Source: Clostridia bacterium (GTDB lineage Bacteria; Bacillota; Clostridia; Oscillospirales; CAG-272). Taken from it: a stretch of DNA of 34,087 nucleotides. The number at the start of each line of letters is the position of its first letter. Position 1 is the first letter of the stretch. The position numbers and the translations under genes are program-made. A model generated the notes under the pieces. That model ran no database searches and was not told the DNA's origin. It saw nothing but the letters and a program-made list of their open reading frames with translations. The stretch lies in assembly GCA_017453365.1 (NCBI GenBank), contig JAFTKH010000019.1, positions 1 to 34,087 on the forward strand, given 5' to 3'. Shown here piece after piece: positions 1-34,087 of this stretch.

Positions 1-297
1 CCGCAGGGTCCCGTGGGTGCCACGGGTGCCGTCGGTCCTGCCGGACCTGTCGGTCCGCAGGGGCCTCAAGGGCCTGTCGGTGACGTTGGTCCTACCGGGC
101 CACAGGGTCCCGTAGGTGCTACGGGTGCTGTTGGTCCTGCCGGACCTGTCGGTCCGCAGGGTCCTCAAGGGCCCGCCGGTGACGTTGGTCCTACCGGGCC
201 ACAGGGTCCCGTAGGTGCTACGGGTGCTGTTGGTCCTGCCGGACCTGTCGGTCCGCAGGGTCCTCAAGGGCCTGTCGGTGAGACCGGGCCTGTCGGA
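1..297 (+). repeat. 99-bp tandem repeat encoding the collagen stalk
   Basis: A 33-codon unit beginning at the GGTGCYACGGGTGCY segment recurs at positions 16, 115 and 214, a strict 99-bp period with only a few silent or V/A differences between copies. The near-identity at DNA level points to recent unit duplication, so copy number probably varies between strains. The window starting inside it fits a contig broken by the repeat. Confidence 0.9.
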
Positions 298-741
298 CCT
301 CAAGGTATTCCCGGAGGAGTATTAAGCTATGCAGATTTCTATGCATTAATGCCTTCCGACAATTCGGCAACTGTCGCACCGGGTACTGACGTAAGCTTCC
401 CGCAGAACGGCCCGATAGCTAATACGAATATTGGGCGTCTCGGTCCCTCCTCGTTTAATCTCGCACCTATAGGAACCTATCAGGTATTATTCCAGGTCAG
501 CGTTACCGAGGCAGGACAGCTTATTCTGACACTGAACGGTCAGGACCTGGCATACACCGTTGTCGGCCGTGCAACCGGGACATCTCAAATCGTAGGAATG
601 GCAATCATTACTACGACGGCAGTTAACTCGGTGCTTACAGTCCGCAACCCTGCAGGAAATGCGGCGGCGCTTACCGTTACTCCTCTTGCAGGCGGTACAC
701 GTCCTGTATCGGCACACCTTGTAATTACGCAAATTGGCTAA
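1..741 (+). CDS. Collagen-like (Gly-X-Y) surface protein, 3' part
   Basis: The reading frame is open from the first base, so the 5' end of the gene is missing. The first ~100 residues are Gly-X-Y triplets rich in GPQGP and GPVG, the signature of a bacterial collagen-like stalk. The last ~140 residues are a non-collagenous, hydrophobic, beta-rich domain that resembles the C-terminal globular trimerisation domain of BclA-type exosporium and cell-surface glycoproteins. In Bacillus and Clostridioides such proteins form trimeric filaments on the spore or cell surface; a surface role here is inferred from that family. No cysteines or sorting motif are seen at the C-terminus. A strong terminator follows 38 bases after the stop. 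The N-terminal targeting region, which would distinguish an exosporium protein from a secreted one, lies outside the window. Confidence 0.85.
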
Positions 742-779
742 AGACTCGGGCATTATGCTCTACAGTCTTTAACCAACAG

Positions 780-825
780 AGCACCGATAACATCCCTCTT
801 TGGAGTGCTATCGGTGCTTTTCTTT
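780..825 (+). terminator. Intrinsic terminator of the collagen-like gene
   Basis: Ten-base arms (780-789 and 809-818, AGCACCGATA / TATCGGTGCT) form a perfect hairpin followed by a T-rich tract. No gene is seen in the rest of the gap to 1000. Confidence 0.9.
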
Positions 826-999
826 GTGTTATGCACATTTTTAGGTTATTTTGAATGCGTTTATATTCCGTCGGAGAAACGCCTCGGATTTAGTGAATGC
901 CTCGAAAACACGAGGATTACAGGCAGTGTAAACACAGACGGAAATATGAATTCAACGTAATATGTGACCTACTCATTTAGGCGCAACAGAAAATGACCC

Positions 1000-1036
1000 A
1001 AAATAAAGATGAAACTCGCGCTACCCTCTTTATTTT
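1000..1036 (-). terminator. Terminator at the end of the two-component operon
   Basis: AAAATAAAGA (1000-1009) and TCTTTATTTT (1027-1036) form a 10-bp hairpin that overlaps the stop codon of the small membrane protein gene. On the minus strand its distal arm is T-rich. The stem is A/T-only, so this is a moderate-confidence terminator. Confidence 0.5.
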
Positions 1037-1452
1037 AGCAGCTCCTCGGTGAGCTTTAGTATTTCGGGTGCAACACGGGCTCTCTCACGCTTTATTACAA
1101 ACGCATACGTCGGGTATGCGAGTGCGGCAACTACACCGCCGAGCACTCCCATAATGATACCGAGAACCATCGCTGCAATAGCTCCCAAGCCGAGATAGGC
1201 GTGAAGCTCTGTCATAATAAGACTCATTCCAAAGCCGAGAATAAGAGCACCTACGATACCGAAGACAAGCGAGACAATCTCTGCCTTTTCGGTGACACTG
1301 CGGTCCAGATGGCGCAGACGCTCCATTTTATTGACCTCTTCACTGCCTTTTCGCTCATATTTTGCACGTATTCTCTTAAGCTCCGCCTGCTCACTTGCCG
1401 AGTAGGTATAATTGAAGCTGTTATTTTCCCTGTTTTCATTTTTATTCTGCAT
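1030..1452 (-). CDS. Small two-helix membrane protein, paralog 1 of 3
   Basis: This 140-residue protein of unknown function has a charged N-terminal half with the pattern YSASE-x-IRAKYERK and LDRSV. Two hydrophobic segments follow (GIVGALILGFGM and GIIMGVLGGVVAALAYP), then a basic tail ending PEILKLTEELL. The same order of motifs occurs in the genes at 4547-4897 and 4993-5370, so the three are paralogs. It is the last gene of the response regulator/kinase/membrane protein operon and overlaps the preceding gene by 11 bases. The ATG at 1452 is preferred over one at 1467, which would place a GGAA directly against the start codon. Association with the two-component system suggests an envelope-stress function; this is inference from position only. 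Confidence 0.75.
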   Translation of the reverse strand: MQNKNENRENNSFNYTYSASEQAELKRIRAKYERKGSEEVNKMERLRHLDRSVTEKAEIVSLVFGIVGALILGFGMSLIMTELHAYLGLGAIAAMVLGIIMGVLGGVVAALAYPTYAFVIKRERARVAPEILKLTEELLK

Positions 1453-2338
1453 TGACTTCTTTCTCATTTCCTATAAGCTTAAGTTTTTTAGTGCTCACGG
1501 CTATCATATAAACTGCCATAGCGACTATAACCGCCGATACGACGGCGCCCGACACTCCGAGCATTATTTTTCTCGTTTCGGCATCGGCGGTACCGTCGCC
1601 GAAGGTAGTCATCATCGTTGATTCAAGGGTGAGCATAGATACGCAGGCACCGGCGAGAGATATCGCCTTTGATGCGGAGTAAACCGGGCTTTTGTATTTA
1701 CGGTATTTTATTGTATTCATAATAGCAAACACGAGAGTGGTGAAGGTATACGCTGCGAGGGCAATGGTCGTTATCTCGTGATGATGGAAGCTCCTGTCGA
1801 AATATACCATAAAAAACAGAATAACGGAAAGCGCGATATTCATCAAAAGAAAGACCATCCCGCAAATACGGTATCTGACGAGCTCTGCACGCATATCCTC
1901 ACCCGCGCTCTTCCGCACTGCATAGTGCACGAGGAAGAGGCGCATAAGCACGAGCAGCACATAGTAGGCCGATATCGACGAAAACCAAAATGAGGAGTGA
2001 TAGATACCTAAAATGAGAAGGAGGATGGCATAGGCAGTATTGAAAGCTACCGATGCGCAAAGAGAAGTTACGACACGAAGGCGCTCGTTTGAAAGCCAGA
2101 ATCTGACGTATTTATTCTCTTCCTTAAAGCTCTTGACACCCTTTACAATATCCGGAATTCTGATACACCAAACCGTAAGGGTATACGCAGAGAGAACGTA
2201 CGCGACGTACGATACCGGGTGTTCGCTGCCAAGTGACGTCATAGAGAAGATAAGCACTGCGGCCGATATCGGAACAAGCGCTATCATTACAGCGATATGA
2301 GGAAGCAAAATAGAACGCCATATCCTATTCATATTCAT
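1442..2338 (-). CDS. Polytopic membrane protein of the two-component operon
   Basis: This 298-residue protein has about eight hydrophobic segments spread over its whole length, connected by short basic loops, and a short charged C-terminus. I do not recognise a named family. The ATG at 2338 follows a GAGGTG ribosome site and overlaps the end of the kinase gene (stop at 2325), so the two are translationally coupled. Its place directly after a histidine kinase suggests a sensory partner or an output of the same system, for example a membrane component that detects or answers cell-envelope change. No catalytic motif is visible. Confidence 0.75.
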   Translation of the reverse strand: MNMNRIWRSILLPHIAVMIALVPISAAVLIFSMTSLGSEHPVSYVAYVLSAYTLTVWCIRIPDIVKGVKSFKEENKYVRFWLSNERLRVVTSLCASVAFNTAYAILLLILGIYHSSFWFSSISAYYVLLVLMRLFLVHYAVRKSAGEDMRAELVRYRICGMVFLLMNIALSVILFFMVYFDRSFHHHEITTIALAAYTFTTLVFAIMNTIKYRKYKSPVYSASKAISLAGACVSMLTLESTMMTTFGDGTADAETRKIMLGVSGAVVSAVIVAMAVYMIAVSTKKLKLIGNEKEVNAE

Positions 2339-3413
2339 CAAAGCACCTCTTTATTTTGACAGTAAAGGACGTTCCGACCCCAAGCACGCTCTCAACTCCT
2401 ATCTCTCCCTGCATAATATCCACTACGCGGCGCACCAGAGCAAGGCCGAGACCGTTTCCCTCTGTAGCGTGAGAGGTATCGCCCTGATAGAATTTCTCAA
2501 AGATATGAGCTCCGACCTCAGGTGACATTCCGCACCCTGTATCCTTTACCATAACGACGGCGTATTCTCCCTCGGTATGAAGCGAGAGGGTAACAGTTCC
2601 GCCGCTCTCGGTGAATTTAAATGCATTGGAGATAAGATTGTTCCACACAAGCGACAAAAGCTCCGAGTCAGCCGACACGGCGACGTTCTCCTCAATGTCG
2701 GTATCTATGAGTATGCCGCGCTTCTCCCACAAGTCCTCGTACTGCAAAAGGCATTCGCAGAGCTGTTCACCGAGGTCATACACCTCGCTCTTCGGGTAAA
2801 TCTGCTGATTTTCAAGCCTATTGAGCTTCAAGATATTCGTTATCATATCGGCAAGACGTCGAGAGGCATCGGTTATAACCCTCGCGTACTCTATACGCAA
2901 ATCGTCGGAAAGGTCGGAGCTGCCAAGGAGTGTAGCATAATTACGTATTACGGCAAGGGGCGTCTTCATCTCATGGGAAACGCTCGCTATAAAATCCGAG
3001 CGCAGCGTTTCGACACCGGAGAGCTCCTCGGCCATTTTATTTATACAGTCTATAACGTCGTTAAAGGTATTATCGGACGCAAACCTCGTTACGGGCTTTA
3101 TGCGTACTGAAAAATCTCCCTCTATCATTTTAGCTGCCGCCTCGGTTATCTTCTCTACCGGGCGGGCAACAGTATATTTGCGTCGCAGGGCGTCTATTGC
3201 GGCAAAAATAAGGCTTATAATAACGACGTTTGTCAAAGTAACCTTCGCCGCCCTCGATATCTCATCCGAGGTAAATTCCACTCCGAGCGTAGTTTGCAGA
3301 GTTGATACAAAGAGCATAAGACAGCAGGTTATAACGAATGCGACTATCACGAAGAAAACGAAGAAATTACTCACTGTGCTGATAAGCCCGCCGAGTCCTC
3401 TGTCCCTTTTCAT
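2325..3413 (-). CDS. Membrane sensor histidine kinase
   Basis: This 362-residue kinase has an N-terminal transmembrane helix (about residues 13-37), a very short extracytoplasmic loop of ~20 residues and a second helix (about 59-76). A HAMP linker follows, then HisKA with the phospho-acceptor H147 in SHEMKTPL, and a HATPase_c domain with N-box N258-N263 (NNLISN), G1 box DTGCGM (291-296) and G2 box GNGLGL (319-324). All catalytic boxes are intact. The tiny external loop means the signal is probably sensed within or near the membrane, or through a partner such as the downstream polytopic protein. Its ATG overlaps the regulator's TGA (ATGA), and it is expected to phosphorylate that regulator. 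Confidence 0.95.
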   Translation of the reverse strand: MKRDRGLGGLISTVSNFFVFFVIVAFVITCCLMLFVSTLQTTLGVEFTSDEISRAAKVTLTNVVIISLIFAAIDALRRKYTVARPVEKITEAAAKMIEGDFSVRIKPVTRFASDNTFNDVIDCINKMAEELSGVETLRSDFIASVSHEMKTPLAVIRNYATLLGSSDLSDDLRIEYARVITDASRRLADMITNILKLNRLENQQIYPKSEVYDLGEQLCECLLQYEDLWEKRGILIDTDIEENVAVSADSELLSLVWNNLISNAFKFTESGGTVTLSLHTEGEYAVVMVKDTGCGMSPEVGAHIFEKFYQGDTSHATEGNGLGLALVRRVVDIMQGEIGVESVLGVGTSFTVKIKRCFDEYE

Positions 3414-4081
3414 TTTATCACCGCCTTATAGCCGAGGCCGTGGACGGTCTGTATCTCAAAGGCGTCGCAGGCGGCTAGCTTCGCGCGGAGCTTCGTCATA
3501 TAAACGTCGACGGTACGGGTGCCCGAATCGGTATCGACGTCCCAAAACTCATCCATAAGCTGGGTACGGGTAAAAGCGCGTTTTGGATACGAGAGGAGCT
3601 TATAAAGAAGGTCAAACTCCCTCGCGGTAAGTGATATTTCCTCACCGTCGAGCGTAGCGGAGCGCTCGTCAGCATCCATAACGAAGCTTCCCACCTCCAG
3701 ACGGCGGCTCGAGGCTATCTTCGAGCGGCGAAGAAGCGCTCCAATACGCAAAAAAAGCTCATCGAGGTCTATCGGCTTCGTCATATAGTCGTCTATTCCT
3801 ATTCTGTAGCCCCGCTGCTTTGATGCGAAATCGTCGCGGGCGGTCATAAACAAAATCGGAATATCGCTGTTAAGGCTGCGCACGGTCTTCGCAAACTCAA
3901 AGCCGTCGACACCCGGCATCATAATATCCGAAACTATAAGGTCGAAGGTAGTCTTATACATCTCGTCGTATGCCTCCTCCGCCCCAAGGCACCCCACGGC
4001 CTCGTAGCCGCTCTGATTTAAGAAGGAGCATACGCTGCGGTTTTGTTCCCTGTCGTCTTCAACAACTAAAATCTTAAACAT
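3410..4081 (-). CDS. OmpR/PhoB-type response regulator
   Basis: This 223-residue protein has an N-terminal receiver domain with acidic pocket E8/D9/D10, phosphorylation site D52 (DLIVSDIMMPG), T80 and K102. A C-terminal winged helix (about 127-221) carries the usual TAREFDLL and RTVDVYMTKLRAKL segments. It is the first gene of a minus-strand operon with its kinase and two membrane-protein genes. OmpR-type regulators bind direct repeats at about 10-11 bp spacing. TTAACA-like hexamers of that kind lie in front of this gene and of three neighbouring units, so autoregulation and control of the neighbours are likely. Confidence 0.96.
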   Translation of the reverse strand: MFKILVVEDDREQNRSVCSFLNQSGYEAVGCLGAEEAYDEMYKTTFDLIVSDIMMPGVDGFEFAKTVRSLNSDIPILFMTARDDFASKQRGYRIGIDDYMTKPIDLDELFLRIGALLRRSKIASSRRLEVGSFVMDADERSATLDGEEISLTAREFDLLYKLLSYPKRAFTRTQLMDEFWDVDTDSGTRTVDVYMTKLRAKLAACDAFEIQTVHGLGYKAVIK

Positions 4082-4129
4082 TGTGAGCCTCTTTTCGTAA
4101 AATTTTATTTTAAATGCTTCTTTTCTTCC

Positions 4130-4181
4130 ATTGTAGCACGCAAATGTTAAAATTTTGTTTACGCGAAAAAGATTTTGTTAA
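4130..4181 (-). promoter_or_regulatory. Response-regulator promoter with TTAACA-type boxes
   Basis: Read on the minus strand, TAAACA (4161-4156) and TTAACA (4150-4145) are 11 bp apart, with another TTAACA at 4181-4176. The last hexamer is followed after 9 bases by a -10-like TACAAT (4135-4130), and no -35 consensus is present. This looks like an activator-dependent, PhoP-box-like promoter. Confidence 0.55.
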
Positions 4182-4187
4182 TAAAGC

Positions 4188-4220
4188 AAATGAGAGGTAC
4201 CAAAAAAGCACCTCTCATTT
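4188..4220 (-). terminator. Hairpin terminator after the small charged protein gene
   Basis: AAATGAGAGGT (4188-4198) pairs perfectly with ACCTCTCATTT (4210-4220). T-rich sequence lies on both sides, so it may act in either direction. On the minus strand it separates the 4258-4506 gene from the response-regulator promoter. Confidence 0.65.
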
Positions 4221-4257
4221 TTATTTCGGTTGCAGCCAAATAAAACAGACTCGAAAA

Positions 4258-4506
4258 TTACTCGCCCTTCGCGTTCTCGATACGCTCCTCTGCTGCGGCG
4301 CGTCTCTCGTTAGCCTCGGCTATCTGCTCCTCACGCTCACGGTTCATCATCTCGCGGCGCTGTGAGGGCGACATTTTTGCCTCCTCCCAGGTTGCCTTGG
4401 ACTCTGCCTTCACTGCTGCGAGGTTTGCCTTATCTACCTCGTGCTGTGCCTTTGCATCCTCCTTCATATCGGAAAATGCCTTCTTGAAAAAATTCTTAAC
4501 TCCCAT
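4258..4506 (-). CDS. Small charged helical protein, function unknown
   Basis: This 82-residue protein is almost entirely charged and alanine-rich, with no transmembrane segment. It begins MGVKNFFKKAFSDMKEDAKA and ends in a predicted long helix rich in E, R and A that could form a coiled coil. A good AAAAGGAG ribosome site precedes the ATG. It lies downstream of paralog 2 with no terminator in between, so it is probably co-transcribed from the promoter near 4930. The amphipathic N-terminus could touch the inner membrane face; this is speculative. No known domain is recognised. Confidence 0.7.
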   Translation of the reverse strand: MGVKNFFKKAFSDMKEDAKAQHEVDKANLAAVKAESKATWEEAKMSPSQRREMMNREREEQIAEANERRAAAEERIENAKGE

Positions 4507-4546
4507 TGTTCTTTTCTCCTTTTAATACTATTGTTTGTTTACTATA

Positions 4547-4897
4547 TTATTGTTTATTTACTATTTCTTCGCTTAAAGCAAGTATTTCCGGTGCATATCT
4601 TGCGCGACGGCTCTTGAGCAGCTTACTGTAGAGTGTGTAGGTAAGGCTGACCATCGCTATTCCGGCGCAGCCGATAACTATACCGGGCAGTACGGCATCG
4701 CCTATAACGCCCATAGCAAGACACATACCCGCACCAAGCACCAGCGCGCCGACCGAGCCGAAAATATATGCAAATATGCCGGCGGGGCGGCGAACCTCTT
4801 TATCAAGCCTTTTAAGCTCATCGAGCTCGGTCACCTCACGCTCAAGATACTGAGAGCGTATCTTTTCCGCAATAAAAGCTTTATCGTTCTTATTCAT
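4547..4897 (-). CDS. Small two-helix membrane protein, paralog 2 of 3
   Basis: This 116-residue protein shares the paralog pattern: a charged start with an IRSQYLERE motif, LKRLDKEVR, the hydrophobic run FGSVGALVLGAGMCLAMGV, a second hydrophobic segment ending in LTYTLY, and a tail with RRARYAPEILALSEEIV. The function is unknown. It has its own promoter-like region with direct repeats at 4930-4983. The last five codons plus the stop are repeated just after the gene (I-V-N-K-Q-stop), the trace of a 19-bp tandem duplication. Confidence 0.75.
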   Translation of the reverse strand: MNKNDKAFIAEKIRSQYLEREVTELDELKRLDKEVRRPAGIFAYIFGSVGALVLGAGMCLAMGVIGDAVLPGIVIGCAGIAMVSLTYTLYSKLLKSRRARYAPEILALSEEIVNKQ

Positions 4898-4929
4898 TCT
4901 TCATTCCCCCGTTTTCTTATTGTAGCTTA

Positions 4930-4983
4930 ATTATAAGCTGCTTTTGTTTAATCTTTTTTTTCAAAACGTTTCCGTTTTGTTAA
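4930..4983 (-). promoter_or_regulatory. Promoter with 11-bp-phased TTAACA-type boxes (paralog 2)
   Basis: On the minus strand the hexamers TTAACA (4983-4978), GAAACG, AAAAAA and TAAACA (4950-4945) fall at exact 11-bp steps. The last one is 9 bases from TATAAT (4935-4930), the same geometry as in front of the response regulator. No -35 element is present. A perfect CAAAACG-GAAA-CGTTTTG hairpin overlaps the upstream boxes. Confidence 0.5.
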
Positions 4984-4992
4984 TCTTAAAAA

Positions 4993-5370
4993 TTACTTTT
5001 CATTCTTAATTATCTCATCCGAAATGCGCAAAATCTCGGGAACAAGCTTCTTCATTGTTTTCTCTCTTAAGTGCTTATATACGGGATATGCGGGAAGCAT
5101 AAGGGCTGCCCCAAGTATACCGAGCACGACAGATAACCAGCGAGCGTCTCCGAGAACGCCGAGTCCGAAGCACATACCGACTCCGAATATGAGTATGCCG
5201 ACAATCCCAAGAATAAGACTCTCAATCTGCCCTGCCGTCTCAACCTTTCCGTCAAGCCTTTTGAGAATATCCAGCTTGTTTTCTTCCTTTTCGCAATATT
5301 TATTTCTTATCGCTTCCACTTCGCGCTTTCTTGTCGCAGAATACTGATAAATAAAGGTTTTGTTTTCCAT
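4993..5370 (-). CDS. Small two-helix membrane protein, paralog 3 of 3
   Basis: This 125-residue protein has the same order of motifs as its two paralogs: YQYSATRKREVEAIRNKY, LDILKRLDGKV, a hydrophobic segment GIVGILIFGVGMCFGLG, a second hydrophobic segment ending LPAYPVY, and a basic tail PEILRISDEII. The motifs align closest with paralog 1. Both ends are expected to face the cytoplasm, from the positive charges. It follows cardiolipin synthase but has its own box-containing promoter. The ribosome site is weak (AGAAAAGAAAG). Confidence 0.75.
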   Translation of the reverse strand: MENKTFIYQYSATRKREVEAIRNKYCEKEENKLDILKRLDGKVETAGQIESLILGIVGILIFGVGMCFGLGVLGDARWLSVVLGILGAALMLPAYPVYKHLREKTMKKLVPEILRISDEIIKNEK

Positions 5371-5401
5371 AAATTTCGACTTTCTTTTCTGTGTTGTAGC
5401 T

Positions 5402-5455
5402 ATTTTAAATTATTTATTTTTCCGTTTTGCTCATTTTTTGTTTAAGAATTGTTAT
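5402..5455 (-). promoter_or_regulatory. Promoter with 11-bp-phased boxes (paralog 3)
   Basis: On the minus strand ATAACA (5455-5450), TAAACA (5444-5439), TGAGCA and GAAAAA occur at 11-bp steps. The last is 9 bases before TAAAAT (5407-5402). Only the first two hexamers match TTAACA well. Confidence 0.4.
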
Positions 5456-5467
5456 AAATCCGAAAAA

Positions 5468-7033
5468 TCACAGCATTGGAGCAAATATTTTTACAAGAGA
5501 GCGAACGGCGCGTCTTAAAAGTCCCGTCTTCACCATATCGCCCGTCACCCTAATGCTTTTCTCCATAGTATCCTCAATATCCGCAGTAATCTCATCTATG
5601 ACGCCGCATTTATACATCCACACTCCGTTTTCAAAATGGTGGACAAGGCTTCTGTAATCGAGATTTATCGTGCCTATCATAGCGAGCTCCCCGTCGGCGA
5701 CGTAGCTCTTCGCGTGGATGAAGCCCGGCTCGTATTCGTATATTTTTACACCCGCCTTCATAAGCCTCGGGTAAAAGCTGCGGGTCATCCCAAAGACGAG
5801 CTTCTTATCGGGTATATGCGGCACTATAATGCGCACGTCGACTCCGCGGAGCGCGGTATTCTCGATACTCTCGGCCAGAGCATTGTCTATTATAAGGTAC
5901 GGCGTTGTTATATACACGTAGCGTGTCGCAGAGTTCAGCATATTCTGAATAACACTTTTGCCTACCCTGCGCCCAAACAGAGGATTTGGGCCGTCGCCAA
6001 AGGGGATAACGTATCCGCCGCCCTCCTGCGTGTCGGCGGTCGGGAAGGTATCCTTCGGCATATTGGGAAGCTCCTTTACATTTATACCGAAGTCGGAGAG
6101 AAACATTCTGGTAAGCTCCCAAACTGCCACGCCCTCAAGCCGTATTGCCGTATCCTTCCAATGACCGAAGCGGACGACCTCATTTACATATTCATCGGCT
6201 ATATTAATGCCGCCCGTGTATCCAACCCTGCCGTCTATGACGAGTATTTTTCTGTGATTACGGTTATTAAACTCGCTGTCCGCTCCTCCGCGAAGGCGGG
6301 AGAACGGCGTGGCCTCAATACCGTATGAACGCAGAGTTTTCGCGTAATTTCCGGGGAGTGTCGTCATACAACCTATGTCATCATAGCAGACGCGCACCTC
6401 GACCCCCTCACTCACCTTTCTCTTCAATATTTCTAAAATGGAATTCCAGAATTTTCCTTCCTCTATTATGAAATACTCCATAAATATGAAGCTCTTCGCG
6501 CCCTCGAGGTCTGCGAGCATACTGCCCCACATATCCTCACCGAGGGGAAAGTACCGTATATCCCCCGCCTCAAAAAGACGTGAGCCCGATATCTCGCAAA
6601 GCATTCTGGCCTGCGACGCAGCTATGGGCGAGTCGGAGGCGAGAGTTTCAAGCTCCCCACTGTCATCATACTCATAGCCGTATTTGGAGAGCTCTGCAAG
6701 CCGCCTTATGTATTTCTTCTGCAGCTTGCGGGAATAAAAGAGAAAATAGAGCATAAAGCCCGCTATCGGCAATATCAGGACGAAGAGCAGCCACGGAACC
6801 TTATAGTCCGGATTGTCGTCGGATGAAACTATCTTAACTACGCAGAAGACCTCGGTGATAAAGGCCGCGATATAGAAATACGGAACGTAGTAGCAAAGGG
6901 CGGCTAGTATTCCTATTATAGCGACGATTTCAAGCACGCTTATCATAATAGCAATTATGTAACGGACGGGAATATAGCTGTACTCGCGCTCTACCGTTTT
7001 ATTTCCTTGTATTACTTTGTACGTCTTTTTCAT
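5468..7033 (-). CDS. cls: Cardiolipin synthase (phospholipase D family)
   Basis: This 521-residue membrane enzyme condenses two phosphatidylglycerol molecules into cardiolipin and glycerol at the cytoplasmic membrane. Hydrophobic segments near the N-terminus (about residues 24-68 and 80-100) are followed by two phospholipase D HKD motifs: H260/K262/D267 in NHRKILVIDG and H440/K442/D447 in HAKSYVADG. The length is typical of the bacterial Cls family. A GGAGG ribosome site supports the start. Its promoter region has TTAACA direct repeats like those before the neighbouring response regulator, so it is probably part of that envelope regulon. Confidence 0.95.
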   Translation of the reverse strand: MKKTYKVIQGNKTVEREYSYIPVRYIIAIMISVLEIVAIIGILAALCYYVPYFYIAAFITEVFCVVKIVSSDDNPDYKVPWLLFVLILPIAGFMLYFLFYSRKLQKKYIRRLAELSKYGYEYDDSGELETLASDSPIAASQARMLCEISGSRLFEAGDIRYFPLGEDMWGSMLADLEGAKSFIFMEYFIIEEGKFWNSILEILKRKVSEGVEVRVCYDDIGCMTTLPGNYAKTLRSYGIEATPFSRLRGGADSEFNNRNHRKILVIDGRVGYTGGINIADEYVNEVVRFGHWKDTAIRLEGVAVWELTRMFLSDFGINVKELPNMPKDTFPTADTQEGGGYVIPFGDGPNPLFGRRVGKSVIQNMLNSATRYVYITTPYLIIDNALAESIENTALRGVDVRIIVPHIPDKKLVFGMTRSFYPRLMKAGVKIYEYEPGFIHAKSYVADGELAMIGTINLDYRSLVHHFENGVWMYKCGVIDEITADIEDTMEKSIRVTGDMVKTGLLRRAVRSLVKIFAPML

Positions 7034-7082
7034 TTCCGGCCTCCGAGACCTTTCGTTTTACAAATATACCTTACTCGTGACG

Positions 7083-7121
7083 TGTTTTTGAAAGATTTAG
7101 GTATTGTTAATCTTTTGTTAA
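7083..7121 (-). promoter_or_regulatory. Direct-repeat boxes upstream of cls
   Basis: On the minus strand two perfect TTAACA hexamers (7121-7116 and 7110-7105) are followed by TAAATC (7099-7094) and AAAACA (7088-7083), all at exact 11-bp steps. A possible -10 is TATATT near 7068-7063, though the spacing differs from the other three units. This is the best-conserved pair of boxes in the region. Confidence 0.5.
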
Positions 7122-7156
7122 ATAGGGGTTGGGATATCACATTTAGGCATAGCCGA

Positions 7157-7199
7157 ACGAAAAAGGGCGTAGGTAGTCGAAATAAGTACCTATGCCCTT
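7157..7199 (-). terminator. Terminator of the trpB-hydrolase transcript
   Basis: Arms 7163-7175 and 7187-7199 form a 13-bp hairpin with one G-U pair, followed on the minus strand by TTTTTCGTT. The sequence between this hairpin and the hydrolase stop (7200-7338) shows nothing recognisable. Confidence 0.8.
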
Positions 7200-7338
7200 G
7201 GCTTTATCTTGTATAAAGAATAATTAAGGTTGAAAGCTGCGGTTTTCTCCTTTTTTACTGTTTTTCGTTCTGTTCTCCGTTTTTTGCTTTGATTATTTTA
7301 AATTCTTAATATGACAGACCCTTCTTGTATTGCCTATT

Positions 7339-8301
7339 TCAGTTGTCAAGACAGGCGAAGATTTCCTGCCACACCGCACCGTCCTGCGCGGTCATTCTGT
7401 CCCAGTCGAAGGAGGAGACGAAGGCCGCCCTTTCCTCGGGGGTTTTTAGGCTTCCCTCTCTCATACCCCGAATCATAGCCTTCACGTATTTCGCAAGATA
7501 TTTTACGGCGTCCTCGGTGTAGTTCGGGTTATGCCCCTTCCCCTTCACGAGCAAAAAGCTTACGTTTTCCTTGCCCGCAAGGCCCTGCTTTAAGATATCG
7601 TAATGAACCCTCTTACACATTTTGTCATTATCGGAGTAAATAAGAAGAACCTTCGCCTGTGTGTCACGAAGCGAGTTTACCGCGTGAAATGTCGAGAAAT
7701 GCGGGTTGCTCTTACGCTCGAGCTCGAGTATCGGGCGTCTGTAGGGGCGCAAAATACCGCTGAAATACGATTTCACAAGCTCCTCTACCGAAACGAAGCC
7801 CGAAATGACAACAACGTGCGACAGGTCCGGGTGCAGCGCGGAGATATTGAGGGTGGAATAGCCGCCCCAGCTGTGTCCTATAACGGAGATATCATATTGG
7901 GAAAAACGCTCGTCGGCACGGAGCGCCGTAATACAATCATTAAGGTCGGAGAGAGACTGTGCCATACCGTTCGTACACTCACCGCCGGACTCCATACACC
8001 CGGTGTGGTCGTAGGCGAAGACGAGATAGCCGTGTCGGCAGAGGAGCTCTATCTCCTTCATATAGGAGAGGTGACCGCCGCCGAAGCCGTGGTCAAAGAC
8101 TACAATTCTCCCCGAAATGGGGGACGGGTAGCTGTACAGACGTCCGCGAAGAGTGTGTCCTGCAGCCGCTGTGAAATCGAAGCGCTCATAGGAGAGCCCC
8201 TCAAAATCCTTCGCGGAAAAGTAATACGCCACTCCCCTATCGTCACAGCGCGTATATGCCATACCGCGGTATAAATTCAATATTTTCTCTTCAAAAATCA
8301 T
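7339..8301 (-). CDS. Alpha/beta hydrolase, serine lipase/peptidase-like
   Basis: This 320-residue protein has the alpha/beta-hydrolase fold landmarks. There is an oxyanion segment DHGFGGGH (70-77) and a nucleophile elbow GHSWGG with S144. A likely acid lies at D224 or D226 (LLIYSDNDK), and the catalytic histidine is H257 (KGKGHNPN). There is no signal peptide, so it is cytoplasmic. Its substrate cannot be read from the sequence. It begins 18 bases after trpB with no terminator between, so it is likely expressed from the same tryptophan T-box-controlled transcript. A link to tryptophan or indole metabolism is possible but unproven. Confidence 0.85.
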   Translation of the reverse strand: MIFEEKILNLYRGMAYTRCDDRGVAYYFSAKDFEGLSYERFDFTAAAGHTLRGRLYSYPSPISGRIVVFDHGFGGGHLSYMKEIELLCRHGYLVFAYDHTGCMESGGECTNGMAQSLSDLNDCITALRADERFSQYDISVIGHSWGGYSTLNISALHPDLSHVVVISGFVSVEELVKSYFSGILRPYRRPILELERKSNPHFSTFHAVNSLRDTQAKVLLIYSDNDKMCKRVHYDILKQGLAGKENVSFLLVKGKGHNPNYTEDAVKYLAKYVKAMIRGMREGSLKTPEERAAFVSSFDWDRMTAQDGAVWQEIFACLDN

Positions 8302-8319
8302 ATCCGTACCCCGTCAAAA

Positions 8320-9540
8320 TTATCTTATTCCGTACTTTTCGATTATATAGTCCATATCCTTATCACCCCTACCAGAAAGATTGATAAGAACGGACCCCTT
8401 CCCCATAGTTTTCGCAAGCTTCATACCGTAGGCAACCGCGTGCGAGCTCTCTATTGCAGGGATGATACCCTCGAGGCGCGAGAGGGTGAAGAAGGCATCA
8501 ACAGTTTCTTCGTCGTCAACGACATCGTACTTTACGCGTCCGAGGTCGCGAAGGAAGGCGTGCTCGGGGCCGGAGGAGGGATAGTCAAGGCCGCTCGCTA
8601 CCGAGTAAACGGGTGCGGGCTCACCGTTTTCATCCTTCAGCATTATGCTGTTGAAGCCATGCATAACTCCCTCTTCGCCATATTGAAGACTCGCGGCGTG
8701 GTCACCCATCTTCGCACCTCTGCCAAGAGGCTCGACACCGTAGATATCCACAGGGTCGTTTAAGAAGCCCGAGAACATACCCATAGCATTCGAGCCGCCG
8801 CCGACGCAGGCCACGACAGCGTCGGGAAGCTCACCCGTCATTGAGAGAAACTGCTCCCTGGCCTCTATTCCGACGACACTCTGAAAATCTCTCACCATCA
8901 TCGGAAACGGATGCGGGCCTACAACCGAGCCTATGCAATATATAGCGTCCTTATACTCGCGGCAGTAGGCCTCGAAGGCAGCATCTACCGCTTCCTTCAG
9001 CGTGGCGAGTCCGTGAGTTACCTCAACGACTCTGGCACCGAGTATCTTCATTCTCGCGACGTTTGGTGCCTGCTTCTTTATGTCGACCGAGCCCATATAT
9101 ATATCGCACTCAAGTCCGAAATAAGCGGCGGCGGTAGCTAAAGCTACGCCGTGCTGACCTGCGCCGGTTTCGGCGATGACCTTTTTCTTGCCCATATATT
9201 TCGCGAGCAGGGCCTCTCCCATACAATGGTTGAGCTTATGGGCGCCCGTATGGTTTAGGTCCTCGCGCTTTACGTAGAGCTGCACTCCCGTGCCTATCTT
9301 CGCGGAAAGTCTCTCGAGATAGGATATCGGAGTAGGTCTGCCCTGAAACTCCTTACGTATCTTACGCAGCTCGGAAATGAATTTCGAGGATTTACAGATA
9401 GTGAAATAGGCCGAGGTTATCTCCTCCATAGCGCGCTGTAATTCGGGAGAAATATACGAGCCGCCGTATTTACCGAAATAGCCCTCGGCGGTCGGGTAAT
9501 TTTTAAAGTAAGTATCAAAATCAACATTATTAAATTTCAT
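8320..9540 (-). CDS. trpB: Tryptophan synthase beta chain
   Basis: TrpB makes L-tryptophan from indole and L-serine with pyridoxal phosphate. The 406-residue protein has the PLP lysine K102 in NHTGAHKLN, catalytic E124 in AETGAGQHG, the phosphate-binding loop GGGSNAMG and the C-terminal NLSGRGDKD segment. Length and motifs fit the standard TrpB1 type. An AAGGAG ribosome site lies 8 bases before the ATG. No trpA or other trp gene is in the window, so the partner alpha chain must be elsewhere, or the enzyme salvages indole. Expression is controlled by the upstream T-box with a UGG (Trp) specifier, so it should rise when uncharged tRNA-Trp accumulates. Confidence 0.97.
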
Positions 9541-9677
9541 CTTTATAGCTCCTTTTCTGTTTTTTAGGTTTCATATACCGTTTCAGATAAAGGGACGCCA
9601 TCGCATAGTGATTATAAACATAAAAACTCCTTTCGAAAAAAGGCTATAACGCGGTATTGCTAAATTTATACAAGCGA

Positions 9678-9941
9678 CAAAAAAGCCCTTGACAGAACTA
9701 TACCTCTCTGTCAAGGACGAATAACTATCCGCGGTGCCACCTTGCTTCGCTTTCGCGCTCTTTTCGGAATACTGACATATTCCTGACACTGACGTGTGTC
9801 GCACGTCGCAGGATACTCGGGAGTTCCCTTTGTCCTACGCCCTCGGCGGTCCATTTACCGAACAGTGCCAACCCAACTCTCAGCATCGCGGGCTCTCTGT
9901 GTAGTCTTATTTCGGTTTTATCTCCGCGTCAACGGTTTTAT
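9678..9941 (-). promoter_or_regulatory. Trp-specific T-box riboswitch
   Basis: On the minus strand the leader contains the T-box core AAGGTGGCACCGCGG (9743-9729), whose UGGC bulge can pair with a GCCA tRNA end. The terminator (arms 9687-9696 and 9707-9716) is followed by a T run. In the 3' side of Stem I the sequence GGTAAATGGACCGCC places a UGG codon at 9853-9851 followed by A, matching a tryptophan specifier. Uncharged tRNA-Trp should stabilise the antiterminator and allow transcription of trpB and the hydrolase. Confidence 0.93.
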
Positions 9942-9947
9942 GAGTGT

Positions 9948-9976
9948 ATTATAACACCGTACCACTGCATTGTCAA
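9948..9976 (-). promoter_or_regulatory. Consensus promoter of the T-box/trpB transcript
   Basis: Minus strand: TTGACA (9976-9971), a 17-base spacer and TATAAT (9953-9948), a perfect housekeeping sigma promoter. Strong constitutive initiation fits control by attenuation downstream. Confidence 0.92.
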
Positions 9977-10024
9977 GAGCCGAGCAAAATATTTTCTCGT
10001 TTTTTTGCAAGAATTCACAGGAAT

Positions 10025-10062
10025 GAAAAAAGACTGCGGAGCGTAAGGCGCGCTCCGCAGTC
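10025..10062 (-). terminator. Terminator of the feo operon
   Basis: GACTGCGGAGCG (10032-10043) and CGCTCCGCAGTC (10051-10062) form a 12-bp perfect stem, followed on the minus strand by a T run. It lies just after the FeoB-associated peptide gene. Confidence 0.92.
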
Positions 10063-10096
10063 GGAGGTATAGACGTATGATTCCGTGCAGTGGAAA

Positions 10097-10291
10097 TCAC
10101 TTATCGTTATTTTGCTCATCACAGGAGGAGCAGCAGTGGCAGTTACCGCTGCATCCACCCTTTGTGCACGATGCGCTATCAGGGCAGCCAATGCACTTTT
10201 TGCCACTTTTTTTCGCTTTTATTATGTAGGCAGTGGCTCCGCCCACTATTAAAACTATGGCTATTATTGCAATAATTTCTATAGGACTCAT
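10097..10291 (-). CDS. FeoB-associated Cys-rich membrane protein
   Basis: This 64-residue protein has one N-terminal transmembrane helix (IEIIAIIAIVLIVGGATAYII) and a cytoplasmic tail with eight cysteines (CIGCP, CTKGGCSGNCHCCSSC). This is the architecture of the short FeoB-associated Cys-rich proteins that often end feo operons in Clostridia. It starts 4 bases after feoB. In the family it is thought to help FeoB, perhaps by binding Fe2+ or metal-linked cofactors; the exact role is not settled. Confidence 0.88.
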   Translation of the reverse strand: MSPIEIIAIIAIVLIVGGATAYIIKAKKSGKKCIGCPDSASCTKGGCSGNCHCCSSCDEQNNDK

Positions 10292-10295
10292 AGCT

Positions 10296-12587
10296 TTACA
10301 CGTTTACAGCCTCTGCGGCCTGCGTCAGCTCATACTCCTCGCGGAATTTTTTCTTATTACGAAGGATTATGTAAGTCAGCACACCTGCAAATGCAAGAAC
10401 TACGAGCCAACCTACGATAGGCATCCAAGCAGAGCCATAGTTAGCACCCGTAAAGAGCGTGCCGAAGAAATAAACGAGGAAGCCTATGGAATAACCCATA
10501 CCGAACTGGAGTCCGATACCGCCGAAGAGCCACTTCTTGCTCTTTATCTCGGAGTTCATAGCACCGATTGCGGCGAAGCAAGGAGGTGTGAAGAGGTTAA
10601 ACATAAGGTATGCAAGAGCCGCTACCTTCGTTATCGCGAGTATGCCCGCGACGGAAGCGCCTGCGCCCTCCATCATCTCAAGAGCCTCGGTATCGATGAA
10701 ATTCTCAAGTCCTACAAAGCAGACTGCGAGCGTTCCTACGACATTCTCCTTCGCAATAAATCCGGTAATTGCCGCAGCGGCAAGCTGCCATGCAACGACA
10801 CCGACGATAGGTGCGAAGATATATGCAAAGGGAGTTGCTATGGATGCGAGTATACTCTCGCTTGCCTCCTCTGCGGGAGCGAAGCCCCAGGTGAAGGACT
10901 GCATAAGATGTACGACAAAGTTACAAACGAGGATTATAGTTCCCGCCTTAACTATGTATGCCCATCCGCGCTGAAGCATAGATTGGCAAGCACGAAGAAG
11001 GCTCGGAGCCTTATATTCAGGGAGCTCGATAACGAAGAACGAGCGTCTGTTCTTATAGCAGGTTATCTGATTGACAAGGAAGGCGCCGAGGAGTATTATC
11101 GCGATACCTGCGAAATACATAAGCGGGCCTATCCAAGGAGAGTCACCGAAAAACGCACCGGCGAAGAGTGCTATAACGGGAAGCTTCGCTCCGCAGGGCA
11201 TAAAGGGTGTAAGCATAGCGGTCGCGCGTCTTTCCCTCTCGTTCCTTATAGTTCGACAGGCCATAACGCCGGGAATTGCACATCCCGTACCGATTATGAA
11301 GGGGATTACCGACTTGCCGGAAAGTCCGACCTTCTTGAATATGGGGTCGAGAACGACGGTAGCACGTGCCATATAGCCGCAATCCTCAAGGAGAGCTATA
11401 AGGAAGTACATTACCATAACGAGCGGAAGGAAGCCGAGAACTGCTCCGACACCGCCGATTATACCGTCGACTATGATAGACGTAAGAAGAGCGTTTGCAT
11501 TAGCGTCCTCCATAACGCCGCCAATCCACTCGCCGAGCCACTCGATAAAGGTTACGAGGCCGGGAATAGTGACATCGCGGGTATCGTACTCATATTCACC
11601 GTTCAAAGCGCCCGAGTTAAGAGTAAGCTCCTCTTCCTCAAACGAATAAGTTCCGATAACGGTAGCGGAGGCGGTCTTCATAGTGAAGGTTCCGTTTTCA
11701 GCAAACTCAAGAGTTTCGGAATCCTCCGACTCCCAAAGGCCGATTATAGGATCCTCACCCTCATCTGTCTTCGAAAATTCTACGTCAGAAACGGTTATTA
11801 CGTCATCGCGTTCAAAGGTGTAGCCCTCTGCAATCCATACGCCGGGACCTACCTGGGATATCCAGAACACAAGGAACATTATAAGCGCGAAAATCGGAAT
11901 GCCGAGCCACTTGTTCGTAAGAACGGCATCAACCTTATCCTGAACGTTCACGTCCTTGGTAAACACCTTACGCGTCTCGACCTTCGAGACAATCTCGTTT
12001 ACAAAAGCAAACCTTGCGCGGTCGGACTTCTCTACCGAAATTTTATCGGTAAGGTCAACGTTGGCGTCGGTGTAGGGTGCCTTCTGCTTCACGCCGATAA
12101 GGCCTGCGGCAGTTTGAACTACCTTATCAAGCCCCTCTCCCGAGGTGGATACGGTCTCAATAACGGGACAGCCAAGTCGCGACGACAGCTCCTCCACGTT
12201 TATCACCGTCTCCTTCTTCTTATTCACGTCCGTCTTATTAAGCGCTACGACGACGGGAATACCGAGCTCAAGAAGCTGAGTCGTGAAGAAAAGGCTCCTG
12301 CTCAAGTTCGTCGCATCCACGATGTTGATTATCGCATCGGGGTGCTCCTCTCTGACATAAGAGCTCGTAATGCTCTCCTCCGAGGTGAAGGGTGACATCG
12401 AGTAAGCACCGGGAAGGTCTACCGCTACAAGCTCGCTGTCCGAGCCGGTAAAGGCCTTCTTTATCGGGTGCTCCTTTCTCTCAACGGTAACGCCCGCCCA
12501 GTTTCCGACCTTTTCACTTCTGCCCGTTAAGGCATTGTACATCGTGGTCTTTCCACTGTTGGGGTTACCCGCAAGTGCAATTCTCAT
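10296..12587 (-). CDS. feoB: Ferrous iron transporter FeoB with an extra external domain
   Basis: FeoB imports Fe2+ across the cytoplasmic membrane. The 763-residue protein starts with the G-protein domain: G1 GNPNSGKT (7-14), G3 DLPG (57-60) and G4 NKTD (117-120). The helical linker and membrane core follow, with the gate-like motifs IIGTGCAIPGVMACRT and FMPCGAKLPV. After the first membrane helix (about 230-246) there is an unusual insertion of ~85 residues (about 252-340). It contains GLWESEDSETLEFAENGTF and GTYSFEEEELTL, a small acidic beta-rich, lipocalin-like module expected outside the cell. A GGAGG ribosome site supports the start. The gene follows feoA but is separated from it by a terminator-like hairpin and a palindrome. 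Confidence 0.96.
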   Translation of the reverse strand: MRIALAGNPNSGKTTMYNALTGRSEKVGNWAGVTVERKEHPIKKAFTGSDSELVAVDLPGAYSMSPFTSEESITSSYVREEHPDAIINIVDATNLSRSLFFTTQLLELGIPVVVALNKTDVNKKKETVINVEELSSRLGCPVIETVSTSGEGLDKVVQTAAGLIGVKQKAPYTDANVDLTDKISVEKSDRARFAFVNEIVSKVETRKVFTKDVNVQDKVDAVLTNKWLGIPIFALIMFLVFWISQVGPGVWIAEGYTFERDDVITVSDVEFSKTDEGEDPIIGLWESEDSETLEFAENGTFTMKTASATVIGTYSFEEEELTLNSGALNGEYEYDTRDVTIPGLVTFIEWLGEWIGGVMEDANANALLTSIIVDGIIGGVGAVLGFLPLVMVMYFLIALLEDCGYMARATVVLDPIFKKVGLSGKSVIPFIIGTGCAIPGVMACRTIRNERERRATAMLTPFMPCGAKLPVIALFAGAFFGDSPWIGPLMYFAGIAIILLGAFLVNQITCYKNRRSFFVIELPEYKAPSLLRACQSMLQRGWAYIVKAGTIILVCNFVVHLMQSFTWGFAPAEEASESILASIATPFAYIFAPIVGVVAWQLAAAAITGFIAKENVVGTLAVCFVGLENFIDTEALEMMEGAGASVAGILAITKVAALAYLMFNLFTPPCFAAIGAMNSEIKSKKWLFGGIGLQFGMGYSIGFLVYFFGTLFTGANYGSAWMPIVGWLVVLAFAGVLTYIILRNKKKFREEYELTQAAEAVNV

Positions 12588-12632
12588 TTTTTTCCTCCAT
12601 TTATTTGTTATTTAGATTACCCGTTTTCACAC

Positions 12633-12652
12633 CGGTTAGCGGAGGCTAACCG
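12633..12652 (-). promoter_or_regulatory. Palindromic operator candidate between feoA and feoB
   Basis: CGGTTAGC-N4-GCTAACCG, 8-base perfect arms. The core GTTAGC-N4-GCTAAC is the same as at 12945-12960. It resembles the TTAGGTTAGCCTAACC half sites bound by DtxR/IdeR-family metalloregulators, though the spacing differs. It could also form an RNA hairpin. Confidence 0.55.
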
Positions 12653-12657
12653 TGCCT

Positions 12658-12688
12658 CAAAAAAATAATCCGTGGTCGGCGGACTATT
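12658..12688 (-). terminator. Terminator/attenuator right after feoA
   Basis: AATAATCCG (12664-12672) and CGGACTATT (12680-12688) form a 9-bp stem with one G-U pair, followed by a T run on the minus strand. It overlaps the feoA stop codon. It probably reduces feoB transcription relative to feoA unless feoB has its own promoter. Confidence 0.65.
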
Positions 12689-12914
12689 TTATTTCGGTAT
12701 CGCTGACTATTATAGCCTCGCAAAGGTCGGAGTCAAAATTATATCTCCCGTCCTTCACAGAGACCACAGAACCGCTTTTTCTATGCTTTATAACCGTGAT
12801 AGGCTCACCGCTATAGCATCCAAGAGAAAAGAGAAAGGAGTTAAGCTCCTCATCGCCCGAATTTATCTTCTGTATTATGTATTCGCAGCCCTCTTTGGCA
12901 GACAGAAGGTTCAT
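12684..12914 (-). CDS. feoA: FeoA-type ferrous iron transport accessory protein
   Basis: This 76-residue cytoplasmic SH3-like protein follows the FeoA pattern: a short N-terminus, an LFSLGCYSGEPITVIKHRKSGSVVSVKDGRYNFDSDLCEAIIV-type core, and the typical length of 75-85. FeoA is required for FeoB function and is thought to contact its cytoplasmic part. An upstream in-frame start exists at 12965, but that would place the operator and transcription start inside the gene. The ATG at 12914 has a GAGGAG ribosome site at the right distance. Confidence 0.9.
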   Translation of the reverse strand: MNLLSAKEGCEYIIQKINSGDEELNSFLFSLGCYSGEPITVIKHRKSGSVVSVKDGRYNFDSDLCEAIIVSDTEIK

Positions 12915-12944
12915 AGCACTCTCCTCTAAAATCGTACTTTTGCG

Positions 12945-12960
12945 GTTAGCCTCTGCTAAC
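12945..12960 (-). promoter_or_regulatory. Iron-type operator at the feoA transcription start
   Basis: GTTAGC-N4-GCTAAC begins 8 bases downstream of the feoA -10 element, covering the expected start site. A bound repressor would block initiation. Gene content points to an Fe2+-sensing DtxR/IdeR-like regulator; no such gene is in the window. Confidence 0.7.
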
Positions 12961-12968
12961 TGCAATAA

Positions 12969-12997
12969 ATTATACTCTTATAAATTCGGTTTGTCAA
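12969..12997 (-). promoter_or_regulatory. Consensus promoter of feoA
   Basis: Minus strand: TTGACA (12997-12992), a 17-base spacer and TATAAT (12974-12969). A perfect consensus promoter directly followed by an operator is typical of a strongly repressed transporter operon. Confidence 0.92.
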
Positions 12998-13048
12998 GGG
13001 GTTTTTTTATTTTTTTCCGAAATTTTAAACAAATTGTGAAAAATTATA

Positions 13049-13077
13049 TTGACTGACGCTGAAAAATCCCCTATAAT
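13049..13077 (+). promoter_or_regulatory. Promoter of the 13106-13837 membrane protein
   Basis: TTGACT (13049-13054), a 17-base spacer and TATAAT (13072-13077). It is divergent from the feoA promoter 52 bases away. Confidence 0.88.
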
Positions 13078-13105
13078 TGTGATATATGACAAGGGAGGTG
13101 CGAAA

Positions 13106-13837
13106 ATGCTAAAGAACACTAGGTTTCTATCGACCGTCGCAGCAGCGGGGTTCGGGCTTTCTCTCATTCTGCGTTTTATCGCGTACGTTGTACAGCTGGT
13201 TATTTACAGTATGGAGAATATCAGCATAACGAACACGGAGATATTAAATATTTTTGTCGGAATCTTCGATACGTTAACCGTTGCGGGAATGATAATTACG
13301 CTTCTGATAAACAAAGATAAGTTTCTATTCTCTATTCCTACCGTCTTCCTAAGCTTCAGAGCATTTATTCACTTGCTTGTGACATTTTTTAATTTTTTCT
13401 ATATCTTAAGGGTGTTAGGCAGTGATTACTATTACTTTGAGGAGGCGTCCGGGCAGCTGCTGCTCAACTATGCGGTATCTATTCTCTCGGGTGTGCTTTC
13501 TTCTTCGGGATATTTCATGCTGGCAATTATCGGAATATGCTATTCGGTTGGTCAGCTTCGCGGTAAGTACCTTAATTACGTATGGTTTATACCGGGAATA
13601 TTTTTCGGAATATCCACCCTCTTAAGCTTTGTTAACGTCGCCTTCGCCCTTATCAGCAATATTATTAAAGGTTATTCCTTCTCATTTTACGATATTATCT
13701 CTTATATTCCGGCAGTTATTGGTGTTTGTACAGCACTGATTCTGACCGTGGCCGCACTCGCGGCGGGCAAATGGTCTGTAACGGGCAAGGTGGAGCCCTC
13801 CCCTGCCGCGACACCCGTGGAAATTACGGCGGAATAA
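13106..13837 (+). CDS. Polytopic membrane protein, unknown function
   Basis: This 243-residue protein has six to seven hydrophobic segments and a short polar C-terminus rich in Pro, Ala and Thr. No family is recognised. The open frame extends upstream to 13049, but that would run through the promoter. The ATG at 13106 is preceded by GGGAGGTG at good spacing and lies ~22 bases after the predicted transcription start. It is a single-gene unit bounded by its own promoter and terminator. Confidence 0.8.
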   Translation: MLKNTRFLSTVAAAGFGLSLILRFIAYVVQLVIYSMENISITNTEILNIFVGIFDTLTVAGMIITLLINKDKFLFSIPTVFLSFRAFIHLLVTFFNFFYILRVLGSDYYYFEEASGQLLLNYAVSILSGVLSSSGYFMLAIIGICYSVGQLRGKYLNYVWFIPGIFFGISTLLSFVNVAFALISNIIKGYSFSFYDIISYIPAVIGVCTALILTVAALAAGKWSVTGKVEPSPAATPVEITAE

Positions 13838-13858
13838 TGCACCTACGGAATACGTCGA

Positions 13859-13889
13859 AAAAAAGTCTGTTCGCAAGCAGACTTTTTTT
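13859..13889 (+). terminator. Intrinsic terminator
   Basis: AAAAGTCTG and CAGACTTTTTTT form a stem with an 8-base loop and a T tract. Confidence 0.92.
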
Positions 13890-13899
13890 CATTTTACTA

Positions 13900-13928
13900 T
13901 TGACAAGATAACGCACATATTGTATTAT
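13900..13928 (+). promoter_or_regulatory. Promoter of the GntR-ABC operon
   Basis: TTGACA (13900-13905), a 17-base spacer and TATTAT (13923-13928). Confidence 0.88.
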
Positions 13929-13941
13929 TTAGGTAGTACAA
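13920..13941 (+). promoter_or_regulatory. Inverted-repeat operator over the -10, probably for the GntR regulator
   Basis: TTGTATTAT-N4-GTAGTACAA: arms of 9 bases match at 7 positions and overlap the -10 and the start site. This position suits autorepression by the YtrA-type regulator encoded immediately downstream. Confidence 0.6.
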
Positions 13942-13963
13942 GAAAAAGGGCGGTGATAAACGA

Positions 13964-14332
13964 ATGGCTTGGAAATTCGAGGCGGGAATTCCTCTCTCGC
14001 AGCAGATAGTAGACAGACTTCGCCGTGACGTGATATCGGGAGTATATCCGCCGGGCTCGCTCTTCCCTACGGTGAGGCAGCTGGCCTTTTCGGCTTCGGT
14101 AAATCCCAACACGATGCAAAAGGCGCTTCTTATGCTCGAGGAAGAGGGACTTCTCGTGACGCTCGGTACTCAAGGGCGGATAGTCACGAATGACACAGAG
14201 AAAATCGAGCTCTCAAAAAAGCAGTGCACCGAGGCGGAAATCGGAGCTATGATAAAGCGGGCAAAGGAATTATCCCTCTCCCGCGACGAGTTAATAAAGT
14301 TTATACGAAAGGGGTGGAATGAAAATGAATGA
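13964..14332 (+). CDS. GntR-family (YtrA-type) transcriptional regulator
   Basis: This 122-residue protein has an N-terminal winged helix-turn-helix of the GntR type (IPLSQQIVDRLRRDVISG, TVRQLAFSASVNPNTMQKAL, EEEGLLVTLGTQGRIV) and a short C-terminal helical region. It lacks a large effector domain, which defines the YtrA subfamily. Such regulators repress adjacent ABC transporter operons and in Bacillus respond to cell-wall antibiotics. It is the first gene of its operon and overlaps the ATPase gene by a few bases. An inverted repeat over its own promoter is the likely binding site. Confidence 0.93.
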   Translation: MAWKFEAGIPLSQQIVDRLRRDVISGVYPPGSLFPTVRQLAFSASVNPNTMQKALLMLEEEGLLVTLGTQGRIVTNDTEKIELSKKQCTEAEIGAMIKRAKELSLSRDELIKFIRKGWNENE

Positions 14333-15050
14333 TACACCTGTTTTACAGTGTAAGAATTTGACAAAAAGCTACAAGCTCGGGACGAACGTCCTCGATAATT
14401 TCAATTTTTCCGTGCCGAAGGGTAAGATAATCGGCCTGCTCGGCCCTAACGGTTGCGGAAAGTCTACTCTTCTAAAGCTGGTTTCGGGACTTCTCGTTCC
14501 GAACTCTGGAGAGATAGAGATATGCGGCATCCCCCGCTCCGAGGAAACGAACTCGCTGATTTCTTACCTTCCCGAAAGGACTTATTTCAACTCCAGAATG
14601 AGGGTATCGGAGCTTATAGATTATTTTTCCGATTTCTTTCCCGATTTCGACCGTGAGCTCGCGGCGAAAATGCTCGACGACCTCGCGATACCGAAGGGAG
14701 AGAGGCTTCGCGCCCTCTCAAAGGGTATGAAGGAAAAGGTACAGCTCGTTATGGTTATGTCAAGACGCGCGAAGCTCTACCTTCTCGACGAGCCGATAGG
14801 CGGCGTCGACCCTGCATCACGCGAATACATACTTAATACGATAATCGGGAACTACAGTCCCGAGTCCTCGGTCATCATTACGACCCACCTCATCACGGAT
14901 ATCGAGCCGGTGCTCGACGAATTCGCATTTATGGGCTGGGGCGGTACGATACTGCGGGCAGGCGATGCCGACACGGTACGCGCCGCGACGGGAAAAACGC
15001 TCGACGAGCTATTCCGGGAGGTGTTCAGATATGCTCCGCAAAACACTTAA
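14325..15050 (+). CDS. ABC transporter ATP-binding protein (YtrB-like)
   Basis: This ~241-residue nucleotide-binding subunit has Walker A GPNGCGKST (42-50, numbered from the alternative start at 14319), signature LSKGM (133-137), Walker B LYLLDEP (153-159) and switch histidine H190. The second ATG (14325) is preferred because AAGGGGTGG is correctly spaced from it. The gene overlaps the GntR gene upstream and the permease gene downstream, so all are translationally coupled. By family it should energise the membrane partner encoded next, forming a transporter for peptides or antibiotics, or a sensor of envelope damage. Confidence 0.95.
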   Translation: MNDTPVLQCKNLTKSYKLGTNVLDNFNFSVPKGKIIGLLGPNGCGKSTLLKLVSGLLVPNSGEIEICGIPRSEETNSLISYLPERTYFNSRMRVSELIDYFSDFFPDFDRELAAKMLDDLAIPKGERLRALSKGMKEKVQLVMVMSRRAKLYLLDEPIGGVDPASREYILNTIIGNYSPESSVIITTHLITDIEPVLDEFAFMGWGGTILRAGDADTVRAATGKTLDELFREVFRYAPQNT

Positions 15051-15879
15051 ATACGACCTCGGAGCCGTATACAAGATATGGCTCATACTGTCAGCTACGG
15101 TGCTCGTGCTATCCGTAGTCGGCGGTTTATCTATCCGCGACCTCGTTATGACGGGGGACGAGGGAAATCCGTTTATGCTCTTCTCTATTATGGGTATCCT
15201 CGTGACTATTTTCTCACTGTGCGCCTACGTTCTCATAATAGAGCTTCTCGTGTTGTTCAGATTTTACCAGAATTTCTTCACGGACGAGGCCTACCTCACC
15301 TTTACGCTGCCGGTAAAGAGAAAAACGCTTTTTAATTCAAAGCTTATCGGGGCGTTTATATGGAGCGTCGCTAATATAGCGGTCGTTATTTTAGCGATAA
15401 CAATAATGCTCGCTCTCGTACCCGTACAGGGGAACGGCACGGGCTCGGCACTTTACGAGTTTTTAAAAATTGTGCTTGAGCTTATAAAGCTGCTGTTCGA
15501 GAATTTCAGCGGCTGGGCATTCGTTTACTGCGTGCTCGGCGTCATAATATACCTTTTATCGACGGTTTTCTCTACCTTAATAATTTACGCGTGCATAACG
15601 CTCGGGTGCACTATGGTGAGAAAATACAAGCTGCTTATGGCTATCGCGGTATATTACGTCGTCAATATGCTCATCTCCCTGCTCTCCTACGTGGCGAGCT
15701 TCGTTATGAGCCTTGTACTCATATCTGGTATCGGTCTCATAGAGAATTACAGCGAGGCGCAGATACGTGTGCTTGTGCTATTCACGCTTATAGCTGTGGC
15801 ATCGTTTCTTACTGTTATGTGTATTCTCGCCTACAGGTTCTCTCTTTCAAGAATTGAGAGAAGGCTTAATTTAGCGTAA
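15031..15879 (+). CDS. ABC transporter permease, about six membrane helices
   Basis: This 282-residue integral membrane protein begins MLRKTLKYDLGAVYKIW, followed by about six hydrophobic segments and the cytoplasmic motif YLTFTLPVKRKTLFNSKL, typical of bacterial ABC-2-like permeases of the YtrC/D and BceB-neighbour type. The start at 15031 overlaps the ATPase gene by 20 bases and is preceded by GGGAGGTG. A longer frame from 14965 is ignored because it would run 86 bases into the ATPase gene. It presumably dimerises with, or is energised by, the ATPase encoded just upstream. Confidence 0.9.
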   Translation: MLRKTLKYDLGAVYKIWLILSATVLVLSVVGGLSIRDLVMTGDEGNPFMLFSIMGILVTIFSLCAYVLIIELLVLFRFYQNFFTDEAYLTFTLPVKRKTLFNSKLIGAFIWSVANIAVVILAITIMLALVPVQGNGTGSALYEFLKIVLELIKLLFENFSGWAFVYCVLGVIIYLLSTVFSTLIIYACITLGCTMVRKYKLLMAIAVYYVVNMLISLLSYVASFVMSLVLISGIGLIENYSEAQIRVLVLFTLIAVASFLTVMCILAYRFSLSRIERRLNLA

Positions 15880-15894
15880 GGAGGGGGTTGAATT

Positions 15895-16905
15895 ATGAAA
15901 AGAATAAAACTTTTAGCACTTATTCTATGTCTCGTTGCAGCTACTCTCACACTTGCCTCCTGCTTTTCCTCAAACGAAGAGTTTACGGAGTGGGAGCTCA
16001 AGGAGAACACCCTTACGGGCGGCGGAATAAGCTACTATCTCTACTCGGGCAGCGACGATGCGGTCTGGCAGGCGTCGAACAACAATACCTTTTACTACAT
16101 TAATACGGTAGAGCTCGACGACGGAAGATATGCAGAGCTCTCCCGCCCCATCGGGCGCGAGGATATAATTCTCGCTGATTTCTATTACGAGCATGAATAC
16201 GGCTACTCGAAGAATTACTCGAGATACTACTGCCTCGACTCGGGTCGCGCGGCACTCGATGCCCTGGCAAGCAGTAACGAGGTCGGATACGTAAGCCTGC
16301 TCGACCGAGCGAATCTAAATATATCGCTCGCAAGTGCTGATCTCCTCTTGCTCGCGGATACGGTCGCAAGCTCCGGACGCGAGTCTGTATCCATGTCCTA
16401 CTTTAAGCTGAACAGTCTTCAGCGTCTTGACCTCACCTCTTTTGCTCTTGAGGGCTTCCTCGCTCATAATCACGGTGCGTTCTTCTTCGACTATGGAAAC
16501 GTTTATTATCTTAATTTAGAGGAGTTGCCGCAGGATGCGCTCACAGACGGCGTAATCTCGTCAAAATACAATAACTATTCCCTCGTCAGGCTGACTGCCG
16601 ACGAATGCGCGCTCCTCGACACAGAGCGCGCAAAGCTCGAGCATTATGACGAAAAGCTCGAATGGGAAGAGCCTACGTATATTGCGGACGACGGCACGGA
16701 TACAAGACACGCCGGGGCTCTGGCGGTGCTTCTCGTTATTGAAGCGGCCTTAGGAATTCTTCTTCCCCTTCTTCCTATGATATACACTCTCGTGGGGTGC
16801 ATCAAGAAAAAGTGGCAGGCTCCGATATACGACTACGTAATGCTCGGCGCATCCTTCCTATGGCTGGTTTCGGGAATCGTTATTTTCATCGTTTTGCTCG
16901 CTTAA
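15895..16905 (+). CDS. Membrane-anchored lipoprotein of the ABC operon
   Basis: This 336-residue protein has a lipoprotein signal peptide with lipobox LASC (C23). An acidic, Tyr-rich extracytoplasmic domain of ~230 residues follows, then two hydrophobic helices at the C-terminus (about 272-297 and 309-335). The lipobox plus C-terminal helices would anchor the domain at both ends. No known family is recognised. It is the last gene of the GntR-ATPase-permease operon, with an AAGGAGGGGG ribosome site. By position it may bind the transporter's substrate or act as its accessory. No clear terminator follows; the lysine-operon promoter begins 43 bases later. Confidence 0.8.
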   Translation: MKRIKLLALILCLVAATLTLASCFSSNEEFTEWELKENTLTGGGISYYLYSGSDDAVWQASNNNTFYYINTVELDDGRYAELSRPIGREDIILADFYYEHEYGYSKNYSRYYCLDSGRAALDALASSNEVGYVSLLDRANLNISLASADLLLLADTVASSGRESVSMSYFKLNSLQRLDLTSFALEGFLAHNHGAFFFDYGNVYYLNLEELPQDALTDGVISSKYNNYSLVRLTADECALLDTERAKLEHYDEKLEWEEPTYIADDGTDTRHAGALAVLLVIEAALGILLPLLPMIYTLVGCIKKKWQAPIYDYVMLGASFLWLVSGIVIFIVLLA

Positions 16906-16948
16906 CGTATCGGTCACACCGTATTTCAGGGGAATTAAAGAAAAACAC

Positions 16949-16977
16949 TTGACAATACAGGTACAGTGTGCTAAAAT
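16949..16977 (+). promoter_or_regulatory. Promoter of the lysine operon
   Basis: TTGACA (16949-16954), a 17-base spacer and TAAAAT (16972-16977). It lies ~25 bases before the riboswitch. Confidence 0.88.
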
Positions 16978-17002
16978 CAGTTATACGACAAATTAATATT
17001 AC

Positions 17003-17217
17003 GGATAGAGGCGCACTTAACAAAGAGTACCGTATGCACTATGGCCGCCACGGGCCGCTTACGGAAAAGGTGTAAGTGCCGAAGCGAGCGTTCGCGAGGC
17101 AGGACGCCCGGCTGGCAGTACGGATAACATCCGCCCTGCTGTCGCATTGTGCGAAGGGCTATCGTGCTGGGAATTTTTACGTTTTCATCTTGGGATAGCC
17201 GCGTCATCGGCTATCCC
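17003..17217 (+). promoter_or_regulatory. Lysine riboswitch (L-box) with terminator
   Basis: Conserved L-box pieces occur in order: GATAGAGGCGC at the 5' side of P1, GGAAAAGG, CCGAAGC (17079-17085), GCTGG (17111-17115), CTGTC (17139-17143) and GAAGGGCTATC closing P1. A terminator follows (GGGATAGCCG at 17192-17201 with CGGCTATCCC at 17208-17217, then ATTTTAAATTT). The GGCTATC strand that closes P1 can also pair with GATAGCC of the terminator, giving a readable antiterminator switch. Bound lysine should favour termination and shut off the dap operon. Confidence 0.94.
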
Positions 17218-17295
17218 ATTTTAAATTTAACGGTTGCGTTGTATATTATTACGAAGGGCGCACGCGTCTGCGTGCGAAGGAAACGGAGATATATT

Positions 17296-18180
17296 ATGAA
17301 AAAAACAGTATTCACAGGTGCGGCTACCGCGATAGTCACTCCTCTTACAAAGGACGGTATCGACTTCGAGCAATTCGGAAGACTTATCGACTGGCAGATA
17401 GACGAGGGCATAGGTGCTATAGTGGTGACGGGAACGACGGGCGAGGGCTCGACCCTAACGGACGAGGAGCACAGGGCGGCTATAAAGTACTGTGTTGAGA
17501 GAGCTGCGGGAAGAGTTCCCGTAATAGCGGGCACGGGCTCGAACGACACGGCGTACTCGATAGAGCTGACAAAATACGCGTGCGAGGTCGGCGCAGATGC
17601 CGTTCTTCTAGTAACTCCCTACTATAACAAGGCTACCCAAGGCGGTCTTATTGCTTCCTTCACCGCAGTGGCAGACATATCCGAGAAGCCCTGCATACTC
17701 TATAACGTACCGAGCCGCACGGGCTGTAACATAGCACCCGCGACGGTTGCGAAGCTCGCGGAGCACCCGAACATCGTAGCTATCAAGGAAGCATCGGGCA
17801 ATATATCGCAGATAGCCGAGATAGCGGCGCTCTGCGGTGACAAAATCGATATTTATTCCGGAAACGACGACCAGATAGTTCCGATACTATCCCTCGGCGG
17901 TAAGGGAGTTATTTCGGTTCTCTCTAACATAATGCCGAAGGCAACGCAGAAGATGTGCGACGATTTCTTTGCAGGAGACGTAGCGGCTGCAAGAGAGGCA
18001 CAGCTTCGACTTTTGCCGCTCGTGAACGCGCTGTTCTCCGAGGTAAATCCAATACCCGCGAAGGCGGCGTGCGCTGCTATGGGCTTTTGCGAGAACTATC
18101 TACGCCTTCCCTTAACTCCTATGGAGCAGGCAAACGAGGAAAAGCTTCTCTCGCTTATGAAGGCCGAAAATCTCATCTGA
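17296..18180 (+). CDS. dapA: 4-hydroxy-tetrahydrodipicolinate synthase
   Basis: DapA condenses pyruvate and aspartate semialdehyde, the first committed step of diaminopimelate and lysine synthesis. The 294-residue TIM-barrel protein has the TGTTGE motif (45-50), Y136 (LYNVPSRTG) and the Schiff-base lysine K164 in VAIKEASG. The open frame extends upstream to 17149, but that would lie within the riboswitch. The ATG at 17296 has a GGAGA ribosome site. It is the first of four genes in one lysine-regulated operon. Confidence 0.97.
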   Translation: MKKTVFTGAATAIVTPLTKDGIDFEQFGRLIDWQIDEGIGAIVVTGTTGEGSTLTDEEHRAAIKYCVERAAGRVPVIAGTGSNDTAYSIELTKYACEVGADAVLLVTPYYNKATQGGLIASFTAVADISEKPCILYNVPSRTGCNIAPATVAKLAEHPNIVAIKEASGNISQIAEIAALCGDKIDIYSGNDDQIVPILSLGGKGVISVLSNIMPKATQKMCDDFFAGDVAAAREAQLRLLPLVNALFSEVNPIPAKAACAAMGFCENYLRLPLTPMEQANEEKLLSLMKAENLI

Positions 18181-18192
18181 CGGAGAAAAACG

Positions 18193-18972
18193 ATGAATAT
18201 ACTTATAAACGGATATCTCGGCTTTATGGGTCGAGAGGTAGCGAAGCTCTGTGACGCCGGATTTCGCGGTGCGACTCTCGCTATTGGTGTTGATGCCTTT
18301 TCTGACGGCAGTGATGCGAGGTGCGTGAAGAGCTTCTCCGACGTTGACAGCCCCTCGGATATTGACTGCATCGTAGATTTCTCTCACCACAGCTGCATCG
18401 GTTCGATTACCGAGTGGGCAGTAGCAAATGGCATCCCCACAGTGGTAGCGACCACGGGGCATACGGAAGACGAGTTATCTATGATACGGAATGCTGCCAA
18501 GCATATACCCGTATTTCATTCGGGAAATATGTCGCTCGGTATTGCTCTGCTTATCGAGCTCGCGAAAAAGACTGCCGCAGCTATGCCCGAGGCAGAGATA
18601 GAGATAATAGAAAAGCACCACAACAGAAAGATAGACGCACCGAGCGGCACGGCTCTTATGATAGCCGATGCGATACGCGAGGTAAGAGAGCGCGCGACGG
18701 TTAATCTCGGCAGGTCGGGACACGGTAAGCGTACGCGTGAGGAGATAGGTATTCATTCGGTGAGAATGGGTAACATTGTCGGTGTTCACGAGGTCATAGT
18801 CGGTACGGAAAATCAAACGATAACCTTGACTCACGAGGCGCACAGCAGGGCGCTGTTCGCAGAGGGAGCTCTCGCAGCGGCCGAATTTCTCACCGACTGC
18901 GCTCCCGGTCTTTACGATATGAACAGCCTCATATCGGGAAAGAGTGCTATGAACGAGGCTGTTACGCTCTAA
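18193..18972 (+). CDS. dapB: 4-hydroxy-tetrahydrodipicolinate reductase
   Basis: DapB reduces the DapA product to tetrahydrodipicolinate with NAD(P)H. The 259-residue protein has an N-terminal nucleotide-binding segment (NGYLGFMGREV) and the diagnostic KHHNRKIDAPSGTA stretch with catalytic H142/H143 and K146. The protein is slightly shorter than many DapB (~265-270), and the acidic loop after the first beta strands is condensed. The gene starts 12 bases after dapA, in the same operon. Confidence 0.96.
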   Translation: MNILINGYLGFMGREVAKLCDAGFRGATLAIGVDAFSDGSDARCVKSFSDVDSPSDIDCIVDFSHHSCIGSITEWAVANGIPTVVATTGHTEDELSMIRNAAKHIPVFHSGNMSLGIALLIELAKKTAAAMPEAEIEIIEKHHNRKIDAPSGTALMIADAIREVRERATVNLGRSGHGKRTREEIGIHSVRMGNIVGVHEVIVGTENQTITLTHEAHSRALFAEGALAAAEFLTDCAPGLYDMNSLISGKSAMNEAVTL

Positions 18973-18988
18973 TTTACGAGGAACATAT

Positions 18989-19966
18989 ATGAAAATAGCG
19001 ATATACGGATACGGCAATCTCGGCCGCGGAGTCGAATGTGCCGTAAGATACAACAGTGATACCGAGCTCGTCGGCGTATTCACACGCCGCGACCCGAATA
19101 CGGTACGGACACTCACCGGAGTGCCTGTTTATTCTGCGGAGTCGGTGCTGGACTTTAAGGATAAGATAGACGTGCTTATACTTTGCGGAGGCAGTGCTAC
19201 CGACCTTCCCGTCGCGACACCTACTCTGGCCGAGCACTTCAACGTAATTGACAGCTTCGACACGCACGCGAGGATACCCGAGCATTTTGCTAACGTTGAC
19301 AAGGCGGCGAAGGAAGGCGGTCACACCGCGCTTATCTCCTCGGGCTGGGACCCGGGACTCTTTTCCATCGCTCGCGTATACGCCTCGAGCGTGCTTCCCG
19401 AGGGGGAGAACTACACCTTCTGGGGACGCGGTATAAGCCAGGGGCATTCCGATGCGATAAGGAGAATAGACGGAGTGCTTGATGCACGTCAGTATACCGT
19501 ACCCGTACCCTCGGTGGTTGAGGCGGTAAAAAGCGGAGAATGCCCTACCCTCACTACGGGAGATAAGCATATCCGAGAGTGCTACGTTGTAGCGAAGAAA
19601 GGCGCCGACCTTAACCGTATTGAGCGCGAGATAAAGGAAATGCCGAACTATTTCGCCGATTATACGACGACGGTAACCTTTATATCCGAGGAAGAGCTTC
19701 GGCAAAATCATTCGGGTATGCCGCACGGCGGCTCGGTCATACGAAACGGCAAAACAGGGCTTTCTGGTGAAAACACTCACACGGTTGAGTTCAGACTCCG
19801 ACTCGACTCAAATCCCGAGTTTACGGCAAGCGTTCTTGTGGCGTATGCGAGAGCGGTATACAAAAAAGCAGTGCGCGGAAATTTCGGTGCGATAACGGTG
19901 CTCGACGTAGCGCCTGCGGAGCTCTCTTCCCTGTCGGGCGAGGAGCTTCGGGCAACTATGCTATAA
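18989..19966 (+). CDS. ddh: meso-Diaminopimelate D-dehydrogenase
   Basis: Ddh converts tetrahydrodipicolinate directly to meso-diaminopimelate with ammonia and NADPH, bypassing the acylated intermediates. The 325-residue protein has an N-terminal Rossmann motif GYGNLG (7-12). It has FTRRDP near residue 31 for NADPH, the family segments SFDTHARIPEH and SSGWDPGLFS, and WGRGISQGHSDAIRRIDGV, all typical of Ddh. The start lies 16 bases after the dapB stop. Its presence shows that this organism uses the dehydrogenase branch. Confidence 0.97.
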   Translation: MKIAIYGYGNLGRGVECAVRYNSDTELVGVFTRRDPNTVRTLTGVPVYSAESVLDFKDKIDVLILCGGSATDLPVATPTLAEHFNVIDSFDTHARIPEHFANVDKAAKEGGHTALISSGWDPGLFSIARVYASSVLPEGENYTFWGRGISQGHSDAIRRIDGVLDARQYTVPVPSVVEAVKSGECPTLTTGDKHIRECYVVAKKGADLNRIEREIKEMPNYFADYTTTVTFISEEELRQNHSGMPHGGSVIRNGKTGLSGENTHTVEFRLRLDSNPEFTASVLVAYARAVYKKAVRGNFGAITVLDVAPAELSSLSGEELRATML

Positions 19967-19988
19967 GATTTTAAGGGGACTTTAGGCT

Positions 19989-21314
19989 TTGATAACAACG
20001 GCTAAAAGAGAAAGACTTATATGTGAAAATCTCACGAGAGATACGGCGGGCGAGCTCTGCCTCGCGGGTGTGCCGCTCTCCTCTCTTGCTAAAGAATACG
20101 GAACGCCCCTCTATCTTTACGACGAGGAGCGTATACGGGAAAGATGCAAAACCTACCTCTCCGCTGTACGTGCGGCATTCGGTGAAAATTCCCAAGTGCT
20201 TTACGCATCGAAGGCGGCCTCCTTCAAAAGACTCTATGAGATAATGAAGGACGAGGGTATGGGCATCGACGTCGTATCACGCGGTGAGATTTATACGGCA
20301 AGACTCGCGGGCTTCCCCCTTTGCCGTGCATATTTTCACTCCAACAACAAGACAGACGAGGATATTACCTACGCAATAGATGCGGGAGTCGGCTGCTTCG
20401 TCGTGGATAATGCCGAGGAGCTTTATGCCATAAACGAAATGGCAGGCGAAAGAAAAGTAAAGCAAAAGGTGCTTTTGCGAATTACTCCCGGTATCGACCC
20501 GCACACCTATGCTGCGGTAGCTACGGGAAAGGTGGACTCGAAATTCGGCTCTGCCATAGAGACCGGTCAGGCAAAGGAGATAACGGAGCTCGCGCTATCG
20601 CTCCCCTCAATCGACCTCCTCGGCTTTCACTGTCACGTCGGCTCGCAGATATTCGACGCTGACGTATACCTTTCGACCGGTGATATCATGCTATCCTTCG
20701 TTGCTGATATGCAAAGAGAGCTTGGCTTCACCGCACGCGAGCTCGATATTGGCGGAGGTCTCGGAGTAAGATACGTCGCGGACCAGCCAACAGTAGATAT
20801 CGAAAAAACCGTACTCACCGTCGGAGAGTCTATGAGAAAACGTGCAAGAGAGCTCGATATCGAGCTACCGAAGATAGCTCTCGAGCCGGGACGGAGTATA
20901 GTCGCAGACGCGGGTCTCACCCTATATACTGTAGGAACGGTAAAGCGTATACCCGGATACAAGTCCTACGTTTCCGTCGACGGCGGAATGACGGACAACC
21001 CAAGATATGCCCTCTACGGCTCGCCGTACACTATTCTCCCCGTTATGGGAGAGATACCTCCGGAGAACGAGCAGATGTCGGTAGTCGGACGCTGCTGCGA
21101 GAGCGGAGATATTCTACAAGAGAACGTCCCCTTGCCGAAGGATATAAAAAGAGGCGACCTTCTCGCTTGTCTGACCACGGGTGCATATCACTATTCCATG
21201 GCTTCGAACTATAATAAAATAACACGCCCCCCCGTCGTAATGCTGAAGGACGGGCAGTCGTATATTGCGGTGCGCGGAGAGACGGTCGAGGACCTGGCGT
21301 CCCACGACGTATAA
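19989..21314 (+). CDS. lysA: Diaminopimelate decarboxylase
   Basis: LysA decarboxylates meso-diaminopimelate to L-lysine with PLP. The 441-residue protein has the PLP lysine in LYASKAAS (near residue 74), FHCHVGSQ, the glycine-rich phosphate loop ELDIGGGLG, LEPGRS and the active-site CCESGD near the C-terminus. The start appears to be TTG at 19989, 22 bases after ddh; no ATG fits the conserved N-terminus. It is the last gene of the riboswitch-controlled lysine operon. Aspartokinase and aspartate-semialdehyde dehydrogenase are not in the window. Confidence 0.95.
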   Translation: MITTAKRERLICENLTRDTAGELCLAGVPLSSLAKEYGTPLYLYDEERIRERCKTYLSAVRAAFGENSQVLYASKAASFKRLYEIMKDEGMGIDVVSRGEIYTARLAGFPLCRAYFHSNNKTDEDITYAIDAGVGCFVVDNAEELYAINEMAGERKVKQKVLLRITPGIDPHTYAAVATGKVDSKFGSAIETGQAKEITELALSLPSIDLLGFHCHVGSQIFDADVYLSTGDIMLSFVADMQRELGFTARELDIGGGLGVRYVADQPTVDIEKTVLTVGESMRKRARELDIELPKIALEPGRSIVADAGLTLYTVGTVKRIPGYKSYVSVDGGMTDNPRYALYGSPYTILPVMGEIPPENEQMSVVGRCCESGDILQENVPLPKDIKRGDLLACLTTGAYHYSMASNYNKITRPPVVMLKDGQSYIAVRGETVEDLASHDV

Positions 21315-21387
21315 AAAACTGTTTTTAATATTTCTCTTTCATAAAGACAGTTTATAGAAAGCAAGAAAAAACGAACATAAATAAGAA

Positions 21388-21426
21388 AAAAATACGAGAA
21401 GCTTATACAATGGCTCTCGTATTTTT
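21388..21426. terminator. Bidirectional terminator between lysA and the 21440 gene
   Basis: AAAAATACGAGA (21388-21399) and TCTCGTATTTTT (21415-21426) form a perfect 12-bp stem with A and T tracts on its two sides. It can end both the plus-strand lysine operon and the minus-strand small gene. Confidence 0.92.
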
Positions 21427-21439
21427 ATTTTTATCTTGT

Positions 21440-21757
21440 CTATCTGCGTTTTTTACGTTTATCGAGAAGCTCGTTGATTTTGAGCTTTATTACTAGCTTG
21501 CTGCGTATTCTCTCATAGAGATTATCCGCCTCGGGAAATGGGAGAAAATCGCCGCCGACGCGCTCGCGAAACAGACGGTTCATTCGTTTTTTGTGGCTTT
21601 TACTTGGCGGCGGTAATTCCTTATCCTCGGACTTTTTCTCGAGCTCGCAGATTTTCGAGTCCATAGCTTCCGATAATGCCCGCTTAAAAAGCTCTTCTTC
21701 CCTGCCCTGCATATTTATTTTATTACTGTTATTATGTTTTTTACTGTTATTATCCAT
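21440..21757 (-). CDS. Small basic hypothetical protein
   Basis: This 105-residue, highly charged protein has an Asn/Lys-rich start, a helix REEELFKRALSEAMDSKI, the stretch SHKKRMNRLFRERVGG and a basic end (ELLDKRKKRR). There is no membrane segment. Its layout resembles the small Clostridia proteins found next to ECF sigma factors, but no sigma gene is present, so function stays open. The frame continues upstream to 21913, but that part lies in the structured RNA and is rejected. The ATG at 21757 follows GGGGGAAA. No separate promoter is visible between the RNA terminator hairpin and the gene. Expression may therefore depend on readthrough of the 21779-21993 RNA. Confidence 0.6.
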   Translation of the reverse strand: MDNNSKKHNNSNKINMQGREEELFKRALSEAMDSKICELEKKSEDKELPPPSKSHKKRMNRLFRERVGGDFLPFPEADNLYERIRSKLVIKLKINELLDKRKKRR

Positions 21758-21778
21758 TTTCCCCCGTATTAAGTGCTG

Positions 21779-21993
21779 AAAAACAAAAGATGCGCCAACC
21801 GGAGTCAGCGCACCGAAAAACACAAACCCCGATTGTCGCCAAACAAATCGAAAAGATATGGAAATATTATTCACATATACTGTCCGAGGAATTTGCGTTT
21901 TTACCAAATTCAAAAACAGTATATGCCTAAAAAGGGTATAGTATGCCCTAAAGACAAAACATTCCCATATATCAAGTATTCGATTTGTTTGGC
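21779..21993 (-). ncRNA. Structured RNA, copy 1 of a tandem pair (unknown family)
   Basis: The element lies downstream of its own promoter. A perfect 15-bp closing stem (21979-21993 with 21838-21852) encloses a short hairpin AGGG-N9-CCCT and an apical stem (21916-21925 with 21874-21883, 10 bp perfect). That stem carries an inner stem-loop with TTGGTAAAAAC. A 46-base 3' block (21791-21836) ends in a GC-rich terminator hairpin TGCGC/GCGCA and a T-rich tail. Copy 2 keeps all these stems with changed bases, so the structure, not the sequence, is conserved. It could be a free small RNA or a leader controlling the 105-residue gene. Confidence 0.65.
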
Positions 21994-21999
21994 TCTTCC

Positions 22000-22028
22000 A
22001 TTATATCACATTTTTTGTGTTTTGTAAA
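22000..22028 (-). promoter_or_regulatory. Promoter of structured RNA copy 1
   Basis: Minus strand: TTTACA (22028-22023), a 17-base spacer and TATAAT (22005-22000). The predicted start near 21993 coincides with the first base of the closing stem. Confidence 0.85.
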
Positions 22029-22127
22029 CATATTTTGCGAATTTTTATCCCATTACCTTCCGAGAGGTAGAGAAAAGTCTCCCCTTACCCGCTCCGGCGA
22101 AAGCTATGCAAAGCTAAAGCTTTCCCG

Positions 22128-22150
22128 AACCACCGGACGGACTGGTGGTT
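22128..22150. other. Isolated hairpin between the two RNAs
   Basis: AACCACC (22128-22134) and GGTGGTT (22144-22150) form a 7-bp stem followed on the plus strand by TTC. Nothing else is recognised between 22030 and 22190. Confidence 0.4.
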
Positions 22151-22191
22151 TTCAAACGAAGCTTTTTACATAGTCTTCGTTACTATACAAC

Positions 22192-22401
22192 AAAAAGTGC
22201 GCCAACCGAAGTCAGCGCACCGAAAAACACAAACCCCGATTGTTGTCACACAAACTAATCGGAATAGTAATATTCAGCCATACCCAAATTAGAGGAGCCT
22301 GTGTTTTTACCAAGTCCATAAATTTGAGTATGTGTAAAAGAGGGTATAATATCCCTATATGCAGAAAATACCCCAAATGCCGATTATTCAGTTTGTGTGA
22401 C
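22192..22401 (-). ncRNA. Structured RNA, copy 2 of a tandem pair (unknown family)
   Basis: This copy has the same architecture as copy 1. The closing stem (22380-22401 with 22245-22262, 18 pairs and a 4-base bulge) encloses the hairpin AGGG-N8-CCCT and an apical stem (22321-22332 with 22279-22290, 12 bp with one G-U). The inner loop TTGGTAAAAAC and the 3' block 22198-22243 follow; the block matches copy 1 at 45 of 46 bases. A terminator GTGCGC/GCGCAC with TTTTTG ends it. No open reading frame follows before copy 1, so this copy at least is a free-standing RNA of ~210 nt. Confidence 0.68.
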
Positions 22402-22407
22402 AATATT

Positions 22408-22436
22408 ATTTTATCACATTCTTCGCCATTTGTAAA
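22408..22436 (-). promoter_or_regulatory. Promoter of structured RNA copy 2
   Basis: Minus strand: TTTACA (22436-22431), a 17-base spacer and TAAAAT (22413-22408). The predicted start is at 22401, the first base of the closing stem. The layout is the same as for copy 1. Confidence 0.85.
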
Positions 22437-22497
22437 TACTTTTCTATAAAACCGATTAAAAACAGACGAATAGATGATGAATCACTGCATTCCGGGA

Positions 22498-22541
22498 CAA
22501 AAAAGAATACGGCATACCTCTTTCGAGACATACCGTACTCT
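22498..22541 (-). terminator. Terminator of the aminotransferase operon
   Basis: Arms 22504-22516 and 22529-22541 form a 13-bp stem with three G-U pairs, followed by TTTTTT on the minus strand. A second small stem (GTTAGGGT/ACCCTGAC, around 22555-22574) sits between it and the stop codon. Confidence 0.82.
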
Positions 22542-22594
22542 TGTAAAGCAGTCCGTCAGGGTACGACCCTAACAGCTGACTTTTTTATGTGGGA

Positions 22595-23869
22595 TTATTT
22601 AGAGTGCTTAGCAATAACTGCCTTCACGCCGTCAATAACCTTCTCAATATGGGACTTCTCCCACGAGGGGTGAAGGAAGAGAGAGACGGTCTGGTCGCGG
22701 AGCGAGCGTGCAACGGGGCAAACCACCTTCGAGTAGTCAACAGTCGCGGGGTTGGTGTACTCCTTCGACTTGAAGGGGAAATGTGCGTCGCCGAAGCCGA
22801 CGCCGTCCTGATATGCCTGCTCGAGATAGCTCTCGGGCCAGAGTATACCGCTACAAGGAATACCCATACCTACAAGCTCCTTTATGAACTCCTTCGCAGG
22901 GATATCAACGACGTCGAGGTCGATAAGAATAGGATACCACCAATAAGCGTTTCTGCGTTCCTCATTGTTAACGGGGATAGCCTTAATTCCCTTAAGACCG
23001 GCGAAGGCCTTATCGTACATAGCGGCGTACTCGAGGCGGCGCTTAAGGTTCCAATTATCGAAGCGGCGAAGCTCGCAAAGACCGATAACCGACTGCATTT
23101 CGGTCATACGGTAGTTAAAGCCTACTCTTCTGTGTATGTAAGGAAGCTTCTCCTCGAGGGCGAGCATATTCATACGGGTACGCACGTCATAGCCGTGGTC
23201 ACGGAAGGAGCGGCACTCCCAAGCGAGATCCTCGTTGTTAGTGATTACCATACCGCCCTCACCGCCTGTGGTGAAATGCTTCGACTGACAGAACGAATAA
23301 CAGCCCACGTCACCGATAAGACCTACCATTGTATCCTTATACTTACCGCCGATACACTGGGCACAGTCCTCAACAACAAAGAGGTTATGCTTCTTTGCAA
23401 TCTCCATAATAGGGCCCATATCGGCAACTACGCCGTAGAGGTGAACCACAACGATAGCCTTCGTCTTCGGGGTGATGAGAGCCTCGATGCACTTAGGATC
23501 GAGGGTATGGTCCTCGGTAACGTCACCGAATACGGGAACGGCACCCGCCTGAACTACCGAGAAGGACGATGCGATGAAGGTGTAGGAAGGAACGATAACC
23601 TCGTCGCCGGGGCCTACGCCGAGAGCGGAGAGAGCGATATGAAGAGCTGCAGTTCCGTTCGTACAAGAGACAGCGAATTTCGCGCCCGACCACTTTGCAA
23701 ACTCCTCCTCAAACTCCATACCTATCTTACCGGTCCAGTAATTTACCTTACCTGAATTAAGGACCTTGGCAACCTCATCGGGCACCTCGGGAGCAAATTT
23801 CGGCCAACCGGGAAAGCCGATTTCTTCTACACCGGAGCCGTTCATTACAAGATCTTCTTTTTTAGCCAT
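22595..23869 (-). CDS. DegT/DnrJ/EryC1/StrS-family aminotransferase, second gene
   Basis: This is a 424-residue PLP enzyme of the sugar (or inosose) aminotransferase family. It has the early motif GKVNYWTGKIGMEFEEEFA and the cofactor segment CTNGTAALHIAL. PLP-stacking and N1-binding residues lie around D168 (VVEDCAQCIGG), with the Schiff-base lysine K197 in FCQSKHFTTGGEGG. Such enzymes usually transfer an amino group from Glu or Gln to a keto-sugar nucleotide or cyclitol. The substrate cannot be read here. It follows another member of the family after 56 bases with no terminator between. No sugar-nucleotide dehydratase or glycosyltransferase lies nearby. Confidence 0.93.
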   Translation of the reverse strand: MAKKEDLVMNGSGVEEIGFPGWPKFAPEVPDEVAKVLNSGKVNYWTGKIGMEFEEEFAKWSGAKFAVSCTNGTAALHIALSALGVGPGDEVIVPSYTFIASSFSVVQAGAVPVFGDVTEDHTLDPKCIEALITPKTKAIVVVHLYGVVADMGPIMEIAKKHNLFVVEDCAQCIGGKYKDTMVGLIGDVGCYSFCQSKHFTTGGEGGMVITNNEDLAWECRSFRDHGYDVRTRMNMLALEEKLPYIHRRVGFNYRMTEMQSVIGLCELRRFDNWNLKRRLEYAAMYDKAFAGLKGIKAIPVNNEERRNAYWWYPILIDLDVVDIPAKEFIKELVGMGIPCSGILWPESYLEQAYQDGVGFGDAHFPFKSKEYTNPATVDYSKVVCPVARSLRDQTVSLFLHPSWEKSHIEKVIDGVKAVIAKHSK

Positions 23870-23925
23870 AATATATGCCTTTCTTTGTGTAAATTATAAA
23901 TCTTCGTTATCGAAATATGTAATAA

Positions 23926-25233
23926 TTACTTACCTGCCTGCATTTCCGCAACAGCCTCAAGAACTGCGTCAGCCATAAACTCGAGCTGCTCATCAGACAG
24001 ACCGTAGAGAGGAAGGTGTGTAAATCTCTTATAGAATACCTCCTCGCAAACGGGACAGGTCTTCGCTATTTCGTCGGCATCATAGCCCATATCCGAAACG
24101 ACCTTAAATCTGTACAGAGGTCCGAAATGAGGGATATTGGTAACGCTCTTCTCCTCAAGCTTACGCTTTAAGGTCTGGACGTCGCCGCCTGCCTTCGCCG
24201 GGTCAATTTGGAGAAGATAGAGGTGGAAGGTAGGCTTTATTTCCTGGTTACCGAGGTCCTGCGGAATTATAGCGTCACATTCGGCGAAGCGGCTGTTAAG
24301 GTACTCTGCCGCACGGCGGCGCTCTGCGATTATTTCCTCATTTCTCGCTATCTGGAGCTTAAGTCCAAGCCCCTGTATCTCCGTTGTCGAGGAGTTGAGG
24401 GCAACGAACGGACCGTATTTACCCTGAATGGGGGTTACGTTATAGAGCCAATCCTTAATAGGCTTCGAGAAATCGGTGCCGAAGAAACGGGCACGCTTCA
24501 TCTCGGGTCCAAAGCCCGGAATTGTAGTTGTGGCGATACCGCCCTCACCGAACGAGGTAATATTCTTAACCTCGTGGAAGCTGAACGATGCGAAATCACC
24601 GATAGTACCTACCATTCTTCCCTTATACATAGCACCGAATGCGTGAGCAGCGTCCTCGAGGACGAGAATATCATTCTCGCGCGCAAGAGCTATGATGGGG
24701 TCAAGGTCAACTGGATATCCGCCGATATGTACGGGTACTATCATCTTAGTCTTCGCGGTAATCTTCTTCGCTACGTCCTTTGGATCCATATTGATGGTTC
24801 TCGGGTCGACGTCAGCAAATACGAGCTTCGCGCCAACGGCAAGAGGATATGCCATAGTTGCAACGAAGGTTATAGCAGGAACTATTACCTCGTCACCCTC
24901 TTTAAGGTTTGCATACTTATAAGCTATCTCAAAGCCTGCCGTAGCATTGGTAACGAAGGTACTGCTGTCGGTACCGAGATAGACGTTACAAGCAGCCTCT
25001 GCCGCCTCTACCTGCGAGCCGAGAGAGAGCTTACCGGGAGGAGTGGATACCTTATCAAGCTTCTTCACCTGCTCATAAACCGCAGCGATAGCATCATCGT
25101 ATTCCTTTCCCTCACCCTGCATAAGAAAGCTTATTATCTCCATAAGGTCGGCGGCGTTGTAATTCTCTCCAACCGCAGCCCACGGCACCTTCGTAGCGCC
25201 TGTATTATAACGAAAATCCGTCTGTTTTCCCAT
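23926..25233 (-). CDS. DegT/DnrJ/EryC1/StrS-family aminotransferase, first gene
   Basis: This 435-residue PLP enzyme is only distantly similar to its downstream partner. It has VTNATAGFEIAY, PAITFVATMAYP, the N1-binding D194 (VLEDAAHAFGA) and the Schiff-base lysine K223 in SFHEVKNITSFGEGG. An N-terminal extension of ~70 residues (helical, with MEIISFLMQGEGKEYDDAI) precedes the usual start of the fold. The ATG at 25233, preceded by AAAGGAAA, is preferred over a TTG at 25251. Two unlike DegT enzymes in one operon, with a divergent AraC activator, suggest a small pathway making an amino sugar or aminocyclitol, or using one; this is inference. Confidence 0.92.
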   Translation of the reverse strand: MGKQTDFRYNTGATKVPWAAVGENYNAADLMEIISFLMQGEGKEYDDAIAAVYEQVKKLDKVSTPPGKLSLGSQVEAAEAACNVYLGTDSSTFVTNATAGFEIAYKYANLKEGDEVIVPAITFVATMAYPLAVGAKLVFADVDPRTINMDPKDVAKKITAKTKMIVPVHIGGYPVDLDPIIALARENDILVLEDAAHAFGAMYKGRMVGTIGDFASFSFHEVKNITSFGEGGIATTTIPGFGPEMKRARFFGTDFSKPIKDWLYNVTPIQGKYGPFVALNSSTTEIQGLGLKLQIARNEEIIAERRRAAEYLNSRFAECDAIIPQDLGNQEIKPTFHLYLLQIDPAKAGGDVQTLKRKLEEKSVTNIPHFGPLYRFKVVSDMGYDADEIAKTCPVCEEVFYKRFTHLPLYGLSDEQLEFMADAVLEAVAEMQAGK

Positions 25234-25387
25234 ACTGTTATTTCCTTTCAAAATTTATTCATTACTGACAACAAGCCGTCGGCAACAGGCAGCATCGGTT
25301 TGTCAAGTTCTCCACAGAGCACAAAAGCGCATCCGGGGAGAAAAAAGACACTTTATGCTATTTCCACAAAAAAGAGCCCCTGCTCAC

Positions 25388-25416
25388 TTGACTTTATGTC
25401 AATTATATGATACAAT
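25388..25416 (+). promoter_or_regulatory. Promoter of the AraC regulator
   Basis: TTGACT (25388-25393), a 17-base spacer and TACAAT (25411-25416). No clear sigma consensus was found for the divergent aminotransferase operon, which fits activator dependence. Confidence 0.78.
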
Positions 25417-25480
25417 ATTTGCGCGTAAATGTATTTACCCTTGATTACTTATTATTTATCAATTTTTCCGCGAGGTCACT

Positions 25481-26356
25481 ATGGACTTTAGGCTACACCC
25501 TATAAAAAGAGAGATAAAGATAGAGGGCTTCAACAGCATATATTATTTTGAATTCGGCAAGGATTTCTCCCACCCACCGCAGAAAAACGATTTTTGGGAG
25601 ATGATGTACGTGGATTCGGGAAAAATAAACGCGATAGCCGACGGCATAGGCCAAACGGTTACGCAGGGACAGCTGGTCTTCAACCGCCCAATGGAGGTTC
25701 ACGCCCATATTTCCAACGGGGTCGACCCGAACAATATGCTGGTTATTTCCTTCACCTGTCACAGTCCCGCTATGGAATTTTTCAACAAGAAGATTTTCAC
25801 CCTCGGCAAGACCGAGAAGACGCTCCTCTCTCTTTTCATGAAGGAAGCGGAGCGCGCGCTGGGTAAGCTTCCCGACGAATACGGAAACAAAAATCCGCTC
25901 GACTTCTCCTCGGCGCCGGAGGGCTCGTTACAGCTGCTCGAATGCTACGTTACAGAGCTGCTTCTGGTACTTATGCGCGGCGGTGATGACAGTGCCACGA
26001 TGGCGAAGCGAAGCGAGAATTCACGGGAGCTCGGGCAGAGCTCAATTTTCGAGCTTATGCGCGCCTACCTCGAGGAAAACGTGTACGGCGAGGTGACACT
26101 CGCAGGGATATGCAGTAAATTCTTTATGGGAAAGTCGCAGGTATGTAAGATATTCGGCGAGCAGATAGGAAAGAGTCCTATAGAATTTTACACGGAGCTA
26201 AAGATAACGGAAGCAAAGCGGCTTCTGCGAGAGGATATATCGGTCAGCCATGTATCCGACCTTCTCTCCTATTCTTCTATACATAATTTTTCAAGAGCAT
26301 TTAAAAAAAGCGTCGGTATATCTCCGACGGAGTACAGGAAAAAAATAAACAAGTAA
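25481..26356 (+). CDS. AraC-family transcriptional regulator
   Basis: This 291-residue protein has an N-terminal cupin-like effector domain (FWEMMYVDSGKINAIADG through about residue 100). A C-terminal pair of helix-turn-helix motifs follows (about 195-290), ending in the AraC signature YSSIHNFSRAFKKSVGISPTEYRKK. It is transcribed divergently from the two aminotransferase genes, the classic arrangement for a regulator of that operon. The effector is unknown; sugars or related small molecules are usual for the family. A terminator follows 30 bases after the stop. Confidence 0.93.
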   Translation: MDFRLHPIKREIKIEGFNSIYYFEFGKDFSHPPQKNDFWEMMYVDSGKINAIADGIGQTVTQGQLVFNRPMEVHAHISNGVDPNNMLVISFTCHSPAMEFFNKKIFTLGKTEKTLLSLFMKEAERALGKLPDEYGNKNPLDFSSAPEGSLQLLECYVTELLLVLMRGGDDSATMAKRSENSRELGQSSIFELMRAYLEENVYGEVTLAGICSKFFMGKSQVCKIFGEQIGKSPIEFYTELKITEAKRLLREDISVSHVSDLLSYSSIHNFSRAFKKSVGISPTEYRKKINK

Positions 26357-26384
26357 AAGCAATATGACGCCTGTCTACGGCGAG

Positions 26385-26430
26385 AAAAAAGAGCAGATAC
26401 ACCGAAAAGGTATTTCCGCTCTTTTTATTT
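26385..26430. terminator. Bidirectional terminator between AraC and the propeller gene
   Basis: AAAAAGAGC (26386-26394) and GCTCTTTTT (26418-26426) bracket an inner weak stem. A and T tracts on the two sides let it end both convergent transcripts. Confidence 0.88.
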
Positions 26431-26484
26431 TTTGGCCGGGGACGTTATTCTTCCCGTGTTTTTTGCTCTTTGTATAGGCCTCGG

Positions 26485-29109
26485 TTATTCAAGCTCCACT
26501 GTGACCTTCGTCACACGCGGTGTACGCAGGCAATTGTAGGCGTAAAGACAGAGGCGGTATTCGAGTGTATCCCCTGCCCGAAGGGAAACGCCCTTCGGCT
26601 CGCGCCACTCGCCGCCGTTTACACGGACGGTAGCGGTTACCGCAGTCTTCTCCGGAATATCCGCTTCCACGTTTACTGCTCTTACCGTGAGGTCCTCGCT
26701 GACTGCAAACACCTCCGATATGTAGTGCTCGTTACCGGAACGGTTCATAATGTTACCGAGATTAGTGGATATCATACCGTGAGGGCCGCACGTGGGGAGA
26801 TTAGTCTGACGTCCGGGATTAAAGCCTTCCTTACTGTTCCACCATACAGTGGAGTAACCCTTATGGTCTCCGTCTACCTTATGGTTGGCAACAGCGAGGT
26901 CAATATATCCGTCACCGTCGAAGTCCGCCGCAAGACACCCCGATGCAGAGTGAGTATAGAGGAGCTCGCGGTCAAGCTCGCGGAAGCTTCCCTCTCTGTT
27001 CCAGTAGATGAACGAGTTGATGTCTCTGTCCTTACCGCCGTGGTAATTACCGACGAAGATATCGAGCCATCCGTCGTTATTGAAATCGGCTATTGCAAAC
27101 GAGTCGCCCGCATCCGCGCGCAGAACACATTTACGTGATTCGGAGAGTCCCTCAGGACCGTTCCAGTAGATATGAACGAAGCTGTGGTGTGGGTTGATGT
27201 CGGTAAGCCTTCCGTTCACCGGTGTCTCGGTATGGCTGCCCACTATTACGTCAAGGTAACCGTTACCCGTAAGGTCGGCGAAGGTTGCGTTTATCGACCT
27301 CGGAGTGTTAAGCTTGGTCGAGCGCTCTAAAGAATATCCCTCGGGGCCGCCCCAAAGAATATATGCGTACCGATAGCCGCCCGTAGTCACAAGGATATCG
27401 AGCCAACCGTCACCGTTGATATCCGCAACGGCGGGCCAACGGGAGCTGCATCCCTCGGGAAGGTCTATATCATACCAGGTATTGTAATCGTCACGGCCTC
27501 TGAAAACGCGGATAGCATTCCACAGCTTACACGGAGTGATAAGCTCTATATATCCGTCGCGGTCAACGTCACCGGCACAAATTCCCCAACCGATATCGGT
27601 CTTGATCGTACGGGAGCGCGAAGGGTCAAAACCGCACTCGCCAAAATAATGTATATGATGTCCGACGTCAAGGTGGATGGAGTTCTCGGAATTGTTCGCC
27701 ACTATAAGCTCGGCATATCCGTCGTCGTTTATATCGGCGATGACAGCGTCGACGGCGCAATGACTCGGTACTATCTCGCGCCTTTTCGGGTCGTACCCGT
27801 CCTTATCTCCGTAATAGACGTAGGTTTCATCAAAACCGATGAATGAGCGCGAATAATGGTTCTGCACGAACAAATAGGTTTTGCCGTCGGGATTTCCAAA
27901 CAGTGCTATACGCCTCGAATCCTGCCCCTCAAATCTCTTTGCCTCGTCAAAATGCCCGTCCTCAAAAAGGAGAATATCATTCTGATAGCTTTTCTCCCTA
28001 CTGCACTGCCCTATTGCAAGCTTACCGTCATAGATCACGGCGTGGCAGGCCTGATAGGTTTTCAAAACGGTACGCGGCTTTTTATCAAATCCCCCCGCAC
28101 CGTTCCAGATTATATAGCTGCTCTGTGCTTCACGCTTTTCATCCCAATGCCTGCACGCAAGCGCAATATCGTCAAGACCGTCGCCGTTAAGGTCGCCGAC
28201 AGCGCACGAGAGCGCAAACGGAGCTTCAAACTCGAGCTGACAGTATATCTCGCGGTCGGGTGTCGCCGTGAAGAATTTGACTTCCTTACCGTTTGAGAAG
28301 GTGAAGCAGATCTTACCTCCCCACCTTACCGTCTTGATCAAATACGCCGCGGGAAATATCTTTTCCATCTCACTTTGCTTCGTATCCTTCGTGAAGGGCT
28401 TAATGACTTCATCATCGGGGCAAGGGACAAACGAGGATCTTCTGTCGAGATCTATTCCTCCCTCTCCGCCCCAATATACCGTGATCTCGGTGCTTTCGAC
28501 CATCTTAACGATAAGGTCGTCGTAGCCGTCACCATCGAGGTCAGCGAGCGTTAGGAGCTCTGCTTTTATATCGTAATCCTTAAATCCGTTCCACTCAAGG
28601 CCGAATTCGGTCTGTGTAAAAATACGCACCTTCCCATAAATCGGCATAGCGAAGGCGAGCTGAGGCTTTCCGCAGCCTATAATATCGCCGTACGCGCAAT
28701 CGGTCGTATTTGGCGTGGGTATCCGTATATGGTACTTCTCGGAATAGCCCTCCCTCGAACCGAAATAAATATCGCTCGATGCGTAGGGAGCGGCCATATC
28801 GTATTTACCCACGACGACTATATCGTTATATCCGTCGCCGTCGATATCGAGCACCATACCGCAAAGAGAGCCCTGCCCCGGGAGCTCCGAGAATTCACCG
28901 GACAGGTCGTATACGTAGCTGGGGGCTGACTCATGATGATTCTGACAGTTCGCGAAAACAAGGTCAATATAGCCGTTTCGGTTGAGGTCATATTGAAATA
29001 TGCGCTGTAGCACGCCTTTTTTGGAAACGTAGAGGTTCTGCCCTCCGTTCTCGAAGCTTCCTCGTCTGAAGGCTTCAAAGCCTTCGGTTACAATAGTTTT
29101 TTTGGCCAT
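26485..29109 (-). CDS. Large FG-GAP/VCBS-repeat beta-propeller protein without signal peptide
   Basis: This 874-residue protein has at least ten calcium-loop repeats of the FG-GAP/VCBS type, for example DLNRNGYIDL, DIDGDGYNDI, DLDGDGYDDL, DINGDGWLDI, DFNNDGWLDI and DFDGDGYIDL. They are spread from residue ~40 to ~760 with YWGG/YWNGPEG segments between them. The last ~100 residues form a separate beta domain. In other bacteria such propellers are usually secreted or surface-exposed and bind ligands or polysaccharides. Here the strong AAGGAGA ribosome site fixes the start at MAKKTIVTEGF, with no signal peptide or membrane helix. It is the third gene after an ABC exporter and a DUF1854 protein, 51 bases downstream and with no terminator between. 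It may therefore be cytoplasmic, or a leaderless export substrate. Confidence 0.9.
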   Translation of the reverse strand: MAKKTIVTEGFEAFRRGSFENGGQNLYVSKKGVLQRIFQYDLNRNGYIDLVFANCQNHHESAPSYVYDLSGEFSELPGQGSLCGMVLDIDGDGYNDIVVVGKYDMAAPYASSDIYFGSREGYSEKYHIRIPTPNTTDCAYGDIIGCGKPQLAFAMPIYGKVRIFTQTEFGLEWNGFKDYDIKAELLTLADLDGDGYDDLIVKMVESTEITVYWGGEGGIDLDRRSSFVPCPDDEVIKPFTKDTKQSEMEKIFPAAYLIKTVRWGGKICFTFSNGKEVKFFTATPDREIYCQLEFEAPFALSCAVGDLNGDGLDDIALACRHWDEKREAQSSYIIWNGAGGFDKKPRTVLKTYQACHAVIYDGKLAIGQCSREKSYQNDILLFEDGHFDEAKRFEGQDSRRIALFGNPDGKTYLFVQNHYSRSFIGFDETYVYYGDKDGYDPKRREIVPSHCAVDAVIADINDDGYAELIVANNSENSIHLDVGHHIHYFGECGFDPSRSRTIKTDIGWGICAGDVDRDGYIELITPCKLWNAIRVFRGRDDYNTWYDIDLPEGCSSRWPAVADINGDGWLDILVTTGGYRYAYILWGGPEGYSLERSTKLNTPRSINATFADLTGNGYLDVIVGSHTETPVNGRLTDINPHHSFVHIYWNGPEGLSESRKCVLRADAGDSFAIADFNNDGWLDIFVGNYHGGKDRDINSFIYWNREGSFRELDRELLYTHSASGCLAADFDGDGYIDLAVANHKVDGDHKGYSTVWWNSKEGFNPGRQTNLPTCGPHGMISTNLGNIMNRSGNEHYISEVFAVSEDLTVRAVNVEADIPEKTAVTATVRVNGGEWREPKGVSLRAGDTLEYRLCLYAYNCLRTPRVTKVTVELE

Positions 29110-29160
29110 AAGCTTTCTCCTTAAGTCTTAGAATTCTGAAATACTGTGATAGATTAGGCT

Positions 29161-29643
29161 TTACAGATAAATAGTTAGCTTTGCCCTGCTTTTTTTATCA
29201 AGCTTTCGGTAATCGGGAATCACGTAGCGGTTATCGTTCGAGTCGCGAACTCGGACGGCGCCACCCCGGAAAAGCTTTATATCGTTGCCGCGGAGGACGT
29301 CAAAGGAGAGGGGCCCTCGGTCGGTATTCACGTCAAAGTGGATATTTCCGTATTTTTGTACGATATTGATGACAGAGGTTATCCTCGGTACGAGATAGTA
29401 GCTGTCGAGGCTCGATTTTATTACCTCTTGGGACTCTTCGTCGATATCGTTTATCGAGCGTATAACGGCGACCTCCCTCCCGTCTTCATCAAGCAGGGTT
29501 ATGTATTCGAGCTCACGCGACACGGGAAAGAGCCTTCTAGGCTCGAGGTCTCTATAGCTCTCGCCGCCGGCGGCGAGAGACACGAGATTATTCTCTCCTC
29601 TTGTAATTTTATCATTGCGTGTAAGGTATCTTCTCTCCGTCAT
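29161..29643 (-). CDS. DUF1854-family protein
   Basis: This 160-residue soluble protein shows the DUF1854 pattern: LEPRRLFPVSRELEYITLLDEDG, a central helical stretch SLDSYYLVPRITSVI, TDRGPLSFDVLRGNDIKLF and a closing RYVIPDYRKLDKKSRAKL. DUF1854 genes typically sit beside an ABC exporter, as in the cyanophycin-associated clusters of proteobacteria; the biochemical role is not established. Here the ATG overlaps the TGA of the exporter gene (ATGA), so the two are made together and probably interact. No cyanophycin gene is present in the window. Confidence 0.85.
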   Translation of the reverse strand: MTERRYLTRNDKITRGENNLVSLAAGGESYRDLEPRRLFPVSRELEYITLLDEDGREVAVIRSINDIDEESQEVIKSSLDSYYLVPRITSVINIVQKYGNIHFDVNTDRGPLSFDVLRGNDIKLFRGGAVRVRDSNDNRYVIPDYRKLDKKSRAKLTIYL

Positions 29644-31964
29644 AGCCGCTCCTCCCTGCTCATTCTATCGGCATCGGCACGCATCGTTTGTATCTCGACG
29701 AGCTTATAATACTTGCCCTTCATAGCCATAAGCTCCTCGGGTGTGCCGTTTTCTATGATTTTACCGTTATCCACAACTATTATTCTATTAGCACGCTTTA
29801 AGGTCGACAGACGGTGGGCTATCATTATCGTGGTCTTACCCTCGATAAGCCTGTCTATCGCCTCTTGAATAAGATGCTCGGTTTCGGAGTCTACTGCCGC
29901 GGTGGCCTCATCAAAGATGAGTATCGAAGGGGATTTCAAAACAGCTCTCGCTATCGAAAGCCTCTGCTTCTCTCCGCCCGACACACCGACGCCGCGCTCT
30001 CCGAGGACAGTATCGTAGGCATCCGGCTGACGAGCTATGAAGCCGTGGGCATTCGCTACGTCGGCGGCGTGCATCACGTCCTCGACGGTAGCCTCGGGAA
30101 CTCCATAGGCTATGTTATTGAATATCGTATCGCTGAACATCATCGGCTCCTGCTGCACATAGCCTATTCTGGAGCGAAAGTCGGACAAGTCCATATTCTT
30201 GATATTATGTCCGTCTACGAGTATCTCACCTGTGTAGCCGTCGTAAAAGCGCATAAGAAGGTTGACGAGCGTGGATTTACCGCTGCCCGTAGTGCCTACT
30301 ATTCCAACGACCTCTCCCGGCTCTATTGTGAAGCTTACGTCGTCGAGCACCTTCTTCGTTCTGTCGAAGGAAAAGCCTACGTGAAGGAATTCTATTTTTC
30401 CGTCAATATTATCAAGCTTAACCGCACTGTCGGGCTGTCCCTCGGGCTCTGCCTCGAGGATATCGAGTATTCTCTCTGTTGAAGCGAGCGCACTCTGGAA
30501 GGAGTCGGAGAGATTTGCAAAAAAGGTGACGGGGTTATAAAACATCGAGGCATAGGATATAAAGGAAACTATAAGCCCTGCTGTATAACCGTCAGCACCT
30601 GATATAACTCGCGAGCCGCCGATGCCCCATATTATCAGCGAGCCTGTGGTAACGAGGAAGGAGATTATCTGCGGAAAGGCTGTAGCAAGCTTTCCTATCT
30701 TCAGGTCCATATCCAGCCACTCGGCGTTTTTCTCCTTAAATTTTTGTGTGGAGCGAGCCTCTCCCGCAAAGGATTTCACAACCTTTATACACGGTATCGT
30801 ATCGGAAAGCGCGGAAAAGACCGCCGACCACCTACGCCAGATACGGCTGTAATACGGACGTATTTTCTTCGAGAAGATGCGCGTTACAACCACTATTAAA
30901 ATTACGGGGATAAGCGAAAGGAGCGACAGGGTTGGATTCAGTGTCAGCATAATTACGACGATACCGACAAGCGAGAAGGCGTGGACGACGGCCTCTTGAG
31001 TTATGCGCAGCATAAACTGCTGTAGGGTCGAAGAGTCGCTCGCTATTCTGCTGATGACAGCACCGGTCGAGGTCTTATCGTAAAAGCGCATAGGCAGGTA
31101 CTGTGCACGCTCATAAATATCGTTACGAAGCGCCGAAACAGCCTTATCACCGACGGTTCTCATAAGGTAGGCGCGCACGATACCGAAGCCATACTGCAAA
31201 ATATAGGTAAACAGAAGGCAGGCTATCATAGTAAAAAGCAGTCTGCCCGCATCGGGACCTACGGCGTCGGCTATGAGATTAAGAACGGTGACACTCGATT
31301 TTCCCTCTCCGTCAGAGAACACGACGTCGACTATAAATCCCGTGACGGTAGGAGGGACGAGAGAGAGGGCCGTTGTTAAGAGTGATAGGATTATACACAC
31401 TATTATCGTTTTCAGTTGCGGCGTTATGTACTTTGCAAAGCGCTTCACTACCTTAATTTTGGAGCGGCACCGTATACATTCGGCTCCCGGGTGCAGAAGC
31501 TTTCTTCCGCACTTCGGGCAAACGCTTATCGCGTGCTCTATGGTTACGAGCACCACCGCAAGCTCATCATTCAGGGGTGCGCCATCATTCAAGTGATTGA
31601 TAAAAAGCGCTGCCGCATCGCATAGGGCCGCGGTGGAATACGTGTACCTGAAAAATATCTCGCGACGGCCGTCAGGCATAACTGCGGAAAGCGTCGCGTT
31701 TCCGTACATACGCTTCGCACGGACGTCGGAAAGTGAGGACAGGGGGTATTCCCTCTCGCAGCCCTCATCCGCATCGACGTAAAAAACGGAGCTCTCCGTA
31801 AAAATCAGTGCCGTATCGGCGTACTGTCCCGCGAGGGACATATCGCCGACTATTGCAAAAAGCAGCTCCGCGCCACCGTCAAGAAGGCGCTTCGCAAACT
31901 CACCGACCTTTAAGGAAAGCTCCTTATTTTTAGGTAAATACTTTAAATCCTGAATAGTGTTCAT
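29640..31964 (-). CDS. ABC exporter with N-terminal extension and zinc-ribbon-like cysteines
   Basis: This 774-residue fused exporter has a type-IV (ABCB-like) transmembrane domain of six helices (about 180-480). Its nucleotide-binding domain has Walker A GTTGSGKS (557-564), signature VSGGEKQ (661-667), Walker B ILIFDEA (681-687) and IAHRLST. Before the helices lies an extra ~170-residue cytoplasmic part: a beta-rich domain (about 1-130) and a Cys4 motif CPKC...CIRC (C149, C152, C163, C166) that probably binds zinc. DUF1854-linked exporters share this general layout. An AAGGAG site and a near-consensus promoter precede it. It is the first gene of a three-gene operon; the transported substrate is unknown. 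Confidence 0.93.
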   Translation of the reverse strand: MNTIQDLKYLPKNKELSLKVGEFAKRLLDGGAELLFAIVGDMSLAGQYADTALIFTESSVFYVDADEGCEREYPLSSLSDVRAKRMYGNATLSAVMPDGRREIFFRYTYSTAALCDAAALFINHLNDGAPLNDELAVVLVTIEHAISVCPKCGRKLLHPGAECIRCRSKIKVVKRFAKYITPQLKTIIVCIILSLLTTALSLVPPTVTGFIVDVVFSDGEGKSSVTVLNLIADAVGPDAGRLLFTMIACLLFTYILQYGFGIVRAYLMRTVGDKAVSALRNDIYERAQYLPMRFYDKTSTGAVISRIASDSSTLQQFMLRITQEAVVHAFSLVGIVVIMLTLNPTLSLLSLIPVILIVVVTRIFSKKIRPYYSRIWRRWSAVFSALSDTIPCIKVVKSFAGEARSTQKFKEKNAEWLDMDLKIGKLATAFPQIISFLVTTGSLIIWGIGGSRVISGADGYTAGLIVSFISYASMFYNPVTFFANLSDSFQSALASTERILDILEAEPEGQPDSAVKLDNIDGKIEFLHVGFSFDRTKKVLDDVSFTIEPGEVVGIVGTTGSGKSTLVNLLMRFYDGYTGEILVDGHNIKNMDLSDFRSRIGYVQQEPMMFSDTIFNNIAYGVPEATVEDVMHAADVANAHGFIARQPDAYDTVLGERGVGVSGGEKQRLSIARAVLKSPSILIFDEATAAVDSETEHLIQEAIDRLIEGKTTIMIAHRLSTLKRANRIIVVDNGKIIENGTPEELMAMKGKYYKLVEIQTMRADADRMSREERL

Positions 31965-31996
31965 ACAAGACTGCTCCTTTCACATCGTCACAAACT

Positions 31997-32014
31997 AATT
32001 TGAGTATTCAAATT
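31997..32014. promoter_or_regulatory. Palindrome in the exporter leader
   Basis: AATTTGA-GTAT-TCAAATT, 7-base perfect arms, about 35-50 bases downstream of the predicted exporter transcription start. It could be a repressor operator or a small RNA hairpin. Confidence 0.45.
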
Positions 32015-32053
32015 CTGCCGACTTATCTCGAGGCTTTTTTCAGTCCTGACCTC

Positions 32054-32082
32054 ATTGTAGACCAATGAAGAAGAATTGTCAA
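32054..32082 (-). promoter_or_regulatory. Promoter of the exporter-DUF1854-propeller operon
   Basis: Minus strand: TTGACA (32082-32077), a 17-base spacer and TACAAT (32059-32054). Region 32085-32180 beyond it is T-rich with no feature recognised. Confidence 0.88.
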
Positions 32083-32180
32083 TACGTTTTTTAATTTTTT
32101 TTGTTTTTTTGTTACAGCTTGATGGAAACAGTTGTACGTTGGTTATGCTTTCTCATTTATTCAGGCTTTTAGGTATGATT

Positions 32181-32675
32181 TTAAAGCTTATTCATTACAG
32201 TCATTCTTATTTTACACATTCCGTAGGGCAAGAGTTTTACTGCTCTTACGGTATTGTCGAGTCTGATGTCCTTCCCCATAGGAAGCCGCGGTGTGAAGGT
32301 ATAATCGCCGTATCCGGGCGCTGCCTGCCCGCCGTTCCTTTTCGGGTCGTTCTTATCGGGAAGAAAATTCGTGATTTTCTTCACCTCTGCGCTGACATAG
32401 AGGGCACTCTCCTTTTCACGAAGAGAGGTAAAGGCGTTCTCATTAAAGCTATAGCTGCCAAGGAGCGCGTAGCGCCACTCGCTCTTCGGGCGTATATCAT
32501 AGGCGGGAAAGTGAGGCCCAGCGGTATCGGCATCGGAGCGTGCTATTCTCTATTCGTCTATCGGCAGAAAGAATACGAGAGGTCCTTTTCGTAAATATAC
32601 GCCGGGAGCACTTTTTATCTCCTCGATATCACTCGCGATGTTCACTGTGTTAACTCGAAACGTCGGCGAAGTACG
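32181..32675 (-). pseudogene. Degraded C-terminal end of a DUF1680/GH127-like glycosidase
   Basis: Read on the minus strand in one frame, the segment gives family-like blocks in order: YLRKGPLVFFLPIDE, then a TAG stop (32552-32550), then FPAYDIRPKSEWRYALLG, and finally VKLLPYGMCKIRMT before TAA at 32181. These match the C-terminal beta-sandwich region of DUF1680-type (beta-L-arabinofuranosidase-like, GH127) proteins as I know them (GPLVFALPI, PTSPWNYAL, LIPYGCTKLR). The catalytic barrel is absent. The 5' side runs directly into the promoter of the AraC gene on the other strand. This is the remnant of a deleted carbohydrate gene with an internal stop. The upstream limit is approximate. Confidence 0.65.
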
Positions 32676-32704
32676 TTGACAAAGCTCTAAAAAATATGTA
32701 TAAT
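32676..32704 (+). promoter_or_regulatory. Consensus promoter of the second AraC regulator
   Basis: TTGACA (32676-32681), a 17-base spacer and TATAAT (32699-32704). The predicted start lies at about 32711, only ~7 bases before the likely ATG. Confidence 0.9.
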
Positions 32705-32717
32705 ACTATTGGGGGTG

Positions 32718-33512
32718 ATGGATACGTTAGTAGAAAGCATAGACATTAGCCGATATCATTATTCGAAATTCACGTCGAGTTTTCCCGATGAGGCACCGCA
32801 CGTGCAAAATCTTCCCTTCCTTTGCATCGTTCAGTCGAAGGAGGGGCGTTACGGCATATCACTCGGCGACGGCGAGGAGAAGAAGACCCTCGAGGGCGGC
32901 TTTTACATAGCTCCGTCGTTCGTTATTCAGCGGCTCCGCCACCTAGTAAACCCCAACAGTCGAAGCTTTTCGGGCAGATATCTGTTTCTCGACGTTATAG
33001 TGAACAAGCGCTACCGCCTCGAGGATATTTATGATTTTCCGTCGGTGACGAACGAAAATGAGTCGCATATTTTCGACGCGCATTTCGACAGGTACGATGC
33101 CGCGGAGTCGGTCTGTGAGAGAATGCAGATAATATACTCTATTCTCTGCGACCTGATACGTATCTCGATAGAAAGGCCAATCTCCAAAAATATGGAGATT
33201 TATCCACTCGTCGAATACATTCACGAGCACTACAGCGAAAACATCTCCGTTCGCGATATGGCGGAAATTTTAAAAACCTCTGAGTCCAACTTATATGTGA
33301 TATTCAAGCGAGCTACGGGAACCTCGCCGATAAAGTTTCTCTCTGACGTGAGGCTGTCGGTTGCGTGTGGGATGCTTCATCAGGGCGGGAGAAGTATTGC
33401 AGAAATAGCCGAAAGTGTTGGAATCCCCGATCAGTTCTATTTCAGCAGGCTTTTTAAGCAGAGATACGGTCTCTCCCCCGTGCAGTACAGAAAAAAGAAG
33501 ATGTGGAGATAG
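32718..33512 (+). CDS. AraC-family transcriptional regulator
   Basis: This 264-residue protein has a divergent N-terminal sensing domain (about 1-150) and a C-terminal AraC DNA-binding domain (about 165-262). The latter carries two helix-turn-helix motifs (ISVRDMAEILKTSESNLYVIFKRATGTSPIKFL and RSIAEIAESVGIPDQFYFSRLFKQRYGLSPVQYRKK). The frame opens at a TTG (32709). The ATG at 32718 is chosen, but its GGGGGTG lies directly against it and the transcript should begin at about 32711, so the mRNA may be nearly leaderless. It is next to a dead glycosidase gene that it may once have controlled. The exporter operon lies ~640 bases away and could be another target. Confidence 0.88.
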   Translation: MDTLVESIDISRYHYSKFTSSFPDEAPHVQNLPFLCIVQSKEGRYGISLGDGEEKKTLEGGFYIAPSFVIQRLRHLVNPNSRSFSGRYLFLDVIVNKRYRLEDIYDFPSVTNENESHIFDAHFDRYDAAESVCERMQIIYSILCDLIRISIERPISKNMEIYPLVEYIHEHYSENISVRDMAEILKTSESNLYVIFKRATGTSPIKFLSDVRLSVACGMLHQGGRSIAEIAESVGIPDQFYFSRLFKQRYGLSPVQYRKKKMWR

Positions 33513-33553
33513 TAACTTGTCGAAAATGCGTACACATATTCGGGAAACGGGTC

Positions 33554-33582
33554 TTGACAAACAACCGTAAAGATGATAAAAT
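33554..33582 (+). promoter_or_regulatory. Promoter reading into the terminal non-coding repeat
   Basis: TTGACA (33554-33559), a 17-base spacer and TAAAAT (33577-33582), followed by no credible gene. A 9-bp perfect inverted repeat, CGGGAAACG (33541-33549) and CGTTTCCCG (33592-33600), flanks the promoter. Confidence 0.82.
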
Positions 33583-33616
33583 AATCGAGGTCGTTTCCCG
33601 AGGTTTCCTCCTCGAG

Positions 33617-33790
33617 AATATTGCCAAGCGAGCAGATGACAACTTAAACAGCACTAAGCGGAACAACCGTCGCAAACATTACCGCGAGCGGCAAACTCTC
33701 GAGACCTTACCGAGAGTAATTACAATCCAAAACTTAATAATTATTTCTACCCGTGGTTAGCCAGCGAAAAGAATTGATTATTCTTTTCGC
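33617..33790 (+). repeat. 174-bp repeat, copy A
   Basis: The copy starts at AATATTGCCAAGCG and ends with the GCGAAAAGAAT/ATTCTTTTCGC hairpin. It is identical to copy B at 169 of 174 positions. No inverted terminal repeats or transposase are associated. Confidence 0.93.
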
Positions 33791-33913
33791 TAAGCGGTGT
33801 CACACAGAGTACGAGAAATTTGAGCACAGCTTGCGAAGCGAAAAATTTCGACATACGAATGTGACCGGGTACAGCTGGATAGCGCGCGAGACTCCGCATT
33901 CCGCCCACAGCGG

Positions 33914-34087
33914 AATATTGCCAAGCGAGCAGATGACAACTCAAATAGCACTAAGCGGAACAACCGTCGCAAACAGTACCGCGCGCGGCAAACTCTCGAG
34001 ACCTTACAGAGAGTAATTACAATCCAAAACTTAATAATTATTTCTACCCGTGGTTAGCCAGCGAAAAGAATTGATTATTCTTTTCGC
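33914..34087 (+). repeat. 174-bp repeat, copy B, ends at the window edge
   Basis: This is the second copy, 297 bp after copy A and the same length. It stops exactly at the end of the window, which suggests an assembly break at a further copy. The 123-bp spacer between the copies is unrelated to the sequence before copy A except for a hairpin in the same position. Confidence 0.93.

Follow-up and report, generated by a model that had tools for sequence, protein, structure and literature searches.

The stretch of DNA that we analyzed (the window) is 34,087 nt of contig JAFTKH010000019.1, from a Clostridia bacterium of the order Oscillospirales. On its minus strand it contains two leader elements of about 209 nt each, copy 1 and copy 2, and TTTACA-N17-TAWAAT lies upstream of both (Table 1). 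A sequence-only reading of the window had described this pair, and we found both elements where it had placed them. It had also pointed out a 46-nt block at the 3' end, and 45 positions of this block are indeed identical between the two copies.

Behind copy 2 is a gene for a protein of 105 amino acids, which has no family in Pfam, NCBIfam, or PADLOC. The earlier suggestion that the elements are leaders for this gene is borne out for copy 2: the start codon is 28 nt behind the element, and relatives of the gene also lie behind the leader at other loci (51% identity over 68 amino acids at L140, 61% over 46 at L198, and 77% over 64 at L073). It does not apply to copy 1, which has no gene directly behind it: only copy 2 follows, with no gene before it.

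Both copies are predicted to fold far better than shuffled sequences. The minimum free energy (MFE) is -75.5 kcal/mol for copy 1 (z = -7.3) and -78.6 kcal/mol for copy 2 (z = -7.6), and none of 200 shuffles of either copy folded as well. This agrees with the conserved RNA fold that had been proposed.

Table 1. Features of the two leader copies and the gene behind copy 2 (bit scores are from covariance model R1)
Feature	Position	Strand	Basis or remark
Copy 1 promoter: TTTACA, 17 nt, TAAAAT, extended -10 TGTGA	22408..22436	-	same layout in most relatives
Copy 1 -35 TTTACA; -10 TAAAAT; spacer 17 nt	22436-22431; 22413-22408	-	sequence
Copy 1 leader RNA (predicted), from first P1 base through U-run	22193..22401	-	fold; 139 bits
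Copy 1 P1 5' strand	22390..22401	-	partner 22245-22256; fold, alignment
Copy 1 P1 3' strand	22245..22256	-	fold, alignment
Copy 1 P2 hairpin AGGG...CCCT, then U-rich run	22341..22356	-	by eye
Copy 1 strand M: apical hairpin loop and 3' side; pairs with block B over 15 bp	22294..22308	-	
Copy 1 block B: partner is M or, with CAAT in front, terminator loop and 3' arm	22223..22237	-	
Copy 1 putative antiterminator 5' strand CAATCGGGGTT	22232..22242	-	partner 22203-22213; MFE fold and swap test
Copy 1 intrinsic terminator hairpin and U-run	22192..22220	-	sequence, alignment
Copy 2 promoter: TTTACA, 17 nt, TATAAT, extended -10 TGTGA	22000..22028	-	sequence, relatives
Copy 2 -35 TTTACA; -10 TATAAT; spacer 17 nt	22028-22023; 22005-22000	-	sequence
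Copy 2 leader RNA (predicted), from first P1 base through U-run	21785..21993	-	fold; 134 bits
Copy 2 P1 5' strand	21979..21993	-	partner 21838-21852; fold, alignment
Copy 2 P1 3' strand	21838..21852	-	fold, alignment
Copy 2 strand M	21888..21902	-	pairing with block B
Copy 2 block B	21816..21830	-	pairing with M
Copy 2 putative antiterminator 5' strand	21825..21835	-	partner 21796-21806; MFE fold and swap test
Copy 2 intrinsic terminator hairpin and U-run	21785..21812	-	sequence, alignment
Gene for 105-aa protein behind copy 2	21440..21757	-	start codon 28 nt after model match end

Two other features of the window deserve mention. A lysine riboswitch (16998-17169, plus strand; 77 bits) is followed by a run of ORFs that we take to be lysine biosynthesis genes. 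Also, a near-palindrome, TACCTnnCGGAAGGTA, lies about 25 nt before the -35 box of copy 2 (22054-22069, minus strand) and recurs at L036, L051, and L008. We considered it as a general binding site and rejected it: a loose pattern occurs in 16 of 238 copies, with 17 matches against about 20 expected.

Membership and distribution of the leader class

At the gathering cut-offs of Rfam 15, the lysine riboswitch was the sole match in the whole window, and the elements had no match, including to the T-box, raiA, and riboswitch families. At E values of up to 10, the element region had six weak matches, all under their family cut-offs. The best of these was to STnc490 (22 bits versus a cut-off of 56) and is located between copies 1 and 2. 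We also scanned 20 loci with related copies at the gathering level, which gave six tRNAs and one Gut-1 RNA, and 15 loci with divergent copies at E values of up to 0.1, which gave three tRNAs; none of these matches is inside an element. The Gut-1 RNA (RF01706, 73 bits; L070, 1855-1931, plus strand) is upstream of a leader copy, on the opposite strand.

One option raised from the sequence was a 6S-like RNA. We rejected 6S RNA (RF00013) as the identity of these elements: its model had no matches in the window's own genome (52% complete) and was not among the weak matches in the element region, no Rfam cut-off was reached, and most copies adjoin a gene. The listings from a literature search contained no description of the leader RNA, which may still be among the candidates left unnamed in PMC8040213's human-microbiome set. 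So, wherever membership could be tested, the leader is an RNA class that matches no described family, and the initial failure to assign it to a known class stands. Transcription attenuators are already known; this leader class falls below every Rfam 15 cut-off, as do the divergent copies that were tested.

A Blast search with copy 2 gave a match in 32 of 59 related genomes. From 20 Blast-found sequences we built a covariance model, R1, which runs from the apical hairpin through the terminator. R1 matched 51 of 69 genomes from the genus, 83 of 247 from the order, and 64 of 293 from the class; in a draw from the phylum, it matched 2 of 398 genomes, both from the same order as the window. These counts are lower bounds because 7 to 46 candidates per genome were scored under strict filters.

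R1 found 8 copies in the window's own genome (52% complete) and 4 to 20 copies per genome across twelve genomes, namely the window's own and eleven that were picked mostly for having many matches. An exact match to the block motif occurs in at least 117 stretches. Among the matches listed, the 80 named records are metagenome-assembled, nearly all are named Clostridia, Oscillospiraceae, or Clostridiales, and many carry ruminant-gut labels. The window's tandem arrangement is real but is not a general trait, as another copy lies within 700 nt behind just 15 of 180 copies. Serial arrays of three to four leaders are present at L026, L163, and L170 (at L163, one leader runs off the end of the locus). 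A scaffold from human faeces that is labelled bacteriophage (L268; MT835503.1) also carries a leader copy, at 400-530 on the plus strand (78 bits). The two ORFs that follow this copy may encode a DNA methylase and a DUF262/HNH-type protein, which are possible defence genes under leader control.

Promoter, stems, and alternative helices

We placed P1, the long closing stem, in 229 of 238 copies (180 copies and 58 divergent ones). A -10-like hexamer precedes P1 in 222 of the 229, and it ends 4–6 nt before P1 in 186 of these 222. An extended -10 is present in 183 of the 222, and in at least 185 copies the best -35 match gives a spacer of 17 nt. Given where the -10 box is relative to P1, we predict that transcription starts on P1. 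This extends to most copies what had been noticed in the window, that the predicted start is the first base of the closing stem.

A start codon with a Shine-Dalgarno-like stretch is found within 60 nt behind the terminator in 137 of 180 copies, so the typical copy is 5' of and near the gene that it would regulate, as an attenuator should be. In the other 43 copies, the start codon is 61–320 nt away (15 copies), another copy comes next (14), the contig or locus ends (4), or none of these applies (10). We conclude that the element is a leader, with transcription predicted from P1.

P1 is a run of at least 13 pairs, by simple complementarity, in 142 of the 156 elements (out of 180) whose block could be parsed. 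We aligned full-length copies with MAFFT and counted pairs that changed on both sides. The alignment has 80 rows, which are those printed out of 83 copies picked for diversity and length from the 138 (of 180) with a placed P1. Such changes affect 9 of the 15 pairs of P1, 5 of the 9 terminator pairs, and 5 of the 7 pairs at the top of P3. Pairing in these stems was kept in 92% of cells, versus 33–47% if the partners were slid, and none of 500 shuffles did as well in compensatory changes, although related sequences may beat shuffles without any structure. The covariation that had been proposed from just two copies is thus upheld. The same counts agree with the picture from a smaller alignment (A11), which holds 68 of the 83 diverse copies (we removed 12 manually, following no criterion, and another 3 were not printed). 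In both alignments, many of the loci were chosen by the exact block motif. Another alignment, A10, covers 110 of 150 copies and contributed no counts.

Other parts of the leader are more variable. By eye, P3 varies widely in sequence outside the switching strand described below. Conservation of unpaired bases outside the switching strands is highest in an AUA bulge beside P1, and few other such bases are conserved. P2 (AGGG...CCCT and a U-rich run) can be seen by eye in copies of the window's type and not in short-type copies such as L232. In window-type copies (22341-22356, minus strand, and relatives), this hairpin and its U-rich tail resemble a weak intrinsic terminator or pause site midway through the leader.

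Strand M, the 3' side of the apical hairpin, can pair along about 15 nt with block B, which is just before the terminator; of the 20 rows compared for this complementarity, one (L009) was anchored at the wrong site. The loop TTGGTAAAAAC had been described as constant, which it is, but there is more to it than a loop, as the 3' side serves as a partner in this 15-bp long-range helix. Similarly, the conserved 3' block does end in a terminator hairpin, as had been claimed, but it contains a switching strand as well. Both sides of M:B changed at 7 of 15 pairs among the 20 Blast-found sequences and at 5 of 15 pairs among the 80 full-length copies, where 98.3% of cells were paired.

Because many of the aligned loci were chosen by the exact block motif, we repeated the test on 113 copies that we picked, without that motif, from R1 matches in the genus, order, and phylum searches. 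The energy of M:B averaged -17.7 kcal/mol with a copy's own partner and -14.8 with swapped partners, and none of 300 swaps was as good. The same is true of the window's genus (24 copies) and of a short subtype (22 copies), each taken separately. M:B reached -12 kcal/mol or better in 112 of 113 copies, a share that is inflated because R1, the source of these copies, itself scores the M:B pairs; the 20 Blast-found sequences are free of this bias. At the level of sequence, then, P1, the top of P3, the terminator, and M:B are established, along with the fixed promoter position and the leader position.

Block B has an alternative partner, the loop and arm of the terminator, with which it would form an antiterminator. 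In the 113 copies, the energy of this duplex was -18.1 kcal/mol with its own partner versus -15.2 with swapped partners, and again none of 300 swaps was as good. The antiterminator passed the swap test within the window's genus and in other genera, but it failed to reach significance in the short subtype (43 of 300 swaps were as good), and A11, the motif-biased alignment on which alone it was counted, shows no covariation for it. The nested MFE fold of both window copies contains the antiterminator, and nested folding of the 3' segment favors it in 80 of 113 copies and in 101 of 150. Among 40 copies without the usual arm motif, the duplex reached -10 kcal/mol or better in 39 (the weakest, at L110, was -8.7). 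L170 and L189 keep the duplex despite changed letters on one or both sides, and, by eye, so do L285, L280, L292, and L296. The putative antiterminator is supported, but more weakly than the other helices.

Mean energies are -17.7 kcal/mol for M:B and -9.1 for the apical hairpin; the 3' segment averages -20.9 when free and -16.8 with the terminator only. These values, which include no pseudoknot penalty, are near enough to one another to be compatible with a two-state RNA. In the short subtype, 18 of 21 copies (by a pattern that differs slightly from that of the swap test) give the 5' strand of the apical hairpin a choice of partner, either M or a strand further downstream, which suggests a chain of strand exchanges. 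Overall, the leader has the mutually exclusive terminator and antiterminator helices, with compensatory changes, that an attenuator should have; for the antiterminator, the short subtype and A11 are the exceptions.

Proposed control of the downstream genes

To see what the leader might control, we examined 145 of the 156 distinct proteins encoded downstream (set A9). The commonest Pfam matches were to zinc ribbons (8), BspA-type leucine-rich repeats (6), MazE/AbrB (6), and SHOCT (5), followed by DUF6809, LRR_8, and YpsA SLOG (4 each). PADLOC gave 26 families for the downstream proteins, and each of the 25 shown matches one member. We saw no common pathway among the downstream genes, so they do not suggest a ligand.

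We also compared 114 downstream proteins to 655 other ORFs from loci L079-L195 (all of at least 80 amino acids), using regular expressions rather than curated predictors. A lipobox was found in 30 of the downstream proteins versus 32 of the other ORFs; membrane-like runs, in 60 versus 147; and two or more CxxC motifs, in 27 versus 38. All three classes are enriched behind the leader and mark the putative regulon as rich in envelope proteins.

A small cysteine-rich protein recurs behind the leader (at L130, L134, L146, L150, L161, L204, L271, and others), and most of these proteins have a GNGEQGFECCCDECDY-like stretch. The protein at L073 joins such a cysteine-rich N-terminus to a C-terminal part that resembles the 105-amino-acid protein of the window; it has no Pfam match.

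We think that the cassette is probably a transcription attenuator, fused to its promoter, whose mutually exclusive helices control the gene behind it. The cassette would comprise a sigma-A-type promoter, a leader of about 210 nt (with P1 beginning at the first transcribed base), and an intrinsic terminator, with the start codon of the regulated gene usually about 15–60 nt further on. In the OFF state, M would leave the apical hairpin and form the 15-bp helix with B, downstream of P1; with B occupied, the terminator would form. In the ON state, M would stay in the apical hairpin, and B would be free to pair with the loop and arm of the terminator, so that RNA polymerase would read into the gene. 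A factor that stabilizes the rod of P1 and P3 and the apical hairpin would turn the gene ON. We would expect this trans factor to be a small ligand or an RNA-binding protein that is common to all copies. Here we infer the direction of control, the existence and identity of the signal, and such behavior of the transcripts in cells.

An unlikely alternative is that the elements form a family of small RNAs that act in trans, either like 6S RNA or as antisense RNAs, and that the gene behind is incidental or is reached by read-through. The promoter (in 222 of 229 copies), the terminator that is part of the model, the long rod-like fold, and the lack of a gene directly behind copy 1 would all suit a small RNA, and the 10 of 180 copies that are followed by no gene and no further copy count against an attenuator. 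But it is difficult to see why an RNA that always terminates would conserve helices that compete with its terminator. Also, RF00013 is absent from the window's own (incomplete) genome, in 137 of 180 copies a start codon is at most 60 nt away, and up to 20 copies per genome precede different genes. The same intramolecular competition argues against a reading that we find even less probable, a processive antitermination element like put or EAR RNA, in which the RNA rod would bind RNA polymerase and carry it past the terminator. In its favor, the predicted transcript start is at P1 in most copies and the terminator follows directly, but competition with that same terminator accounts for the conserved strands, and by eye the sequence of P3 varies widely outside the switching strand.

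Could the cassette be a mobile or repeated element that carries a promoter and spreads for its own sake? There are many copies per genome, 15 of 180 have close neighbors, and the genes behind them are unrelated. Still, most copies point at a gene and the helices covary across genera. We found no exact matches to the block pattern in viral contigs, no match to copy 2 in plasmids, and one partial match (L268) in a phage collection. We rejected mobile-element spread as the main cause and consider this reading very improbable. A leader-peptide attenuator, in which ribosome stalling would set the fold, we dismiss almost entirely. Some copies do have a start codon in the apical region (as seen in ORFs of the window), but a Shine-Dalgarno-like stretch with an open frame of at least 8 codons was found in 30 of 113 leaders, as compared to a mean of 30.9 for shuffled leaders, which gives no sign of a conserved translated upstream ORF. 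Single-base insertions and deletions also separate the switching strands of different copies (L017).

Returning to the attenuator, we read it as an orphan and riboswitch-like, apparently serving envelope and small cysteine-rich proteins. A bolder version, which we put forward tentatively and would rate at slightly below an even chance, is that this is a class-wide family of orphan switches in which promoter and switch are inseparable. RNA polymerase would start on P1, and termination would be decided by successive strand exchanges (S3-S1-M-B-terminator in the short subtype). Up to 20 cassettes per genome, all sensing one signal, would make an RNA-based global regulator of envelope and small cysteine-rich proteins. 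If this is true, then the cassettes would behave as a sigma-factor regulon does, but with no dedicated promoter sequence.

Comparison with known leader RNAs

To our knowledge, few RNA classes are so abundant per genome and so widespread. Comparable classes sense a central signal: tRNA charging for T-boxes, or c-di-GMP for its riboswitches. 6S RNA, like the leader, folds into a long rod-like hairpin, is of about the same length, and has its own promoter. The leader differs from 6S RNA (RF00013) in that it does not match the model, adjoins genes, has a terminator that is wired into the fold, and is present in many copies per genome. Tandem riboswitches have aptamers in series within one leader. 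The leader resembles them where two to four copies are in series (the window, L026, L163, and L170), but each window copy has its own promoter.

Further parallels are in Clostridia. In PMC11477304, c-di-GMP riboswitches (class I, or GEMM, and class II) are described as mostly transcriptional and as preceding scattered genes, including genes for surface functions; 12 of class I and 4 of class II are predicted in Clostridium difficile 630. They are like the leader in having many copies per genome before scattered genes. The leader differs in that it has no Rfam match and its predicted start is at +1 of a fixed promoter. PMC11477304 also lists 26 T-boxes in C. difficile, which bind tRNA and control amino-acid genes; T-box leaders share with ours the multiple copies and the choice between terminator and antiterminator. 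The leader has no match to the Rfam T-box, and the genes behind it encode envelope proteins, zinc-ribbon proteins, and small proteins without an assigned function. We propose that the leader works like a riboswitch or T-box leader.
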